Assembly (NCBI GenBank): GCA_018241505.1
Contig: JAFEDS010000005.1
Location: forward strand, 248,001-312,000
Length of the DNA stretch: 64,000 nucleotides
Direction of reading: 5' to 3'
Origin: Pseudomonadota bacterium
GTDB lineage: Bacteria; Pseudomonadota; Gammaproteobacteria; Steroidobacterales; Steroidobacteraceae
Part shown: positions 1 to 64,000 of the stretch, piece by piece
Layout: each line of letters opens with the position of its first letter
Position numbering within the stretch: the stretch's first letter is position 1
Position numbers and translations under genes: made by a program
Notes under the pieces: generated by a model
Told to the model about the DNA's origin: nothing
What the model saw: the letters and a program-made list of their open reading frames with translations, nothing else
Database searches by the model: none

Positions 1-62
1 CAGATATCGAAAGAGCGGCCGCCACTATTGAGTGTCGTGCGCGCGTTGAAGCTGTTCGTCAT
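1..62 (-). CDS. N-terminal fragment of an unidentified protein, cut by the window edge
   Basis: An ATG at 60-62 (minus strand) is preceded by a good ribosome binding site, GGGAG, with a 5-nt spacer, and opens a frame that stays open to the window edge (about 20 codons, beginning MTNSFNARARHS). A short basic start followed by a run of Val/Ala/Leu could be a signal peptide, but this is inference from 20 residues. It begins 43 nt after the end of mnmA on the same strand, so it is probably the next gene of that operon. In E. coli hflD follows mnmA, but this N-terminus does not resemble HflD. Family unknown. Confidence 0.45.
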   Translation of the reverse strand, partial: MTNSFNARTTLNSGGRSFDI

Positions 63-105
63 GGATACTCCCGTAAAAAACGCGCGGCGAATTATATAGA
101 TTTCG

Positions 106-1218
106 CTACGCGGCTGCTTGTTGCTCCGCTGTGGAATGCACCGACTCGATCACAGCCCCGCCCAGACATCGGTTATTTTCGTACGCGACCGCGTACTGGC
201 CCGGTGTCACGGCGCGCTGGGGCGAGTCGAAGAGAATGCGCGCGGTGCCGTCGCCTTTGGGCTCGAAAGTCGCGGCCTGGTCTACTTGCCGGTAACGTAC
301 TTTGACTGTGCAACGGAATGGGGCGGCTCGAGGGTCGACCAGCCAGTGCATCGCACCCGTCGTGAGTGAAGAGCTGCGCAGCAGCGGGTGGTCGTGGCCC
401 TGCACCACGATCAGCGCATTGCGGGCGCCGTCTTTAGCGGCGAGATACCAGGGCTGATCCAGACGACCCCGCCGGCCGCCTATATGCAGGCCCTCGCGCT
501 GTCCCAGGGTGTAGAACGCGAGGCCCTGGTGAGTCCCCAGGACTTCTCCCTCTGGCGTCTCGATCGGCCCAGGACGCTGCTCCAGGAACTGTCCCAGGAA
601 CTCCCTGAATGGACGCTCGCCGATGAAACAGATACCTGTGCTGTCCGGCTTGTCATACACAGGCAGGCCCGCGCGCCGCGCACGCTCGCGCACAGCGCAC
701 TTTTCGAGCTCACCCAATGGCATGAGTGTCTGGGACAGATGCTCAACGGCAACGGCATGCAGGAAGTAACTCTGGTCCTTGCCGCCATCCACAGCCTTGT
801 ACAGCTCTACGCCGTTTGGGCCGCGAATCAGGCGGGCGTAGTGGCCGGTGGCGAAATGCGAGGCGCCCAACCGGCGCACGTAGCGAAGCGCTACGCCGAA
901 CTTGATCTCCCGATTGCAAAGCACGTCGGGGTTCGGAGTGCGGCCGGCGCGCTGCTCAGTGAGGAAGTACTCGAATACCCGCGCTTTGTATTCCGCGGCA
1001 AAACTCACACGGTGCAACGGAATGGCGAGCTCGCGAGCGATGGCCCGCGCGTCCTGAAAATCCTGGGCGGATGTACAGTACCCGTCGTCATCCTCTTCCC
1101 AGTTGCTCATGAAGAGCCCCTGGACCCCCCATCCCTGCTCCTTGAGCAGCAGGGCGGCCACGGCAGAGTCCACTCCGCCTGACAGGCCGACAATGATAGG
1201 GGTTGCAGACTTATTCAT
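106..1218 (-). CDS. mnmA: tRNA-specific 2-thiouridylase MnmA
   Basis: Cytoplasmic enzyme that places sulfur on C2 of the wobble uridine in tRNA-Lys, -Glu and -Gln, using ATP and a persulfide relayed from IscS/Tus. The 370-residue length is normal for the family. The PP-loop SGGVDS is at residues 13-18. The two catalytic cysteines are visible: C101 in LCNREIKF and C197 in TGICFIGERPF. The C-terminal beta-barrel domain is complete. It starts 2 nt after the nudJ stop, so the two are almost certainly co-transcribed, as nudJ-mnmA are in E. coli. Confidence 0.97.
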   Translation of the reverse strand: MNKSATPIIVGLSGGVDSAVAALLLKEQGWGVQGLFMSNWEEDDDGYCTSAQDFQDARAIARELAIPLHRVSFAAEYKARVFEYFLTEQRAGRTPNPDVLCNREIKFGVALRYVRRLGASHFATGHYARLIRGPNGVELYKAVDGGKDQSYFLHAVAVEHLSQTLMPLGELEKCAVRERARRAGLPVYDKPDSTGICFIGERPFREFLGQFLEQRPGPIETPEGEVLGTHQGLAFYTLGQREGLHIGGRRGRLDQPWYLAAKDGARNALIVVQGHDHPLLRSSSLTTGAMHWLVDPRAAPFRCTVKVRYRQVDQAATFEPKGDGTARILFDSPQRAVTPGQYAVAYENNRCLGGAVIESVHSTAEQQAAA

Positions 1219-1220
1219 GA

Positions 1221-1706
1221 TCAGACAGTTACCGCAGGTATTTCATGTGCGGTCTCAATATCGAGGTGGCCGACCGAGGCGAGAGGCTGACGCCTGCCGT
1301 GCAGATAATCCTCAATACACCGCATCACCAGCGGACTGCGCAAATGCTTCTCGCGCCCCCGTAGATCGGCCGCGGACAACCAATGGGTGCCCACGATGCC
1401 GTGATCAAGGGGCTGAGCCGCCTGATGATCATCGACAGTGCCACTGAATGCGAAGCGCATTGAAGTGACACCGCTCTCGGGGCTTCGCCACAGGTACACG
1501 CCGATGAGTGACTCCGGCTCGAAACGCCAAGCGGTCTCTTCGCGCACTTCGCGAATGACCGCCGTAACCAGGGATTCTCCGGGCTCGACATGGCCTGCGG
1601 GCTGGTTGAACACCAGGCGCCGGTTGATCAGCTCTTCAACGACGAGAAAGCGGCCGTCAGTTTCAGTAATGGCGGCAACAGTGATTTCAGGGGTGCGGAT
1701 GGGCAT
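1221..1706 (-). CDS. nudJ: Nudix hydrolase, phosphatase NudJ type
   Basis: Small (161 aa) Nudix pyrophosphohydrolase. The Nudix box is intact: GHVEPGES followed by REVREET, giving the Gx5Ex7REVxEExGU metal-binding pattern around residues 38-60. E. coli NudJ (YmfB) removes phosphate from thiamine pyrophosphate (HMP-PP) and nucleoside di- and triphosphates. Substrate here is inferred from the family and from its position directly ahead of mnmA, the same neighbour as in E. coli. The start lies 18 nt after the stop of the PLD-like gene, which suggests one minus-strand transcript from purB through mnmA. Confidence 0.9.
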   Translation of the reverse strand: MPIRTPEITVAAITETDGRFLVVEELINRRLVFNQPAGHVEPGESLVTAVIREVREETAWRFEPESLIGVYLWRSPESGVTSMRFAFSGTVDDHQAAQPLDHGIVGTHWLSAADLRGREKHLRSPLVMRCIEDYLHGRRQPLASVGHLDIETAHEIPAVTV

Positions 1707-1724
1707 CCGCTCGATTATAGAGGA

Positions 1725-2459
1725 TCAGCCGCGGCGGGCGACGCGCAGGCCGTGATCGGCCGCGCTGGCGTTCCAAACGCTGTCAAATTCCTGCAGATAC
1801 AGGCGCGCAACGGGTGCGTTGTTGACGTCAGCTATGCCGTCCCAGGTGTCCGCGCGCATCCGGTACATGATGGCCCGATCGTCGGCAATCAGATAGGCCG
1901 AGGCGCGTTGTGGAGCTCGGGCGGCAACGTAGCGGATGTCGATGCAACTGGACAGGCGCCGGCCCATGGACACAAAACGGTTGCTGTCGCGCATGACCCG
2001 CGCGGGCTCGGACAACAACACACGCACCTTCGAGAAGCTGTGCGTGAGAACAAAGTGTTTGATGACTTCGAGGAAGGAAGTCTGATCGTACAGATCGGGC
2101 TCGAGATCGGGGGTATAAATGGAAATGAGGCGCCGGGCACTGCTCGCGATCTCATTGACCGCGGCGCGCACCTCCGGCAGCGTCGTCAGTACACTCAGCG
2201 TTTCAGTCCCCTGACGGGTGTTGGCTCGTGAGTCCACCCGACCGGCGGATTCGGGTGTGTAACGCGCATTCTGCATCTGCGCGAGCGTATTGTTTAAGTC
2301 AAATTCCCCGATTATGTCCACAAGCGGCACTGCCACTGCGCTTGGCTTGATGCCAGGCTCGGGGAATCTTAGTGACGGGGCCTGCAATGGGGTGCCAAAC
2401 CTGTCACGGTTTGAGGGGGCATCAGCGCGCTGACACGCAAAAAGCGCGCAGCACGTCAC
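1725..2459 (-). CDS. PLD-like (DUF7931-type) protein of unknown function
   Basis: A 244-aa protein, not a named enzyme. The central part (about residues 85-235) resembles the phospholipase-D-like fold often annotated DUF7931: a segment beginning EIASSARRLISIYTPDLEP, then VRVLLSEP and a late IADDRAIMYR. No complete HxKx4D catalytic motif is visible, so activity is doubtful. The first 25 residues, starting at 2459, are weakly supported; translation may start later. It sits between purB (7-nt gap) and nudJ (18-nt gap), the same operon, in the neighbourhood where enterobacteria carry hflD. Confidence 0.7.
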   Translation of the reverse strand: MTCCALFACQRADAPSNRDRFGTPLQAPSLRFPEPGIKPSAVAVPLVDIIGEFDLNNTLAQMQNARYTPESAGRVDSRANTRQGTETLSVLTTLPEVRAAVNEIASSARRLISIYTPDLEPDLYDQTSFLEVIKHFVLTHSFSKVRVLLSEPARVMRDSNRFVSMGRRLSSCIDIRYVAARAPQRASAYLIADDRAIMYRMRADTWDGIADVNNAPVARLYLQEFDSVWNASAADHGLRVARRG

Positions 2460-2465
2460 ACGGAG

Positions 2466-3848
2466 CTAGATGTCCCGGGCCAACTTCGCGGCAATACCAA
2501 CGTAGGTCTCTGGCCGTAAGGCTTTCAATCGCGCCTTCTCGGTGTCACCTAGTGGCAAAGTGTCAATGAAGGCCGCGAGCGACTGGGCGTCGATCGCCCG
2601 CCCGCGGGTGAAATCCTTCAATTTTTCATAACCACTGGGAGAGCCGCTCGCGCGCAATACGGTCTGCACCGCTTCACCCAGGACTTCCCACGCACCGCGG
2701 ATATCGGCGGCAATCCGCTCGGAATCCGCGGCCACCTTGGCGAGCCCTCGACCCAGGGCCTTCCAGGCAATCAAGGTATGGCCCAGCGCCACACCCATGT
2801 TGCGCAGCACCGTCGAATCCGTGAGGTCGCGCTGCCAACGTGACACCGGCAGCTTCTCGGCGAAGTGTTTGAACAGCGCGTTAGCAATGCCGAGATTGCC
2901 TTCGGCGTTCTCGAAGTCGATGGGATTCACCTTGTGGGGCATCGTCGATGAGCCCACTTCGCCGGCCACCGCCCGCTGGCGCAGGTAGCCGAGCGAGATG
3001 TAACCCCAGACATCGCGGCACAGGTCGATGAGAACCACGTTGAGCGCGGCCACGGCATCGCAATACTCCGCGATCCAGTCGTGCGGTTCGATCTGCGTGG
3101 TGTACGGATTCAACTCGAGGCCCAACGCCGCCACGAAGCGGCGGCTGATGTTGGGCCAGTCGGCGCCCGGCACCGCCGCGACGTGCGCATTGAAGTTGCC
3201 GACCGCGCCATTCATCTTGCCGAGAATCGCAACCGCCTGCCAACGTTGCAGGGCACGGCGCAGGCGCGCGGTGACGTTACCAAACTCCTTGCCGACTGTT
3301 GTCGGACTCGCGGGCTGGCCGTGAGTCCGCGCGAGCATCGCCAGGTCCGCGTACCGATGTGCGAAATCGGCCAGCTCGTCGATGCGTGTTTGCAGCGTCT
3401 CGACGAGAGTCGTACGCGCCGCCTTCAACATCAGGGCGTAACTCAGGTTGTTGATATCCTCGGAGGTGCAACCGAAGTGCACGAGCTCGAGAGAGGCCTC
3501 GCCGGCACCCGCCGCACTCAATTGCTGCCGGACGTAGTATTCGACTGCCTTGACGTCGTGATTGATGCCGGCTTCGATGACCTTGACGGCTTCGGCCGCG
3601 CCCGCATCGGGTTCGTTCGCGAGTTGCTGCGCGCGGTCGCGGACCGCGGCCGGGACCGCGGCCCCGGCAAGCTGCGGTACGCCGTCCGCGAGATGCAGGA
3701 ACCAGTGTGCTTCGATCCGGATGCGCTCCCGAATCAGTCCTGCCTCGGACAGAATGCCGCGTAAAGGTGCCGTGGCCGCACGGTATCGGCCGTCGACGGG
3801 TGAAAGAGCCTCAACCGGGGGCAAGGCGTCGCGGGAAGGAGCCGTCAT
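2466..3848 (-). CDS. purB: Adenylosuccinate lyase PurB
   Basis: Purine synthesis enzyme acting twice, on SAICAR and on adenylosuccinate, releasing fumarate each time. The N-terminal LSPVDGRY and the fumarase/aspartase-superfamily signature [15 protein letters not shown] are present. I chose the ATG at 3846-3848 (about 460 aa) because similarity to E. coli PurB (456 aa) begins just after it. The frame is open upstream to 3893, but those extra 15 residues would overlap the divergent fumC promoter region. A paralogue, fumC, is divergently transcribed, so two enzymes of one superfamily lie back to back. Confidence 0.96.
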
Positions 3849-3913
3849 GCGTATGGGGAGCCTCGAGGTGCTACGATTTACATGATAACGCAAGAGCCAA
3901 GCCAGGTGCCCTC

Positions 3914-5317
3914 ATGACGAATTCGTTCCGAATCGAGCGCGACAGTATGGGGGAGCTGCAAGTCCCCGCGCACGCGCTGTGGGGCGCGCAGACTCAACGT
4001 GCGGTTCAGAATTTTCCCATCAGTGGCATCCCGCTGCCGCGCGCCTTCATCGGCGCGCTCGCGCTCGTGAAGCAGGCGGCCGCGCGGGCCAACATGCGCC
4101 TCGGGTTGCTCGACAGCGCGACCGCCCAGGCGATCGATGCTGCCGCGGCGGACGTGGCCGCCGGCCGGCACGATGAGCATTTCCCCATCGATGTTTTCCA
4201 GACGGGCTCGGGCACGAGCACGAACATGAATGCGAACGAAGTGATTGCTGCGTTGGCCACCCGGCGCCTGGGAAAAGTTGTACACCCGAACGATCATGTC
4301 AACATGGGTCAGAGCAGCAATGACTCGATTCCCACGGCCATTCACGTCAGTGCGGCTTTGAGCGTGAAGCGGGAACTGGTGCCGGCACTCGAACATCTGC
4401 GCGATGTGTTGCGCGCAAAAGAGCGTGAGGCGGGGAACGTCGTCAAGACGGGCCGGACGCATCTGATGGACGCGATGCCTGTGACCCTCGGCCAGGAGCT
4501 GTCGGGTTGGCGGACACAGGTTGAACATGGCATCGAGCGGCTGGCCGCGGTCACGCATCGATTGCATGCCCTGCCGCAAGGCGGCACGGCAGTCGGCACC
4601 GGCATCAACGCACACCCCGAGTTCGCGGTGCGTTTCTGCCAGGAGCTCGCGGATCTGACGGCTGTTGCGTTCGAGCCGGGGCGCAATTACTTCGAAGGCC
4701 TGTCTTCGCAGGACACCGCGGTGGAGCTGTCGGGTCAGCTCAAGGTCATTGCCGTGAGCCTCATGAAGATTGCCAACGATCTGCGTTGGATGAACAGCGG
4801 CCCACTGGCGGGGCTCGGCGAGATAGCGCTGCCCGCTCTGCAGCCCGGCAGCAGCATCATGCCCGGCAAGGTGAACCCCGTGATCCCCGAGGCCACCACC
4901 ATGGTGGCGGCAAAGGTGATTGGCAATGACACGACCATCACCATCGGCGGCCAATCGGGTAACTTTCAGTTGAATGTCATGCTGCCGGTGATTGCGTACA
5001 GCCTGCTGGAAAGCATCCGCCTGCTGGCCAATGTGTCGCGGCTCCTGGCGGATCAGACAATCGCGGGCTTCACGGTCAACACGGGACGCATTGCCGAGGC
5101 GCTGGAGCGCAACCCCATTCTCGTGACCGCATTGAATCCGGTCATTGGTTACGAAAAGGGGGCGGCGATTGCGAAGAAGGCCTATGCCGAGGGTAAGCCG
5201 ATTCGCGAAGTCGCGGCAGCCATGACGGACTTGCCGCCCGATGAGCTGGCGCGGCTGTTGGATCCCGCGGAGCTGACGCGCGGGGGTATCAAGGGCGGCA
5301 GCAGCGGCGGAGGTTGA
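3914..5317 (+). CDS. fumC: Class II fumarate hydratase FumC
   Basis: Iron-independent fumarase of the TCA cycle (fumarate to malate). The 467-aa length equals that of E. coli FumC. The signature [12 protein letters not shown] is intact, as are the N-terminal [20 protein letters not shown] and the active-site [11 protein letters not shown] region. The start at 3914 has AGGTG six nt upstream and matches the family N-terminus, although the frame is open further upstream into purB. It ends with a glycine/serine-rich tail (KGGSSGGG). Confidence 0.97.
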
Positions 5318-5326
5318 TCGTAATTC

Positions 5327-6004
5327 ATGGACCCGCATGACTGGCGCGCGCGCATCGAGGCGAGGCTCGCCAACACGCGCCCTCGGCACGCCATGGAAGA
5401 TTGGCTGACGCCGGGTCTGACCCTGCAGGAAAGCCGCTCTCTCCAGGCTTATCTGCCGAGCACGCCGATACCGGCGGCGGTGTTGATTCCTGTCGTCGAG
5501 CGCGACACGCAGTTGACGGTGCTGCTCACTCAACGGGCCAGTCAACTCAAGAACCACGCCGGCCAGATCAGCTTTCCGGGTGGCCGGATCGAGCCGCACG
5601 ATGCCGGGCCGAGCGCGGCGGCACTGCGGGAAGCCCACGAGGAAATCGGCCTCGAGGCCCGCTTTGTGTCGGTGGTGGGTTATCTCGCCGATCACATTCT
5701 GTTGAGCGGCTTCCTGGTGACACCGGTGGTCGCGTTTGTACGGCCGGGCTTTGAGCTGTCGCTGGATGCCGAGGAGGTCGCCGACACGTTCGAGGTCCCC
5801 TTGAGTTACGTGTTTGAGCCGGCGAATCAACGTTCGCAGCGGCGCAGACTGGGCAGCGCCGGCGATATCAAGGTGTGGGACATTCAATATCAGGGCCGCA
5901 ATATCTGGGGAGCTACCGCGGGCATGTTGCTCAATCTGTACCGGTTGTGTGTGACGGAGAATCCGGCCGAGGCGGCGGAACTGGCGGGTCTGCACCATGA
6001 GTGA
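5327..6004 (+). CDS. Nudix hydrolase, CoA pyrophosphatase (NudL-like)
   Basis: A 225-aa Nudix protein of the UPF0035/CoA-pyrophosphatase group. The group-specific stretch LLTQRASQLKNHAGQISFPGG leads directly into the Nudix box (GGRIEPHD, then REAHEEIGLE). Members hydrolyse CoA and CoA derivatives to 3',5'-ADP and phosphopantetheine; the exact substrate is inferred. A strong GGAGG lies 13 nt before the ATG, at the end of fumC. The last codons overlap the mazG start by 8 nt, so the two nucleotide-cleaning enzymes are translationally coupled. Confidence 0.88.
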   Translation: MDPHDWRARIEARLANTRPRHAMEDWLTPGLTLQESRSLQAYLPSTPIPAAVLIPVVERDTQLTVLLTQRASQLKNHAGQISFPGGRIEPHDAGPSAAALREAHEEIGLEARFVSVVGYLADHILLSGFLVTPVVAFVRPGFELSLDAEEVADTFEVPLSYVFEPANQRSQRRRLGSAGDIKVWDIQYQGRNIWGATAGMLLNLYRLCVTENPAEAAELAGLHHE

Positions 6005-6800
6005 GGCGGAACGGGCGACCCGCGCGCTGCTCGAGTTGATGGCGCGGCTGCGCGATCCCAACGGCGGTTGTCCCTGGGACCGCCAACAGAGTTTCGCCAC
6101 CATAGCGCCGTACACCATCGAGGAAGCCTACGAAGTCGCGGACGCCATCGATCGCAACGATCCGCAGCAATTGCGCGATGAGCTGGGCGACCTGTTGTTT
6201 CAAATTGTATTTCACTCGAGAATGGCCGAAGAGCAGGGCTGGTTCGATTTCGCAGGCGTTGCGACTTCAATTCACGATAAGCTGGTGCGGCGGCATCCGC
6301 ACGTGTTTGCCGGTGCTCCCATCGAAGGCCTCGAGTCACAGAACCGTCACTGGGAGGAATTGAAGGCGCGCGAGCGGGCACTTGCCGCCGCGCGCCAGAA
6401 GTCGCCGGATAACAGTGCGCTCGCCGATGTCCCCAAGGCACTCCCGGCTCTCGCGCGGGCCGCGAAGCTCGGACGGCGGGCGGCGCGTGTTGGGTTTGAT
6501 TGGCAGGAGCCGGGCCAGGTACGGGACAAGGTGATTGAAGAGCTGGGCGAGGTGGATGAGGCGCTGGCTGCCAATGCACCGGAGCGCGTAACCGAGGAGC
6601 TGGGCGACCTGTTGTTCGCCATCGCCAATTGGACGCTACATCTGAAAATCGATCCGGAAGAGGCCCTGCGGTCGGCGAACGCGAAGTTCGAGCGCCGCTT
6701 TCGCCACATGGAATCCCTGGCCGCCGCGGCCGGCACGCCGCTCGACTCGCTGTCGCCGGCTGCCTGGGAGGCGCTGTGGCAGAAGGCCAAGAAGGCCTGA
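5997..6800 (+). CDS. mazG: Nucleoside triphosphate pyrophosphohydrolase MazG
   Basis: Hydrolyses (d)NTPs to NMP and PPi. It is 267 aa, close to E. coli MazG (263 aa). Two MazG repeats are visible: the N-terminal LRDPNGGCPWDRQQ with EEAYEVADAI and DELGDLLFQIVFHS, and a C-terminal copy with EELGEVDEAL and EELGDLLFAIANW. The Mg-binding EExxE/ExxD residues are present in the second, catalytic copy. Its overlap with the preceding Nudix gene makes a small house-cleaning operon. Confidence 0.94.
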   Translation: MSEAERATRALLELMARLRDPNGGCPWDRQQSFATIAPYTIEEAYEVADAIDRNDPQQLRDELGDLLFQIVFHSRMAEEQGWFDFAGVATSIHDKLVRRHPHVFAGAPIEGLESQNRHWEELKARERALAAARQKSPDNSALADVPKALPALARAAKLGRRAARVGFDWQEPGQVRDKVIEELGEVDEALAANAPERVTEELGDLLFAIANWTLHLKIDPEEALRSANAKFERRFRHMESLAAAAGTPLDSLSPAAWEALWQKAKKA

Positions 6801-6921
6801 CGATAGCGGGCTGCCGGGGCTCCCGTGCCCAACGAGCCGGCGGAAAGAACCCGGGCTCCGCGCGACCAGTGCCGCGCCTATTCATTCAGTGCGCATTCAC
6901 GACGGCCCAGGTAGCGTTCCC

Positions 6922-7212
6922 ATGAAGATGCGCTCCTCATACCTCGCCTGGGTACTCGCGGTTCCCGCAGTGCTTGCCTTCGTGGCGCCCGAGGTTCGGG
7001 CGGCCGAGGCACTGCGGCCTATAGTCATGGCCGCTGCCAGCGTATCGATGGAACAGGCGGTCAGGATGGCGGAGCAGCGGTTCAAGGCGAAGGTGGTCCG
7101 CGCCGAGGCTCAGCACAACGAGGGCCGCACTGTTTACGTTCTGCGAATGCTCAATGAATCGGGCCATGTCTGGACCGTCCGCGTGGATGCCGCCAATGGC
7201 GCCGTGTTATAG
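6922..7212 (+). CDS. Exported PepSY-domain protein
   Basis: A 96-aa protein with a signal peptide (MKMRSSYLAWVLAVPAVLAF, cleavage likely after VRAAEA) and a single PepSY domain from about residue 35 (SMEQAVRMAEQRFKAKVVRAE through WTVRVDAANGAVL). I chose the ATG at 6922 because it starts the signal peptide; an in-frame ATG at 6889 would add 11 residues. PepSY proteins upstream of PhoP/PhoQ-like pairs are thought to be periplasmic modulators. It lies 14 nt before the response regulator and is probably co-transcribed with it. Confidence 0.85.
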   Translation: MKMRSSYLAWVLAVPAVLAFVAPEVRAAEALRPIVMAAASVSMEQAVRMAEQRFKAKVVRAEAQHNEGRTVYVLRMLNESGHVWTVRVDAANGAVL

Positions 7213-7226
7213 GGGACAAAAGCTGC

Positions 7227-7913
7227 ATGCGTGTTCTCATCGTCGAAGATGAAGTGGCCCTGCGTGACTCCCTGAAGGGGAAGCTCGCCGAAGCGGGCTT
7301 CACTGTGGATGTGGCTGCCGATGGCGAGGAAGGGCTGTTCGCCGCCCTGGAGTTTCCGCTCGATGTGGCGATTGTCGATCTCGGCCTGCCGAAGGTTTCC
7401 GGCCTCGAGGTCATCCGCCGGGTACGCGAGCAGCGCAAGAGCTATCCCATTCTGATTCTGACCGCCCGCGATCGCTGGCAGGACAAGGTCGAAGGGCTCC
7501 AGGCCGGCGCCGACGACTACGTCGCCAAACCATTCCACTTCGAGGAAGTGTTGGCACGGGTGCAGGCGCTGTTGCGCCGCTCCGGTGGCTGGGCGAGCCC
7601 GGAGTTGGCCTGCGGCGCGGTGTCCCTGGACACGCGGGCCCAGACCGTGAAGGTCAATGGCGCGCCGGTGGAGCTCACCACGTTCGAGTACCGGATCCTC
7701 GAGCACCTGATGCTGCGCGCGGGGGAGGTCATCTCCAAGACGGAGCTGACCGAACGGCTCTATGACGAGGAGTCCGAGCGTGACAGCAATGTCATCGAGG
7801 TGCTCGTGGGGCGCCTGCGCCGCAAGCTCGACCCGCAGGACAGTGTCAAACCTATTGAAACCTTGCGCGGTCGCGGCTATAGGTTTGCGCTGGCTCGCTC
7901 ATCAACAGCTTAA
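7227..7913 (+). CDS. OmpR/PhoB-family response regulator
   Basis: A 228-aa DNA-binding response regulator. The receiver domain carries the acidic pair E7/D8, the phospho-acceptor D51 in VDLGLP, and K in DDYVAKPFHFEE. The C-terminal winged helix (EYRILEHLMLRAGEVISK through VEVLVGRLRRKLDP and GRGYRF) is typical of OmpR/PhoB. Sequence style is closest to PhoP/QseB regulators. Partner is the histidine kinase 3 nt downstream; with the PepSY protein they look like one envelope-sensing module. Confidence 0.95.
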   Translation: MRVLIVEDEVALRDSLKGKLAEAGFTVDVAADGEEGLFAALEFPLDVAIVDLGLPKVSGLEVIRRVREQRKSYPILILTARDRWQDKVEGLQAGADDYVAKPFHFEEVLARVQALLRRSGGWASPELACGAVSLDTRAQTVKVNGAPVELTTFEYRILEHLMLRAGEVISKTELTERLYDEESERDSNVIEVLVGRLRRKLDPQDSVKPIETLRGRGYRFALARSSTA

Positions 7914-7916
7914 ACC

Positions 7917-9269
7917 GTGCATTCACTCAGCCAGCGGCTCCTGATTTCTGTTTCGATACCGCTGGCCATATTCTTCGGCGTGATGATGATGGTGCTGGAC
8001 AACGGCTTCCGCGAGCTGGCGGACCGCTCGTTGCAGCAGTTGTTGGATTCACAGATGGTGGCGCTCATTGCCGCCGCCGAGCCGCAACCCGACGGCCGCT
8101 ACGCCCCCGAGTCCGCCGACCTGACGCCCCGGCTGCGCACGCCCCGCTCGGGCCTGTATGCCCAGATTGTCTCGCGCAAGACCGACGCGGTGTGGCGGTC
8201 GCCTTCTACTGCCGGCTCCACCATTGATTTCGGGCCGATGCGGGCCGCGGGGGTCCGGGACATCAGTTACGGCGATAACGGGCACGAGCGCATTGAGATT
8301 GAAAGCCGCGGGATCGAATTCGAGGATCGCACCGGTCACGTCGAGCTGACATTCAGTGTGGCGGCGAGCCTCACTCCTTATGAGCAGCAGCTTTGGGCCT
8401 TCCGCCGCAAGCTGTTCGGCTGGTTCAGCGGCCTGATGTTGGCCCTGCTGGCGGCACTCGCCGGCGTCCTGCGTTGGGTGTTGTCGCCGGTGCGCAGAAT
8501 GGAACGGGAGATCCGGGAGGTAGAAGAAGGGCGCAGCGACGTTCTCGGTGGCGGATATCCCCGCGAGTTGAGCGGCGTGGCGGGGAATCTCAACACCTTG
8601 CTGATAGGGGAGCGGAAACGCGTTGCACGCTATCGGGATACGCTCGGTAACCTTGCGCACAGCTTGAAGACGCCCCTGGCTGTCATGCGTGCAGCCATCT
8701 CATCCAACAGTGGTGTGTCGGAAGCGGTCATCAATCCCGAAATCGACAAGATGAGCGCCATCATTGAACATCAGTTGAAACGCGCTGCCGCATCCGGTGG
8801 TGCGCTGTTGGGACAGGCTCCCGTCGAGGTGGGACCCATGGTCAGTGAGCTGCGCGTGGCACTGCTGAAGGTGTACGCGCGGAAGGATCTGTCGATAGAG
8901 CTCGTGGTGCCGCAGGCGTGTCAGTTTGTCGGGGACCGGGGTGATCTGACCGAGTTGCTCGGAAATGTCCTCGACAACGCTTGCAAATGGTGCCGCAGCG
9001 TTGTCCGGCTCACCGCGACGATGCATGACGCCTCCGAGGCGAGGCAGAAGTTGAGCATTGTGGTGGAGGACGATGGGCCGGGTATTTCCGCCGAGGACCG
9101 CATTCGAATCGGGCAACGTGGAGTGCGGACCGATGAGACTGTGCCTGGCCACGGAATTGGCTTGTCCATGGTGCAGGACACCGTGGAGTTGTACAGCGGG
9201 ACGATGACCATCGGTGAATCGTCCGCGTTGGGCGGCGCGGCGTTTGAGATACGCCTGCCGGGGCGCTAG
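7917..9269 (+). CDS. Membrane sensor histidine kinase (PhoQ/QseC-like)
   Basis: A 450-aa kinase starting at GTG 7917, three nt after the regulator stop. TM1 is at residues 8-27, a periplasmic sensor at about 28-165, TM2 at about 168-188, then HAMP (PVRRMEREIREVEEG). The phospho-acceptor is H248 in LAHSLKTPL. The N box (ELLGNVLDNACKWC), G1 (VEDDGPGI) and G2 (GHGIGLSMV) are intact. It should phosphorylate the upstream regulator. The signal is unknown; PhoQ-like kinases sense Mg2+, cationic peptides or acid pH. Confidence 0.94.
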   Translation: MHSLSQRLLISVSIPLAIFFGVMMMVLDNGFRELADRSLQQLLDSQMVALIAAAEPQPDGRYAPESADLTPRLRTPRSGLYAQIVSRKTDAVWRSPSTAGSTIDFGPMRAAGVRDISYGDNGHERIEIESRGIEFEDRTGHVELTFSVAASLTPYEQQLWAFRRKLFGWFSGLMLALLAALAGVLRWVLSPVRRMEREIREVEEGRSDVLGGGYPRELSGVAGNLNTLLIGERKRVARYRDTLGNLAHSLKTPLAVMRAAISSNSGVSEAVINPEIDKMSAIIEHQLKRAAASGGALLGQAPVEVGPMVSELRVALLKVYARKDLSIELVVPQACQFVGDRGDLTELLGNVLDNACKWCRSVVRLTATMHDASEARQKLSIVVEDDGPGISAEDRIRIGQRGVRTDETVPGHGIGLSMVQDTVELYSGTMTIGESSALGGAAFEIRLPGR

Positions 9270-9277
9270 GTTCATTG

Positions 9278-9295
9278 GCGCGGCATTGGCCGCGC
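9278..9295. terminator. Hairpin between convergent genes
   Basis: A 7-bp GC stem (GCGCGGC / GCCGCGC) with an ATTG loop, 8 nt after the kinase stop and 33 nt before the end of the convergent DAHP synthase. No U-tract follows on either side, so intrinsic termination is uncertain; position between convergent genes is the main support. Confidence 0.35.
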
Positions 9296-9328
9296 GAACC
9301 CGGGCGCCCGGCACGCCTGCGCGCGGAC

Positions 9329-10699
9329 CTAGCGCGTTCGTTCCATTCGGCGGCTCGGGTTGCGCTCGGCGATCAACATTGCCAGCTCGAGCGCCTGCTC
9401 GTGATTCAAACGCGGATCCACCGTCGACCTGTAGGCTCTTTGCAGGTCAGCGTCCGTGAGACCCCGCGCGCCACCGGTGCACTCGGTCACATCATCGCCT
9501 GTCAGCTCAATGTGAACTCCGCCGAGATACGACCCCATTTCCTTGTGTACACGGAAGGCGGTGTCGAGCTCTTTGAGAATGTTCTCAAAGCGCCGTGTTT
9601 TCAGCCCACCCGTGCTGGTTTCGGTGTTGCCGTGCATGGGGTCGCAAACCCACAGCACGCTGTGTCCCGTTGCCCGGACCGCCTCGATAGCGCGCGGTAA
9701 CGCGTTTTCGATGTCCTTCGCGCCGAACCGGTGAATCAACGTCAGGCGCCCCGGTTGATTCTGCGGATTCAGCGTTGTCACGAGCGATTGCAACCAGTTG
9801 GTATCCATCGCCGTGCCGATTTTCACCGCCACCGGATTGGAAATGCCGCGGAAGTATTCAACATGGGCGCCATCCAACTGCGCGGTGCGCATGCCAATCC
9901 ACGGGTAGTGCGTCGACAGGTTGTACCAGCGATTCTGGCGCGGAATGAAACGAGTCTGTGCCTGCTCGTACAGCAGGTGCAGGCCTTCGTGACTGCAGTA
10001 GAAGCTGACGAGACGCGATTCGTCCACCGAGCGGCCGCTCATTCCCTCGAAGAAGTCGAGCGCATCGCCAATGGAGCTCACGATGCGGTGGTACGCATCT
10101 TTCAATGGCGCGTGCTTCACGAAACCGAGATCCCAATATTCCGGGTGATGCAGATCGGCGAAACCGCCGTCCACCAGCGCGCGAACAAAATTGAACGTCA
10201 GCGCGGCACGCTCGTAACCGCGCAGCAGCAGCGCTGGGTCGGCAGCACGCGCCTCCGCCGTGAACTCAGGTCGATTCACCAGATCGCCGCGATAGGCTGG
10301 CAGAGTGACACCGTCACGCGTCTCGTTATCGGCGGAGCGCGGCTTCGCATACTGGCCGGCCATGCGTCCCACGCGAATGATCGGCTTCTTGAGGCCGTGC
10401 AGAAGCACGATGCTCATCTGGAGCAGGATCTTCAGTTTCTTCGCAATCTGGTCCGAGTCGCAGTCGGCGAATGTTTCCGCACAGTCACCGCCTTGAAGTA
10501 GGAAGGCCTTACCCTGCTGCGCGGCGGCCAGCCGTTCGCGCAAAGCGTCCACTTCCCACGAAACCACAATCGGCGGCAGCCGTGAGAGATGCGCCACGGC
10601 GCGTTCCAGCGCCTGCGGGTCTTGGTAGGTGGGCTGCTGCTGGGCGACGCGGGTCTGCCAGCTAGCGCTGTGCCACGCGGTGGTTTCAGGTGCTCTCAT
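9329..10699 (-). CDS. Class II 3-deoxy-7-phosphoheptulonate (DAHP) synthase
   Basis: First step of the shikimate pathway, joining PEP and erythrose 4-phosphate. It is the plant/mycobacterial class II enzyme, not AroF/G/H: SWEVDALRERLA, then FLLQGGDCAETF with the metal-binding Cys, and PRLNHEQALELAMLIAE at the C-terminus. About 456 aa. I chose the ATG at 10697-10699 because GAGG lies 8 nt before it; the ATG at 10703-10705 is only 2 nt from the same GAGG. It is monocistronic and divergent from the lysine-catabolism genes. Confidence 0.95.
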   Translation of the reverse strand: MRAPETTAWHSASWQTRVAQQQPTYQDPQALERAVAHLSRLPPIVVSWEVDALRERLAAAQQGKAFLLQGGDCAETFADCDSDQIAKKLKILLQMSIVLLHGLKKPIIRVGRMAGQYAKPRSADNETRDGVTLPAYRGDLVNRPEFTAEARAADPALLLRGYERAALTFNFVRALVDGGFADLHHPEYWDLGFVKHAPLKDAYHRIVSSIGDALDFFEGMSGRSVDESRLVSFYCSHEGLHLLYEQAQTRFIPRQNRWYNLSTHYPWIGMRTAQLDGAHVEYFRGISNPVAVKIGTAMDTNWLQSLVTTLNPQNQPGRLTLIHRFGAKDIENALPRAIEAVRATGHSVLWVCDPMHGNTETSTGGLKTRRFENILKELDTAFRVHKEMGSYLGGVHIELTGDDVTECTGGARGLTDADLQRAYRSTVDPRLNHEQALELAMLIAERNPSRRMERTR

Positions 10700-10855
10700 T
10701 CTCATGGCCTCAAATTGTGCGGCCGAATGCTATCACCCCATCGTTTTTCGCCCAAATGACCCCAATATCCGACGTTTTCCGCGCGCACCGACTCGCATCT
10801 GGCGTCGAGCCACCCGGAAGGAGCAGAATGCGCGCCTTTTTCCGAGGGACCTCCT

Positions 10856-12025
10856 ATGCATCGTGTGCTCATTCTCGGAGCGGGCAAAATCGGCGCGCTC
10901 ATCTCAGGATTGCTAGCCGAGTCAGGGAGTTACGAGGTTCAGTTGGGCGACGTCGATGGTGCCGCGGCCGAGTCGGTAGTGCGGGCACACGGTGCGGCGA
11001 ACCTGAGCAGCCATGGCCTGGACGCAACGAACACACAGGCGCTGGCGAAGCACCTGGTCGACCATCCGGTCGACGCCATCATTTCGAGCCTTCCTTATTA
11101 CTGCAATGTTGGCGTTGCCGAAGCTGCACGTAAGGCCGGCGCTCATTACTTCGACCTCACCGAAGACGTTGAGGTGACGCGCGCGGTGCGCGCGATTGCG
11201 CAAGGCGCCACCACTGCGTTCGTTCCGCAGTGTGGCCTGGCTCCCGGCTTCATCAGCATTGCCGCCGCCGAGCTGATTACTCACTTCGATGAGATTCGGT
11301 CGGTGAAGCTTCGCGTGGGCGCTTTGCCCCAGCATCCCAACAATGTGCTGAAGTATTCCTTAACCTGGTCCACGGAAGGGCTCATCAACGAGTACGGCAA
11401 TCCGTGCCAGGCCATGGTGGATGGTCGACTCACTGAAGTGGCCCCGCTCGAAGGTCTCGAGGAAATCGAAATCGACGGCACGCTGTACGAGGCATTCAAC
11501 ACCTCGGGCGGCCTCGGCTCGCTCGCCGAAACGCACGGCGCCGACTGCGAGTACATGAACTACAAGACCATCCGCTACCCCGGTCACTGCGATCAGATGC
11601 GCCTGTTGATGAACGATCTGAAGTTGAACCACGATCGCGCCACGCTCAAGCACATACTCGAAAACGCGGTTCCCCAGACCCTCCAGGACGTCGTCATTGT
11701 TTACGCGGCGGTTACGGGCAAACAGGACGGGCAGTTGCGAGAGGAGAACTACGTCAACAAGGTTTATCCGCAGGTCATTGCCGGCCGTCTGTGGTCGGCG
11801 ATCCAGGTAACGACCGCATCCGGCATCACCTCTGTCGTGGATCTCGTGTTGCAGAACCGTGGCAAATTCTCCGGCTTCGTAGCGCAGGAACAGTTCCGAC
11901 TGACTGACATCATTGCCAACCGGTTCGGTCGCTACTATGCGCCGGGCGGGACCAAGGACATTTCCGGGCAGGTGGTCGTGGCCGGTCGAGCCGGCACGCA
12001 GCGCCGGAAGAAGGCGGTAGCATGA
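10856..12025 (+). CDS. Saccharopine dehydrogenase-family protein (saccharopine or lysine 6-dehydrogenase)
   Basis: A 389-aa NAD(P)-dependent oxidoreductase. The Rossmann motif GAGKIG is at residues 8-13, followed by the family's [17 protein letters not shown] and [12 protein letters not shown] segments. Members either split saccharopine to glutamate and alpha-aminoadipate semialdehyde or oxidise lysine directly at C6. Its ATGA overlap with an alpha-aminoadipate semialdehyde dehydrogenase gene shows the product enters lysine breakdown. No lysine-ketoglutarate reductase domain is fused or adjacent, which leaves a direct lysine 6-dehydrogenase role open. Confidence 0.88.
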
Positions 12026-13557
12026 GCAAACTCGATATCAACGCGCTGCTGGGGCGGTTGGGCCTGAAGGCCTCCAATCCGGGCGGCTGGTCCGGTGCAC
12101 ACGGTTGGTCGACCTCGCGCGACGGGACTCTCATCAACGTCCGCAATCCGGCTGACGGTTCTTTGGTTGCTCAAATGCGGCCGGCCAGTGCTGAGGACTA
12201 CGAGGCCGTCATGAAGTCCGCGGTGGACGCCGCAGCCGCGTGGCGCCGCGTTCCAGCGCCGAAGCGAGGCGAGGCCATCCGCTTGTTGGGCGAAGAACTG
12301 CGCCGTCACAAGACCGATCTGGGCACGCTGGTGTCGCTCGAGAATGGCAAAATCCGCGCGGAAGGTTTGGGCGAGGTCCAGGAGATGATTGACATCGCCG
12401 ACTTCGCGCTCGGCCAGTCGCGCATGTTGTATGGCTCGACCATGCACTCCGAGCGGCCACAGCATCGCATGTACGAGCAGTGGCATCCGCTGGGTGTGGT
12501 TGGAATCATCTCCGCGTTCAACTTCCCCGTGGCTGTCTGGGCCTGGAATGCCTGTCTGGCGGCCATCTGTGGTAACGCCTCTGTCTGGAAGCCTTCACCC
12601 AAGACGCCACTGAGCGCGCTGGCTGTGCAGCACATCTGCAACCGGGTCATGGAGGTCAACAAGCTGCCGGCGATTTTCCAGATCTTCATTGATGGCGGGA
12701 CGGAGCTGGCGGCCCGTTTTGTGGAGGATCCGCGCGTTGCGCTCGTGTCCTTCACCGGATCGACCGCGGTGGGGCGTCATGTCGGTGAGCGTGTTGCAGC
12801 ACGCCTCGGCAAAAGCTTGCTGGAGCTGGGTGGTAACAACGCCATTATTGTTGACGAAACCGCCAACCTGGATCTGGCGGTTCCCTCGATTGTGTTCGGT
12901 GCCGTCGGGACAGCCGGTCAGCGCTGTACGACCACTCGCCGCGTGTTGGTCCACAAATCACGGCTCGATGAGCTGGAGAAGCGCCTGGTGCGCGCCTACA
13001 GCCAGGTGAAGATCGGTGATCCGCTCGATTCGGGAACCTTGATGGGGCCGTTGATCGACCCGTCCGCGGTGCAGCGCTACGAAGCTGCCATTGCGGCGGC
13101 GCGGGCGGCGGGCGGAGAAGTGCTCTGCGGCGCGAAGGTGCTCCCAGGACCCGGCAACTATGTCGAGCCCACTATCATCCGCGCTCGCAATGACTGGGAA
13201 ATCGTGCAGACTGAGACCTTCGGGCCCGTCCTGTATGTGATTCCGGTGGATTCCCTGGAGCAGGCGTTGGAACAGCAGAATGCCTCGGCGCACGGCCTGT
13301 CCTCGGCCATCTTCACCGACCGGCTGCAGAATGCGGAAGCGTTTCTGTCGGCCCAGGGCAGCGATTGCGGCATTGCCAATGTGAACATCGGCACCTCCGG
13401 TGCTGAGATCGGCGGCGCATTCGGCGGGGAGAAGGAAACCGGCGGTGGCCGCGAATCGGGCTCCGATGCCTGGAAAGCGTACATGCGCCGGCAGACCAAC
13501 ACGATCAACTGGAGCCGGGAACTACCCCTGGCTCAAGGAATAGAGTTCAAGGTATAG
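12022..13557 (+). CDS. Alpha-aminoadipate semialdehyde dehydrogenase (ALDH7 family)
   Basis: Oxidises alpha-aminoadipate semialdehyde/piperideine-6-carboxylate to alpha-aminoadipate. It is 511 aa, like ALDH7A1/AmaB. Visible features are [10 protein letters not shown], the NAD-site [14 protein letters not shown] with the general-base Glu, catalytic Cys in GQRCTTTRR, and the ALDH7-type tail [22 protein letters not shown]. The start overlaps the upstream dehydrogenase stop (ATGA). icd starts 2 nt after its stop, tying lysine carbon to 2-oxoglutarate metabolism. Confidence 0.94.
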
Positions 13558-13559
13558 GC

Positions 13560-14888
13560 ATGCAGTACCAGCACATCGTAGTTCCACCTCACGGTCGGAA
13601 AATCACCATCAACACGGACCTGTCCTTGCAGGTGCCGGACAAACCCATCATTCCCTACATCGAAGGCGATGGCATCGGCATCGATGTAACGCCTGCGATG
13701 CTGCGGGTGGTGAACGCGGCTGTCGAGAAGGCTTATGGATCGCGTCGCGAGATCGCCTGGATGGAGGTCTACACCGGCGAGAAGGCGAACTCGCGCTATG
13801 GGCAGTGGTTTCCGGATGAGACGCTGCAGGCGTTGCGTGATTTTGTTGTGTCTATCAAGGGCCCTCTGGGCACACCGATCGGTGGCGGCATCCGCTCACT
13901 GAACGTGGCCATGCGCCAGAGTCTCGACCTGTACGCCTGCGTGCGTCCAATTCGCTATTTCCCCGGCGTGGCGAGCCCGATGCAGGATGCAAGCCTCACT
14001 GACATGGTGATTTTCCGCGAGAACACGGAAGACATCTACGCCGGTATCGAGTGGGCCGCAGGCACGGCCGATGTCCATAAGCTGATTACGTACCTGCAGA
14101 AAGAATTCAATGTCACGGGCATCCGCTTCCCGGCCAGCTCCGGCATCGGCATCAAGCCGGTGTCGCGACAGGGCAGCCACCGCCTGATCCGCAAGGCCAT
14201 CCAATACGCAATCGACAACGACCGGGTATCGGTGACGCTCGTGCACAAGGGCAACATCATGAAGTTCACGGAAGGCGCGTTCCGGAACTGGGGCTACCAG
14301 CTTGCCAAAGACGAGTTCGGCGCCAAGGAAATCGGCGACGGTCCGTGGCTGTCGTTCCCGAATCCCAACACCGGCAAGGACATCGTGATCAAGGATGTCA
14401 TTGCCGATAACTTCCTGCAGCAGGTGTTGTTGCGCCCCGAGGAATACGACGTGATTGCCACGTTGAATCTCAACGGCGATTACATTTCCGACGCCCTCGC
14501 TGCTCAAGTGGGGGGTATTGGAATTGCCCCGGGCGGCAACATTGGCGACGGGCTCGCGGTGTTTGAAGCTACGCACGGCACCGCGCCGGGCTTCGCCGGC
14601 AAGGATCGCGTCAATCCGGGCTCCCTGATTCTGTCCGCCGAGATGATGCTCCGGTACCTGAAGTGGACTGAAGCGGCTGACCTGATCATGAAAGGCGTGG
14701 CGAACACGATCGCAGCCAAGGAGATGACCTACGATCTGGCCCGCCTGCGGGAAGCGATCCGCTCACCGAAGCGCGACCTGGCTGCACGCAAGAACGTGGA
14801 AGAAGACCTGCAGCGGCTGATTCCCGGTGCGACGCTCATGAGCTGCTCGGGGTTCGCCTCGGCGGTGATTCGGCACATGGATGACTGA
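13560..14888 (+). CDS. icd: NADP-type isocitrate dehydrogenase
   Basis: TCA cycle enzyme converting isocitrate to 2-oxoglutarate. 442 aa, somewhat longer than E. coli Icd (416 aa); the extra residues are at the C-terminus ([17 protein letters not shown]). The phosphorylation/substrate site [26 protein letters not shown], and [13 protein letters not shown] are conserved. It begins 2 nt after the aminoadipate semialdehyde dehydrogenase stop, an unusual operon partner, and overlaps the next gene by 8 nt. Confidence 0.95.
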
Positions 14889-15642
14889 GCGACCCAAGTC
14901 GGAGCGTCCGAAGTTCGTCACCCCGAAGGGGCGTCCGCCGGCTCGAAGAAAGCCGGCGGCGGCGGGCGCGGATTTGTTTACGGGTGTGCGGCCTCCTGCT
15001 TCCCCGAAGACCCCGTACTACGATCCGGGATGTACACAGTGCCCGCGTCTTGCGGAGTTTCTGACCGAGACGCACCACGCGCATCCCGATTACTTTGCGC
15101 GTCCGGTTCCTTCGTTCGGCGCCGCGGCTCCCAAGATCCTGATTGTTGGACTCGCGCCCGGAATGCACGGTGCGAACCGGACGGGGCGCCCATTCACCGG
15201 TGACTATGCTGGTGTGTTGCTGTATGAAACTCTCCATGAGCTGGGACTCGCCACGGTGCCGGAGTCGGTATCCGCGGATGACGGCCTCGAGCTACGGCAC
15301 GTGCGCATCACCAATGCAGTCAAATGCGTGCCGCCCGAGAACAAGCCGCTGCCGGATGAGATCCGTCAGTGCAACGCTTACCTGAAGTCCGAGCTGGCCG
15401 AATTGAAGTCAGTGCGCGTGGTTTTCGCTCTGGGACGGATCGCTCACGATGGCGTGCTCACGGCGGAAGGGTTGAAGCGTAGTCGGTTCGGGTTCGCGCA
15501 CGGGGCGGAACATGCTCTCGATTACAAGCGCGTCCTGGTGGACTCGTACCATTGCAGCCGCTACAACACATCGACCCGGGTCCTCACTCCGGAGATGTTC
15601 AAGAAGGTGATGGCGAGGGCGTGTGAGATCGCCGGCATTTGA
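14881..15642 (+). CDS. Family 5 uracil-DNA glycosylase (UdgB)
   Basis: Removes uracil and other deaminated bases from DNA. A 253-aa protein with a basic, proline-rich N-terminus (residues 1-40) followed by the catalytic domain. Motif 1 is [19 protein letters not shown] and motif 2 is [16 protein letters not shown]; the family-5 pattern lacks the polar Asp/Asn of family 1 in motif 1. Cysteines in [11 protein letters not shown] and NAVKCVPP fit the Fe-S ligands of this group. It overlaps icd upstream and uvrC downstream, pairing base-excision and nucleotide-excision repair. Confidence 0.9.
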
Positions 15643-17446
15643 TGCGAAGGAATTTGTAGGCTCGCTGCCGCGGCGGCCGGGCGTGTACAGGATGTACAAC
15701 GCCGATCACGAGATCCTGTACATCGGAAAGGCGAAGAACCTGCGCGATCGCGTGGGGACCTACTTCGCCGCCAGTAACGTCAATCCCAAGGTCCAGGCAC
15801 TCGTAGGCCAGATTGCGAAAATCGAGGTCACGGTCGCCAACTCCGAGACCGAGGCGCTGCTGCTCGAATACAACTTGATCAAGGCGCACAAACCCCGATT
15901 CAACGTGGTGCTGCGCGATGATAAGAGTTTCCCCTACATTCAGGTGCAGGATGCACACGATTTTCCACGCCTGGCGTTCTATCGCGGTCCGCGATCGGCG
16001 CCGGGACGTTATTTCGGGCCGTTTCCCGGCGCCGGGGCGGTCAAGGAGACGCTGCGCCAGTTGCAGAAGCTGTTTCGCATCCGGAATTGCCGTGATAGCT
16101 TTTTCGCGAATCGCAGCCGCCCGTGCCTGCAACACCAGATTGGGCGCTGCTCGGCCCCGTGCGTTGCGCTGATTACAAAGGAGGCGTACGCGCAGGACAT
16201 TGACTCCGCCGTGAAGGTGCTGGAAGGGCGTGATAGCGAAGTCACTGCAATTCTGGAAGCGCGAATGGAAGAGGCCGCCGGCAAGCTCGAATTCGAACGC
16301 GCGGCGGTCATTCGGGATCAGCTTGCGACCATGAAGCGTGTGCTGGCCGAGCAGATCGTCACATCCGAAGGTGAACGCGATGTGGATGTTTTCGCGATTG
16401 TCGGTGAGCCTGGGGAGTATTGTGTCAGCGTGATGCTCGTTCGCGGGGGTCGAAACCTCGGCACCAGCAGTTATTTCCCGCGCGCCGCGCTCGCTGAGCC
16501 TGAAGAAGCTCTGTCATCGTTCGTCATGCAGTACTACTCGACGCAGGAGCCGCCACCTGAAGTCCTCGTCGGCCTTCGGTTGGACGACGTGGAAGCGCTG
16601 GCACAAGCGCTGACCGAACGTATCTCACGAAATGTCCACGTTCGGTGCCCAGTGCGCGGGTTGGGTGTTCGATATGTCGAGCTGACTCGGGAGAATGCGA
16701 CGCAGGCACTGCGTATGCGATTGGCCCAAAAGAAGGGCATGGACGAAATGTTTGCGGCATTGACCGCCGAGCTCGATCTTCCCGAGGCGCCCACGCGCGT
16801 TGAATGTTTCGACATCAGCCACACGGGCGGCGAGGGGACCGTTGCGTCCTGTGTCGTGTTCGGTCCAGAGGGTCCACTGAAGAAGGAGTACCGCCGATTC
16901 AACATCACGGGCGTCACTCCGGGCGATGACTACGGAGCGCTTCGGCAGGCGCTCGAACGGCGGTATGCGCGAATCAAAGACGGCGAGATTCCGGCGCCCG
17001 ACCTGCTCCTGATTGACGGCGGTCTGGGCCAGATCGGCCAGGTGCACGAGGAGCTCGAAAAGCTCGGTTTCGCGGATATGACTTTGGTGGGCGTGGCGAA
17101 GGGGCCGGACCGCAAGGCGGGCCAGGAGCGCCTGTTCGTGTACGGGGTTGCGGAGCCCCACATTCCGGAGGCGCATTCGCCCGCGTCACGATTGATCCAG
17201 CGGATCCGCGACGAGGCCCACCGTTTCGCCATCACGGGCCATCGCCGCAAGCGGGCCAAGCGCTACAACGAGTCTGTGCTCGAGAGCGTGCCCGGTCTCG
17301 GCCCTGCCAAGCGCCGCCAGCTCCTAAAACATTTTGGGGGATTGCAGGGTGTATTGCGGGCTGGCATTGCCGATTTTGAAAAGGTCGCCGGAATCGGGGC
17401 GGCCTTGGCCCGAAGTCTTTATGATCACCTGCACCCGGGCGCTTGA
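15623..17446 (+). CDS. uvrC: Excinuclease ABC subunit C
   Basis: Makes the two incisions around a lesion in UvrABC repair. 607 aa, normal length. GIY-YIG domain at about residues 12-95 (PGVYRMYN, ILYIGKAKNLRDRVGTYF), UVR domain at about 205-240 (MEEAAGKLEFERAAVIRDQL region), RNase H-like C-terminal nuclease (FDISHTGGEGTVAS, LLLIDGGLGQ), and paired HhH motifs at the end (LESVPGLGPAKRRQLLKHFGG). The GTG start at 15623 overlaps udgB by 20 nt; in-frame homology begins immediately. Confidence 0.97.
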   Translation: MRSPAFDAKEFVGSLPRRPGVYRMYNADHEILYIGKAKNLRDRVGTYFAASNVNPKVQALVGQIAKIEVTVANSETEALLLEYNLIKAHKPRFNVVLRDDKSFPYIQVQDAHDFPRLAFYRGPRSAPGRYFGPFPGAGAVKETLRQLQKLFRIRNCRDSFFANRSRPCLQHQIGRCSAPCVALITKEAYAQDIDSAVKVLEGRDSEVTAILEARMEEAAGKLEFERAAVIRDQLATMKRVLAEQIVTSEGERDVDVFAIVGEPGEYCVSVMLVRGGRNLGTSSYFPRAALAEPEEALSSFVMQYYSTQEPPPEVLVGLRLDDVEALAQALTERISRNVHVRCPVRGLGVRYVELTRENATQALRMRLAQKKGMDEMFAALTAELDLPEAPTRVECFDISHTGGEGTVASCVVFGPEGPLKKEYRRFNITGVTPGDDYGALRQALERRYARIKDGEIPAPDLLLIDGGLGQIGQVHEELEKLGFADMTLVGVAKGPDRKAGQERLFVYGVAEPHIPEAHSPASRLIQRIRDEAHRFAITGHRRKRAKRYNESVLESVPGLGPAKRRQLLKHFGGLQGVLRAGIADFEKVAGIGAALARSLYDHLHPGA

Positions 17447-17479
17447 GCCGCCCGCTTGCCAGGACTGCCGGACTCGCGG

Positions 17480-18034
17480 ATGCCCTTGAATTGGCCGAAT
17501 ACCCTCACGTGGCTGCGCATTTGTGCGATTCCCCTGGTAGCCGGTTTGTTCTACATGCCCTATCCCTGGGCCGATCCGGCAGCGGGGCTGATGTTCGCGG
17601 CCGCGGGTATTACTGACTCCCTGGACGGCTACCTGGCGCGCAAGCTGGGGCAGACTTCGCGGCTGGGAGCCTTCCTGGACCCGGTGGCCGATAAGCTGAT
17701 TGTGGCCGTGGCTCTCGTGCTCTTGGTGAGCCGCGATCCGCGTCCACTGATCACCCTCACAGCAGCCGTGATCATCGGCCGTGAAATCACCATCTCAGCC
17801 TTACGAGAGTGGATGGCGGAAATTGGTCAACGTCGCAAGGTGGCGGTGTCGCAGCTCGGTAAGTACAAGACGATCCTGCAGATCGTGGGGCTCACGTGCA
17901 TGCTGTTCCGCGTCCCGCTTCTCGGACTGCCTATCTACAATATCGGCGTTGTGCTGACGGAGATCGCTGCCGCGGCGACACTTTATTCGATGGTGGCGTA
18001 CTTACAGGCGGCTTGGCCGGAACTGAGACGCTAG
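17480..18034 (+). CDS. pgsA: CDP-diacylglycerol-glycerol-3-phosphate 3-phosphatidyltransferase
   Basis: Inner-membrane enzyme making phosphatidylglycerol phosphate. About 184 aa from the ATG at 17480, which matches the family start (MPLNWPNTLTWLRI); an upstream in-frame TTG at 17456 adds 8 unconserved residues. The CDP-alcohol motif DGYLARKLGQTS with GAFLDPVADK is intact. Four or more TM helices. uvrC-pgsA followed by tRNA-Gly is a conserved gammaproteobacterial order. Confidence 0.96.
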   Translation: MPLNWPNTLTWLRICAIPLVAGLFYMPYPWADPAAGLMFAAAGITDSLDGYLARKLGQTSRLGAFLDPVADKLIVAVALVLLVSRDPRPLITLTAAVIIGREITISALREWMAEIGQRRKVAVSQLGKYKTILQIVGLTCMLFRVPLLGLPIYNIGVVLTEIAAAATLYSMVAYLQAAWPELRR

Positions 18035-18058
18035 CGTAGCGTTACCGGCCGAAAAGAT

Positions 18059-18134
<76 letters not shown>

Positions 18135-18299
18135 ATCTCGAGCAGAGCGCGAATTGTAAGAGCGCGGATCGCGAAGTCAAGGAAAGTCGCCCTCCGGCGG
18201 CGAATAAAATTTCCTGCCTGCGCCGGTACTTAGAAAACGCTTGGGCTGCCGCGGCCAGGGGATAACTCGGACCGCAATGAGTGGCTCGCTGATGTGCTA

Positions 18300-18313
18300 T
18301 GGTAGCGCTACCA
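18300..18313. promoter_or_regulatory. LacI-family operator in front of the GH31 gene
   Basis: Perfect 14-bp palindrome TGGTAGCGCTACCA, 51 nt ahead of the GH31 start codon. The central CG and the TNNTAGCGCTANNA form are typical of LacI-family repressor sites. It shares 12 of 14 bases with the site at 41498-41511 next to the LacI-family gene and xylBA. Confidence 0.8.
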
Positions 18314-18364
18314 CATCGCACGTGAAAGCGACTGTTCGCCTGAACATTCATTGACGGAGCGCTC

Positions 18365-21289
18365 GTGCTCAGAAGGCTCATCACCTGCTGCTTCTTTGTT
18401 GCGCTTGCATCGTGTTCGCCCGAGGTGAAACCTGCGCATTTCGTGAAGGACAACACCGGCGTACTGGTGACGCCCACCCGTGGGCCGGCGAAGCGAGTAC
18501 GGTTGACTGTGCTGTCACCGAAAGTCATCCGTGTGACCGCCTTTCCAACTGAATCCTTGCAATTGCCGCCGAGCTTGATGGCGGTTGCCAAAGCGGACGC
18601 GACATTTGCCGCAAGCGAAAAGGATGGCGTCGTTTCTGTGAAGACGGCAAACGTGCTGGCGCAGGTGACGGTTGACAGCGGCCGGGTCACATTCCGCAAT
18701 AATCTTGGCAATGTTGTGTTGAATGAATTGGCCGGCGGCCGTCACTTCAGCGCAGTTGCGGTGCAGGGCGATTCGCTCTACTCCATTCGGCAGCAGTTCG
18801 AATCACCGGCCGATGAAGCCTTCTACGGCCTCGGCCAGCACCAGGACGCCCAGATGAACTACAAGGGCGCGAATGTCGAGCTGGCCCAGCACAACATGGA
18901 TGTGGCGGTTCCGTTTGTGGTGTCGACGCGCAACTACGGCTTGCTGTGGGATAACAATTCAATCACCCGGTTTGGCGATCCCAGGCCCTGGCAGCCCGTC
19001 GCCGCGACACTGGATCTTTTCGACGCCAACGGCCAACCGGGCGGCCTCACGGCGACCTACTACGGACCCGACGGGAAAGTGCTGCTGCAGCGGGTGGAGA
19101 ATGACCTCAACTATCAATACGGTCCCACCTCACCGGACAACTATCCGGCACAGATTGCGAACGTTCCCAATCAGAAGGTGGTGTGGGAGGGCAGGATCGC
19201 GGCACGTGCCGATGGACACCACACATTCGCGCTGTACGCGAGTGACTACCACAAGTTGTATGTGGATGGCCGCCTGGTTCTGGATGCCTGGCGCCAGAAC
19301 TGGAACCCCTGGTACCGAAACTTCGCGCTGGACCTGAGAAAAGAAGAGCAGCACTCACTGCGTATCGAATGGTCCCGGACCAGCGGTTACCTCAGCCTGA
19401 AACACCGCGACCCGTTGCCGGCCGCCGAACAGTCGGGGCTGTCTTTCTATTCGGAGAATGGGCGCGCGATCGACTACTACTTCATTGAAGGTTCCAACGC
19501 CGATGACGTCATCAGCGGCTACCGGTTTGTGACCGGCAAGGCTGTGTTGCTGCCGCGCTGGGCATACGGATTCTGGCAGAGTCGCGAGCGCTACAACACA
19601 CAGGACGAATTGCTGGGTGTCGTGGCGGAATACCGCAAGAGACGTGTTCCACTCGACAACATCGTGCAGGACTGGCGCTATTGGCGCGACGACAGTTGGG
19701 GGTCACATCAGCTTGATCCCACTCGCTACCCGAACCCCAAGGACCTGGTTGAGAAACTGCACGCGGAACATGCGCGGCTGATGATCTCCGTGTGGCCTAA
19801 GTTCTACCCGACCACGGCGCACTTCAAGGAGCTCGACGCGAAGGGGTTTGTCTACCATCGCAACCTGGAGAAGCAGCAGAAGGATTGGGTAGGGCCGGGG
19901 TTTATGTCGACGTTCTATGATCCTTATGCCGCGGATGCGCGCAAGATCTTCTGGCGTCAGATGCAGGACAGTCTCGGCAAACTGGGTATCGATGCCTGGT
20001 GGCTGGACGCCAGCGAGCCTGACATCCAGTCGAATCTCGATCCCGAAGAGCGCAAGTTGCGTATGGGGCCGACAGCAATCGGTCCAGGGGGCGAGGTCTT
20101 CAACTCCTATGCGTTGCTGCATTCGCAAGGTGTTTATGAGGGTTTCCGGCAGGACCATCCTGGCGAGCGAGCATTCATTCTGACGCGCTCCGCGTTTCCT
20201 GGAGTTCAGCGCTTTGCGGCGGCTACGTGGAGCGGCGATGTGGCTTCGCGCTGGTCGGACCTGCACGAGCAGATCTCAGCCGGGCTCAACTTCTCACTCT
20301 CGGGCCTGCCCAACTGGTCGTTCGATAGCGGCGGCTTCGCGCCCGAGCCGCGCTACCTGAAACCCAGCGCCGCGGATCGAATGGAGTGGCTGGAGCTCAA
20401 CACGCGCTGGTTTGAATTCGCCGCCTTCGCGCCTTTGTTCCGCTCGCATGGCCAGCAGCCCTATCGCGAAATCTACACCCTGGGCGCCGCCAGCCCCGAG
20501 ACCTATCAAACACTGGTGTTCTACGACGAGTTGCGCTATCGCCTGATGCCCTACATCTACACAGTCGCCGCACAGACCTACCACAACGACTACACGATCA
20601 TGCGCGCGCTGGTGATGGATTTTCCGCACGACAAGAATGTCCGCAACATTGGCGACCAGTACCTGTTCGGTCCCGCCATTCTCGTGAGCCCGGTGTATGA
20701 ATATGGAGCCCGCGATCGAGATGTCTATCTGCCGGCCGGGACGATGTGGTATGACTTTTATACCGGCAATCATGTCGAGGGCGGGGCACACCGGAAAGCG
20801 GCGGCTCCGCTGGCACGGATACCGTTGTATGTACGCGCTGGCTCAATTGTCCCCATTGGGCCAGAGATTGAATACACCAATGAAAAGCCTGACGCTCCCG
20901 TTACGTTGTATGTCTACACCGGTCACGACGGAACCTTCAGTTTGTACGAGGATGCCGGCACCGACTATGGGTACGAGACGGGCGCATTTGCCACCATTCC
21001 AATGAGCTACAACGACGCCAGCGGGCGGCTGACTATTGGCGCGCGGAAAGGTGACTTTCCGGGGATGGTGCGCAAGCGGGTGTTCAAGGTTCGGTGGATC
21101 GGCGGCGGCGGACGGGATCTGATGAATTTTGATGCGACGGCTGATGCGAGTGTTGAGTACTCGGGCGCGGAAGTGGTGGTGCGGACGAGTGGCGCGGGTG
21201 GGAATCGGGCCGCAGGCAGGTGCCAAGCAGGCCCACAGGCGGACGGCTGCTCCACTCGCGGGCCCACGGGAACCATTCGGCGCCGGTAA
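18365..21289 (+). CDS. GH31 alpha-xylosidase-like lipoprotein with inserted PA14 domain
   Basis: A 974-aa glycoside hydrolase. The GTG start has GGAG 5 nt upstream. The signal peptide ends in lipobox LASC with lipid-anchor Cys17, so the enzyme is membrane-anchored. A PA14 carbohydrate-binding domain (about residues 226-350, GLTATYYGPDG to SLRIEWSR) is inserted in the N-terminal region, as in Cellvibrio Xyl31A. The GH31 nucleophile is D548 in WWLDASEPD and the acid/base is D625 in TWSGDVASRW. Inferred role: removing xylose from xyloglucan oligosaccharides, feeding xylA/xylB. The last 40 residues are Gly/Arg/Cys-rich and look like read-through of a decayed 3' end. It interrupts the tRNA-Gly/tRNA-Cys neighbourhood. 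Confidence 0.9.
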   Translation: MLRRLITCCFFVALASCSPEVKPAHFVKDNTGVLVTPTRGPAKRVRLTVLSPKVIRVTAFPTESLQLPPSLMAVAKADATFAASEKDGVVSVKTANVLAQVTVDSGRVTFRNNLGNVVLNELAGGRHFSAVAVQGDSLYSIRQQFESPADEAFYGLGQHQDAQMNYKGANVELAQHNMDVAVPFVVSTRNYGLLWDNNSITRFGDPRPWQPVAATLDLFDANGQPGGLTATYYGPDGKVLLQRVENDLNYQYGPTSPDNYPAQIANVPNQKVVWEGRIAARADGHHTFALYASDYHKLYVDGRLVLDAWRQNWNPWYRNFALDLRKEEQHSLRIEWSRTSGYLSLKHRDPLPAAEQSGLSFYSENGRAIDYYFIEGSNADDVISGYRFVTGKAVLLPRWAYGFWQSRERYNTQDELLGVVAEYRKRRVPLDNIVQDWRYWRDDSWGSHQLDPTRYPNPKDLVEKLHAEHARLMISVWPKFYPTTAHFKELDAKGFVYHRNLEKQQKDWVGPGFMSTFYDPYAADARKIFWRQMQDSLGKLGIDAWWLDASEPDIQSNLDPEERKLRMGPTAIGPGGEVFNSYALLHSQGVYEGFRQDHPGERAFILTRSAFPGVQRFAAATWSGDVASRWSDLHEQISAGLNFSLSGLPNWSFDSGGFAPEPRYLKPSAADRMEWLELNTRWFEFAAFAPLFRSHGQQPYREIYTLGAASPETYQTLVFYDELRYRLMPYIYTVAAQTYHNDYTIMRALVMDFPHDKNVRNIGDQYLFGPAILVSPVYEYGARDRDVYLPAGTMWYDFYTGNHVEGGAHRKAAAPLARIPLYVRAGSIVPIGPEIEYTNEKPDAPVTLYVYTGHDGTFSLYEDAGTDYGYETGAFATIPMSYNDASGRLTIGARKGDFPGMVRKRVFKVRWIGGGGRDLMNFDATADASVEYSGAEVVVRTSGAGGNRAAGRCQAGPQADGCSTRGPTGTIRRR

Positions 21290-21363
21290 CTCTTTGAACG
21301 CTGTGGATAAGTAAGCGAACCACCCCCTGTGCCCCCGGACGGTTTTGCTGTACCATGCGCGGC

Positions 21364-21390
21364 CCCCGGGAGCACTGCCCACCGGGGCTT
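21364..21390 (+). terminator. Hairpin before tRNA-Cys
   Basis: A 6-bp stem CCCCGG / CCGGGG with a 12-nt loop, followed by CTT. It lies 75 nt after the GH31 stop and just before tRNA-Cys, a plausible but weak intrinsic terminator. Confidence 0.35.
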
Positions 21391-21400
21391 CTTGATCCGA

Positions 21401-21474
21401 GGCTAGGTGGCAGAGTGGTCATGCAGCGGCCTGCAAAGCCGTCTACGCCGGTTCGATTCCGACCCTAGCCTCCA
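21401..21474 (+). tRNA. tRNA-Cys (anticodon GCA)
   Basis: Acceptor GGCTAGG pairs with CCTAGCC, D-arm TGGCAGAGTGGTCATGCA, anticodon loop CTGCAAA (GCA at 21433-21435), T-arm CGGTTCGATTCCG, discriminator T and an encoded CCA. In E. coli cysT directly follows glyW after pgsA; here the two tRNA genes are 3.3 kb apart with the GH31 gene between. Confidence 0.97.
21455..21471 (+). repeat. Possible attachment-site repeat, copy in tRNA-Cys
   Basis: GATTCCGACCCTAGCCT in the T-arm/acceptor 3' part of tRNA-Cys matches 15 of 17 bases with 23164-23180. This is the usual place for a tRNA-targeted integration site. The two mismatches leave chance or an old, decayed element as alternatives. Confidence 0.45.
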
Positions 21475-21572
21475 TAGACCTCCACTGACGTCCGTAATCT
21501 TCCGCCGAATTCCGGTCTTCGGCCCGCGGCCGATATGTGGCACGAACCTAAGTTCACGTAGGTCTGCAAAAC

Positions 21573-22070
21573 CTATTTTTTTGCTTTCCGATAAGAGGCC
21601 GTGCGGGTTGCACGTGTCAAAGAATACAGTCGTTTGTCGAGCATCACGCGCTGCTTCGAAATGACTTGTATCTCTTGGAATCTTGGGTGCGACGGGTTGA
21701 GTATCAGGTTCTTTTCTTCAGACGCCACAACCGACGGCACGAGCAAGCCCAGGCTGGAGCGTTGTTGAAGCCAATGGTCACCGTAGCGTTTGCTCGCTGG
21801 ACCCGCGGGAAGGGCGTCCCATCCGCGCGGTAATTGCTCCACGGGTGCCTCAGTCAGTGCGTCGTCAGGTACGTCGATGGCGAACTTCCACCGTGTTCGT
21901 GGATACGGGTGCGGAGAATGCACGCGCAACTCCAGCATCGCGAGCGACTCGTTGAGCGCGCAATACAACACCGCGATTCCTTTGCTGTTCCATCTGCCGC
22001 CGTATCGGCGCGCACCTTCGCAGGAGAGTGCATCAGGAAAGCGCAGGCTGACGAAGCGATAAACCTTCAA
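21573..22070 (-). CDS. RES-domain toxin
   Basis: A 165-aa RES-family toxin; characterised members degrade NAD+. Visible family features are the N-terminal VYRFVS, the GGRWNSKG segment with its conserved Arg, the Glu in SLAMLELRVH, and a later QQRSSLGLLVPS. Its start overlaps the antitoxin stop by 4 nt on the minus strand, the normal antitoxin-first order of Xre-RES modules. It lies 100 nt from tRNA-Cys inside the repeat-bracketed segment. Confidence 0.9.
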   Translation of the reverse strand: MKVYRFVSLRFPDALSCEGARRYGGRWNSKGIAVLYCALNESLAMLELRVHSPHPYPRTRWKFAIDVPDDALTEAPVEQLPRGWDALPAGPASKRYGDHWLQQRSSLGLLVPSVVASEEKNLILNPSHPRFQEIQVISKQRVMLDKRLYSLTRATRTASYRKAKK

Positions 22071-22594
22071 ACCGGCATTCCATGCTCGACTGCGCCCAAT
22101 TCACTGTGAACTAACCCGTCACCTTCGACAGTAACCAGCAGGCTCAAGGGCGCCGCGCCGCCCAGCGCCTCATTGGGTTCCTTCAGCCATTGAACAGCGT
22201 ATCCGGCATTCTCAAAGACGCTGACGGCGTGCACGATTGCGCGCGCGATTCGATAAAGCGTGTCGCTGTCCGCGCGCGACAGGTGGTCGCGTTGAACAAG
22301 ATCGTTCAGAGTCTTTCGAGCCCGCCCTAGAAGGTCGCTGAAATCCTCACGCGTTACGTCCAGAACAACAATCAGGGTGGGTATCGACTGCCCGGGGACA
22401 CCCGCTTCAATCTCCCTGTGCAGCTCAATCCCACTAATGGTGCCGCTGCCACTAGCCAGTCTCTTCTCAATCCACTCCCGAATTGCCGATGGATCTGCTG
22501 AGCCCCGTTTGGAAACTGACGGTCTGCGCAATAGATCGAGCGCTACTGCATTGATGTGATGGGAGTCCGTAGTCTGAATTGCCGGGCTAGTCAT
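22067..22594 (-). CDS. MbcA/ParS/Xre-type antitoxin
   Basis: A 175-aa antitoxin partner of the RES toxin. The C-terminal half carries the MbcA/ParS toxin-binding domain: IARAIVHAVSVFENAGYAVQWL, then a NEALGGAAPLSLL segment and the final GAVEHGMPV. The N-terminal half should hold the DNA-binding fold but no clear helix-turn-helix is visible by eye. It ends in the ATGA overlap that couples it to the toxin. Confidence 0.88.
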   Translation of the reverse strand: MTSPAIQTTDSHHINAVALDLLRRPSVSKRGSADPSAIREWIEKRLASGSGTISGIELHREIEAGVPGQSIPTLIVVLDVTREDFSDLLGRARKTLNDLVQRDHLSRADSDTLYRIARAIVHAVSVFENAGYAVQWLKEPNEALGGAAPLSLLVTVEGDGLVHSELGAVEHGMPV

Positions 22595-22649
22595 AGATTT
22601 GACTCAATCCATTGGTGGATGAGCCAGTGTAACATAAGTACCATTTATT

Positions 22650-22665
22650 TGGGTAATTATACCCA
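22650..22665. promoter_or_regulatory. Inverted repeat upstream of the RES antitoxin
   Basis: TGGGTA-ATTA-TACCCA, two perfect 6-bp arms, in an AT-rich stretch 56 nt ahead of the antitoxin start. Candidate autoregulatory operator; Xre/ParS antitoxins usually repress their own promoters. Inference from position and symmetry. Confidence 0.5.
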
Positions 22666-22704
22666 CAGAATCGCTAAAAGGCGCTTCTACCGACCGGAGC
22701 GAGC

Positions 22705-23049
22705 GTGCCAGATACCGGCGTCTCCCAGATGACAACGCGGTTCAGTGGGCGCGCTTGGTCGAAGGGGCAAAATGAAGCAAAGGAACACCTCGAGGGCGTG
22801 ATCACGATCATGATCAGCAGCCGCGACTACGACGAGACGTACTTTCAGGTCGACATGGGACACATCATGGCTCATCTGAACCACGCGTGGGCGAGTCGCA
22901 ACCATGTGCGCGATCTAACAGACGAGGAGTGGGAGCGAGTCGCCCGTGTCGCAATTCTGCGCGCAATCAGGTGCATTTGTCGCAAATCGACGCATAGGGG
23001 ATTTCGGGCCTCTCGCCCGGATGGAGATTTGCTGTTTTCAAGTGCTTGA
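22705..23049 (+). CDS. Hypothetical protein, possibly a truncated remnant
   Basis: A 114-aa frame with no recognised family. The middle part (YFQVDMGHIMAHLNHAW through LTDEEWERVAR) looks like real coding sequence with balanced composition. The last 30 residues are Arg/Ser/Cys-rich and look like out-of-frame reading, so a frameshift or truncation after about residue 85 is likely. It is divergent from the RES/antitoxin genes within the segment bracketed by the tRNA-Cys-like repeats. Confidence 0.4.
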   Translation: MPDTGVSQMTTRFSGRAWSKGQNEAKEHLEGVITIMISSRDYDETYFQVDMGHIMAHLNHAWASRNHVRDLTDEEWERVARVAILRAIRCICRKSTHRGFRASRPDGDLLFSSA

Positions 23050-23163
23050 TTCACGCTGGCGAGTCCGCCGGCATCCAGCGGTCTCACCGGGTACCAGACC
23101 GGGTATCGGCGTCATGACTTTTCGGAAAACACTAACGTTGGCAGTAGGTTAGGGTATCGATTG

Positions 23164-23180
23164 GACTCCGACACTAGCCT
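23164..23180 (+). repeat. Possible attachment-site repeat, distal copy
   Basis: GACTCCGACACTAGCCT, 15/17 identical to the tRNA-Cys 3' segment, 1.7 kb downstream in the same orientation. It is flanked by GGTTAGG (23147-23153) and CCTAACC (23178-23184), a short inverted repeat. The pair would mark a small integrated segment; no integrase gene is left between them. Confidence 0.42.
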
Positions 23181-23268
23181 AACCCTCTTTCTCGAAATCG
23201 CGCCGAATCTTCTGATAACGCTACAGAAATGTGGCTTCCGACTCTTGTCGCTTGTGTTTCCTTCTCCG

Positions 23269-23318
23269 TGCTATCAATGATTGCGCCAATCACGGTTGCA
23301 TTGCTATCATTGATAGCA
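23269..23318. promoter_or_regulatory. Promoter and paired operators of the FitAB-type module
   Basis: A perfect palindrome, TGCTATCATTGATAGCA, is at 23302-23318, and a near copy, TGCTATCAATGATTGCG, at 23269-23285 (33 bp apart, about three helical turns). A possible sigma-70 promoter, TTGCGC (23281-23286), 18-nt spacer, TATCAT (23305-23310), lies within them. This fits cooperative autorepression by the FitA-FitB complex. Confidence 0.65.
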
Positions 23319-23331
23319 GGAGAGACGGGAA

Positions 23332-23556
23332 GTGAACATGGCACAACTGGTCGTCCGCAATTTGTCTGACGCTCTGGTCAAAGCGCTGAAGCAGCGAGCA
23401 GCCAAACACAACCGAAGCGCAGAACAAGAGCACCGCGAGATTTTGGAGTCGGCGTTGCGCGGCCCCAAACGTAAGACCTTGGCGTCAGTTCTCGCGTCGA
23501 TGCCGAACGTTGGGAAGGACGAAGACTTCGTCCGACAACAAACTGACTCTCGCTGA
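23332..23556 (+). CDS. FitA-like ribbon-helix-helix antitoxin
   Basis: A 74-aa antitoxin: N-terminal RHH DNA-binding domain (QLVVRNLSDALVKALKQRAA, then RSAEQEHREILESAL) and a C-terminal tail for toxin binding. GTG at 23332 has AGGAGA 8 nt upstream; an in-frame ATG at 23338 is the alternative start. The stop overlaps the toxin ATG by one base (TGATG). Expected to bind the two palindromes just upstream. Confidence 0.9.
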   Translation: MNMAQLVVRNLSDALVKALKQRAAKHNRSAEQEHREILESALRGPKRKTLASVLASMPNVGKDEDFVRQQTDSR

Positions 23557-23978
23557 TGGCGATGTATCTGGTCGATACTGATGTGATCAGTGAAGCCCGC
23601 AAAGGAGACAAAGGGAATCCCGGCGTTCGCCAGTTCTTTCAGGAAATTGAGCGTAACGGAAATACTCTGTACTTGTCTGCGATCACGATCGGTGAGCTCA
23701 GACAGGGAGTCGAGAGCGTTCGACACCGCGGTGACGAAGTGCAAGCCCGTGTACTGGAAAGATGGTTGAATGTCGTGACTAGCAAGTTCGAAAATGCGAT
23801 TCTTCCATTCGATGAAGAGATTGCCGAGATTTGGGGGCGCCTTCGTGTCCCGAACCCGGAGAATCCGCTCGACAAGCAGATCGCCGCAACGGCGCTAATA
23901 AACGACTTGACGGTCGTGACACGCAATACTTCCCACTTCGTCCCAACTGGGGTTCAGGTACTGAATCCCTTTGCCTAG
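23556..23978 (+). CDS. FitB/VapC-type PIN-domain toxin
   Basis: A 140-aa PIN-domain ribonuclease toxin. Acidic catalytic residues are in YLVDTDVISE near the N-terminus, ITIGELRQG, and NPLDKQIAATALINDLTVVTRNTSHF near the C-terminus. FitB-like proteins cleave RNA when free of antitoxin. Translationally coupled to the antitoxin. It lies 380 nt beyond the distal tRNA-Cys-like repeat, so a second toxin-antitoxin module sits next to the RES pair. Confidence 0.92.
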   Translation: MAMYLVDTDVISEARKGDKGNPGVRQFFQEIERNGNTLYLSAITIGELRQGVESVRHRGDEVQARVLERWLNVVTSKFENAILPFDEEIAEIWGRLRVPNPENPLDKQIAATALINDLTVVTRNTSHFVPTGVQVLNPFA

Positions 23979-24622
23979 GATTGAGATCTCCCACCAGGAG
24001 GAAACCGATCCCGCAGGCGTGCGCGTAGCGCAGCCCGAGGCCGAATATTGGCGCGAAAGCCAGTTCGTATGAGCGCGATATGACTGTGCGCTGCCGTGTG
24101 TGCGATGCAGTCTCCAAGCTGGCCGACACCATCATGACGTACTCGTCGGACTCGTTCTCGGCCTTCCCCTGGAATCCAACGCCCCTCCAGGGGCAAACGC
24201 GGGTGGCGGCTCAGGGGCGGTTTCAGTCGCAGCCGTTTGACGGTATCAGGGGGATGTGGAGACCAATGCCGAAGGCAACGCGTTCCAACACTTCAAAGAG
24301 CGCTTCAACTTCGAGACATTTGCGTTTGCACAGGGTCCGGCGCCGGCGCCCAACACATTTCCTGACGCTCCGTTCCCGGATGCGACTGTGAATCCCAGCA
24401 AGGATCCAATCCAGATGTATCATCTGGGCATGTGGTTCAACTCGTTCAAAGATGCTCAGAAGGCCGGCTGCCCAGCGACGCAGACACCATTCAATGGCGA
24501 GCATGATGCGGGGGGCTTCAGGTGTTGAATACCTCAAATTTCCCCGACGCCGAAGGTCCGCTGCTGAAGCTGAAGTAGACGCAGGCCCGGGCGCTCGGCC
24601 GACCTGCGATTTTCCGGACGCC
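23979..24622. other. Stretch without a confident gene; coding-like fragment at 24256-24528
   Basis: About 650 nt with no complete gene I can support. The plus frame 24256-24528 (GTG start, 90 codons) has a natural amino acid mix (ERFNFETFAFAQG, KDPIQMYHLGMWFNSF) and could be the C-terminal remnant of a larger protein. An in-frame stop at 24238-24240 closes it upstream, with no ribosome binding site. No family recognised. Probably decayed DNA. Confidence 0.35.
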
Positions 24623-24649
24623 GGCCGAACACCCCCGCGGTGTTCGGCC
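24623..24649 (-). terminator. Strong hairpin after the SnoaL-like gene
   Basis: Perfect 10-bp stem GGCCGAACAC / GTGTTCGGCC with a 7-nt loop, 26 nt beyond the stop of the minus-strand SnoaL-like gene. No U-run follows, so termination is inferred from stem strength and position. Confidence 0.5.
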
Positions 24650-24675
24650 CTCCCGTGCTCAGGCGACGCTTCCGG

Positions 24676-25038
24676 CTACATGAAAAATTGTTCGGAAGTG
24701 ATCTTGCCGTCCTTGTTGACCTCGTATACGCAGACCTCTTCCATGTGCATGCGTCCTTGTCCTTTCATTGTGACGTCCAGTCCCAGGGTAAGCGCGAACG
24801 CGTTGCCGGCGATCAGAGGCTGCGACACACTGCATGAATGTACCTGCTCCACCGTCTGGTTCCACTTGTGGCCCTTTTCGATGATGTTGCGCAAGCCCTT
24901 TGTTTCCTTGGGAAACTGGGCAGATTCATGCTGTTCGATGCTGACTGCGTCATCGGCGAACAGTTCCTTCTGGGCAGCTTCGAACTGGCCCTGACGGCAA
25001 AGCTCCGCGAGGCGAGTGGCAATCTGTTGGGTTGACAT
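24676..25038 (-). CDS. SnoaL-like/NTF2-fold protein
   Basis: A 120-aa single-domain protein of the SnoaL-like (NTF2 fold) group: MSTQQIATRLAELCRQGQFEAAQKELFADDAVSIE, then GLDVTMKGQGRMHMEEVCVYEV. The fold includes both ketosteroid isomerase-like enzymes and non-catalytic proteins, so no activity can be assigned. The start has GGAG 8 nt upstream. Transcribed toward a 10-bp hairpin and separate (200 nt) from the exporter gene upstream. Confidence 0.82.
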   Translation of the reverse strand: MSTQQIATRLAELCRQGQFEAAQKELFADDAVSIEQHESAQFPKETKGLRNIIEKGHKWNQTVEQVHSCSVSQPLIAGNAFALTLGLDVTMKGQGRMHMEEVCVYEVNKDGKITSEQFFM

Positions 25039-25238
25039 GGCGGCGTACTCCTTCTCTTGCGGCGGTGAAGGTGGACTCGATCCAACAAGCGACGGGGGAT
25101 TGTCCTATGACTATAGCGCACCGTCCGACGGTCCGGCCACCCCGCGAACGACTCTGTTGCTCGAGCTTCTACCGAGCCGGGCGCCGCCGCGCCCCGTCCG
25201 CACCAGAAAGGAGTCTTCGCACGGAGTTGGTAGCGCCG

Positions 25239-26726
25239 TTAGGTTCCGACCCTGGCTACCGCAGGCTCGGCCTCGGAAACAGGCCTGCCCGCTACGGGGA
25301 TGAGCCAGACGGCGAGAGAAGTGAGTACTGACAACACCGCAACGCCGACGAAGCTCCACCGAAGCGCGTGATCGAATACATACCTGACGAGAGGATTGTC
25401 CGCGAGATGGGAGAGTCCCGCCGGTTGATTCAACAGCTCACGTAGTCGCGCGGCGAGGGCGCCGTTGCCGTAGTGCGCGATACCCATGTTGAGGAGCGTG
25501 CCGGCGGCAGTGGCACCGATCGTGCTGCCGAGGCTGCGAGCAAAGATCAAGGATGCCGTGGCGCTGCCTCGCATCGACCATTCGACGCTGTCCTGAACCA
25601 GCGCGATAGATGTCATACTCACCAGGCCCATACCAAAACCCATCACGAAAAGACCGATGCCCGCCACCAACGGGGTGCTTTGCGGCCCGAGGAAGAGCAA
25701 GAACACCGCTCCCAGCGGCAACAGAATACTGCCAGTGAGCAGCGTCGGCCGTATCCCGAAAGCACGATACAGGCGGCCGGAGAACATCACCGCCAAAGGC
25801 CAGCCGATGACCAATGTGCTGAGCGTGGAGCCAGCTACCAGGGCCGAGCGCCCGAGCACGCCTTGCAGGTAGATGGGCAAAACAGTGGTCAAACCGAGGA
25901 GCATCATTCCGGCCAGTAACGTAGCAATGTTGCTGGTGGCTATCAGCCGACGCAGCCATAGCTCGATGGACACGATTGGCTCGGGGGCGCGCCGCTCATG
26001 GAGCAGAAACAGGGTGCCGCTGGCAACGAACGCCGCCCCGAGCGCGAGCTGAATCCATAGCTGTACGTCGCCTTCAGACAGCAGAAAGAGCAGCGAGCCA
26101 ATGGATACGCAGAACAATAATGTCCCGAGATAGTCGATCCGCGCCCGATGCACCTCGACTTTCTCGTGCAGAAAGAGCGCCAGGCCGAGGATGGCGAGCG
26201 CCCCGATCGGTAGATTGATCCAGAAAATCCAGGCCCACGAAAGATGGTCAACAATGAGCCCTCCTGCCAGCGGTCCTAACACTCCCGAGATAGCCCATAC
26301 ACCGGCCATCATGCCCTGCACTCGGCCTCGCTTCTCGAGCTTGTACAGGTCCCCAATGATCGTCGCAGTGATCGGGGTGATCGCTCCGGCCCCCAATCCC
26401 TGAAGCGCCCGAAATGCCACTAGCGAAGGCATGGACCACGCGAAGCCGCACAGAAGCGACCCCAACAACAGCAAAGATATGCCGACGATCAAAGTGGGCT
26501 TGCGTCCAAAGAGGTCCGAGAGCTTGCCGTAAATGACCGTGGTCGTGGACTGTGCGAGCAAAAACGCGGAAAACACCCACGCATAGTAGGTGAAACCGCC
26601 AATTTGGCTGACGATGCTGGGCATCGCAGTCGCCACAATCGTCATCTCGATGGCAGCCATAAAGGTGGCGACCAGGATAGAGGCTATGACGTAGGGGCGG
26701 GCCTCGGGCGTGACCGTATTGACCAT
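25239..26726 (-). CDS. MFS drug exporter, DHA2 (EmrB/QacA) family
   Basis: A 495-aa, 14-TM proton-coupled exporter. Typical DHA2 features: an N-terminal MAAIEMTIVATAMPSI in TM1, GKLSDLFGRKP loop motif A, and the antiporter motif C region GVWAISGVLGPLAGG. Substrate unknown. No TetR or MarR regulator is adjacent. The region upstream (26727-26881) is shared with the divergent VOC gene. Confidence 0.92.
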   Translation of the reverse strand: MVNTVTPEARPYVIASILVATFMAAIEMTIVATAMPSIVSQIGGFTYYAWVFSAFLLAQSTTTVIYGKLSDLFGRKPTLIVGISLLLLGSLLCGFAWSMPSLVAFRALQGLGAGAITPITATIIGDLYKLEKRGRVQGMMAGVWAISGVLGPLAGGLIVDHLSWAWIFWINLPIGALAILGLALFLHEKVEVHRARIDYLGTLLFCVSIGSLLFLLSEGDVQLWIQLALGAAFVASGTLFLLHERRAPEPIVSIELWLRRLIATSNIATLLAGMMLLGLTTVLPIYLQGVLGRSALVAGSTLSTLVIGWPLAVMFSGRLYRAFGIRPTLLTGSILLPLGAVFLLFLGPQSTPLVAGIGLFVMGFGMGLVSMTSIALVQDSVEWSMRGSATASLIFARSLGSTIGATAAGTLLNMGIAHYGNGALAARLRELLNQPAGLSHLADNPLVRYVFDHALRWSFVGVAVLSVLTSLAVWLIPVAGRPVSEAEPAVARVGT

Positions 26727-26881
26727 TGGTTTGTTTGCCTTTGGAAGAATGTCCGTCCTAGGACGTGCGATTGAAGCTCATAGGCACCCGATGTGTGAAT
26801 TGTCCTGAAGAGAGACGTCTGCTTGGGTCTGCCGGAGGTCGGCGCAATGCCGTATTCAGGGACGTTGACAGGCGATAAACT

Positions 26882-27280
26882 ATGCGGGTGCAAAACCCGA
26901 TCCATGGCCTGTCTCATATAGCCCTGAAAGTCGCTGACCTGGACCGCGCCGTTCGATTTTATGAAACGGTGTTCGGTGCCAGGCAGTACGTACGCGAACC
27001 GACAGCGGCTCAGGTGTTAGGACCGGGCGCCGCAGATGTGATCGCGTTTGAGTTGATGCCGGAAGGGGCGGCACAACCGGGAGGCATCCTCCATTTCGGG
27101 TTTCGACTGACCGGTCCGGATCGGCTGGATGAAATCCTCGACAAAGTCATCGGCGCCGGCGGCTCCATCGAGAGCCGCGGCGACTTCGGTAACAATCAAC
27201 CCTATGCGTTCATCCGCGACCCCGATGGGTATCAGATCGAGATCTGGCACGAGAACAGACCGCTACATTCCCGCCCGTGA
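26882..27280 (+). CDS. VOC-family (glyoxalase-like) protein
   Basis: A 132-aa protein with one glyoxalase/bleomycin-resistance/dioxygenase domain: GLSHIALKVADLDRAVRFYETVFG at the start and FIRDPDGYQIEIWHEN at the end, with likely metal ligands H13 and the late Glu. Reaction unknown. It is divergent from the DHA2 exporter. Confidence 0.88.
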   Translation: MRVQNPIHGLSHIALKVADLDRAVRFYETVFGARQYVREPTAAQVLGPGAADVIAFELMPEGAAQPGGILHFGFRLTGPDRLDEILDKVIGAGGSIESRGDFGNNQPYAFIRDPDGYQIEIWHENRPLHSRP

Positions 27281-27291
27281 TGGGGCGACGG

Positions 27292-28404
27292 CTATAGCTT
27301 GATGTAAATGCGCTTGCGGTCCAACGCATAGGCAACGAGCCAGCAACACAGCATATAGGCGACTGCATACAGCACAGAGCCGGGCTCGTCGCCCGCCCAC
27401 GGCGCGAAGCCGACCGCATGCAGCCACTCGAATACGCTTTGCCGGCCTATATAAAAGCTCTCGAGCAAGGTTTGTCCCGCCTCGGCGAGCAGGTAGATAA
27501 AGAGGGTGTTCCGGCCGAGCACTTCGAAGAAGTACGTCCAGCGACGCTCCCGCTCCTGGGGTACGACACGGATCAGGACGGCGAGAACGCCGAGGTCAAT
27601 TCCCACCGTGCACATCACGAACGAGCTGGTCCAGAGCTTCTTGTTGATGGGAAAAGCCAGATTCCACCACAAGGACAAGGCAACGCAGAGGGCCCCAAAC
27701 AACAGAAACCTGACGCTCGTAGAGCGGTCCGTACCGTGATCACGTATGTAGAGCGCGGTCAAATAGCCGGCAAGCACGTTCACGACGGCGGGCACCGTGC
27801 TCAATAGGCCTTCCGGATCGAAGGCGACACCCTCACCGTGATACATGTGTGCCTCGCCCAGCACCAGCTTGTCGAGCTTGATAGCCGCATTACCGGCGAA
27901 CGAGTAGTCACCGAAAACGTACATCAGCCACCAGTATCCGAGCAACGCGCTGACCGCATAGGCGATCGCCCCAGTGCGCCCTAAGTAGTAGACAATGAGA
28001 GCTGCGGCCCCATAGCCTATGGCGATGCGCTGGAGTACCCCCAGAATTCGGGTGTGCGACAGGGGCGCGAACATGAGCTGCCCATTCGTGTCCGTTGTAA
28101 AGAATGGAAACCAATAAAGGACGTATCCGCACAGGAAAATCAGGGCAGTGCGCGTTGCGATCTTGCGTATGACTACCGTGTTGTCGGCAGCCGCATATTT
28201 TTCGAGCGTGAGGCCGAGCGCCGCTCCAACCAGGAACATGAAAGTCGGGAACACGACGTCAGTCGGTGTCAGTCCGTTCCACGCCGAGTGCAGCAATGGC
28301 GTGTAGGATTTGCCGGGGCCGATCTGCATGTTCACTACGATCATCAGCGCGAGCGTGAGACCGCGCAGCACATCGATTGCCCGGAAACGTTGGCCTGTCC
28401 GCAC
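27292..28404 (-). CDS. NagX-like membrane acyltransferase (HGSNAT/DUF5009 family)
   Basis: A 370-aa polytopic protein of the heparan-alpha-glucosaminide N-acetyltransferase-like family (DUF1624/DUF5009): RFRAIDVLRGLTLALMIVVN, then a GLTPTDVVFPTFMFLVGAA segment. About ten TM helices. Some relatives transfer acetyl groups onto amino sugars across the membrane and are called NagX near GlcNAc genes. A GTG start at 28404 lies 9 nt after the permease stop, suggesting co-transcription. Confidence 0.85.
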   Translation of the reverse strand: MRTGQRFRAIDVLRGLTLALMIVVNMQIGPGKSYTPLLHSAWNGLTPTDVVFPTFMFLVGAALGLTLEKYAAADNTVVIRKIATRTALIFLCGYVLYWFPFFTTDTNGQLMFAPLSHTRILGVLQRIAIGYGAAALIVYYLGRTGAIAYAVSALLGYWWLMYVFGDYSFAGNAAIKLDKLVLGEAHMYHGEGVAFDPEGLLSTVPAVVNVLAGYLTALYIRDHGTDRSTSVRFLLFGALCVALSLWWNLAFPINKKLWTSSFVMCTVGIDLGVLAVLIRVVPQERERRWTYFFEVLGRNTLFIYLLAEAGQTLLESFYIGRQSVFEWLHAVGFAPWAGDEPGSVLYAVAYMLCCWLVAYALDRKRIYIKL

Positions 28405-28413
28405 GGTCGCCGG

Positions 28414-29739
28414 CTACTGCCTGACCAACCAACTGCGGGTCTGGACAAAGTACGCGAGCATGCTCACGGCCATGAGTGCCGCGAGACCCATGATCTCCTG
28501 GCGCGAGCCCATCACTATCAGCAGCACCATGCTGCCGATGCCAATGACCGTGGCAGTGCCAAGAAACCGGAAGTTGAGCGGTGGGCCTGACAGCGCGACG
28601 CCGCGTCGGGCGAGGACCCACGCCGCCGCGCACCCTCCGGCGTACACTGCGGCGAGTGCGAGGGCGGAGATCACCGCAAGCTCCGCGAACGTTCCGGTCA
28701 GCGCGAGGACCATGGCAAGTCCCGAGTAGCACAGAATCGCAACGTGCGGAGCATGAGTTCGGGGATGGACTCGCCCGAGCGCCCGTGGCAGTAGACCATC
28801 CCGTGCAAACGCAAACAATTGCCGCGGACTCCCCAAAATGTCACTTCCCAGCCAACCAAACATGGACACTGCGGCACCTACAATCATCAGAACACGCAGC
28901 GTCGGATGAATTTGTGCCATGGCGTCGGCAAGAGGGGCTTTGGACTCTGCCAGGGAGCTGCCGAGGATTCCCTGGGCAACCACCTGAACAGCTACGTACA
29001 CAAAGATGGTAGTCAACATTGCGATTGCGAGACTACGCGGAATCGTTCGGTTGGGCTCTCGCACCTCGCCGCTGGCGCACAGTGACGATTCCATGCCAAC
29101 GAAGGCAAACAACGCCAGAATCAACGCCCGGCCGAGTCCCTGGGTGTCGTACGGAATGGGCTGTGAAAAATTGGCCAAATGAACCGCGCCAGTCCCGGCA
29201 AGAATGAAAACCGCGAGCGGAACGAGTTTGAGGACGGTCGTTGCTCCTACTAATTGCGCGCCGCGCTGCACCCCGCCGATGTTGACCAGGGCAATCGAGC
29301 CGATGGTACTGACAATTGTGGTTGCGCGAGCGATTGCCGCGATTGAGGCTGGCAGAACGCTCGCAACGACATCAGCCAGCGCGGCGGTCACGCCGGCGCA
29401 AGCCAGGAGACAGCCAACCCAAATAAGCGTCCCAGTTACGTACCCAGCAAGGGGCCCAAAAGCTGCCTCGATCGACGCATACACTCCGCCGCTCGTGGGA
29501 ACACGGCTACCACCCTCGGCGAAGCAAACGGCTACGGCCCCAACGCCAAGGCCACAGGCAAGGAAAGCGAGCGGTGCGGCCGGTCCGACACTGGCGGCGA
29601 GGGCGGCAGGTACGGCGAATATTCCCGCACCAATGACCATGCTGACGATGTTGGCGGCCAGTGCCCACGTTCCAACGACCCGTACCAACCCGACATCGCG
29701 GTTCGTTTGATTGGTCAGGCGGGGAGTGTCTTTTTGCAA
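28414..29739 (-). CDS. APC-family amino acid permease
   Basis: A 441-aa transporter with about 12 TM helices. The unwound TM1 motif reads MVIGAGIFAVPAALA, and FVGMESSLCASGEVREPNRTIPRS is the typical APC TM6-loop segment. Substrate unknown. The start is assigned to TTG 29739 (LQKDTPRL); no Shine-Dalgarno is visible and a later start is possible. Leads into the NagX-like gene. Confidence 0.88.
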   Translation of the reverse strand: MQKDTPRLTNQTNRDVGLVRVVGTWALAANIVSMVIGAGIFAVPAALAASVGPAAPLAFLACGLGVGAVAVCFAEGGSRVPTSGGVYASIEAAFGPLAGYVTGTLIWVGCLLACAGVTAALADVVASVLPASIAAIARATTIVSTIGSIALVNIGGVQRGAQLVGATTVLKLVPLAVFILAGTGAVHLANFSQPIPYDTQGLGRALILALFAFVGMESSLCASGEVREPNRTIPRSLAIAMLTTIFVYVAVQVVAQGILGSSLAESKAPLADAMAQIHPTLRVLMIVGAAVSMFGWLGSDILGSPRQLFAFARDGLLPRALGRVHPRTHAPHVAILCYSGLAMVLALTGTFAELAVISALALAAVYAGGCAAAWVLARRGVALSGPPLNFRFLGTATVIGIGSMVLLIVMGSRQEIMGLAALMAVSMLAYFVQTRSWLVRQ

Positions 29740-29856
29740 GGCTTTTTCTCTGCGCGGTTACGTTAAATAGTGCGGCTATCGCTTGCGCGACGCAAGCCGG
29801 GTATACTCGGCCCCGCGAGTCCCAATTACCAACGATAATAATTCGGGGATCTTGCC

Positions 29857-30825
29857 GTGGCGGCCACTTCGCGGGGTGTGGCGAGTATCCATTCGGCGCT
29901 GTCGATCGGACGTGGCTTCGAGCTGCAAGCGCTGCGATGCTGGATGTGGTTGCGGTCCTTTGGTCGCCGTGACGCGGTGGCCGCACTGCCATACGACAAC
30001 ACATCACTGATCCGACTGTTGGCGGTGGGCCGGCAGGGGTATGGGAATCTGAGAACATTGCAGATCGCCACTGCCATGGAGCACGCGGCTGAGCAGCGTG
30101 CCACGCATGGCGTGCTTTACCTGGGCGACAATTTCCATCCCAAAGGAGTGTGTTCAACGACGGACCCCCAGTGGCAGCACAAATTCGAACGCCTGTATTC
30201 GGGCCCCCATCTTCGGGGCATGCCGTTCTTCGCGGTGGCCGGCAACCACGACGCCGAAGGGTCCATTGAGGCGGAGTTGGAGTATGCCCGTCAGCGCTTG
30301 GGGTCGGGCCGTTGGCAAATGGACGGCCCCGCCTACGTACGCGACTTTGGCCGCGTACAGGACAAGATCCTGGCTCGCGTAGTGTTTCTCGACACCGTTG
30401 CCTTGTATCGCGACCCCACCGCACAGCTTCAATATCTGTCACAAATGTTTGTCGCGGATGCGGCCGTCGTGTGGCGAATCGTCGTCGGCCACTTCGGCTT
30501 CCGCAGTCTCACCAATGAGCCGTTCACGCGTCAATTGACACTGACTCATCTACTGCCCGAATTGCAGGCGCTCGGAGTGGACGCCTGTATCACCGCCAAC
30601 GACCGGTTCCAACAGGTGATTGACCGCCCCGGCGAGCCGTTGCATTTGAGCGCCAACGGCGGTGGCGACGCGGCGGAGTTGGGCTTGCACCCTGAAAACC
30701 CGGAGACCGACTTTGTCACCTCACAGGGTGGCTTTGCCGTCGTGACCATCGACGCGAGCGCCCTGCGTGTCGAGTTGCGCGATGCCAGAGGGGCTGTCAC
30801 ATTCCAGCGGTATCGCGAGAAATAG
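29857..30825 (+). CDS. Purple-acid-phosphatase-like protein lacking several metal ligands
   Basis: A 322-aa calcineurin-like metallophosphoesterase related to tartrate-resistant acid phosphatase. The block order matches the family, but key residues differ: GDxG has become GRQG (R59), the GDNxY block is GDNFH (D91 kept, Tyr now H94), GNHD is intact (130-132), the GH block is kept (H212), and the terminal GHxH is ANDR (N248, R250). So four of seven dinuclear-metal ligands are changed. Probably a non-catalytic or altered enzyme. The GTG start lacks a clear ribosome binding site, and no signal peptide is seen although relatives are usually exported. Confidence 0.82.
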   Translation: MAATSRGVASIHSALSIGRGFELQALRCWMWLRSFGRRDAVAALPYDNTSLIRLLAVGRQGYGNLRTLQIATAMEHAAEQRATHGVLYLGDNFHPKGVCSTTDPQWQHKFERLYSGPHLRGMPFFAVAGNHDAEGSIEAELEYARQRLGSGRWQMDGPAYVRDFGRVQDKILARVVFLDTVALYRDPTAQLQYLSQMFVADAAVVWRIVVGHFGFRSLTNEPFTRQLTLTHLLPELQALGVDACITANDRFQQVIDRPGEPLHLSANGGGDAAELGLHPENPETDFVTSQGGFAVVTIDASALRVELRDARGAVTFQRYREK

Positions 30826-30954
30826 ACCCGCCAATGCTCCTGTACAGTATCGATGTCTTCCTGCCACTGCATGGACATGGAGAAAGTCCGGTGGCAGATT
30901 ACCTCCGACGCTGCCATTGATTGGCCCGCACAGCAAACGTATTGGAGATAATGC

Positions 30955-31563
30955 GTGATCACTCTCGTACATGCTCCCCGCTCGCGCTCATCCGGCTTTG
31001 TGTGGCTGCTCGAGGAAATCGGCGAGCCTTATCAGCTCCAATACGTTTCCATTCGCCGCGGCGACGGTTCCGGTAGCCTCGATGGTGGAAATCCGCACCC
31101 GCATGGGAAGGTGCCCGTGCTGAAGGATGGCTCGGATATCATCTTCGAGCAGTCAGCCATCGCCTTGTATCTGGCGGACAAATTTCCTCGCGCGGGGCTC
31201 GGCCCGCGGATCGATGATCCCCTGCGCGGTAGCTTCCTGTCGATCCTGGCTTACTATGCCGGTGTCATCGAACCGGCTTTTACCTCGAAGTTTTTGCGCG
31301 TGCCGGTGCCGCGCGGCACCGCCGGCTGGGTGGACTCTGATGAAGTCATGGACTTCATCAACGCGCGGCTCAGCAAGCAATCGTATATTGCCGGTGACAA
31401 ATTCACGGCCGCGGATGTGTTGTATGCCGGCGCCTTTGCGCTTTTCATGGGCTCGCCGTTGCTGGAGGGGAAGAAGACACAGCAACTCCAGGACTATGTT
31501 GCGCGGTGTGTGTCCCGGCCTGCCCGGGCGAGGGCGGGGGAGAAGGATCAACCGCCGGGGTGA
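30955..31563 (+). CDS. Glutathione S-transferase family protein
   Basis: A 202-aa GST. N-terminal thioredoxin-like domain: HAPRSRSSGFVWLLEEIGEPYQL with likely catalytic Ser residues 9-13, cis-Pro in GKVPVLKDG and the Glu-Ser-Ala glutathione-binding segment (EQSAIALYLAD). The C-terminal helical domain includes FTAADVLYAGAFAL. GTG start with GGAGA 6 nt upstream. The last 15 residues are Arg/Gly/Pro-rich, consistent with a slightly altered 3' end. Confidence 0.9.
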   Translation: MITLVHAPRSRSSGFVWLLEEIGEPYQLQYVSIRRGDGSGSLDGGNPHPHGKVPVLKDGSDIIFEQSAIALYLADKFPRAGLGPRIDDPLRGSFLSILAYYAGVIEPAFTSKFLRVPVPRGTAGWVDSDEVMDFINARLSKQSYIAGDKFTAADVLYAGAFALFMGSPLLEGKKTQQLQDYVARCVSRPARARAGEKDQPPG

Positions 31564-31971
31564 CGGTTATTGCGATCACTGTGAACGCTCCATAGATCAA
31601 ACCGACGGATAACAACGCGCCCAACACGGGCTCGAATGAGAACGCGAACACGCCAAGTGTCACCTTCACTGGTTGAGCATGTCTTGCATCGCCATGAGAC
31701 CCTATGTAGACTTACAACAAAGGGTAGGCCGAAGCCACAGGCTTTCAAGACCTTTCGCACAGAAGAGGGAGCCCAGCCATGACCGCCCCTGTGTTCGGAT
31801 TTCCCGCTAGTGCTCGTACTGCCGCAGCCGGAACTGCACTTGCTGCCCAACCGACACGTGAAGTACAACGTGGTTGCGCAGGTAACGGCTGCCGCCCAGC
31901 GTCATCACCTGCGGAAGATGGGCTTTGTGAATACCGGGGAGTTTGGGAACTGACGCCATGAACACCGTACC
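31564..31971. other. Stretch without a confident gene
   Basis: About 400 nt between GST and the DUF2306 gene. A short minus-strand frame (31807-31959, beginning MASVPKLPGIHKAHLP, about 50 aa) has a coding-like composition, but it is short, has no visible ribosome binding site and no recognised family. Nothing else stands out. Confidence 0.3.
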
Positions 31972-32634
31972 ATGAGTGCCATAGCACCATCCCGCTCGCC
32001 GGCGAGCGACGATTCGCATCGGGGGCTGTTTGTAGGGGTGCTCATCATGGCGGCCGCCAGCGTCTGGTTCGTCGGCTACCGGCTGCACTACCTGACCGAC
32101 TACTCGCTGGATTCTTACGGCAGCTATTTCTGGCCGCGCCGCTTCGGACTGTTGGCGCATGTCAGCGGCGGGATAGTGGCTGTTTCGGCCGGCCTGGTGC
32201 AGATCTGGCTCGGCTTGAGCGACCGGGTCGGCCCGTTGCACCGGCGGCTGGGCAAGGTGTATGTAACCGGGGTCCTGATCGGAGTGGTCGCCGGCTTCTA
32301 CCTCGCGGTGACCATCCCGGGTCATCTGCCCTACAAGATCGGCCTGTTCATGTTGTGTGTGGCATGGCTGATTACAACCGCCATGGCCTGGTACAGCATC
32401 CGGCGGCGCCTGTACGAGCAACATCGTGAATGGATGCTGCGCAGTTTTATTGTCACATTCGCCTTTGTGACTTTCCGCCTGGCGAGCTCTTGGCTGAGGA
32501 GTCTCATAGCCGTGCCCGCCGACCCGATTGCCGACGAAATCGACACCCTGATGGCGTGGGCATGTTGGGCAATCCCGCTGCTCGTGGCTGAACCCCTGAT
32601 CCAGCTTCGAGCCATCCGCCGCGCCGCCGCCTGA
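31972..32634 (+). CDS. DUF2306-family membrane protein
   Basis: A 220-aa predicted inner-membrane protein with about five TM helices. The DUF2306 signatures are visible: HVSGGIVAVSAGLVQIWLGL, GPLHRRLGKVYV and EHREWMLRSFIVTFAFVTFR with conserved His residues in helices, which could bind haem or metal. Function unknown. It ends 71 nt before the GbsR/MarR-type regulator. Confidence 0.85.
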   Translation: MSAIAPSRSPASDDSHRGLFVGVLIMAAASVWFVGYRLHYLTDYSLDSYGSYFWPRRFGLLAHVSGGIVAVSAGLVQIWLGLSDRVGPLHRRLGKVYVTGVLIGVVAGFYLAVTIPGHLPYKIGLFMLCVAWLITTAMAWYSIRRRLYEQHREWMLRSFIVTFAFVTFRLASSWLRSLIAVPADPIADEIDTLMAWACWAIPLLVAEPLIQLRAIRRAAA

Positions 32635-32647
32635 CGTACCCGCGACC

Positions 32648-32695
32648 TTGCTTTCCCATCACCATGGACTATAATTTCAGTAATTACTGAAATTA
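32648..32695 (+). promoter_or_regulatory. Promoter with overlapping 24-bp operator palindrome
   Basis: A near-consensus sigma-70 promoter: TTGCTT (32648-32653), 16-nt spacer, TATAAT (32670-32675). A perfect 24-bp palindrome (half-site TAATTTCAGTAA followed by its reverse complement) covers 32672-32695, spanning the -10 box and expected transcription start. The regulator ATG is 11 nt further on. Strong support for repression by the encoded GbsR/MarR protein. Confidence 0.8.
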
Positions 32696-32705
32696 CAGAC
32701 GTGCC

Positions 32706-33230
32706 ATGAAGCTCACTCCGGTCATGCAGCGATATATTGTTCATTGGGGCGAGATGGGGAGTCGCTGGGGGCTCAACCGCTCGGTCGCGCAGATCCATGC
32801 ACTGCTGTTTCTGTCACCCAAGCCAATGCACGCCGATGAAATTGCGGACACGCTGGCCATTGCCCGATCCAATGTGAGCGTGGGGCTCAAGGAACTGCTT
32901 GCGTGGAAGCTCGTGCACGTCACCCATACGCTGGGTGACCGCCGGGACTTCTTCGAAGCCCAACACGATACCTGGGAAGTCATCCGCGAAATCATCGAAG
33001 GCCGCAAGCGTCGCGAGCTGGACCCCACGCTGGAGTTTCTGCGCGGCTGCGTGAGCGACCTCGAGAACGACAGCGAAACGCCGCCAGAAGTCCAGGAGCG
33101 GATCACCGGCCAGTTGGAATTCATGCAGACACTGACCACCTGGTACGAGTCGATCAACAGCCTGCCGCGCAAGACGCTTCTGAAAATGATGCGTCTCGGG
33201 CAGCGTATTGCCAAGGTCATCGGCGACTGA
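32706..33230 (+). CDS. GbsR/MarR-family transcriptional regulator
   Basis: A 174-aa winged-helix regulator. The HTH region is LSPKPMHADEIADTLAIARSNVSVGLKEL followed by the wing GDRRDFFEA, then a long C-terminal helical part. It should bind the 24-bp palindrome immediately upstream and repress its own operon. Downstream are DUF4166, a TIGR01777-type epimerase and a hydantoinase A-like gene, with gaps of 21 nt or overlaps, so all may be under its control. Confidence 0.88.
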   Translation: MKLTPVMQRYIVHWGEMGSRWGLNRSVAQIHALLFLSPKPMHADEIADTLAIARSNVSVGLKELLAWKLVHVTHTLGDRRDFFEAQHDTWEVIREIIEGRKRRELDPTLEFLRGCVSDLENDSETPPEVQERITGQLEFMQTLTTWYESINSLPRKTLLKMMRLGQRIAKVIGD

Positions 33231-33251
33231 CCGGAAGGAGCGGATGCCACC

Positions 33252-33872
33252 ATGTCGCACGCCGCATCAATCGAAGGTTTACTGGGAGCGGCCGCATGGC
33301 AACGTCTGCCGGCGGCAGTACGAGCACGGTTTCCCGACCCCGCCGTGGCCGTCGACTATGTAGGTGAATTCGAAGTTGTGCGGGCCAGCCCCCTGGGTCG
33401 TCTCATTGCAGGGTTCTGCTTGCTGTTGGGGACGCCGGTAGTACCCCGAACGGGCGAGCATGTTCCGGCGGTTGTTCGAGTGGGGCCAACGGAGCGCGGT
33501 GTTGCCTGGAACCGGGAATACCGTTGGCCGGGAAGTTCCGCCTGCCTCGTACGCTCGACCAAAGTCATTGGGCCAGATGGCGGCCTCGTCGAGGAACTTC
33601 CGGCCCGTCTATGCATGCCCCTTGACGTGTTTGAACGCTGTGGCGTGCTGCACTTTGTGAGTCGCGGTTACTACTTTCGCCTGGGATCTTTCCACCTGTG
33701 GCTACCGCACTGGTTGTCACCGGGAACGACCCACGTCGAGCACGAGGACGAAGGGGCCGGATGGTTTCGTTTCACCATGACCGTGCGTCATGCGTTATTC
33801 GGAGAGCTGTTCTATCAAACCGGCCGGTTTAGTGCGGCCGAGGCGGTTCCATGTTCGCAGTCTTCGCGTTGA
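33252..33872 (+). CDS. DUF4166-family protein
   Basis: A 206-aa protein matching the DUF4166 style: ARFPDPAVAVDYVGEFEVVRA, RTGEHVPAVVRVG, and VEHEDEGAGWFRFTMTVRHALFGELFYQTGRF at the end. Function unknown. DUF4166 is often next to or fused with the epimerase family found directly downstream, whose start overlaps it by 22 nt. Confidence 0.85.
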   Translation: MSHAASIEGLLGAAAWQRLPAAVRARFPDPAVAVDYVGEFEVVRASPLGRLIAGFCLLLGTPVVPRTGEHVPAVVRVGPTERGVAWNREYRWPGSSACLVRSTKVIGPDGGLVEELPARLCMPLDVFERCGVLHFVSRGYYFRLGSFHLWLPHWLSPGTTHVEHEDEGAGWFRFTMTVRHALFGELFYQTGRFSAAEAVPCSQSSR

Positions 33873-35359
33873 TAACCACACAGGCGCTGCTCGGCGCCGT
33901 CGACAATCTCTGGCACCACGAAATCACCGAACGGCTGCCCGCTCGGCGCGCCGCCGCGAATGAGCTCGCCTTGCACGGCGTGCGCGAGCTGATCTACGCG
34001 TTTGTATTCTTCGGCCTGGCCTGGTTTCGCTGGCAGGGAGCGTGGGTCGTTCTGATTGGGGTCGTCATGTTGGCGGAAGTCATCATCACGCTCCTGGATT
34101 TCATTGTCGAGGACAGGACACGGCGCCTGCCGGCGTTCGAACGGGTGTTGCACACGACCCTGGCACTGAATTTCGGCGCTGTGTTGGCAATGCTGGGTCC
34201 GGTGCTCATCAGGTGGTGGGCAATGCCGTCGCGGGTCATCCCTGTCGACTACGGGCCGATCTCGTGGCTGTTCAGTGTGTTCGGTGTCGGCGTGTTCGCC
34301 TGGTCGCTGCGCAATGGACTTGCGGTCCGCAAACTTCGCCGGCCGCCGGAGTGGTCGCGCAACTCGATCCTGGTGGGCATGAAACCGGCGCCCCGCACCG
34401 TGTTAATCAGCGGGGCAACCGGGTTCATTGGCGGCCACCTGGTACGGCGGCTCCTGATGCGCGGCGATCGTGTCATTGTGCTGACAAGAGATGCTGACAA
34501 TGCCTTGGACCGCTTCGGCCCGCACGTGCATATTGTCACCAACCTCAACGATCTGGACAGCGATACGGACATCGACGCGATTGCGAATCTCGCGGGTGCG
34601 CCGATACTGGGCGTCCCGTGGACACGGGCGCGTCGCGCCAAATTAATGGGAAGCCGCGTGAATACGACTCGTGCCCTGGTTAGATTGATGGGGCGGTTGG
34701 CGCGGCAGCCGCGCGTCTTCATCAGCTCGAGTGCAATCGGCTACTACGGTGTCCGCGGGAATGAATGGCTGGATGAGAATAGTGCGCCGGGTGCCGGTTT
34801 TCAGTCAGTGTTGTGCCGGGAGTGGGAGTCGGCGGCTGTTGCCGCGGAAGGGTTGGGTGTCAGGGTGGTCAGGTTGCGCACCGGGTTGGTACTCGGTCGG
34901 GACGGGGGTGCGCTCCCGCAACTGCTGATGCCGGTCCGGCTGTTCGCCGGTGCGGTGTCAGGCAGCGGAAACCAATGGGTGTCGTGGATTCACATTGAGG
35001 ACTTGGTCCGCCTGTTCGAGCTCGCGCTGGACACTCCAACGCTTCGGGGACCGATCAATGCGGTAGCCCCGGTTGCAGTGACTCATCGACAGTTTCAGCG
35101 GGCACTTGCGCGTGTGCTGCGTCGTCCTCTTTGCTTGCGTGTGCCGGCATTCATCCTGCGCACCTTGTTGGGTGAAATGGCGGAGCTGCTCGTGGACGGT
35201 CAACACGTCGTCCCGCGTCGCGCCAATGAGGCGGGGTTCCAATTCCGATTTCGGCAATTGAACGTCGCTCTGGTACAACTTCTCGGCAGACACCCGGGCG
35301 GCATCAGTGGCATCCATCAGCGCGGTACACTAAAGTTGCACCCGCGATGCGACAATTGA
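33851..35359 (+). CDS. TIGR01777 (YfcH-like) epimerase with an N-terminal membrane domain
   Basis: A 502-aa two-part protein. Residues 1-150 form four or five TM helices. From residue 182 an NAD(P)-binding SDR domain begins (VLISGATGFIGGHLVRRLL), with the family SSAIGYYGV and the WVSWIHIEDLVRLFE segment, and a C-terminal DUF1731-like part. Substrate unknown. The stop overlaps the next ATG (TGATG), so the hydantoinase-like gene is coupled. Confidence 0.88.
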   Translation: MFAVFALITTQALLGAVDNLWHHEITERLPARRAAANELALHGVRELIYAFVFFGLAWFRWQGAWVVLIGVVMLAEVIITLLDFIVEDRTRRLPAFERVLHTTLALNFGAVLAMLGPVLIRWWAMPSRVIPVDYGPISWLFSVFGVGVFAWSLRNGLAVRKLRRPPEWSRNSILVGMKPAPRTVLISGATGFIGGHLVRRLLMRGDRVIVLTRDADNALDRFGPHVHIVTNLNDLDSDTDIDAIANLAGAPILGVPWTRARRAKLMGSRVNTTRALVRLMGRLARQPRVFISSSAIGYYGVRGNEWLDENSAPGAGFQSVLCREWESAAVAAEGLGVRVVRLRTGLVLGRDGGALPQLLMPVRLFAGAVSGSGNQWVSWIHIEDLVRLFELALDTPTLRGPINAVAPVAVTHRQFQRALARVLRRPLCLRVPAFILRTLLGEMAELLVDGQHVVPRRANEAGFQFRFRQLNVALVQLLGRHPGGISGIHQRGTLKLHPRCDN

Positions 35360-37377
35360 TGCCCAGTGACATTCGAATCGGCCTGGATACCGGCGGGACC
35401 TACACAGACGCCGTGGCGCTCAACCCGCAGGGACGTGTCGTCGCGAGCGCGAAATCGCTGACCACGCACTGGGATCTATCCATCGGCCTGGGCAACGCCA
35501 TCCGGGCAGTGCTGGCCGATTTGCCCGAGGGAGCGGGACGGGGCGACATCTCTCTCGTATCGGTGTCCACCACGCTCGCGACCAATGCAGTCGTTGAGAA
35601 CCGCTTCAGTCCGATTTGCACCTTGCTGCTCGGATTTGACGACAACATGGTGGAGCGGTCGGGCTTGAAGAACATGGAAGGGTGTGCGGTCGTACGCTTG
35701 GGCGGCGGCCATGATGCCACCGGCGAAGAGTTGGAGCCTATCGATGAAGCGGCCTTGGATGCCGCCGTTGCCGAGCTGGGTCCCACGGTGGAAGCGTTTG
35801 CTGTGGCGGGATTGTTTTCGGTCCGCAATCCAGCTCACGAACGGCGGGTACGTGACCGGATCCGGTCACGCTCCACGCGCCCTGTGACCTGCAGTCACGA
35901 CCTGAGCTCCAAGCTCGATGCGCCTCAGCGAGCGCTGACAGCCGCTCTCAATGCGCGGCTGACGCCGCATATCCGCCATTTGATCGAGGCGCTGGGCCGT
36001 GTACTGGCGGGTGAATCCATCGCGGCGCCGTTGATGATTGTCAAAGGCGACGGAACCCTGATGCGCGCCGAGGTGGCGCTGGAATATCCAGTTGAAACCG
36101 TATTGTCGGGCCCGGCGGCGAGCATAGTGGGCGCTGGATTTCTCAGTGGACGCGAGGATTTCGCTGTCTCGGATATGGGCGGCACGACGACCGATGTGGC
36201 CGTCGTCGTCGAAGGGCGGCCCATTGTCAGCGATGAAGGCGCTGTCGTTGGGGGCTGGCGCACAATGGTCGAAGCAGTCGATGTTCACACCTGCGGCCTC
36301 GGCGGCGACAGCGAAGTGTATTTCGACCGCGAGCAACGCCTGGTAGTGGGGCCGCGCAAAGCCACCCCTTTGAGCTTGCTGGCCACGCAATTTCCCCAGG
36401 TCATTGTCGAACTTCGGAAGCTGGCCGAGACTGAGCGCCCGATACCGTTCTCGCCTCAATTCGCACACCGCAATCCCGGACGCGATCCGGGTGCACAACT
36501 GGATCGGATCGAGCAACGAGTGTGGGAAGAGCTGGCGGAGCACCCTCGACCAGTGGGCGAAGTGGCTCGGACGGGTCCCGGCGTGGATGCTCTGCGACGA
36601 TTGGTCGGGCGTGGGCTGGCGACAATCGCGGCGTTCACCCCGAGTGATGCGATGCATGTTCTCGGGAAGCAGAATAGCTGGAACGTGGAAGCCGCCCGGC
36701 TCGGTGCCCTCATCCTGACCACTGAAGAACGCAACGCCACTGCCCGAAAGGACCGCGACACGCCGGAGAATCTCTGCGAACGGACCTACCAGCACGTTGT
36801 TCGAGCCGCCGCGCGTGTCATTCTGGAAACGGCGCTCGCAACGGATCCTGGTGTTGAGCCGAAGAATGGCCGCTGGGGACCGCTGAGTACGCTGGTCGAT
36901 AGCGTTGTCGAGGGCAGGAGATTTTCACGGCTCGTGGATGCACGGGTGAATCTCGGTACATCCCTGATTGCGATCGGTGCACCGGTGGGTGCGTACTATC
37001 CGGAAGTTGCCCGTCGGCTGGGAGCGGAGTTGATTGTTCCGGAACACGCCGCGGTTTGTAACGCGGTCGGCGCCGTTGCTGGTGTCGTCTCGGAAACCTC
37101 TGTCGTTCTCGTCAATCAAACCACCTACAACGTATTCCGGGTTCACGATCCCAACGGCAGCCGTGATTACTCTGACGCTACGCAAGCGATAGACGAAGCA
37201 ACCCGCATTTCCAGGGGATTGGCGATCGCAGCCGCTCAGCGTTCAGGCGCGAAAGATCCCAACGTCAAAACAATTGTGCTCCAGCGCCGGGCCCAGGCCG
37301 GCACGGACGCAGAGTATTTGGCCGAAGCGGCGGTTCGCTCCACTGCCACGGGCCGGCCGGCAACCGGAACCCGTTAG
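35359..37377 (+). CDS. Hydantoinase A/oxoprolinase-family protein
   Basis: A 672-aa ATP-dependent hydrolase of the HyuA/5-oxoprolinase family. N-terminal IGLDTGGTYTDAVAL and a second DMGGTTTDVAVVVEG are the ATP-binding actin-fold repeats. I chose the ATG at 35359, which overlaps the epimerase stop, over 35347 because homology starts there. Normally paired with HyuB, but no hyuB is present; the next gene is convergent. Substrate unknown. Confidence 0.88.
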   Translation: MPSDIRIGLDTGGTYTDAVALNPQGRVVASAKSLTTHWDLSIGLGNAIRAVLADLPEGAGRGDISLVSVSTTLATNAVVENRFSPICTLLLGFDDNMVERSGLKNMEGCAVVRLGGGHDATGEELEPIDEAALDAAVAELGPTVEAFAVAGLFSVRNPAHERRVRDRIRSRSTRPVTCSHDLSSKLDAPQRALTAALNARLTPHIRHLIEALGRVLAGESIAAPLMIVKGDGTLMRAEVALEYPVETVLSGPAASIVGAGFLSGREDFAVSDMGGTTTDVAVVVEGRPIVSDEGAVVGGWRTMVEAVDVHTCGLGGDSEVYFDREQRLVVGPRKATPLSLLATQFPQVIVELRKLAETERPIPFSPQFAHRNPGRDPGAQLDRIEQRVWEELAEHPRPVGEVARTGPGVDALRRLVGRGLATIAAFTPSDAMHVLGKQNSWNVEAARLGALILTTEERNATARKDRDTPENLCERTYQHVVRAAARVILETALATDPGVEPKNGRWGPLSTLVDSVVEGRRFSRLVDARVNLGTSLIAIGAPVGAYYPEVARRLGAELIVPEHAAVCNAVGAVAGVVSETSVVLVNQTTYNVFRVHDPNGSRDYSDATQAIDEATRISRGLAIAAAQRSGAKDPNVKTIVLQRRAQAGTDAEYLAEAAVRSTATGRPATGTR

Positions 37378-37396
37378 CCCGTCGATGGCGCGAGAG

Positions 37397-39088
37397 TCAG
37401 GAACGCGGACCCACCGCTTTGACGGTCGTTCCTTCCCGCCCGAACTCGAATCGCAGCACCCACTCGCGCGATCCCTGGTCAGCGGTTGCAAAGCGCCACT
37501 TGCGAGCGGCTTCGCTCGCTACACGATTGAAGTAGTTGCTCGAGCTGGCGTTATCGAGGACGTCATGAATGACGCGACCGGAGCTGTCCACCGTAACCTT
37601 CACGGCCACGCGCACATGGCCGCGGATGGTGCTGCGAGAGCTTGCGGAGACGTTGGGAATCTCTTCGTGTATCGCGCCGCTGGGCCCCGCGGAATCCGCG
37701 GGCCGCGTCGACGACGAGTTAGCGCGAGCCGTAGAGTTGGGCGCAGGCTGACGCTCGGCGGAGCTTGCTCGCCCGGGCGTTGAGCTGGCGCCGGTGTTCC
37801 CGGACGCGCTGCTTTGAGTTTGCCCGGGTCGCTGACTCGGCGTCGCCGGCGATGAGCTGTTAGCGTGTTGCTCCGGCGCCGGCTCCGCGGAACCGCTCGT
37901 GTTTTGATCCTGAGCCGTGCTCTCTTCAGACACCGTCGCGGGCGGCAGCTCAACATGTCGGCCCAGCAACTTTGTCCCGACCCAAATCGCGCCACCCACA
38001 ACAACCAACGCAAAAAGCATCGGTACCAATGCACCCCGCTTCTGCTCTTCAGCCACCTCGGAATACGGCCGGTCGGCGCGCATCGGCATTTCGGGTGCAG
38101 GAATCGGCGGCGGAGGGACCGGCGGTGCCACAATCGCCGGTTGCGCGACCGACTGCTGTGGCGCTTGGCGGAGCTGCGACGCCGAGAAAGGTTGCGACAA
38201 TGATGTTTGAGGCGGCGCGCCAGTCGTCGCCAATGGTGGCGCCGATGATTGGGCTGGCGAGGGCGGTGTCTGTGTGCGCTGCGTCGGAGTAGCGTGTGGT
38301 GTCGCACCCTGTCGCTGCGGTTCCCCAGGTTTGGTTCGACGCTGCAAATCGGCAACCGTCGGCCGGTCGTCCGCCTTCACGCTCAGACAGCGGTGAATGG
38401 TCTCCGCAAATTCAGCCGGTAGATTGGTGGGAAAGGTCGGCGGATCAGTCCGGCCACCCAGCCACGTTGGCGGATACTGCGTCAACGCTTCCGTCATGGT
38501 GATGCCCAGCGCCCAGATGTCACTGGCCACTGACACGAGACCGTCATCGGATTCTGGCGCGTCGTAAATGGAGGGGCGGCGCGGTCCCATCTTCGAGACG
38601 CCAATGGGGCGGATGGTATCCACTGCCAGTTTGAGCTGGTCGTCCACCACCAGGAAATTCGACGGCTTGAGCTGCCCCTGAATCCACTTTTCATTGTGCA
38701 GGAACGCCAGTGCGTCGAGGGTCGGCACCAACAATTCCTGTACTTCGTCGGGCCCCAGGGCCCGGTAAGGCAGAATCTGGGACAGGGACTCTTCCGCGTA
38801 TTCCATGACAACGAAGAGAAGCGGCTCGCCGTCGATTTCGCATCGGCCGCTGTCCAGCAGCCGCATCAGGTTCGGGTGGGAGAAGGTGGCGGCCGTTTTC
38901 CACTGCCAGAGCTGAAGCTGGCTGTGCGCGGCGTCGGCGGGCACGATCTTGATGGCCGCATTCAGAAAGCCCTCGACCGAGGACTCCGTGAGAAATACGG
39001 AGCTGTGATTCGAAGACCCCAGAAACCGGCGTAGGGGAAAAACCCCATTCACGGTCCGGCCTTCCCAGTTGTTGCGCACCTCAGCCAT
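37397..39088 (-). CDS. Pseudokinase fused to a TonB C-terminal domain
   Basis: A 563-aa membrane protein. Residues 15-250 are a Ser/Thr kinase fold: AIK lysine K47, VMEYAEESL hinge, SDIWALGITMTE (subdomain IX) and the subdomain XI Arg. The catalytic HRDLKPxN is QGQLKPSN at 137-144, so the catalytic Asp is Q139, and no clear DFG follows (LAVDT). A Pro/Gln-rich linker (255-340), one TM helix (354-375), a Ser/Thr/Pro/Ala-rich periplasmic linker and a TonB C-terminal domain (about 475-563, VRVAVKVTVDSSGRVIHD, ARKWRFA) follow. Likely a scaffold or signal-to-outer-membrane link; function unknown. Confidence 0.87.
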   Translation of the reverse strand: MAEVRNNWEGRTVNGVFPLRRFLGSSNHSSVFLTESSVEGFLNAAIKIVPADAAHSQLQLWQWKTAATFSHPNLMRLLDSGRCEIDGEPLLFVVMEYAEESLSQILPYRALGPDEVQELLVPTLDALAFLHNEKWIQGQLKPSNFLVVDDQLKLAVDTIRPIGVSKMGPRRPSIYDAPESDDGLVSVASDIWALGITMTEALTQYPPTWLGGRTDPPTFPTNLPAEFAETIHRCLSVKADDRPTVADLQRRTKPGEPQRQGATPHATPTQRTQTPPSPAQSSAPPLATTGAPPQTSLSQPFSASQLRQAPQQSVAQPAIVAPPVPPPPIPAPEMPMRADRPYSEVAEEQKRGALVPMLFALVVVGGAIWVGTKLLGRHVELPPATVSEESTAQDQNTSGSAEPAPEQHANSSSPATPSQRPGQTQSSASGNTGASSTPGRASSAERQPAPNSTARANSSSTRPADSAGPSGAIHEEIPNVSASSRSTIRGHVRVAVKVTVDSSGRVIHDVLDNASSSNYFNRVASEAARKWRFATADQGSREWVLRFEFGREGTTVKAVGPRS

Positions 39089-39196
39089 GGTCCGTCCCGT
39101 TGCTGCCTCGTCCCCGCTTCGGACACCATGCCCGAAAACGTAAAGATATCATCAAGATGAGGTGCGAGGCTGTGGCATGGGTCGCAACGGTCAGGC

Positions 39197-40288
39197 TCAG
39201 CTCAGCGCCACGGGCCGGCCGCCGCGCGCCGACTCATAGAGGGCCATCATGATTTTCACATCCCGCAGGCCTTCCTCACCCGGGACACGAGTGGGGGTTT
39301 GTTCCAGGATGCAGCGCGCGAAATCATCCATTTCAACAGCGAATTGATCGCGGGCGTTCGGGTTGATCGCTCGGCCATCACTGCGCAGGCCCTTCAGGCC
39401 GCCATAGTTGAATGCGGGATCCAGGCCGAACCAACCCTGTTCGGCCAACACTCTGAAATAGCCGGCGGGGGCTGCCGCATAGCTGCTGCTGCAATGGCTG
39501 AGCGTGCCACTGGGAAAGCGCGACTCCCACACAATCGACTCCTCGACCTCGGAAAAGCGCGCGGCATCCCCCTTGGTGGTGCTCGCCGACACCCAGATAG
39601 GCTCCTCACCGCTGATATAGCGGGTGGCCTGCAGGCAGTAGATACCAACATCCATCAGGGGCCCGCCACCGGCAAGATCCTTCTTCAAGCGCCACACACC
39701 CGGCGGAATGTTGAACCCGAAATGGGCATCAATCACCTTAACCGCACCGAAATGCCGCTCCCTCGCAAGAGCCATGCACTCGAGATGATGCGGCTCGAAG
39801 CGGCAGCGATAGCCGATGCCGAGCAGGCGGTTCGCCGCCTTCACCGCATCGATCATCTGCTGGCAGCGCTCGACGGAGATCTCCATCGGCTTCTCGCAGA
39901 ACACGTGTTTGCCGGCCTTGGCGGCCACCAGCGCATTCTCCAGATGGATCGCGTTCGGTGTTACAACATACACGACATCGATATCCGCGTTGTCGGCGAT
40001 GCGGTGCATCGTCTCGTAGTTGTAGATGTTCCTGGCGGGGATGTTGTACTGAGCCTGCCACCTGGCCGCCTTCGCAGGCGTGCCGGTGATGATGCCCGCC
40101 AGCCGGCAGTGCGCCGTTTTGCGCAAGGCGGGCGCAATCTGGTCGGTGCTCAGACTTCCCAGGCCACACAGCGCAAATCCCAATTTTCGCTCCGCTGCCG
40201 CGGCGAGTGCCCGGGTCACGCGGGTACTGATGAACGGGGCGGCGCCCAGAGCGGCGGCCTGAAAGACAAATTTGCGGCGCGTAGCCAT
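39197..40288 (-). CDS. Tat-exported Gfo/Idh/MocA-family oxidoreductase
   Basis: A 363-aa NAD(P)-dependent sugar oxidoreductase related to glucose-fructose oxidoreductase. A twin-arginine signal (ATRRKFVFQAA) sets the ATG at 40286-40288; the frame is open further upstream but those residues are unconserved. Visible parts: ALCGLGSLSTDQIAP, HVFCEKPMEIS and GGGPLMDVGIYCLQATRY with active-site residues of the family. Probably periplasmic with tightly bound cofactor. Divergent from the LacI-family regulator, so likely part of the sugar regulon. Substrate unknown. Confidence 0.88.
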   Translation of the reverse strand: MATRRKFVFQAAALGAAPFISTRVTRALAAAAERKLGFALCGLGSLSTDQIAPALRKTAHCRLAGIITGTPAKAARWQAQYNIPARNIYNYETMHRIADNADIDVVYVVTPNAIHLENALVAAKAGKHVFCEKPMEISVERCQQMIDAVKAANRLLGIGYRCRFEPHHLECMALARERHFGAVKVIDAHFGFNIPPGVWRLKKDLAGGGPLMDVGIYCLQATRYISGEEPIWVSASTTKGDAARFSEVEESIVWESRFPSGTLSHCSSSYAAAPAGYFRVLAEQGWFGLDPAFNYGGLKGLRSDGRAINPNARDQFAVEMDDFARCILEQTPTRVPGEEGLRDVKIMMALYESARGGRPVALS

Positions 40289-40393
40289 GTCGAGCGCATC
40301 CTGCGGCGGTGGGGGCCGGGAGTGTGCTGCGCCCTGCCACAAAGTACAATGGTGCGATCCAGTGGCCGGATCAGCTACTGCCGAGGTCTGCAA

Positions 40394-41431
40394 GTGAAAA
40401 GAACGCCCCGCAGGCGCCGCAACGCAGTGACGATGCACGAAGTCGCCAAACACGCCGGAGTGTCGCCGATGACAGTGTCGCGCGCGCTGAGCGGCGACGC
40501 CCACGTACAGGAGCACATGCGCGCACGTGTGCATGCCGCTATCAAGGAGCTGGGATATTCGCCGAACGTGTCGGCGCGAAACCTGGCCCGTGCAGCCACT
40601 GTCCACATCGGGCTTCTCTACAACAATCCCAGCGCGGCCTATCTGAACGAGTTGCTGGTCGGAGTGCTGGAGCAATCGAGCCGCGCCGGGTGTCAGCTCG
40701 TGCTGGAAAAATGTGGGGCGCGCAACGAGCGCACGGCGATCGAACGCCTGCTGGGCGATGGCGTCGGCGGAGTCATCCTGCCGCCGCCGTTATCGGACTC
40801 CAACATCGCGTTGGAGGCATTGAAGAATGCGAAAATCCCCTTCGTTGCCGTGGCGACGGGACGTCCGGAAGAGGCCGGCCTGTCGGTCCGGATCGACGAC
40901 ATGGAAGCCGCGGCCGCCATGACACGCCACCTCATCTCGCTGGGGCATCGTGACATCGGGTTCATAGTCGGCGCCGTCAACCAGACGGTGAGCGCACAAC
41001 GCCGGGCCGGGTTCGAGAAGGCGCTGCGGGAAGAGGGCCTGACATTGCATCCGGAGTGGGTGAAGCAGGGCTCGTTCAGCTACCAGTCGGGCTTTGTGGC
41101 GGCCGAGCAGATCCTGAGCTCCGCGCGCAAGCCCACGGCGATTTTCGCGAGCAATGATGACATGGCCGCCGCCGCCATTGCCGCGGCCCACCGGTTTCGC
41201 CTCGACTGTCCCAAGGACCTCACCGTTGCCGGCTTCGACGATACCCCCCTCGCCACGACCATTTGGCCAGCGCTGACAACGATCCGCCAACCCGTCGCCG
41301 CCATGGCCCGCAAGGCCGTGGAAATGCTGCTGGAAGAGATCCGGCTACGGCGCCTGGGTGAATCCCAGGAGCCCTTGCAGCATCTCATGAGCTTCACCTT
41401 GGTGAAGCGGGATTCCTCCGCGCCTCTGTAA
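40394..41431 (+). CDS. LacI-family repressor, likely xylose/xyloglucan regulator
   Basis: A 345-aa regulator: N-terminal HTH (MHEVAKHAGVSPMTVSRALSG with hinge GYSPNVSARNLA) and a periplasmic-binding-like effector domain ending in VAGFDDTPLATTIWPALTT. GTG 40394 has GAGG 7 nt upstream; an in-frame ATG at 40433 is the alternative. It sits just before the operator at 41498 and xylBA, and probably also acts on the operator of the GH31 gene 22 kb away. Effector is inferred to be xylose or a xylo-oligosaccharide. Confidence 0.92.
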   Translation: MKRTPRRRRNAVTMHEVAKHAGVSPMTVSRALSGDAHVQEHMRARVHAAIKELGYSPNVSARNLARAATVHIGLLYNNPSAAYLNELLVGVLEQSSRAGCQLVLEKCGARNERTAIERLLGDGVGGVILPPPLSDSNIALEALKNAKIPFVAVATGRPEEAGLSVRIDDMEAAAAMTRHLISLGHRDIGFIVGAVNQTVSAQRRAGFEKALREEGLTLHPEWVKQGSFSYQSGFVAAEQILSSARKPTAIFASNDDMAAAAIAAAHRFRLDCPKDLTVAGFDDTPLATTIWPALTTIRQPVAAMARKAVEMLLEEIRLRRLGESQEPLQHLMSFTLVKRDSSAPL

Positions 41432-41482
41432 TTCTCGAGGCGGACCGACCCTCCCAGGGCGCTGAATAGTGTCCACCGTCAA

Positions 41483-41512
41483 TTGACGCCCACTTCGTGA
41501 TAGCGCTAACAT
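41483..41512 (+). promoter_or_regulatory. xylBA promoter with LacI-type operator
   Basis: A possible promoter, TTGACG (41483-41488), 18-nt spacer, TAACAT (41507-41512), is overlapped by TGATAGCGCTAACA (41498-41511), a LacI-family operator with core TAGCGCTA. It lies between the LacI-family gene and xylB. Binding would block the -10 region. Confidence 0.72.
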
Positions 41513-41675
41513 TCCGACCACTCGCTGGCGGCATGAAGCGAGAAAATCGCGGCTGGCGCAAGGGGGGCTTTTGAGCGGGGACAATACGTTGCGGGTGACG
41601 GGAAGGGCTGCGTCCGATGACGCGCTGCATGCAATTGCCCAGGTCCGCGGCCCTGTTCCCAGGCGCAGGATCTAG

Positions 41676-43136
41676 GTGTACCTGGGAATCGATGTCGGCA
41701 CTTCCGGTGTGAAGGCCGTATTGCTCGACGACAGTGGCGGCATTGTCGGTCAGAGCTCCGCCCGCCTCGCGGTGAACCGCCCGCAACCGGGATTTTCGGA
41801 ACAAGACGCGGAGAGCTGGTGGCTTGCCACTGCCAGCGCTGTCAAAGGTCTCCCCAAGGACCTTCGGGCGGCCGTTCGGTCCATCGGCCTCAGTGGCCAG
41901 ATGCATGGGGCAACCCTGCTGAACGCGCGCGATCAGCCGCTGCGTCCGGCGATTCTTTGGAACGATGGACGCTCCGCGCTCGAATGCGAAGACCTCGAAC
42001 AACGCGAAACGCGCTCTCGGACCATCACCGGCAACCTGATGATGCCGGGTTTCACCGCGCCCAAACTGTTGTGGGTCGCCAAACACGAACCCGAAGTGTT
42101 TGCTCGCACAGCGCATGTGTTGTTACCCAAAGACTATGTGCGGCTCAGATTGACCGGCGAGAAAGTCAGCGACATGTCGGATGCGTCGGGCACGGCGTGG
42201 CTCGATGTCGGCAAGCGCGACTGGTCGGATGCGATGCTTGCGGCAACCGGCCTGACTCGGGCACACATGCCACGCCTGGTGGAAGGTACGGAACCGTCGG
42301 GATCCGTCACGGCAGCGGTGGCGAACCAACTGCAGATTCCTCGGGTTTTGGTTGCCGGCGGCGGCGGTGACAACGCGGCCAGCGCAGTTGGCCTGGGCGT
42401 CGTGGCGCCTGGCGAAGCTTTCCTGTCATTGGGAACCTCGGGCGTACTGTTTGTGGTCACAGACCAATTCCGCCCCAATCCAGATCGGGCTGCCCACGCT
42501 TTTTGTCATTGTCTGCCCAACCGCTGGCATCAGATGTCAGTCATGTTGAGTGCAGCAAGCTGCCTGGACTGGGCAATGCAACTGACCGGCCACACGGATC
42601 TGCCGCGCCTGGTCGAAGCCGCGCAGGCGCGCGCAATCCAGCGGCAGTCGCCGTTCTTCCTGCCGTACCTGTCCGGCGAGCGCACGCCGCACAACGATCC
42701 AAATGCCAGAGGCGTCTTCTTTGGCATTCGCGCGGATACGGATGCTGCCGAGTTGACCGCGGCAGTCCTCGAGGGGGTTGCCCTCGCGTTTGCCGATGGG
42801 CTCGATGTGTTGTTGGAGAAGGGGGGCTCAATCGACGCTGTCAGTGTTACAGGTGGCGGCGCGCGCCTTCCCTATTGGGGCCAGTTGCTTGCTGCCGCGC
42901 TCAACCGACCGCTTACATACCGCGTGGGCGGAGAAGTGGGTGCAGCACTGGGCGCTGCCCGACTGGGACGGCTTGCATTGGGTGGGCCCCATACGCAGGC
43001 CGACATCTGCGTGGCACCTCCTGTCGATCGGGTTGTCCAACCTGACGCCGCCCTGACCTCACTCCTGGCTGCCCGCCGCCGCACCTTCATGCGGCTGTAC
43101 CGGGATCTCAAGAACATTTTTGTGGAGTATTCGTAA
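41676..43136 (+). CDS. xylB: Xylulokinase
   Basis: Phosphorylates D-xylulose to xylulose 5-phosphate for the pentose phosphate pathway. 486 aa, FGGY carbohydrate kinase: YLGIDVGTSGVKAVLLDD at the N-terminus, SIGLSGQMHGATLL with catalytic-region residues, AILWNDGRS and the C-terminal VTGGGARLPYWGQLLA. GTG start at 41676 (weak ribosome binding site). The stop abuts the xylA ATG with no spacer. Confidence 0.94.
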   Translation: MYLGIDVGTSGVKAVLLDDSGGIVGQSSARLAVNRPQPGFSEQDAESWWLATASAVKGLPKDLRAAVRSIGLSGQMHGATLLNARDQPLRPAILWNDGRSALECEDLEQRETRSRTITGNLMMPGFTAPKLLWVAKHEPEVFARTAHVLLPKDYVRLRLTGEKVSDMSDASGTAWLDVGKRDWSDAMLAATGLTRAHMPRLVEGTEPSGSVTAAVANQLQIPRVLVAGGGGDNAASAVGLGVVAPGEAFLSLGTSGVLFVVTDQFRPNPDRAAHAFCHCLPNRWHQMSVMLSAASCLDWAMQLTGHTDLPRLVEAAQARAIQRQSPFFLPYLSGERTPHNDPNARGVFFGIRADTDAAELTAAVLEGVALAFADGLDVLLEKGGSIDAVSVTGGGARLPYWGQLLAAALNRPLTYRVGGEVGAALGAARLGRLALGGPHTQADICVAPPVDRVVQPDAALTSLLAARRRTFMRLYRDLKNIFVEYS

Positions 43137-44453
43137 ATGAGTCTGTTTTCGACGGTTGAGCCCGTACGCTTCGAAGGACCCGACAGCCAGAACGAGTTTG
43201 CATACCGCGTCTATGACAGGAATCGGGTAGTCCTGGGCAAACGGATGGACGAATGGCTCAGGGTGGCCGTGTGCTACTGGCATTCGTTCAACTGGCCCGG
43301 TCATGACATTTTCGGCGCCGGCACACTGCCGCGACCCTGGCTCGGAGCGTCCATTTCGCAGGAAATGGCGGACGTCAAGCTCACCGCCGCCTTTGATTTC
43401 TTCAAGCGGCTCGGCGTGCCGTACTTTACTTTCCATGATGTCGATGCGATGGCGACGGCTACCACCCTCAAAGAGCATGCCAACAATCTGAAGAAGATTG
43501 AGGACGGCATGGCAGCCAGGATGGCCGACACGGGCGTGAAGCTCCTGTGGGGCACGGCGAACCTGTTCAGTCATCCCCGATATGCGGGCGGTGCCTCGAC
43601 CAGCCCGGACCCCGAGGTGTTTGCCTGGGCTGCGGCGCAGGTGCGCTGCTGCCTGGAGACCACACATCGGCTGGGTGGCGAAAACTATGTGCTGTGGGGC
43701 GGCCGCGAAGGGTACGACTCGCTGTTGAATACGGACCTCGGCCGGGAGCTGGAGCAATACGCGCGCTTCCTTTCGATGGTGGTGGAGCACAAACACAAGA
43801 TCGGCTTCAAAGGCACGATTCTCATCGAGCCCAAGCCCTTCGAGCCCACCAAGCATCAATATGACCATGACGTTGCCGCCGTGTACGCCTTCCTGCAGCG
43901 TTACGGCCTGGCCAAGGAGGTCAAGGTCAACATCGAGGTCAATCACGCCACGCTCGCCGGGCTCGACTTCGAGCACGAGATCGCGGTGGCGCGTGCCTGC
44001 GGCATCTTCGGCTCCATTGACATCAATCGCGGCGACCCGCGCAATGGCTGGGACACGGATCAGTTTCCCAACAATGCACAGGAGCTGGTGCCCTCACTGG
44101 TGCAACTGGTGCAGGACAAGGGTTTTGCCACGGGTGGATTCAACTTCGATGCCAAGCTGCGACGTCAATCGGTCGAACCCGCCGACCTGTACCTGGCGCA
44201 CATCGGCGGTATCGACACCATCTCGCGCGCGTTGCTGGCGGCGGCCGACATTGTCACCGAGGGTGCGCTGGAGAAGCTCAAGCAGAAACGCTACGAAGGG
44301 TGGGGCGGCTCGTTGGGCAAGCGCATCAACAGCGGTGAGCTGAGCCTGGCGGGCTTGGCGGACCTGGCCACGGACCAGGGTTTGAATCCGGTGCCGCGCT
44401 CGGGCCGCCAGGAATTGGCCGAAAGCATCATTGCCCGACACTGCAAATACTGA
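43137..44453 (+). CDS. xylA: Xylose isomerase
   Basis: Interconverts D-xylose and D-xylulose. 438 aa, class II size. The catalytic His is in PYFTFHDVDAM and metal ligands are in EPKPFEPTKHQYDHD, EVNHATLAGLDFEHE and DINRGDPRNGWDTDQFP. The usual YWHTFCWPGGDPFG stretch reads YWHSFNWPGHDIFG, a moderate divergence near the active-site entrance. Coupled to xylB; the next gene begins 2 nt after its stop. Confidence 0.96.
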   Translation: MSLFSTVEPVRFEGPDSQNEFAYRVYDRNRVVLGKRMDEWLRVAVCYWHSFNWPGHDIFGAGTLPRPWLGASISQEMADVKLTAAFDFFKRLGVPYFTFHDVDAMATATTLKEHANNLKKIEDGMAARMADTGVKLLWGTANLFSHPRYAGGASTSPDPEVFAWAAAQVRCCLETTHRLGGENYVLWGGREGYDSLLNTDLGRELEQYARFLSMVVEHKHKIGFKGTILIEPKPFEPTKHQYDHDVAAVYAFLQRYGLAKEVKVNIEVNHATLAGLDFEHEIAVARACGIFGSIDINRGDPRNGWDTDQFPNNAQELVPSLVQLVQDKGFATGGFNFDAKLRRQSVEPADLYLAHIGGIDTISRALLAAADIVTEGALEKLKQKRYEGWGGSLGKRINSGELSLAGLADLATDQGLNPVPRSGRQELAESIIARHCKY

Positions 44454-44455
44454 GT

Positions 44456-46825
44456 ATGCGCGGGTTGGCTGGTTCCGTGCTGCTGCTGTTCATGTCGCAG
44501 GTGCACGGCCAGGGCGTGTTTGAAAGTCAGAGTGACGTTGGAAGCGTGGCGCCGCCCGGAACCGCCACATTCAACGCAGCAACAGACAAATATACGCTTA
44601 CCGCTGCCGGTGCGAATACGTGGTACCACGTCGACGGCTTTCACTACCTATGGAAGAAGTCGTCAGGCGATCAGGCGCTTTCCGCGGAGATTGATTTCCC
44701 GCCTGTGACTTACAACCACAGTCCCGATCCGCACCGCAAGGGCATCCTCATGTTCCGACAGACGCTGGATGCCGGCGGCGCGTATGTGGGGGTGGCTCAG
44801 CACGGCTCGGGCCTCATGGCGTTGCAGTTTCGTCGGCAGCGAGGCGCCAATTCCGAGGACATCGAGCTCAACATCGAAGGGCCCAAAACGGCACAGATCG
44901 TGAAGCAGGGCGACACCTTCACAATGTATGTGTCCATGAAGGGTGAGCCACTGCATCCGGTAGGGGCTTCGGTTGAGCTGCACCTCGACGAGCCGTTCTA
45001 CGTCGGACTCGGAGCCGTTTCTCACGATGTGAACACAACTGACACGGTTGAGTTCTCACATGTGAACCTGCAGCGCACAGCGCCGGTGCCGTCGACAGCG
45101 AAACAGGTGGAGTACAGCACACTGCAGAGCCTCTCCATCAATGATCAATTTCGCCGCGGGATGGTGCTCCGTCATGTGCCGGCACACACCGACTCGCCCA
45201 ATTGGGCTCCAGACGGGAAAAGCATTTACGTTCACGAGGGTGGTCGTATCCAGCGTATTCCCTACGTCAATGCGCGCGCAGGCGGTCCGCCAGGAGTCAT
45301 TGAGGTGGGCAAACTGGTCGGCTGCTCCGGCAATTTCGGAGTGTCACCGGATGGGAGGTGGCTCGCGGTGAGTTGTAGTGAAGCCGGCGGCGCACCGCAC
45401 GAAGTCTTCCTGTTGCCCTCGATGGGCGGCGACATGCCGCGGAAGGTGACCAACACGACCGACTCCAGTTACTTCCACGCGTGGGCGCCTGACAGCCAGA
45501 GTCTTGCGTTCACCCGGGGCAAAGCCGGCAAAGCGGATATTTTCAGCATCGCGATAGACGGCGGCGCCGAGCGGCGGCTGACCAGCGACACACTCAGTGA
45601 CGGGCCGGACTATTCCCCCGACGGCAAGTACATCTATTTCGATTCGTCCCGCTCCGGCACTACTCAGATCTGGCGAATGAAGCCGGATGGGACGGGAGCG
45701 GAGCAGGTCACGGATGATGAAGGAATCAACCATTCGCCGCACGTCTCGCCCGATGGGCAAACAGTCGCGTTCCTCAATCAGGCAGGTCCCGAGAGCAATG
45801 ACATTGTTCCCACTACGCTTCGAGTGATCACCAGCGCGGATGGCCAAATTCGAAGCGTGGCCCACTTCCGAGGTAATCGTGACAGCTTCCAGATGTATGG
45901 ATGGGGTGATCCCACCCACCTGGCGTTCGTGAGCTATCAGACGCTACCGAAGGAAGATCATGGCCGGGAGCGGCCGCCCATCACGGGCGTCTCCCACATC
46001 GCCGTGTACGCGGCCGATCCGGAAAAGAGTGAACGATTCTACGTCCACGATCTCGGGGCAGTGGCGGCTCCCGATCCGGAAACTCCGACCGGGCACCGGT
46101 ATTACTTTGCACCGACGCAGTTCGTGCAGGTACTACCGCTGCCCGCCGGAACTGCCTCCATCAACCGATTGGACCACGTTGCTTTCACTACCACGGATGC
46201 GACTCAACTGCGAAAGTACCTCGCTTCGCAAAGGCACGCGGCTCCCGGGGCGGTGGTGCATGGCAAGGACGGGAGCCAGTGGTTTCGGGTGACCGATCCG
46301 GAAGGCAACCAGATCGAGTTTGTGCAGCCGCCGGCCGAGCTGCCGGACGTTGCGGCCAATCCGCTGTCCGGTCACATCATTCATGTTGGATTCATTGTGC
46401 ACGATCGCGCACGGGAGAATGAGCTCTTTCAGAAGGTGCTCGGCTTCCGGCCGTACTGGTTTGGTGGGATGACAGACCAGACACCGACCTGGATATCACA
46501 GCAGGTGCCGGATGGCACCGATTGGCTGGAGTACATGATAGTCGGGACGCCGGCGGGCCGCGGCATGCCAACGACGCTGAGTGCCGCGACTCTCGGCGTG
46601 CTGAACCATTTCTCCCTGGGGGTCGTCAGCACCGCAGCGGCATACACACTCCTCTGGAACGGCAATCGACTGAATGAGCAGTCGAACACACCTCAGATCG
46701 GCCGCGATGCGAAGTGGCAGCTCAATCTGCTCGATCCGGATGGCACGCGGGCAGAGCTCATGGAATTCCATGCTATCGGCACACCCTGTTGTTCGCCCTT
46801 CACGGCGTCGGATCCGCACCAATGA
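44456..46825 (+). CDS. Exported lectin-like/TolB-propeller/double-VOC fusion protein
   Basis: A 789-aa protein with a signal peptide (MRGLAGSVLLLFMSQVHGQ). Three parts are visible. Residues 20-205 resemble concanavalin-like DUF1349 (WYHVDGFHYLWKKSSGDQA). Residues 225-500 hold WD40/PD40 TolB repeats (SPNWAPDGKSIYVHEG, SFAFTR-like blades, PDYSPDGKYIYFDS). Residues 507-780 contain two glyoxalase/VOC domains (ITGVSHIAVYAADPEKSERFY and HIIHVGFIVHDRARENELF). It lies 2 nt after xylA and overlaps the GH9 gene by ATGA, so it belongs to the operon. Function unknown; a carbohydrate-binding or sensing role is inferred. Confidence 0.82.
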   Translation: MRGLAGSVLLLFMSQVHGQGVFESQSDVGSVAPPGTATFNAATDKYTLTAAGANTWYHVDGFHYLWKKSSGDQALSAEIDFPPVTYNHSPDPHRKGILMFRQTLDAGGAYVGVAQHGSGLMALQFRRQRGANSEDIELNIEGPKTAQIVKQGDTFTMYVSMKGEPLHPVGASVELHLDEPFYVGLGAVSHDVNTTDTVEFSHVNLQRTAPVPSTAKQVEYSTLQSLSINDQFRRGMVLRHVPAHTDSPNWAPDGKSIYVHEGGRIQRIPYVNARAGGPPGVIEVGKLVGCSGNFGVSPDGRWLAVSCSEAGGAPHEVFLLPSMGGDMPRKVTNTTDSSYFHAWAPDSQSLAFTRGKAGKADIFSIAIDGGAERRLTSDTLSDGPDYSPDGKYIYFDSSRSGTTQIWRMKPDGTGAEQVTDDEGINHSPHVSPDGQTVAFLNQAGPESNDIVPTTLRVITSADGQIRSVAHFRGNRDSFQMYGWGDPTHLAFVSYQTLPKEDHGRERPPITGVSHIAVYAADPEKSERFYVHDLGAVAAPDPETPTGHRYYFAPTQFVQVLPLPAGTASINRLDHVAFTTTDATQLRKYLASQRHAAPGAVVHGKDGSQWFRVTDPEGNQIEFVQPPAELPDVAANPLSGHIIHVGFIVHDRARENELFQKVLGFRPYWFGGMTDQTPTWISQQVPDGTDWLEYMIVGTPAGRGMPTTLSAATLGVLNHFSLGVVSTAAAYTLLWNGNRLNEQSNTPQIGRDAKWQLNLLDPDGTRAELMEFHAIGTPCCSPFTASDPHQ

Positions 46826-49281
46826 AGTTATTGACTGTGTTGGGATTTCTGTGCGCCACGCCACTGTGGGCAGCCGACCTGCATCTGAACGAGCAGGAGT
46901 ATTTCGCCGTCCAGGGCCTGAGCATCCTGGTCTATCACAACAAGATCCACCCGGTATTCCGCGATCAGAAGTTGGGTGGTGTGGAGATTATTCTCCACGG
47001 TGAGAGGATTGCCACCGACGGGGAAGTGCGCCTGCAAGCCACCCCGGAGCAATGGGATTCGGTGCCGACCTTCGTAGCGCGAAAGCACGGCGCAGTGCCG
47101 GACCAACTGGTTGTGGACTCGGGCTATCCGGATCTCAACTTGAGCTACCGCCTGGAAGTGACCGCCGAGGGCGAGGGCGTCCGTATCGCCGTACATCTCG
47201 ACAAACCCCTGCCGGCGGCTTTGGCCGGCAAGGCGGGCTTCAATCTCGACTTTCTGCCGACGGCCTACTTTGGCAAGACCTACCTGTTGGATGGCACGTT
47301 CGGCGTCTTTCCGCGCCACGAGACCGGTCCGATGCAAAGAACGGCGGATGGCACGGCGGAACCGCTCCCGCTCGCGAGCGGCCGGCAGATTGTGCTCGCA
47401 CCGGAAGATCCGCTGACGCGGGTCGAGATTCGATCCGACACCGGCCCACTCATGTTGTTCGATGCGCGCGATCGGGCACAGAACGGCTGGTTTGTGGTAC
47501 GTGGATCGATTCCCGCCAACCACACGGACAATGCCCTGGTGTGGCACATTCGGCCGCATGTGGTCCCGGGGTGGATCCGGCCGCCGGTCGTTTCCTACGA
47601 CCAGGTGGGTTATACGCCGGGTCGCTCCAAAGTTGCCGTCCTCGAGCTGGATCCACACTCGCAACCCGCCAAGTCGGCCCGTGTAATGAGACTCGATGCA
47701 ACCGGGAACTACTCCAAGGTGTTCGAGGCCGACATCGAGCCTTGGGGCCCCTGGCTGAGATATCAGTATGCGACCTTCGACTTCTCATCGGTGCGCGAGC
47801 CGGGTCTCTATGTCATTGAGTACGCAGGCCACAACACGACGCCGTTCAGGATTGCCGCCGATGTATACAAACAGGGTGTGTGGCAACCCACGTTGGACAC
47901 GTATTTGCCGGTGCAGATGGATCACATCAAAGTTCGCGAGAACTACCGGGTCTGGCACGGTGTTTCCCACATGGATGACGCGCGCCAGGCGCCCACGAGT
48001 TACACGCACTTTGACGGGTATTCGATGGGACCCAACTCTGATTCACCATTCCCGTCCGGCGCTCACGTCCCGGGCCTCAACGTTGGCGGCTGGTACGATG
48101 CCGGTGACTATGACATCCGCACTCAGACGCAAACGAGTGTCATCACCGACCTGGTCTTGCTGCGGGAGTTGTTTCACGCTGACTGGGACCAGACGTCTGT
48201 CGATGAGGATGCCCGGCTCGTCCAGATACACCGGCCCGATGGCATCCCGGATGTGGTGCAGCAGGTCAAACACGGGGTACTGCAGATCCTCGCCCAGTAT
48301 TCGGCATTCGGACACGCCATACCCGGCATCATCGAGCCGACGCTCGAGGAATACACGCACCTGGGCGATGCCGCGTCCAAGACAGATGGCCGGATCTATG
48401 ATCCTCATCTCGGACCGCTGGAGAACAACGGTCTCTTTTCGGGAGTGGCGGATGATCGTTGGGCTTTCACAACACACACGACCTCGTTGAATTACGGTGC
48501 GGCCGGTGCACTTGCCGCGGCCAGCCGCGTGCTCCGCGGTTACGATGACGCCCTCGCGCAGAATTGTCTCGACACTGCCGTTCGCGCCTGGAAGGAGGAA
48601 CAGTCCCATCCTCCTGCCATATTCGAGTCATTCAACACGACAGGCGGTCCGTTGGAAGAGCAGGAGGTGCTTGCGACAGTGGAACTGCTCATCAGCACGC
48701 ACGGGCAGGCGGCCTACAAATCGCGACTCGAGGCGCTGTTGCCAATCATCCAGGCGAAGAGCTCGCAGTCGCTGTGGATTGCCGCTCTGGCTATTCCGTA
48801 TATGGATACGGGTTTCAAGCAGGCCCTGGGAAAAATGCTCGTGGCCGTCAAGGCGACATTCGACGCTGACATGGTCAAGAATCCGTTCGGCGTACCTATC
48901 AACATGGGGACCTGGGGAGGCTCGAGTGCCGCCGCGGGAGTCGCCGCGCGATTGTACGTCTTGCATCGAGCCTTTCCCGAGCTTGTGGGCAGGGAAGAAA
49001 TCCTCCGCGGCTTCGACTACGTGCTCGGCCGTCATCCGGCCAACAACGTTTCCTATGTGTCCTCGGTGGGTACGACTTCCAAGCTCGTGGCGTATGGCAA
49101 CAACCGCGCGGACTACACCTTTATTCCAGGTGGCATGATTCCGGGCGTGACCGTCATTCAACCCGACTTCCCGGAGCTGAAAGACTCGTGGCCGTTTCTA
49201 TGGTACGAGAATGAGTACGTTGTCGATGCCGCGACATTGTTTATGCTGGCGGCCAATGCGGCAGAGGCAGTGTCCCGCTGA
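46822..49281 (+). CDS. GH9 endoglucanase (cellulase/xyloglucanase candidate)
   Basis: An 819-aa secreted glycoside hydrolase. I chose the ATG at 46822 because it starts a signal peptide (MKLLTVLGFLCATPLWA); the longer frame from 46714 overlaps the previous gene. The middle has an Ig-like cellulase N-terminal domain (about residues 250-345). The GH9 catalytic domain has GGWYDAGDYDI with Asp426 and Asp429, and the acid Glu near the end in WYENEYVVDAATLFML. Translationally coupled to the preceding fusion gene. Xyloglucan as substrate is inferred from the xylose operon. Confidence 0.9.
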   Translation: MKLLTVLGFLCATPLWAADLHLNEQEYFAVQGLSILVYHNKIHPVFRDQKLGGVEIILHGERIATDGEVRLQATPEQWDSVPTFVARKHGAVPDQLVVDSGYPDLNLSYRLEVTAEGEGVRIAVHLDKPLPAALAGKAGFNLDFLPTAYFGKTYLLDGTFGVFPRHETGPMQRTADGTAEPLPLASGRQIVLAPEDPLTRVEIRSDTGPLMLFDARDRAQNGWFVVRGSIPANHTDNALVWHIRPHVVPGWIRPPVVSYDQVGYTPGRSKVAVLELDPHSQPAKSARVMRLDATGNYSKVFEADIEPWGPWLRYQYATFDFSSVREPGLYVIEYAGHNTTPFRIAADVYKQGVWQPTLDTYLPVQMDHIKVRENYRVWHGVSHMDDARQAPTSYTHFDGYSMGPNSDSPFPSGAHVPGLNVGGWYDAGDYDIRTQTQTSVITDLVLLRELFHADWDQTSVDEDARLVQIHRPDGIPDVVQQVKHGVLQILAQYSAFGHAIPGIIEPTLEEYTHLGDAASKTDGRIYDPHLGPLENNGLFSGVADDRWAFTTHTTSLNYGAAGALAAASRVLRGYDDALAQNCLDTAVRAWKEEQSHPPAIFESFNTTGGPLEEQEVLATVELLISTHGQAAYKSRLEALLPIIQAKSSQSLWIAALAIPYMDTGFKQALGKMLVAVKATFDADMVKNPFGVPINMGTWGGSSAAAGVAARLYVLHRAFPELVGREEILRGFDYVLGRHPANNVSYVSSVGTTSKLVAYGNNRADYTFIPGGMIPGVTVIQPDFPELKDSWPFLWYENEYVVDAATLFMLAANAAEAVSR

Positions 49282-49291
49282 TGTTGCTCGC

Positions 49292-50350
49292 TCAGTGTTG
49301 CAAGCCGCGGTCGATGACATCGAGCAGCTCATCGTCGCGGTCTTCACTCAGTTCCCAGAACATGATTCCGCCCAATCGGTGCTGCAGCACGTAACGGGCT
49401 TTGATTGCGAGCGACTGTGGATCGTCGTACGTAATGAATACGCGCGTCGTTGCGTTCCACAGATAAGGCGCCTGCGCCCGGTTGTCCCAGTACCGCACGA
49501 AGCCCTGTTTGCCGATGTATTTCTCGACGAGATCTTTATAACTGTGCTCCCCGTCGAACTGCTCGTAGGGTTGGTTCACTCCCGTGTTCCGGGCCGTCAC
49601 ACCCGCAAATCCGCGGCCATAGAAGGCAACGCCCAGAACGATCTTGTCCGGGGGGACACCGGCCGCCAGGTATTGCGCCACGGCTGAATCGGCATTCCGG
49701 TCCCGGGGCAGGGCATGCTCCGACCGGTACAACCCTCCATGATGCCCGGTCGTGGCGGTCAGGCTGTTGAAGAAGTCGTAGCTCATGAGGTTGATCCAGT
49801 CGAGGTCGTCCGGGACCTGGTGCAGGTCGATGTTCTCGACAAACTCGCGATCCGCCGCGGCAATAGTGAGCAGGTACCGTTTGCCGAACGCTTCGCGCAA
49901 AGAACGCAGCAGCAAGGTGAAGTTCTGCTTGTCCTGCGGCCGGTAGCGAATTCCCGCAATGCCGTTGCCCGGGTACTCCCAGTCGACGTCGAGACCATCC
50001 AGGTGAAAAGCGTCGAGTAACTTCATGGCGCTGTCCCTGAAGGCATGCCGAGAGTCTTCGGTCAGTGCCGCGTCCGAGAACCCCTCGGCTTGCCATCCTC
50101 CGACGGACAGCAGGACTTTCAGTTTGGGATTCTGCAGCTTCAGGCCGACGAGGCTGCGTATGGCGGCGTCCGAGTCGACGAACACGCGATGGTCCTTGTC
50201 GATGTGCGCGAAGGCGATATTCAAGTGAGTCAATTTTTGCGCGTGAATGGCCGGGGGCAGTTTCCAACTCGCCACGTAGGCCACCACGCGCTCGGCCGCA
50301 CTGGCATCAACGAATGCAAATACAAGCAAGAAACCCAGCCACCGCATCAC
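49292..50350 (-). CDS. GH18 chitinase-like protein
   Basis: A 352-aa GH18 protein with a signal peptide (WLGFLLVFAFVDASAAE). The DxxDxDxE motif is D118-G-L-D-V-D-W-E125 in a canonical TIM-barrel setting, with SVGGW at 82-86 and NLMSYDF later; E125 is the expected acid. No carbohydrate-binding module. Substrate chitin or chitodextrin is inferred. It is convergent with the GH9 gene and only 10 nt away. Confidence 0.92.
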   Translation of the reverse strand: MMRWLGFLLVFAFVDASAAERVVAYVASWKLPPAIHAQKLTHLNIAFAHIDKDHRVFVDSDAAIRSLVGLKLQNPKLKVLLSVGGWQAEGFSDAALTEDSRHAFRDSAMKLLDAFHLDGLDVDWEYPGNGIAGIRYRPQDKQNFTLLLRSLREAFGKRYLLTIAAADREFVENIDLHQVPDDLDWINLMSYDFFNSLTATTGHHGGLYRSEHALPRDRNADSAVAQYLAAGVPPDKIVLGVAFYGRGFAGVTARNTGVNQPYEQFDGEHSYKDLVEKYIGKQGFVRYWDNRAQAPYLWNATTRVFITYDDPQSLAIKARYVLQHRLGGIMFWELSEDRDDELLDVIDRGLQH

Positions 50351-50389
50351 ATACTCCAGCGAACCGCGGCACGTGTCACGGCATTAGGG

Positions 50390-50409
50390 TACTATACCCC
50401 CCTATAGTA
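50390..50409. promoter_or_regulatory. RcnR/FrmR-type operator ahead of dmeRF
   Basis: TACTATACCCCCCTATAGTA: AT-rich inverted arms around a run of six C. This is the standard type-1 operator of the CsoR/RcnR/FrmR family. It lies 49 nt upstream of the regulator start and should be its own binding site. Confidence 0.85.
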
Positions 50410-50458
50410 TCAATCCGTGCCGCAAGGCCGCATTTCCCGTTCCCAGGAGCCCCTCCCG

Positions 50459-50722
50459 GTGACTCACACGCTGAAAGGTAGAGGAAAGCTTTTGAATCGC
50501 GTCCGGCGCATCAAGGGCCAGGTGGAAGCGATTGAGCGGGCGCTCGAGGCCGAAGCCGTGTGCTCTGATGTCATGCAGCAGATCACGAGCTGTCGCGGGG
50601 CGGTGAACGGCTTGTTGGCCGAGGTGCTCGAAGAGCACATCACTTCACACTTTTCCGACACGGCGGCCAACAAAGAAGCCAGCGAGCAGTTGCTGGATGT
50701 CGTGCACAGCTATTTCAAATGA
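50459..50722 (+). CDS. dmeR: DmeR/RcnR-type nickel-cobalt-sensing repressor
   Basis: An 87-aa all-helical repressor. GTG 50459 has AGGAG 9 nt upstream and gives H3, C35, H60 and H64, exactly the Ni/Co ligand set of E. coli RcnR, rather than the formaldehyde-sensing set of FrmR. The conserved RVRRIKGQVEAIERAL and SCRGAVNGLLAEV helices are present. It probably represses itself and the coupled dmeF (ATGA overlap) until nickel or cobalt binds. Confidence 0.92.
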   Translation: MTHTLKGRGKLLNRVRRIKGQVEAIERALEAEAVCSDVMQQITSCRGAVNGLLAEVLEEHITSHFSDTAANKEASEQLLDVVHSYFK

Positions 50723-51837
50723 GTCGGGACATGCAAGGCGCCTCTCAATCCCACAACCACATTTTCCTCGGCGAAAAACACGAGGCGAATGAGCGTAAGA
50801 CTTGGGCCGTCATTGTTCTGTGCGGCGTGATGATGCTCGTCGAGATTGTCGGTGGCGCGATCTTCAATTCGCTCGCGTTGATAGCGGACGGCCTGCACAT
50901 GTCGACGCACGCCGGCGCAATGTTGATCGCCGCGCTGGCATACACCTATGCGCGTCGCCATGCCACAGACAACCGGTTCGTGTTTGGGACAGGGAAGCTC
51001 GGGGACCTGGCGGGGTTCACTAGTGCAATTGTGTTGGCAGTGATTGCGCTTTTTATTGCGTACGAGGCGATTGAGCGTTTCCTCGCGCCGGTGCCTATCT
51101 CGTTCAATGAGGCGATCCCGATCGCTGTCGTCGGGTTGCTCGTGAACATTGTCAGCGCGTGGCTGCTGAGCGGTGACCATCATGGGCACAGCCATGGTGG
51201 ACATGGCCATGGTGGGCACAGACATGGCGCGCATAGCCACGGTGGGGGCGGGCACAGTCACGACGATGGGCATACCCACGATACGTCATATCGAGTAGCG
51301 TCAGCCGAAGCGCCCGTGCCATTCCGAACCGGCGCCAAGCCACACGCGGCGCATGCCCTCGACCGCACGCACGCGGACGGCCACCCCGGCGTCCCGGCCC
51401 AAGCCACCATCCGCGATAACAGCATCCGCTCCGCCTACATTCATGTGCTGGCAGACGCCTTTGTCTCCGTCCTGGCCATCACGGGTCTCATTCTGGCCAA
51501 GCTTTACGGCTGGCTGTGGATGGATCCCCTTGCCGGCATCATCGGTGCCGTTGTCATCGCCAACTGGTCCGTCACGTTGATCAGAGATACGGCCGGAGTC
51601 CTGCTGGACGTCTGTCCAGACGTGGTCACGCGGGACCGGGTACGGCGAACCATTGAAAACGACGGTGACAAGGTAGTGGATCTGCACGTGTGGCGGCTCG
51701 GGCCCGGCCACTTGGCCGCGGTCGTGGCCATCGCCACTTCCAAGCCACGCGATGCGACTTTCTACCGGGGACAGCTCGCTTCCTTCGCGTGTCTTTCTCA
51801 CATCACTGTGGAAGTGACCAGGGCGGAAATACCGTGA
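50719..51837 (+). CDS. dmeF: DmeF cation diffusion facilitator (Ni/Co efflux)
   Basis: A 372-aa CDF transporter of the DmeF branch. TM helices from about residue 28 on, with metal-site LALIADGLHMSTHAGAM and HVLADAFVSVL. A very His-rich loop at residues 153-190 (GDHHGHSHGGHGHGG type repeats) is a likely metal buffer. The N-terminal SHNHIFLGEKHEANERKTW is typical of DmeF. Exports Ni2+/Co2+ from the cytoplasm; coupled to dmeR. Confidence 0.93.
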   Translation: MSRDMQGASQSHNHIFLGEKHEANERKTWAVIVLCGVMMLVEIVGGAIFNSLALIADGLHMSTHAGAMLIAALAYTYARRHATDNRFVFGTGKLGDLAGFTSAIVLAVIALFIAYEAIERFLAPVPISFNEAIPIAVVGLLVNIVSAWLLSGDHHGHSHGGHGHGGHRHGAHSHGGGGHSHDDGHTHDTSYRVASAEAPVPFRTGAKPHAAHALDRTHADGHPGVPAQATIRDNSIRSAYIHVLADAFVSVLAITGLILAKLYGWLWMDPLAGIIGAVVIANWSVTLIRDTAGVLLDVCPDVVTRDRVRRTIENDGDKVVDLHVWRLGPGHLAAVVAIATSKPRDATFYRGQLASFACLSHITVEVTRAEIP

Positions 51838-51869
51838 GCACCACGCCGCGGCCCCGCTGTCTCCATTCC

Positions 51870-51892
51870 GGGATAGGGGCATCTATCCCTTT
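51870..51892 (+). terminator. Terminator-like hairpin after dmeF
   Basis: 7-bp stem GGGATAG / CTATCCC with a 6-nt loop, followed by TTT, 32 nt after the dmeF stop. Separates the metal-efflux unit from the isoprenoid genes. Confidence 0.5.
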
Positions 51893-52050
51893 GGCCCCCA
51901 AAGCAATGGTCCCGGGCCGGTGAGCACCTCACTCCCCACCTCGGGGATCCCTCGTAAGAGCTCAATATTGCTGTGGCGATTGGCCTACAGGCCGCTATTA
52001 TGTGCGGATCTATACTAGGCGTCGGGCATGGCCCGGGAGTTCCCCTTACG

Positions 52051-52626
52051 ATGGACGAAGATCGGGTCAGCCACAGCACCACCGCCGATTCAGAATCGCT
52101 GATTCTGGTGGATGAGGCCGACCGCGAAGTCGGGCACCTGGACAAGGCCCGATGCCATCAGGGACGAGGTGTTCTGCATCGTGCCTTCTCGCTGTTGATT
52201 TTCAACGACGCCGGGGAGCTGCTGTTGCAGCAACGTTCGGCGGCGAAGCGGCTGTGGCCGCTGTACTGGTCCAACAGTTGTTGCAGCCATCCGCGGCGCG
52301 CCGAGTCAATGGAAGCGGCGACCCAGCGGCGGCTGTACGAAGAGCTGGGACTGCGGTGTCCGCTGGAATTTCTGTTCAAGTTTCAATATCAGGCGCAATT
52401 CGATGCCGCGGGTGCCGAGCAGGAGCTGTGCTCCGTGTTTGTCGGCCGCACATCCGACCCGGTCCGGATCGATCCTCATGAGATCCGTGCCTGGCGTTGG
52501 ATCAGCCCCGAAAACCTGCAGGCCGAGCTGGCCGGCGGCGCGGCCGATCGATTCACGCCGTGGTTCGTCATGGAATGGGAGCGCATCCTGCGCGATCACC
52601 GTGGCGTACTGGAGCGCCTGAAGTGA
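52051..52626 (+). CDS. idi: Type I isopentenyl-diphosphate isomerase
   Basis: Balances IPP and DMAPP for prenyl chain making. About 191 aa from the ATG at 52051 (type I usual size near 180); the frame is open to 51973 but that part is unconserved. The Nudix-like core has HRAFSLLIFND, the active-site Cys in YWSNSCCSHPR and Glu in RRLYEELGL. It stands first in the hopanoid cluster, 58 nt before hpnH, to supply precursors. Confidence 0.92.
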   Translation: MDEDRVSHSTTADSESLILVDEADREVGHLDKARCHQGRGVLHRAFSLLIFNDAGELLLQQRSAAKRLWPLYWSNSCCSHPRRAESMEAATQRRLYEELGLRCPLEFLFKFQYQAQFDAAGAEQELCSVFVGRTSDPVRIDPHEIRAWRWISPENLQAELAGGAADRFTPWFVMEWERILRDHRGVLERLK

Positions 52627-52684
52627 CAGGCTCGAGCCGTTGTGGCCCCGGCCATGCCGGCCGGAATCAATTAGGAGAGTCGAG

Positions 52685-53878
52685 TTGGCTGTTCCGCTAT
52701 TTCAAGGGCTGAAGGTCGGGCAATACATTGCCGGCAAGAGACTGCGCGGCATCAAGCGCTACCCGTTGGTGTTGATGCTGGAGCCGCTGTTTCAATGCAA
52801 CCTGGCCTGCGCCGGGTGCGGCAAAATTGACTATCCGAAGGAAACTCTGCAGAAGCGCGTGAGCGTCGAGGACGCGTTGCGCGCGGTCGACGAATGTGGC
52901 GCGCCGATGGTGTCCATTCCGGGTGGCGAGCCGCTGATCCACAAGGAGATGCCGCAAATCGTCGCCGGGATCGTGGCGCGCAAGAAGTTTGTGTACCTGT
53001 GCACGAACGCCATCCTGCTGCCGAAACACATCGACGACTACCAACCGTCCAAATACCTCACGTTCTCCATTCACCTGGATGGCAGCCGCGAGCGTCACGA
53101 CGAGTCGGTTTGCCAGGAAGGCGTTTTCGACAAGGCCGTTGCGGCCATCAAGCTGGCTCGCAGCAAGGGCTTTCGCGTAACCATCAACTGCACGTTGTTC
53201 AGCGGCGAGAATCCGGACGAGGTGGCGGCGTTTTTTGACGAAGCCATGCAGCTCGGCATCGAGGGCATCATGGTCTCGCCCGGCTACAGCTATCATCACG
53301 CGCCGCGCCAGGATGTTTTCCTGGGCCGCAGCGCGAGCAAGCGGCTGTTCCGTGAAATTTTCAAACGCGGTGCCGCGGAAAGCTCGAAGAAAGGCTTCTC
53401 CAAGCCGCGCTGGTCTTTCAATCACTCCGGCCTGTTCCTCGATTTCCTGGCCGGTAACCAGGCCTATCAGTGCACGCCGTGGAGCACACCGACCTACAAC
53501 CTATTCGGTTGGCAACGTCCGTGTTACCTGCTGACTGACGAAGGCTACGCGCCAACGTTCAAGTCTCTCATGGAGGATACGGACTGGGACAAGTACGGCG
53601 TGGGCCGTAACCCGGCGTGCGACAACTGCATGGCTCATTGCGGCTTCGAAGGTTCGGCGGTCGACGACATGTTCAGTCACCCGATCAAGGCCCTGAAGAA
53701 CGCACTTCAGGGTGCTCGCACGAGCGGCCCGATGGCCCCCGATCTGCCGATCCTCTATAGCGACAGCGATCATGGCCCGCGTGGCGGGACTGTGGCGACT
53801 GTCGCAGTCACTGACATCAAGCGCACCAACCGTACGCCTGACGCCGAAAGCGGCGGCCACCCCTCAAGGCCGCAATGA
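52685..53878 (+). CDS. hpnH: Adenosyl-hopene transferase HpnH (radical SAM)
   Basis: Joins a 5'-deoxyadenosyl group to hopene, the first step to extended C35 hopanoids. 397 aa from TTG 52685, which has AGGAG 7 nt upstream; no ATG fits. The radical-SAM motif CX3CX2C is C38-C42-C45 in CNLACAGCGK. GGEPLIHKEM and the SPGYSYHHAPRQD segment are family-typical. A Cys-containing C-terminal part follows. Overlaps ispA by 4 nt (ATGA). Confidence 0.96.
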   Translation: MAVPLFQGLKVGQYIAGKRLRGIKRYPLVLMLEPLFQCNLACAGCGKIDYPKETLQKRVSVEDALRAVDECGAPMVSIPGGEPLIHKEMPQIVAGIVARKKFVYLCTNAILLPKHIDDYQPSKYLTFSIHLDGSRERHDESVCQEGVFDKAVAAIKLARSKGFRVTINCTLFSGENPDEVAAFFDEAMQLGIEGIMVSPGYSYHHAPRQDVFLGRSASKRLFREIFKRGAAESSKKGFSKPRWSFNHSGLFLDFLAGNQAYQCTPWSTPTYNLFGWQRPCYLLTDEGYAPTFKSLMEDTDWDKYGVGRNPACDNCMAHCGFEGSAVDDMFSHPIKALKNALQGARTSGPMAPDLPILYSDSDHGPRGGTVATVAVTDIKRTNRTPDAESGGHPSRPQ

Positions 53879-54822
53879 ACGCAGCCGCTGACGGGACCCG
53901 GCAAGCCACACAGGAGACATCCGACCGACGCGAAGGGTTTCGTGCGCAGTTGGAGTCGTGGCAGGCACGCATGGAGTCCGCTCTGGCTGCCCGGCTTCCG
54001 GGCCCTGAGGTTGTACCGTCACGGCTGCATGAAGCCATGCGTTACAGCGTACTTGGCGGTGGGAAACGCATCCGTCCTGCACTATTGTTCGCGGCCGCTC
54101 GCGCAATTGGAAAGAGCGAAGAGGAAGTGGAGGGCGCAGCGTGCGCCATTGAGCTGATACACGTGTATTCGCTCGTCCACGACGATCTGCCGGCGATGGA
54201 CGATGACGACCTTCGTCGCGGTCGACCCACCGTACACAAAGCCTACGATGAGGCGACGGGTGTACTGGTCGGCGATGCCCTCCAGACGTTGGCGTTTCAG
54301 GTACTGACCCGCGACCCGGCGCTGCCGGCGTCTCCGGCTACACGGCTGCGGCTCGTTGAGTTGCTGGCCGAAGCCAGCGGCTCCTTTGGGATGGCCGGCG
54401 GTCAGGCAATCGACCTGGCGGCCCAAGGTCAGCGCCTGAATCTGGCGCAGCTCGAGGAAATGCACTCCCGCAAGACCGGCGCTTTGATCCGTGTCAGCGT
54501 GATGATGGCCGCAGCGTGCGCATCTTCGTTGGACTCCCGCGTGCAGGATGCACTTGCGGGCTTTGCTGCTCCCATCGGCCTCGCATTCCAGATCCAGGAT
54601 GACTTGTTGGACGTGCTGGGCGATGTCACGACGCTTGGCAAGGCGACCGGTGCCGACAGCGAACGAGCGAAGCCCACTTACCCCGCAATCATCGGGATCG
54701 AGGCATCGCAGGAGTGGGCCCGCCGGCTGCACGCCCAGGCGCTGGATTCGCTGGCCCCGCTGGGATCGCGGGCCGACCTGCTGCGCGCCCTGGCCGACTG
54801 GCTCCTGGCACGGCACTATTGA
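53875..54822 (+). CDS. ispA: Farnesyl diphosphate synthase (short-chain prenyltransferase)
   Basis: 315 aa. Condenses IPP with DMAPP and GPP to FPP, the squalene precursor. First Asp-rich motif DDLPAMDDD begins at D103, and the second is FQIQDDLLDVLGD. The GGGKRIRP substrate segment (61-68) is intact. Embedded between hpnH and the squalene synthase gene, so it is presumably dedicated to triterpene synthesis. The genome may carry another copy. Confidence 0.94.
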   Translation: MNAAADGTRQATQETSDRREGFRAQLESWQARMESALAARLPGPEVVPSRLHEAMRYSVLGGGKRIRPALLFAAARAIGKSEEEVEGAACAIELIHVYSLVHDDLPAMDDDDLRRGRPTVHKAYDEATGVLVGDALQTLAFQVLTRDPALPASPATRLRLVELLAEASGSFGMAGGQAIDLAAQGQRLNLAQLEEMHSRKTGALIRVSVMMAAACASSLDSRVQDALAGFAAPIGLAFQIQDDLLDVLGDVTTLGKATGADSERAKPTYPAIIGIEASQEWARRLHAQALDSLAPLGSRADLLRALADWLLARHY

Positions 54823-54945
54823 GGCGGCGGCGACTCTAAGTATCTGGACCTTAACCGATTAATTGCATGGTAAAGTCCCGGGTTTGGTCCCGGGCCTGAG
54901 GACGGCCGGCCCGGGCGGCCGCATGTCGGAGGTCTCGTTCGAACG

Positions 54946-56121
54946 ATGTCGCTAGACGCTGCACAGATGGAATCCAGCATGTCCGATGAGGCTTACCAGG
55001 ACTACATCCTGCCGGGAGTCTCACGTACCTTTGCGTTGACGATTCCCGAGCTGCCCCAAGCCCTGCGCACGTCCGTTACCAACGCCTATCTGTTGTGTCG
55101 GATCGCCGATACCATTGAGGACGAGCCGGCCCTCTCTCCAACGGCCAGTCTGCATTTCCTGCAGCGTTTTGTCGGCGTACTGTATGGAACAGAGCCTGCC
55201 GCCGCGCTGGCACAGGACCTGGTTCCGCAACTCTCCAAGGAGACGTTACCGGCGGAGCACGACCTGGTGGCCAACGTGGAGCGTGTGGTGCGGGTGACCA
55301 ACCGCCTCGACGCCCAGCAGCGGCTCGCGATCCAACGTTGTGTGGAAGTGATGGCCGGTGGCATGCACCAGTTCCAACAGACCGCGAGCCTGCGGGGCGT
55401 CCCGCGGCTGACGGATCTCGATGACTACTGTTACTACGTCGCGGGCGTCGTGGGCCAGATGCTCACGGAGCTGTTCTGCGGTTACTCGCCCGCAATCGGC
55501 CGGCATCGCGACGAACTTCACGGGCTCGCGGTCTCGTTCGCCCAGGGACTGCAGATGACCAACATCCTGAAGGATGTGTGGGAAGACCGGGCGCGCGGCG
55601 CCTGCTGGCTGCCGCAGGAAGTATTCAGCCCGCACGGCATCGACCTGGGTACCCTGCGCAAGGGCGACAAAGGGTTCGATGCTGCGATGCGCGAGCTGGT
55701 TGGAATCGCGCACGAGCACCTGCGCAATGCGCTGTCATACACGTTACTGATTCCCGGGAAGGAGGCCGGCCTGCGCCGCTTCTGCCTGTGGGCCATCGGA
55801 CTGGCCGTGCTGACCCTGCGCAAGATTGCCGAAACCCCAGGTTTCACCTCCGGCAAACAGGTCAAGGTGCCGCGCTCCGCCGTCGCCGTAACCCGCATAA
55901 CGACCAACATATCCGTGCGTAACAACTGGATGCTCAAACGCCTGTTCGACATTGCCGCCCGAGGGGTGCCCCTCGCGCCGCCGGGGAGTGTGCGCCGCCC
56001 GTCCCGACCCGCACTGTTGCAGAATGGAGCCGCGATCCATTCCGAATACCCACTGGGCGCCGAAAGGCCCGTACAAATTGACCGGGGAGCCCGCCGCTCC
56101 GAAGGGAGATCCGCGCTTTGA
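54946..56121 (+). CDS. Squalene synthase-type prenyl synthase
   Basis: A 391-aa trans-isoprenyl head-to-head synthase. Both Asp-rich motifs are present: DTIEDE (D55-D59) and DVWEDRARGACW. The CYYVAGVVGQMLTELF segment, QGLQMTNILKDV, and a hydrophobic late helix (RRFCLWAIGLAVLTL) resemble true squalene synthases that go through presqualene diphosphate to squalene with NADPH, more than HpnC or HpnD. No hpnC, hpnD or hpnE lies nearby. ATG 54979 (MSDEAYQDY) is an alternative start. TTGA overlap with shc. Confidence 0.88.
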   Translation: MSLDAAQMESSMSDEAYQDYILPGVSRTFALTIPELPQALRTSVTNAYLLCRIADTIEDEPALSPTASLHFLQRFVGVLYGTEPAAALAQDLVPQLSKETLPAEHDLVANVERVVRVTNRLDAQQRLAIQRCVEVMAGGMHQFQQTASLRGVPRLTDLDDYCYYVAGVVGQMLTELFCGYSPAIGRHRDELHGLAVSFAQGLQMTNILKDVWEDRARGACWLPQEVFSPHGIDLGTLRKGDKGFDAAMRELVGIAHEHLRNALSYTLLIPGKEAGLRRFCLWAIGLAVLTLRKIAETPGFTSGKQVKVPRSAVAVTRITTNISVRNNWMLKRLFDIAARGVPLAPPGSVRRPSRPALLQNGAAIHSEYPLGAERPVQIDRGARRSEGRSAL

Positions 56122-58130
56122 GTCGCAATATCCGCGCTATCGAGACAGCCGCCAACAAACGCAACAACCGCCAGGAACTGCTGTCGCAAAGGCTCGAGCG
56201 CCACGAGCAACTGTCGCTCGGCCGCGGTATCGATTCCGCCCGCGAAGAGCTGCTCAACCGGCAGACTGCAGCCGGCTATTGGCTGTTTGAGCTGGAGGCC
56301 GATTGCACGATCCCCGCGGAATACATCATGATGATGCATTACCTCGATGAGATCGACGCGGCTCTCGAGGCGAAAATCGCCGTGTACCTGCGCGCGCACC
56401 AGGCCGATCACGGCGGCTGGCCGTTGTACTACGGCGGTGAGCTCAACCTGAGTTGTACGGTCAAGGCGTATTACGCACTCAAGCTCGCGGGCGACAGCCC
56501 GGACGCGCCGCACATGGTCCGGGCGCGAAAGGCAATTCTCGAGCGGGGAGGCGCCGCCCATGCCAACGTTTTCACGCGAATCGCGCTCGCGCTGTTTGAG
56601 CAGGTTCCCTGGCGCGCGGTCCCGTACATTCCCGTCGAGATCATGTTGCTGCCGCGCTGGTTCCCGTTTCACCTGGACAAGGTGTCGTACTGGTCGCGTA
56701 CGGTCATGGTGCCGCTCTTCATTCTCTGCACCTACAAGCCGAAGGCGAAAAATCCGCGCCAGGTCGGCATCGCGGAGTTGTTCGCGGTCGCACCGGATCG
56801 CGAGCACGATTATTTCCACTCCGGCGGGCCGGAGAGCACCGGTACCCGGCAGCGTTTGCTGAGGTCCGCTTTCCTGGTCGTCGATCGCGTTTTCCGGATC
56901 ACCGACTTCCTGATTCCGCGAGCCATGCGGGCCGCGGCGACCAAGCGGGCTGAGAACTGGTTCCTGGAGCGTTTGAACGGTGAGGACGGGCTCGGCGCCA
57001 TCTTTCCGGCCATGGTCAATGCCCTGGAGGCCATGGTGTTGCTGGGCTATCCGGCGGATGATCCGCGCCGGGTGACGGCCAAGCGCGCGATCGACAAGCT
57101 GTTGGTCGTTGATGCAACTTCCGCTTACTGCCAGCCGTGTGTATCGCCTGTCTGGGACACGGCGCTGGCGGCTCTGGCCGTGGAAGAATCGGGCGGCCCC
57201 GCGGCCGCGGTCGGTGCGGAAGCCGCGCTCGACTGGCTGATGAGCAAGCAATTGTTGGATGCACCTGGCGACTGGCAGGTGAACCGTCCCAACCTGAAGA
57301 GCGGCGGCTGGCCGTTCCAGTTTGCGAACGGCCACTATCCGGACCTCGATGATACGGCGGCCATTGTCTGGGCCATGCAGCGCGCGAATGAGAGCGGCAA
57401 GTACACCGAGAGCATGCATCGCGCGTTGGATTGGCTGAGCGGCATGCAAAGCTCGGACGGTGGTTTCGCCGCCTTCGATGTCGACAACACTCACTACAAC
57501 CTCAATCAGATTCCATTCGCCGACCACGGCGCCCTGTTGGATCCTCCAACGGCCGATGTCACGGCGCGCGTTGTTGCGGCAATGGCGATTGTCGGACGGC
57601 CCCAGGATGCGGCCGCTCTGCAGCGAGCCATCGCATTCCTGCGGCACGATCAGACAGCGGAAGGCTCCTGGTTCGGCCGTTGGGGCACCAATCACATATA
57701 CGGTACCTGGTCCGTGCTCGCCGGCCTCGGACAGGCCGGTATCGGCCCGGATGATGAGGCGGTTCGGCGCGCGGTCGACTGGCTCAACTCGCGCCAGAAT
57801 AGCGATGGCGGCTGGGGAGAGAGCAACGACTCCTATGCCGGCAAGACACACCTGGGCGAGCGAACTGCAAGCACACCTCACCAGACAGCCTGGGCCCTGC
57901 TGGGCTTGATGGCTGCCGGGCAGGCAGGCTCGGTTGCTGCTCGCGGTGGCGTCGAGTACCTGCTGCGCACTCAGAGGGCCGATGGTCTTTGGTCGGATCC
58001 GCACTTCACGGCGCCGGGATTCCCCCGGGTGTTCTATCTGAAGTACCACGGCTATTGCGCGTATTTCCCGCTCTGGGCGCTCTCGGCATATCGCAACCAG
58101 GTGCGGCCTGGAGCCGCTCATTGGCACTGA
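56118..58130 (+). CDS. shc: Squalene-hopene cyclase
   Basis: Cyclises squalene to hopene/hopanol on the membrane. 670 aa, normal. Catalytic DxDDTA is D409-L-D-D-T-A (YPDLDDTAAIVWAM). Several QW repeats are visible (GGWPLYYGGE, DGGFAAFDVDN, QNSDGGWGES, TQRADGLWSD). Starts at TTG overlapping the previous stop, with GGGAG upstream at 56104-56108. The final codons overlap hpnG. Confidence 0.97.
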   Translation: MSRNIRAIETAANKRNNRQELLSQRLERHEQLSLGRGIDSAREELLNRQTAAGYWLFELEADCTIPAEYIMMMHYLDEIDAALEAKIAVYLRAHQADHGGWPLYYGGELNLSCTVKAYYALKLAGDSPDAPHMVRARKAILERGGAAHANVFTRIALALFEQVPWRAVPYIPVEIMLLPRWFPFHLDKVSYWSRTVMVPLFILCTYKPKAKNPRQVGIAELFAVAPDREHDYFHSGGPESTGTRQRLLRSAFLVVDRVFRITDFLIPRAMRAAATKRAENWFLERLNGEDGLGAIFPAMVNALEAMVLLGYPADDPRRVTAKRAIDKLLVVDATSAYCQPCVSPVWDTALAALAVEESGGPAAAVGAEAALDWLMSKQLLDAPGDWQVNRPNLKSGGWPFQFANGHYPDLDDTAAIVWAMQRANESGKYTESMHRALDWLSGMQSSDGGFAAFDVDNTHYNLNQIPFADHGALLDPPTADVTARVVAAMAIVGRPQDAAALQRAIAFLRHDQTAEGSWFGRWGTNHIYGTWSVLAGLGQAGIGPDDEAVRRAVDWLNSRQNSDGGWGESNDSYAGKTHLGERTASTPHQTAWALLGLMAAGQAGSVAARGGVEYLLRTQRADGLWSDPHFTAPGFPRVFYLKYHGYCAYFPLWALSAYRNQVRPGAAHWH

Positions 58131-58837
58131 ACACAGTCGGGATCGTGTGTGCGCTCGCTTCGGAAGCGCGGCACCTGGGTCCGACAGTCCGTTTAGCTGA
58201 GCCGGTGGGATCGTTGCCGGATGGCACGCTGGTGGCCACGACGGGCATGGGCCGCTCGGCCGCCGCAGCCGGGGCGCGAGCCCTGATCACCGCCGGAGCC
58301 GGCGCTCTTGCAAGCTGGGGGATGGCTGGAGGACTCGATCCATCACTGGCAGCGGGCGCAATCCTGCTGCCTACGGAAGTCGTCGGCATCGATGGAAGCG
58401 CTCACCCATGCGAAGCCGGCTGGCGCAGCCGGCTGAGCAGCACCATCACGGCACAAACGGGCAGGCTACTGACGTCCGCGAAGGCCGTTGGATCGGTCGA
58501 GGACAAGGCGGCGTTGTTTCGAAGCACACGTGCCGTCGCCGTCGATATGGAGAGTGCCGCGATCGCCGAAGTCGCTGAAGAACACGGGTTACCGTTCATT
58601 GCAGTCCGCGTGGTCGTTGACAGCGCGGCGGACGTGTTGCCCCGTGCCGTCACTGCCGCAGCAGACAATGAAGGCCATCTGCACATCTGGCGTCTCATTG
58701 GGGCATTGGCTCTCGCGCCCAACGAATTGGCGCCGCTGATCCAGCTTGCACGGCGCTATCGGGCCGCCAATCGTTCACTCGCTGCGATCGCCCGGAAGGG
58801 CTCGCTGGCACTGTCCGCTTTTCCGAGCCCGGCATGA
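58121..58837 (+). CDS. hpnG: Hopanoid-associated phosphorylase HpnG
   Basis: Nucleoside phosphorylase-like enzyme that removes adenine from adenosyl-hopane to give ribosyl-hopane. About 238 aa starting at TTG 58121 (LALNTVGIVCALASEAR), with GGAG 8 nt upstream; the start lies inside the end of shc. GMGRSAAAAGARAL and the VAVDMESAAIAEVAEEHGLPF motif with the active-site Glu are conserved. Its ATGA overlap leads into hpnA. Confidence 0.93.
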   Translation: MALNTVGIVCALASEARHLGPTVRLAEPVGSLPDGTLVATTGMGRSAAAAGARALITAGAGALASWGMAGGLDPSLAAGAILLPTEVVGIDGSAHPCEAGWRSRLSSTITAQTGRLLTSAKAVGSVEDKAALFRSTRAVAVDMESAAIAEVAEEHGLPFIAVRVVVDSAADVLPRAVTAAADNEGHLHIWRLIGALALAPNELAPLIQLARRYRAANRSLAAIARKGSLALSAFPSPA

Positions 58838-59823
58838 AGGCATTGGTGACGGGGGCCACCGGATTTGTCGGTGCGGCTGTTGCGCGCGCGCTCATTCAGG
58901 AAGGTTGGGAAGTCCGCGCGTTGGCGCGCAAAGGCTCGGACCGTCGCAACATCCAACACCTTGCTCTCGCCGTCGCTGAAGGCGACCTGGCAGACAGGGC
59001 GTCGTTGGATCGTGCGCTGACAGGCTGCGACGCACTGTTCCATGTCGCGGCGGACTACCGGTTGGGCGCGTTCGATCCCAAACAGCTCTATCAAACCAAC
59101 GTTGAAGGTACCCGCAGCATCCTCGAGGCATCACGACAGGCAGGCGTCCGCCGGGTTGTGTACACCAGCAGCGTGGCAACCATGGGCATTCCCAAGGATG
59201 GCACGCCCGGCAACGAAGACACGGCTGTCGGGGTTGCCGACATGATCGGGCACTACAAGCGCTCGAAATTTCTCGCTGAGCAGGTTGCGCGCGAAGCAGC
59301 ATTGGCCGGGCTGTCGGTCGTCATCGTCAATCCGTCGACTCCCATCGGGCCCGGGGACATCAAGCCAACACCCACGGGGCAACTGGTCCTGGACGCTGCC
59401 GCCGGCCGGATGCCGGCCTATGTCGATACGGGCTTGAACGTGGTGCATGTCGATGATGTCGCCGCCGGACATCTGCTGGCGTTTCACCGCGGGCGCGTGG
59501 GCGAGCGTTACATTCTCGGCGGACAGGATTTGAGTCTGCGCGATATTCTGGTGGCGATCGCCGGAATCGTCGGCAGGAAGCCGCCCTCGATCCGTCTACC
59601 AACAGGCGTGGTGTTGCCCATTGCGTATGTCGCCGAGGCGTTTGCCCGCGCGACGGGTCGGCCCGGACGGATCACCGTCGAGGGGGTCAGAATGTCCCGC
59701 AAGCGGATGTTCTTCTCGAGCGACAAGGCGCGGCGCGAGCTCGGGTACACCTGGCGCCCCCCAATTGAAGCATTGCGTGATGCCATCGCCTGGCTGCGGC
59801 AGCAGGGCTTGCTGTCCCACTGA
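58834..59823 (+). CDS. hpnA: Hopanoid-associated sugar epimerase HpnA
   Basis: A 329-aa short-chain (extended SDR) enzyme of the HpnA family. NAD-binding ALVTGATGFVGAAVARAL, VVYTSSVATMG and YxxxK (HYKRSKFLAEQ) with the LHVAADYRLGAFD-type segment. Exact substrate unsettled, thought to act on the sugar head group of hopanoids. Last gene of the tightly overlapped hpn run; a 74-nt gap and a new promoter follow. Confidence 0.93.
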   Translation: MKALVTGATGFVGAAVARALIQEGWEVRALARKGSDRRNIQHLALAVAEGDLADRASLDRALTGCDALFHVAADYRLGAFDPKQLYQTNVEGTRSILEASRQAGVRRVVYTSSVATMGIPKDGTPGNEDTAVGVADMIGHYKRSKFLAEQVAREAALAGLSVVIVNPSTPIGPGDIKPTPTGQLVLDAAAGRMPAYVDTGLNVVHVDDVAAGHLLAFHRGRVGERYILGGQDLSLRDILVAIAGIVGRKPPSIRLPTGVVLPIAYVAEAFARATGRPGRITVEGVRMSRKRMFFSSDKARRELGYTWRPPIEALRDAIAWLRQQGLLSH

Positions 59824-59862
59824 ACAGCGGCGCAAATCCGCCTTTTGGGAGAGGCATTTCCT

Positions 59863-59891
59863 TTGGAGGGCCCTCAAATCGGGCGTAAAAT
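59863..59891 (+). promoter_or_regulatory. Putative promoter of the phosphonate/lipid genes
   Basis: TTGGAG (59863-59868), 17-nt spacer and TAAAAT (59886-59891). The expected transcription start is at or next to the ATG at 59898, and no Shine-Dalgarno precedes that ATG, so a leaderless message is possible. Inference by eye. Confidence 0.5.
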
Positions 59892-59897
59892 GACACA

Positions 59898-60581
59898 ATG
59901 ACGCCTGAATCAACCCTTTCGTCCGCGCCTTCCGCAGCGGCCCAGCGCCCTTGGGATGCGCGGCTGGCGCGCCGGTTGGTTACGCCCCTGAGAGACACCC
60001 GGACAACGCCAAACCACCTGACAACGCTGCGCCTCGCGGTGGGCCTGGCGGCCGCATCAGCCTTTTTACCGGGCACGTACGGTTGGACGAACATCGGTGC
60101 GTTGCTGATGGTCCTGTCAAACTTCCTGGACCACACGGACGGCGAGCTGGCGCGAATCAGCGGGAAGACCAGCCGCATCGGTCACATCTACGATCTGGCG
60201 AGCGACGCGCTGGTCACCGTGCTGCTGTTCTTCGCCATCGGGATCGGAGTAGGGACGCACGTGGGATCCTTGCTGCAACTGCCACCAGCCTGGCTGGGTT
60301 TGATTGCCGGCAGTGCCGTCGCCCTGATTTTCTATCTGCGGATGCGGATCGAGTCGCTGTTGGGCAAGGCCGGGACCCAACAGGGGTCCCTCGGTGGCTT
60401 TGAGACCGAGGACATCCTGTACCTGATGCCGCTCGTCACGCTGTGCAACGGCCTCACCAACTTTCTCATTGCGGCGGCCATCGGCGCGCCCTTGTTTGCC
60501 TTCTGGGTACTCTTCGATTACTGGCGCGTCGTGCGCCGTCTGCCGCCGCCCGCAGGGCAGCAGACTTCGGAGGTGGCCTGA
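59898..60581 (+). CDS. CDP-alcohol phosphatidyltransferase-family membrane enzyme
   Basis: A 227-aa inner-membrane enzyme. The CDP-alcohol phosphotransferase motif Dx2DGx2ARx8Gx3Dx3D is complete (LDHTDGELARISGK, then RIGHIYDLASDA). About five TM helices. These enzymes transfer a phospho- or phosphono-alcohol from a CDP carrier to an acceptor. With a downstream nucleotidyltransferase and PEP mutase the likely donor is a CMP-phosphonate, but this is inference. It lies 74 nt after hpnA; the oxygenase begins 5 nt after its stop. Confidence 0.9.
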   Translation: MTPESTLSSAPSAAAQRPWDARLARRLVTPLRDTRTTPNHLTTLRLAVGLAAASAFLPGTYGWTNIGALLMVLSNFLDHTDGELARISGKTSRIGHIYDLASDALVTVLLFFAIGIGVGTHVGSLLQLPPAWLGLIAGSAVALIFYLRMRIESLLGKAGTQQGSLGGFETEDILYLMPLVTLCNGLTNFLIAAAIGAPLFAFWVLFDYWRVVRRLPPPAGQQTSEVA

Positions 60582-60586
60582 ACCGC

Positions 60587-61291
60587 GTGTCGAGCCTGGA
60601 CGCCGAGCGACTGCGCCAGGAGTTTGTCCGCCAGGGTTCGTTCCTGTACCTGCCGGAGTTTCTCGAACCCGAGGTGACGGCTCAGCTCGTGGCCGCCATG
60701 AAGGCGGTCGAGCCTTCGGTCAACCGCAACTATCTGCCCGGCCACAAGCAGGGTGGCAGTGTCAGCCGCCACACCCTGGATCAACAGGCACAGTTCATAG
60801 CCCAGTTGTATCGATCGCCCGCGCTCGTGGCCTTGCTGGAGAGCATCGCGGGGGAGCGGCTGCAGTTGTCGCCCGCGGATGACCCGCATGCCTATGCCCT
60901 GTATTTCTATACGAAGCCCGGCGATCACATCGGGTGGCACTACGACACTTCGTACTACGCGGGCCGCCGCTACACGCTGCTGCTCGGAGTGCTGGATCAG
61001 TCCTCCTGCCGGCTGGACTACGAGTTGCATACCCGGGAAGCCGGCGCCACCGTCGTACCGGGATCGGTGCAGATCCCGCCGGGCGGGCTCGTGTTCTTTG
61101 ACGGCGACAAGCTGCGCCACCGCATCACGCCGCTGGGCGAGAACGAAAAGCGGGTGTCCCTGACGTTTGAATATGTGACCGACCAGCGCATGAATCCGCT
61201 GTGGCGGCTCATCTCCAACTTCAAGGACGCGGTCGCGTATTTCGGGCTCCGACAGGTATTCCAGCGCAGCAAGGGACCCGCGCCCCCATGA
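60587..61291 (+). CDS. 2-oxoglutarate/Fe(II) dioxygenase-like protein
   Basis: About 234 aa. The Fe-binding facial triad is H118-x-D120 in GWHYDTSYY and H178 in LRHRIT, with R189 exactly 11 residues later as the 2-oxoglutarate anchor. GTG 60587 is chosen as start (GGAGG lies 13 nt upstream); CTG 60578 is an alternative. Such enzymes hydroxylate or otherwise oxidise small substrates; in phosphonate clusters they can tailor the C-P compound. Substrate unknown. ATGA overlap with the next gene. Confidence 0.86.
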   Translation: MSSLDAERLRQEFVRQGSFLYLPEFLEPEVTAQLVAAMKAVEPSVNRNYLPGHKQGGSVSRHTLDQQAQFIAQLYRSPALVALLESIAGERLQLSPADDPHAYALYFYTKPGDHIGWHYDTSYYAGRRYTLLLGVLDQSSCRLDYELHTREAGATVVPGSVQIPPGGLVFFDGDKLRHRITPLGENEKRVSLTFEYVTDQRMNPLWRLISNFKDAVAYFGLRQVFQRSKGPAPP

Positions 61292-62271
61292 CCCGGGCGG
61301 CTATCTGGCTGCTCTCGGCAGGGGTGTTGCTGTTTGCCGGAGTGCTCATCTCCCAGGGTCTCACGGCGGTGTTTGCCACGCTGGCCGTTGCGGGGTGGGG
61401 ACTGTTTCTCGTCGCGCTGATCCATGTAGTTCCGCTCGTGCTGGATGCGGCCTCGATTCGTGTCATGTTTGACAAAGCCAAGGTCCGCAGCACGCTGTGG
61501 GATGCGATTCTTGCGCGTTGGGTCGGCGAGTCCGCCAACAGCTTCCTGCCCGCGGGCCCCATTGGCGGCCCTGTTGTCATGTCCCGCTATTTTGCGCAGC
61601 GTGGGATGTCGATGCGCGAGGCGGCGGCGGGAGTGACCGTGAGCACTACTTTGCAGGCGCTGGCTCAGATGGTCTTTGCGCTGATGGGCGTGGCAATGCT
61701 CGGCGCACACGCCGCCAGCTCCGAGCACGCGCTTCTCACTCCGCTGCTCGTCGCAGGTGGCGTGCTCACGTTCTGCCTCACAGGCTTCTATCTGGCCCAG
61801 CGCAATGGCTTGTTCGGCAAGCTGGCGCGCCTGCTCCAGCGCTTCCGGGGCCGGCGCGACTGGTCGAAGCTGACCAGCCAGGCCGACGCCATCGATCACG
61901 CGGTGCAGGATGCTTACGGCCGCCGGGGACGGGCGGCAGCCAGCTTTTTTCTCAGCTTCGCGGGATGGGTGATCGGCATCGCCGAGGTCTATGTGATCCT
62001 GCAGTTGCTGCGCTTTCCCGTGAGCTGGAGCGATTCGTTGCTGTTGGAAAGCCTGGGGCAGGCCATCCGGGCCGCCGGGTTTGCCATCCCCGGATCCCTG
62101 GGGATCCAGGAGGGCGGCTACCTGCTGCTGGCGCCGCTCGTCGGCATGCGGCCGGAGACGGCGCTCGCGCTTTCCCTGGCAAAGCGGGCCCGCGAGGTGA
62201 TCCTCGGGGGGCCGGGTCTGTTATACCTGCACTTTTCGGAGCGGGGCTGGCGCCGCCGCTCCGTAGCTTGA
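61288..62271 (+). CDS. HpnL-like membrane protein (LPG synthase TM/UPF0104 family)
   Basis: A 327-aa protein with about eight TM helices, of the lysylphosphatidylglycerol synthase transmembrane/UPF0104 group. ESANSFLPAGPIGGPVVMSRYFAQ and the AGFAIPGSLGIQEGGYLLLAP segment match the hopanoid-associated HpnL subset. HpnL-like proteins are proposed to move lipids across the membrane; this is inference. ATG at 61288 overlaps the oxygenase stop. Confidence 0.85.
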   Translation: MTRAAIWLLSAGVLLFAGVLISQGLTAVFATLAVAGWGLFLVALIHVVPLVLDAASIRVMFDKAKVRSTLWDAILARWVGESANSFLPAGPIGGPVVMSRYFAQRGMSMREAAAGVTVSTTLQALAQMVFALMGVAMLGAHAASSEHALLTPLLVAGGVLTFCLTGFYLAQRNGLFGKLARLLQRFRGRRDWSKLTSQADAIDHAVQDAYGRRGRAAASFFLSFAGWVIGIAEVYVILQLLRFPVSWSDSLLLESLGQAIRAAGFAIPGSLGIQEGGYLLLAPLVGMRPETALALSLAKRAREVILGGPGLLYLHFSERGWRRRSVA

Positions 62272-62282
62272 GAGGCATTTTG

Positions 62283-63035
62283 ATGCGCGCGATTATATTG
62301 GCCGCCGGGCGCGGCATGCGTTTACAACAGGCAGAGGACCAACATACGCCCAAGTGCCTTCTGTCTTTCGACGGAGTGAGCCTCCTCGAACGGCATCTGC
62401 GCATTCTGCGCAAGGCGGGCGTCGACGAAGTGGTGCTGGCGCTGGGATTTCGGCACGACCTGGTGGAGGCTGAGCTCGACCGCCTGGCATGGCAGCCCCG
62501 GCCGCAAATCGTGCTGAACCCCGGGTACGAGCTGGGCAGCGTGCTGACCGTTCATACCGTTGGCGAAGCGCTCACGCGCGGCGGCGATGTGTTGTTGATG
62601 GACGCCGATGTGCTGTATCACGAAGGCATCATGAGCGCACTCGTCGCCGGCCCCAAGCCGGTGAACCGGATTCTCATCGACCGCAATTTCGAGCCCGGTG
62701 AGGAACCCGTGAAGGTATGTGTCAGTGACGGCGTCCCGGTCGAGTTTCGCAAGAAGCTCGCCCCCGACCTGAAATACGACACCATCGGCGAGTCCGTGGG
62801 TTTCTTCAGGTTCGATTCCGCCGGCGCACGCCGCCTCGCCACGCTAGTAGCCGGGTACGTCAACAGCGGCCGTTCCAACCTGCCTCATGAGGAGGCCATT
62901 CGCGACATGCTGTTGGAACGCAGCCAGATCATCGAAGTGACCGATGTCAGTGGGCTCGCGTGGATTGAGATCGATTTTCCCAATGATATAACCCGGGCCG
63001 CACGTGATGTGTTGCCCAGAGTTGCACCGCTGTAA
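62283..63035 (+). CDS. Nucleotidyltransferase, candidate phosphonate cytidylyltransferase
   Basis: A 250-aa sugar-nucleotidyltransferase fold: [11 protein letters not shown] at the N-terminus, [31 protein letters not shown] and a late Asp-containing [10 protein letters not shown]. Similar single-domain enzymes next to PEP mutase genes (PntC type) make CMP-aminoethylphosphonate. The ATG at 62283 fits the fold; the frame is open much further upstream without support. Starts 11 nt after the HpnL-like stop and 11 nt before pepM. Confidence 0.87.
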
Positions 63036-63046
63036 GGACCGCGACC

Positions 63047-64000
63047 ATGAATGCACAAATGGAAACCCGCCCGGCCGCCCATGCGGGCGCCACCCCGTCA
63101 CGCAGCGCCCGCCTGCGCCAGATGCTCCTGAGCGAGCAGCTCGAATTCATCATGGAGGCGCACAACGGCATCTCCGCGCGCATTGTGCGTGAAGCCGGCT
63201 TCAAGGGTATCTGGGGCTCGGGCCTCACGATCTCCGCCCAGTTCGGGGTGCGTGACAACAATGAGGCGAGCTGGACGCAGGTCGTGGACATGCTGGAGTT
63301 CATGGCCGATGCCAGCGACCTGCCGATCCTGCTGGACGGTGACACCGGCTATGGCAATTTCAACAATATGCGGCGCCTGGTCCGCAAGCTCGAGCAGCGT
63401 GGCATTGCCGGTGTGTGCATCGAGGACAAGCAGTTTCCGAAAACCAACAGCTTTCTGAACGGCGAACGCCAGCCACTGGCGGACTCGGCCGAGTTTGCCG
63501 GGAAGATTGCCGCGGGCAAGGACACTCAACAGGACCCGAACTTTTCAATCGTGGCCCGCGTGGAGGCGTTGATAGCGGGTTGGGGCATGGACGAAGCCTT
63601 GCGCCGCGCCGAAGCGTACCGGCGGGCCGGCGCGGATGCCATTCTCATCCATAGCAAGCTGTCGAAGCCGGATGAGATCGTGACGTTCGCACGCGAATGG
63701 GCGGGGCGCGCGCCGCTGGTCATCGTGCCGACGAAGTACTACAGCACGCCCACGGACGTGTTCCGCAAAGCCGGTATCAGCCTCGTCATCTGGGCCAACC
63801 ATCTGATGCGCGCGGCCACCGCGGCCATGCAGAGTGTCGCCAGGGAAATCCACAACAGCGAGACCCTGGTCAATGTCGAAGATCAGGTGGCTTCGGTCAA
63901 TGAGATCTTCCGATTGCAGAACGCCGATGAATATGAGGCCGCCGAGCGCCTGTACCTGGCCGCCGAGGCCTCGCGCAGCGCCGTGGTCCTGGCTGCCAGC
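63047..64000 (+). CDS. aepX: Phosphoenolpyruvate mutase (5' part, cut by the window edge)
   Basis: Rearranges PEP to phosphonopyruvate, the entry reaction of nearly all phosphonate synthesis. Start ATG 63047 (MNAQMETRP), 318 codons visible, open to the end. The catalytic [13 protein letters not shown] and the diagnostic [10 protein letters not shown] (EDKxxxxxNS) loop are intact. This distinguishes it from isocitrate lyase and methylisocitrate lyase. Expected partners such as phosphonopyruvate decarboxylase or aminotransferase would lie past the window. Confidence 0.95.

Follow-up and report, generated by a model that had tools for sequence, protein, structure and literature searches.

The locus at the end of the window, by which we mean the whole 64,000-nucleotide stretch of DNA analysed here, raises the question of why genes for phosphonate synthesis should lie directly behind genes for hopanoids, and which lipid might receive the phosphonate. 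Hopanoids, which also form a major group of molecular fossils, correspond in bacteria to sterols. The five genes read behind hpnA in the initial annotation are real, share one strand and are tightly packed (Table 1), the gaps from hpnA through the PEP mutase being, in order, 74, 5, -4, 11 and 11 bases. Judged against curated family cut-offs (TIGR and Pfam profiles), the neighbouring shc, hpnH (TIGR03470, at G000:C42:300685-301668) and hpnA score above theirs and hpnG slightly under. The window end truncates the PEP mutase gene, which continues for 747 bases in the contig and encodes in full a 566-residue fusion of PepM with a second, non-canonical nucleotidyltransferase domain at its carboxy-terminal end. 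The genes that the annotation proposed to look for beyond position 64,000, for a phosphonopyruvate decarboxylase (Ppd; TIGR03297, 445.2 versus 312.5) and then a 2-aminoethylphosphonate (AEP) aminotransferase (AEPT; TIGR03301, 370.6 versus 360.8), follow in the same contig, the three genes overlapping by 4 and 1 bases. With these, every gene of an AEP route is present, along with a PntC-like activating enzyme, an HxD-type 2OG oxygenase, a CDP-alcohol phosphotransferase and a true HpnL.

Table 1. Features of the hopanoid genes and the adjoining phosphonate block in the window (scores in bits versus family cut-off where given)
Feature	Position	Strand	Remarks
hpnH, adenosyl-hopene transferase (hopanoid context)	52685..53878	+	radical SAM + DUF3463; start codon uncertain
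shc, squalene-hopene cyclase (hopanoid context)	56118..58130	+	TIGR01507 828.6 vs 431.1
hpnG-like phosphorylase (hopanoid context)	58145..58837	+	TIGR03468 178, slightly below cut-off 187.1
hpnA, SDR	58834..59823	+	TIGR03466 490.9 vs 367.65
CDP-alcohol phosphotransferase, proposed CMP-AEP:lipid transferase	59898..60581	+	PF01066 51.4 vs 22
2OG-Fe(II) oxygenase, HalD/BesD group	60587..61291	+	GTG start; PF23169 HalD 53 vs 26
HpnL membrane protein (LPG_synthase_TM, flippase-like family)	61288..62271	+	TIGR03476 306.3 vs 195.65
stand-alone nucleotidyltransferase, proposed PntC (CTP:AEP cytidylyltransferase)	62283..63035	+	PF12804 49.3 vs 27
PEP mutase, N-terminal part	63047..64000	+	TIGR02320 398.3 vs 319.55

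In the 74-base gap behind hpnA, a promoter scan gave no promoter-like match and the one terminator-like match is at background (shuffle mean 0.5); nothing in either scan clearly exceeded background. A single transcript running on from hpnA is possible.

The PEP mutase, a relative of the PEP mutase 1m1b, carries the ten-residue EDKxxxxxNS motif. The stand-alone nucleotidyltransferase has weak matches to the Treponema denticola PntC (6pd1), LicC (1jyk) and others, and departs from the GXG(T/S)RX4-8PK pattern in a 16-residue stretch where Met replaces T/S and nine residues intervene; its catalytic Arg and Lys are kept in 92 of 92 relatives. In the nucleotidyltransferase domain fused to PepM, by contrast with the same pattern, Gly replaces the Arg in 92 of 129 sequences. 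CDP-alcohol phosphotransferases are marked by the motif DxxDGxxARx8GxxxDxxxD, which is present in full in the block's member. The structure model of this enzyme (pLDDT 90.5) matches AF2299, PIP synthase and CEPT1 in fold; it resembles the diacylglycerol users CEPT1 and CPT1, and also other family members.

The oxygenase matches the Pfam HalD and NCBIfam BesD profiles. BesD and HalD halogenases have Gly or Ala at the position of the facial Asp. HalD/BesD 2OG enzymes with solved structures (6nie, 7u6h, 7u6i and 7jsd) are nearest to the block oxygenase in sequence and fold, but the latter, unlike them, keeps an HxD facial triad, in the arrangement HxD...H...R and with HYD in all 54 frames compared. 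The facial triad rules out identity as a halogenase and points to a hydroxylase type.

Neither the gene set nor the proximity of PEP mutase to hopanoid genes is wholly new. The initial annotation knew of no described pathway with this combination, but the combination was published in 2018 (PMC5987646): a phosphonate cluster of a lichen Nostoc, with a counterpart in Burkholderia, has the same named genes as the window block (CDP-APT, 2OG-Fe(II) oxidase, NTP transferase, pepM, ppd, AEPT and hpnL) and is presented there, adapted from Yu 2013, as a phosphonate lipid cluster. The cluster account in that paper, unlike the window block, makes no mention of hopanoid linkage. In Roseomonas, shc has been linked to PEP mutase and a "terpene-phosphonate" suggested (PMC8776678, 2021); hopanoid and PEP mutase genes are adjacent there, as in the window, although the available parts of that account concern Acetobacteraceae only and do not discuss transferase, activation or transport genes. 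The known Pnt pathways share the PepM motif, the PepM-nucleotidyltransferase fusion and the activation of AEP as CMP-AEP (PMC6697681); the text of that source mentions neither CDP-alcohol nor HpnL, both found in the window block. A 2025 survey of Alphaproteobacteria states, in the portion available, that hpnA, hpnB and hpnL have no established function and that, beyond these and hpnM, no obvious new candidates lie near the hopanoid clusters studied (PMC12583986). Within the available parts of these papers, no description of the depth of the hopanoid tie was found.

Many genomes carry the block in an unchanged gene order, so it is no chance arrangement, and its tie to hopanoid genes repeats in alpha-, beta- and gammaproteobacteria. 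Linked loci with differing gene orders are seen in the window's genus, in Pandoraea, Pararobbsia and Mycetohabitans, in Roseomonas (where the Roseomonas marmotae locus has no match to the oxygenase) and in several alphaproteobacterial families, and hpnA adjoins the CDP-alcohol phosphotransferase in several lineages. In a genome scan of mostly Burkholderiaceae block loci, some with flanks cut by contig ends, 3 of the 41 loci, one of them belonging to the window's genus, have hopanoid genes within about 10 kb, versus none of 39 loci lacking the block. No hopanoid query match was found within 15 kb of the block in B. cenocepacia, B. stagnalis or Cupriavidus P-10. SHC exceeds its cut-off in 39 of the 41 block genomes, the exceptions being one assembly with no match (L118) and one with partial matches only (L094); as 9 of 9 non-block genomes are also positive, SHC is useless as a discriminator in Burkholderiaceae.

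The association was further analysed in 387 Alphaproteobacteria at least 90% complete, with PepM counted at E<1e-94, a cut chosen post hoc from a gap in the match list. There are 33 genomes with PepM and 96 with Shc, and 32 of the 33 have both (Fisher p 1.2e-20, not corrected for relatedness); PepM is spread over 20 families, 19 of which also have Shc. Relaxing the cut to 1e-60, the limit of the search, raises the PepM count to 47 genomes, 38 with Shc, the 14 below the score gap including 6 with Shc. The Shc count in the phylum sample leaves out G229, G231, G233 and G130, whose PepM is taken as unfused because their best frames span 334-354 residues. HpnH does not discriminate, being carried by 37 of 37 genomes with PepM and Shc and by 39 of 39 with Shc but not PepM. 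In 9 of the 33 genomes, from 6 families, shc lies within 15 kb of pepM, against an expected 1-2% or so per genome. Under a strict rule with author-chosen thresholds (AEP and hopanoid genes within one stretch of at most 20 kb), 20 of 33 are linked and 13 fail; the count rises to 22 if G575 and G723, with shc at 14.3 and 14.2 kb, are included.

A like-for-like comparison used genomes in which pepM lies more than 15 kb from the hopanoid locus or on a different contig. Among 20 such genomes (a set that leaves out G350, G511, G518 and G841), 10 have AEP-pathway genes (transferase, PntC-like, Ppd or AEPT) inside the hopanoid locus, three of them (G720, G565 and G648) the PntC-like gene only, versus none of 20 controls; the controls were author-picked, mostly one per family, from 64 Shc-positive genomes without PepM at the cut, and three of them (G542, G193 and G673) have lower-scoring PepM matches. 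In G777, G832 and G644 the nucleotidyltransferase and CDP-alcohol phosphotransferase genes sit in the hopanoid cluster with pepM-ppd elsewhere, as expected if attachment were a hopanoid step. One further genome, G455, interleaves the two sets on one strand (ispA-hpnD-hpnG-cdpap-hpnA-og-ntp-pepM-ppd-aept), with shc on a separate contig. Another, G524, an assembly of 180 contigs, has a single 1104-residue frame that fuses the CDP-alcohol phosphotransferase with the hopanoid transporter HpnN (TIGR03480, 959.4 versus 751.85); this is the one case, and in plasmids the frame was not found, as none of 28 matching records covers 80%.

Such pairing in distant bacteria suggests undescribed phosphonate-bearing hopanoids, or lipids that work with hopanoids. 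The initial reading of a phosphonolipid tied to hopanoids gains from the downstream AEP genes and the conserved block, two points on which it had declared itself refutable, and from the recurring linkage; it loses its claim to an undescribed gene combination. We consider the block's product to be probably an AEP-headed lipid whose leading candidate acceptor, at a little under an even chance, is a hopanoid polyol. From family membership, PepM would convert PEP to phosphonopyruvate, Ppd would yield phosphonoacetaldehyde and the aminotransferase AEP. The stand-alone nucleotidyltransferase would then form CMP-AEP, and the oxygenase may act as a hydroxylase on AEP or its CMP ester, with 1-hydroxy-AEP the probable product; lineages without the oxygenase would use plain AEP. 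The CDP-alcohol phosphotransferase would transfer (hydroxy-)AEP to a hydroxyl of the bacteriohopanepolyol supplied by Shc, HpnH and HpnG, with HpnA presumably acting at an unspecified step, and HpnL, together with HpnN and HpnM where present, would carry the product across a membrane or from one membrane to another. With bacteriohopanetetrol as the acceptor, the calculated [M+H]+ would be 654.4857 for the AEP product and 670.4806 for its hydroxy form, with an AEP fragment at 126.0315. The broader proposal of a widespread, undescribed hopanoid class with AEP or 1-hydroxy-AEP head groups, attached by a hopanoid-specific CDP-alcohol phosphotransferase and transported by HpnL/HpnN, carries the same odds, a little short of even.

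The hopanoid acceptor is favoured by the complete AEP route with activation and transfer genes in a single tight run, by the PepM-Shc co-occurrence, the shc-pepM linkage and the control comparison, and by the G455 interleaving, the HpnN fusion and the differing gene orders. Counted against it are the mostly unlinked block of the genome scan; the strict-rule failures; the separation in G031, where block and shc are on different contigs, and in G516, where all AEP genes including cdpap and hpnL are 2 Mb from shc; the hopanoid loci of G717 and G559 (two of the five f164 genomes), which have no AEP genes; and the fused PepM of G160 and G274, which lack Shc and HpnH but whose loci show neither HpnL nor a comparable CDP-alcohol phosphotransferase. 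The CEPT1/CPT1-like fold, the single instance of the fusion and the presence of HpnH in all 76 Shc-positive genomes tested also weigh against it.

Sphingolipids pack or function together with sterols, and a serious if less probable alternative has the same form: an AEP glycerolipid, the phosphonate analogue of phosphatidylethanolamine made from CMP-AEP and diacylglycerol, would be produced and exported alongside hopanoids through joint packing or function. The similarity to CEPT1 and CPT1 is in keeping with this, as are the 38 of 41 block loci without nearby hopanoid genes in genomes of which 39 have SHC, and a phosphonolipid is the published reading of the Nostoc cluster with the same gene set (PMC5987646, in the part available). 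A glycerolipid alone, however, leaves unexplained the transfer and activation genes inside hopanoid clusters with pepM elsewhere, as well as the interleaving with hpnA and hpnG and the transferase-HpnN fusion.

Transfer of AEP to another acceptor, a ceramide or a cell-surface glycan, is improbable. Bacteriovorax makes hydroxy-AEP sphingolipids, and lipid-type genes are missing in 39 of 80 relatives of the window's PepM; phosphonate clusters are also predicted, in the available part of one source, to supply mainly surface glycans and lipids (PMC6697681). The block, however, encodes HpnL and a membrane-bound CDP-alcohol phosphotransferase, and profile matches gave no LicD or glycosyltransferase gene among its eight genes. 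Least probable, and very unlikely, is a neighbourhood accident in one lineage, in which an ordinary phosphonolipid operon landed behind hpnA: linkage does vary inside the window's genus (present in G000 and G005, absent in G031), but it occurs in three classes with different gene orders and is backed by the 10 of 20 versus 0 of 20 hopanoid loci.

The linkage supplies candidates for the hopanoid pathway, namely the CDP-alcohol phosphotransferase, the PntC-like enzyme and the AEP genes. If hopanoids do bear C-P head groups, they would form a new hopanoid class, perhaps missed by methods not directed at it, and would add a new sink to the phosphonate cycle; an AEP glycerolipid partnered with hopanoids would instead be a bacterial parallel to the pairing of sterols and sphingolipids. 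Should AEP-bearing hopanoids exist, hpnL and possibly hpnA would partly belong to the AEP pathway. That HpnL marks phosphonate loci only can be rejected, since HpnL exceeds its cut-off in 28 of 397 genomes and, among 40 further loci inspected, many proved to be ordinary hopanoid clusters. In the HpnL tree the window's protein falls in a clade of its own (support 100/99), and the PepM-linked HpnLs outside that clade are scattered (9 rows, 5 changes, at least 3 of them forced).

The window (G000:C42:248001-312000) belongs to a 7.88 Mb assembly, and its hopanoid run is ordered hpnH, a polyprenyl synthase-like gene, a squalene synthase-like gene (these two assigned by their translations alone), shc (squalene-hopene cyclase), hpnG and hpnA. 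Behind this run, all on one strand, are genes for a CDP-alcohol phosphotransferase, a 2OG oxygenase, HpnL, a nucleotidyltransferase and PEP mutase (pepM). The PEP mutase extends past the window end as a 566-residue fusion with a second nucleotidyltransferase domain, and is followed in the contig by phosphonopyruvate decarboxylase (Ppd) and 2-aminoethylphosphonate (AEP) aminotransferase (AEPT) genes, the overlaps being 4 and 1 bases. By gene content the route from PEP to AEP is almost certainly complete, and activation and transfer genes accompany it; PMC5987646 already contains the gene set. An Omp85-family gene comes after AEPT in this genome, in two congeners (G005 and G031) and in the collection locus L064; in the window's genome its longest start gives a 22-base overlap with AEPT, and it possibly belongs to the operon in this group.

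The translated PEP mutase contains the ten-residue PEP mutase motif and is a close relative of the solved PEP mutase 1m1b. The stand-alone nucleotidyltransferase has its catalytic Arg and Lys conserved throughout its relatives (92 of 92), whereas in the PEP mutase-fused domain the Lys is kept in 129 of 129 but Gly replaces the Arg in 92 of them; CMP-AEP would be made by the stand-alone enzyme. In the cytidylyltransferase PntC of T. denticola, replacing the catalytic Arg with Ala left <10% of activity (PMC6697681, part consulted). The CDP-alcohol phosphotransferase has a complete family motif and the expected fold (model pLDDT 90.5). The oxygenase (model pLDDT 81.6) is nearest by sequence and fold to HalD, BesD and a lysine hydroxylase, and conserves HxD...H...R in 54 of 54 frames. 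Since these relatives were solved with free amino acids and the oxygenase has this HxD triad, hydroxylation of AEP is our best guess at its function; the abbreviation list of PMC5987646 includes 1-hydroxy-2-AEP.

Among 36 other genomes of the genus, G005 has a hopanoid-plus-block layout identical to that of the window. In G031 the block is present but the 20 kb read there contain no hopanoid gene, shc being on a separate contig; in G016 the block is split at contig ends, with shc not found in an assembly that is 78% complete; and G001 has pepM-ppd only. In the genome collection, the best 80 of at least 554 loci, mostly from Burkholderiaceae, were retained. The lipid-type block is present in 41 of these 80, with the window's gene order in 40 (six of them without an AEPT match). 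The other 39 of the 80 (within L065-L134, mostly Paraburkholderia) contain only close relatives of the PEP mutase fusion together with Ppd and, in 38, AEPT; they gave no transferase, oxygenase or HpnL matches, six have a stand-alone nucleotidyltransferase, and perhaps they represent another use of AEP. The fused nucleotidyltransferase domain is retained even in those of the best 80 loci, 33 in number, where no stand-alone enzyme was found. Hopanoid genes occur within about 10 kb in three of the best 80, namely L063 (the same contig as G005:C65), Pararobbsia L095 and Pandoraea L138; none of the 39 loci without the block has any that close. Mycetohabitans shares the downstream genes, from dxs to hpnH. 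In Roseomonas marmotae, AEP genes lie between hpnA-hpnC-hpnD-hpnE-shc-hpnG-hpnH and hpnN, in a different order from the window and with no oxygenase match in the locus.

PEP mutase (E<1e-94) is present in 33 of 387 Alphaproteobacteria and the cyclase in 96, and 32 of the 33 have both; the one exception, G798, has an unfused frame of 312 residues. Over both samples combined, the cyclase is found in 38 of 42 PEP mutase genomes tested, and both shc and hpnH are absent from G798, G160, G274 and G354. The PEP mutases of G160 and G274 are fused, and the loci read there contain neither HpnL nor a comparable CDP-alcohol phosphotransferase. Nine of the 33 Alphaproteobacteria, from six families, carry shc no more than 15 kb from pepM, and 20 of the 33 are linked under a strict rule (loci up to 20 kb); many of these assemblies are in fragments, so a link that crosses a contig end goes unseen. 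Hopanoid loci were also compared in 20 genomes in which pepM is on a different contig or over 15 kb away (19 alphaproteobacterial, plus G439). Ten of these loci hold AEP-type genes (CDP-alcohol phosphotransferase, PntC-like, Ppd or AEPT), three of them only a PntC-like gene, versus none of the hopanoid loci of 20 genomes without this PEP mutase (one-sided Fisher p 2.2e-4). In three of five genomes of one family, f164 (G777, G832 and G644), hpnA is separated from hpnD-hpnC by the transferase and nucleotidyltransferase genes, with pepM-ppd elsewhere; the other two (G717 and G559) have no AEP gene meeting the rule in the hopanoid locus. AEP and hopanoid pathway genes are interleaved in G455. On sequence evidence, the tie between AEP genes and hopanoids is well supported in Alphaproteobacteria and is present in several beta- and gammaproteobacterial lineages.

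Of the 397 genomes in the phylum sample, 28 have a TIGR03476 match above cut-off. A further 40 HpnL loci were read: many of them are hopanoid clusters, some phosphonate blocks and some neither. The window-type HpnLs form one clade (17 rows, 100/99) in a 62-row tree, and the remaining PepM-linked HpnLs are scattered among those of hopanoid clusters. The HpnL family therefore appears to belong to hopanoid clusters and to have come together with AEP genes on more than one occasion. A second HpnL of the window's own genome falls with the hopanoid-cluster HpnLs, and no other query genes were matched in its neighbourhood.

The initial annotation had proposed that a phosphonate head group is attached to a lipid, and a lipid is indeed the likely acceptor of AEP. 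That this lipid is a hopanoid is the best single explanation, though its chances are roughly even; the main rival is an AEP glycerolipid that partners hopanoids. The parts of PMC8776678 consulted place shc beside PEP mutase and suggest a terpene-phosphonate. Beyond that suggestion, the openly licensed PMC literature consulted (CC0, CC BY, CC BY-SA; few subscription journals) describes no AEP-bearing hopanoid and gives no account of the wider linkage, and the consulted parts of PMC8692599 and PMC9765116 do not join the phosphonate and hopanoid topics.

Coordinates of individual features (L002, a stretch of the window's contig that reaches past the window end)
Feature	Coordinates	Remark
Fused nucleotidyltransferase domain	window 63962-64000 and L002:4963-5745	without the usual catalytic Arg
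Omp85-family gene	L002:7939-9249	
Second HpnL of the window's genome	G000:C4:34013-34921 (L202)	above cut-off
CDP-alcohol phosphotransferase-HpnN fusion (G524)	L216:13495-16806	single 1104-aa frame
Long CDP-alcohol phosphotransferase frame (G182)	L187:11643-12953	near hopanoid-type genes
Long CDP-alcohol phosphotransferase frame (G200)	L188:781-2022	near hopanoid-type genes

In one genome the transferase is fused to the hopanoid transporter HpnN. CDP-alcohol phosphotransferases without the fourth Asp of the motif occur near hpnA, hpnL or pepM in seven loci (L213, L218, L223, L224, L231, L237 and L244), and in the first three of these, adjoining copies with and without this residue are found. 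G182 and G200, neither of which has a PEP mutase match at E<=1e-60, encode a weakly matching nucleotidyltransferase in addition to the long transferase frame, and their loci perhaps serve another head group.
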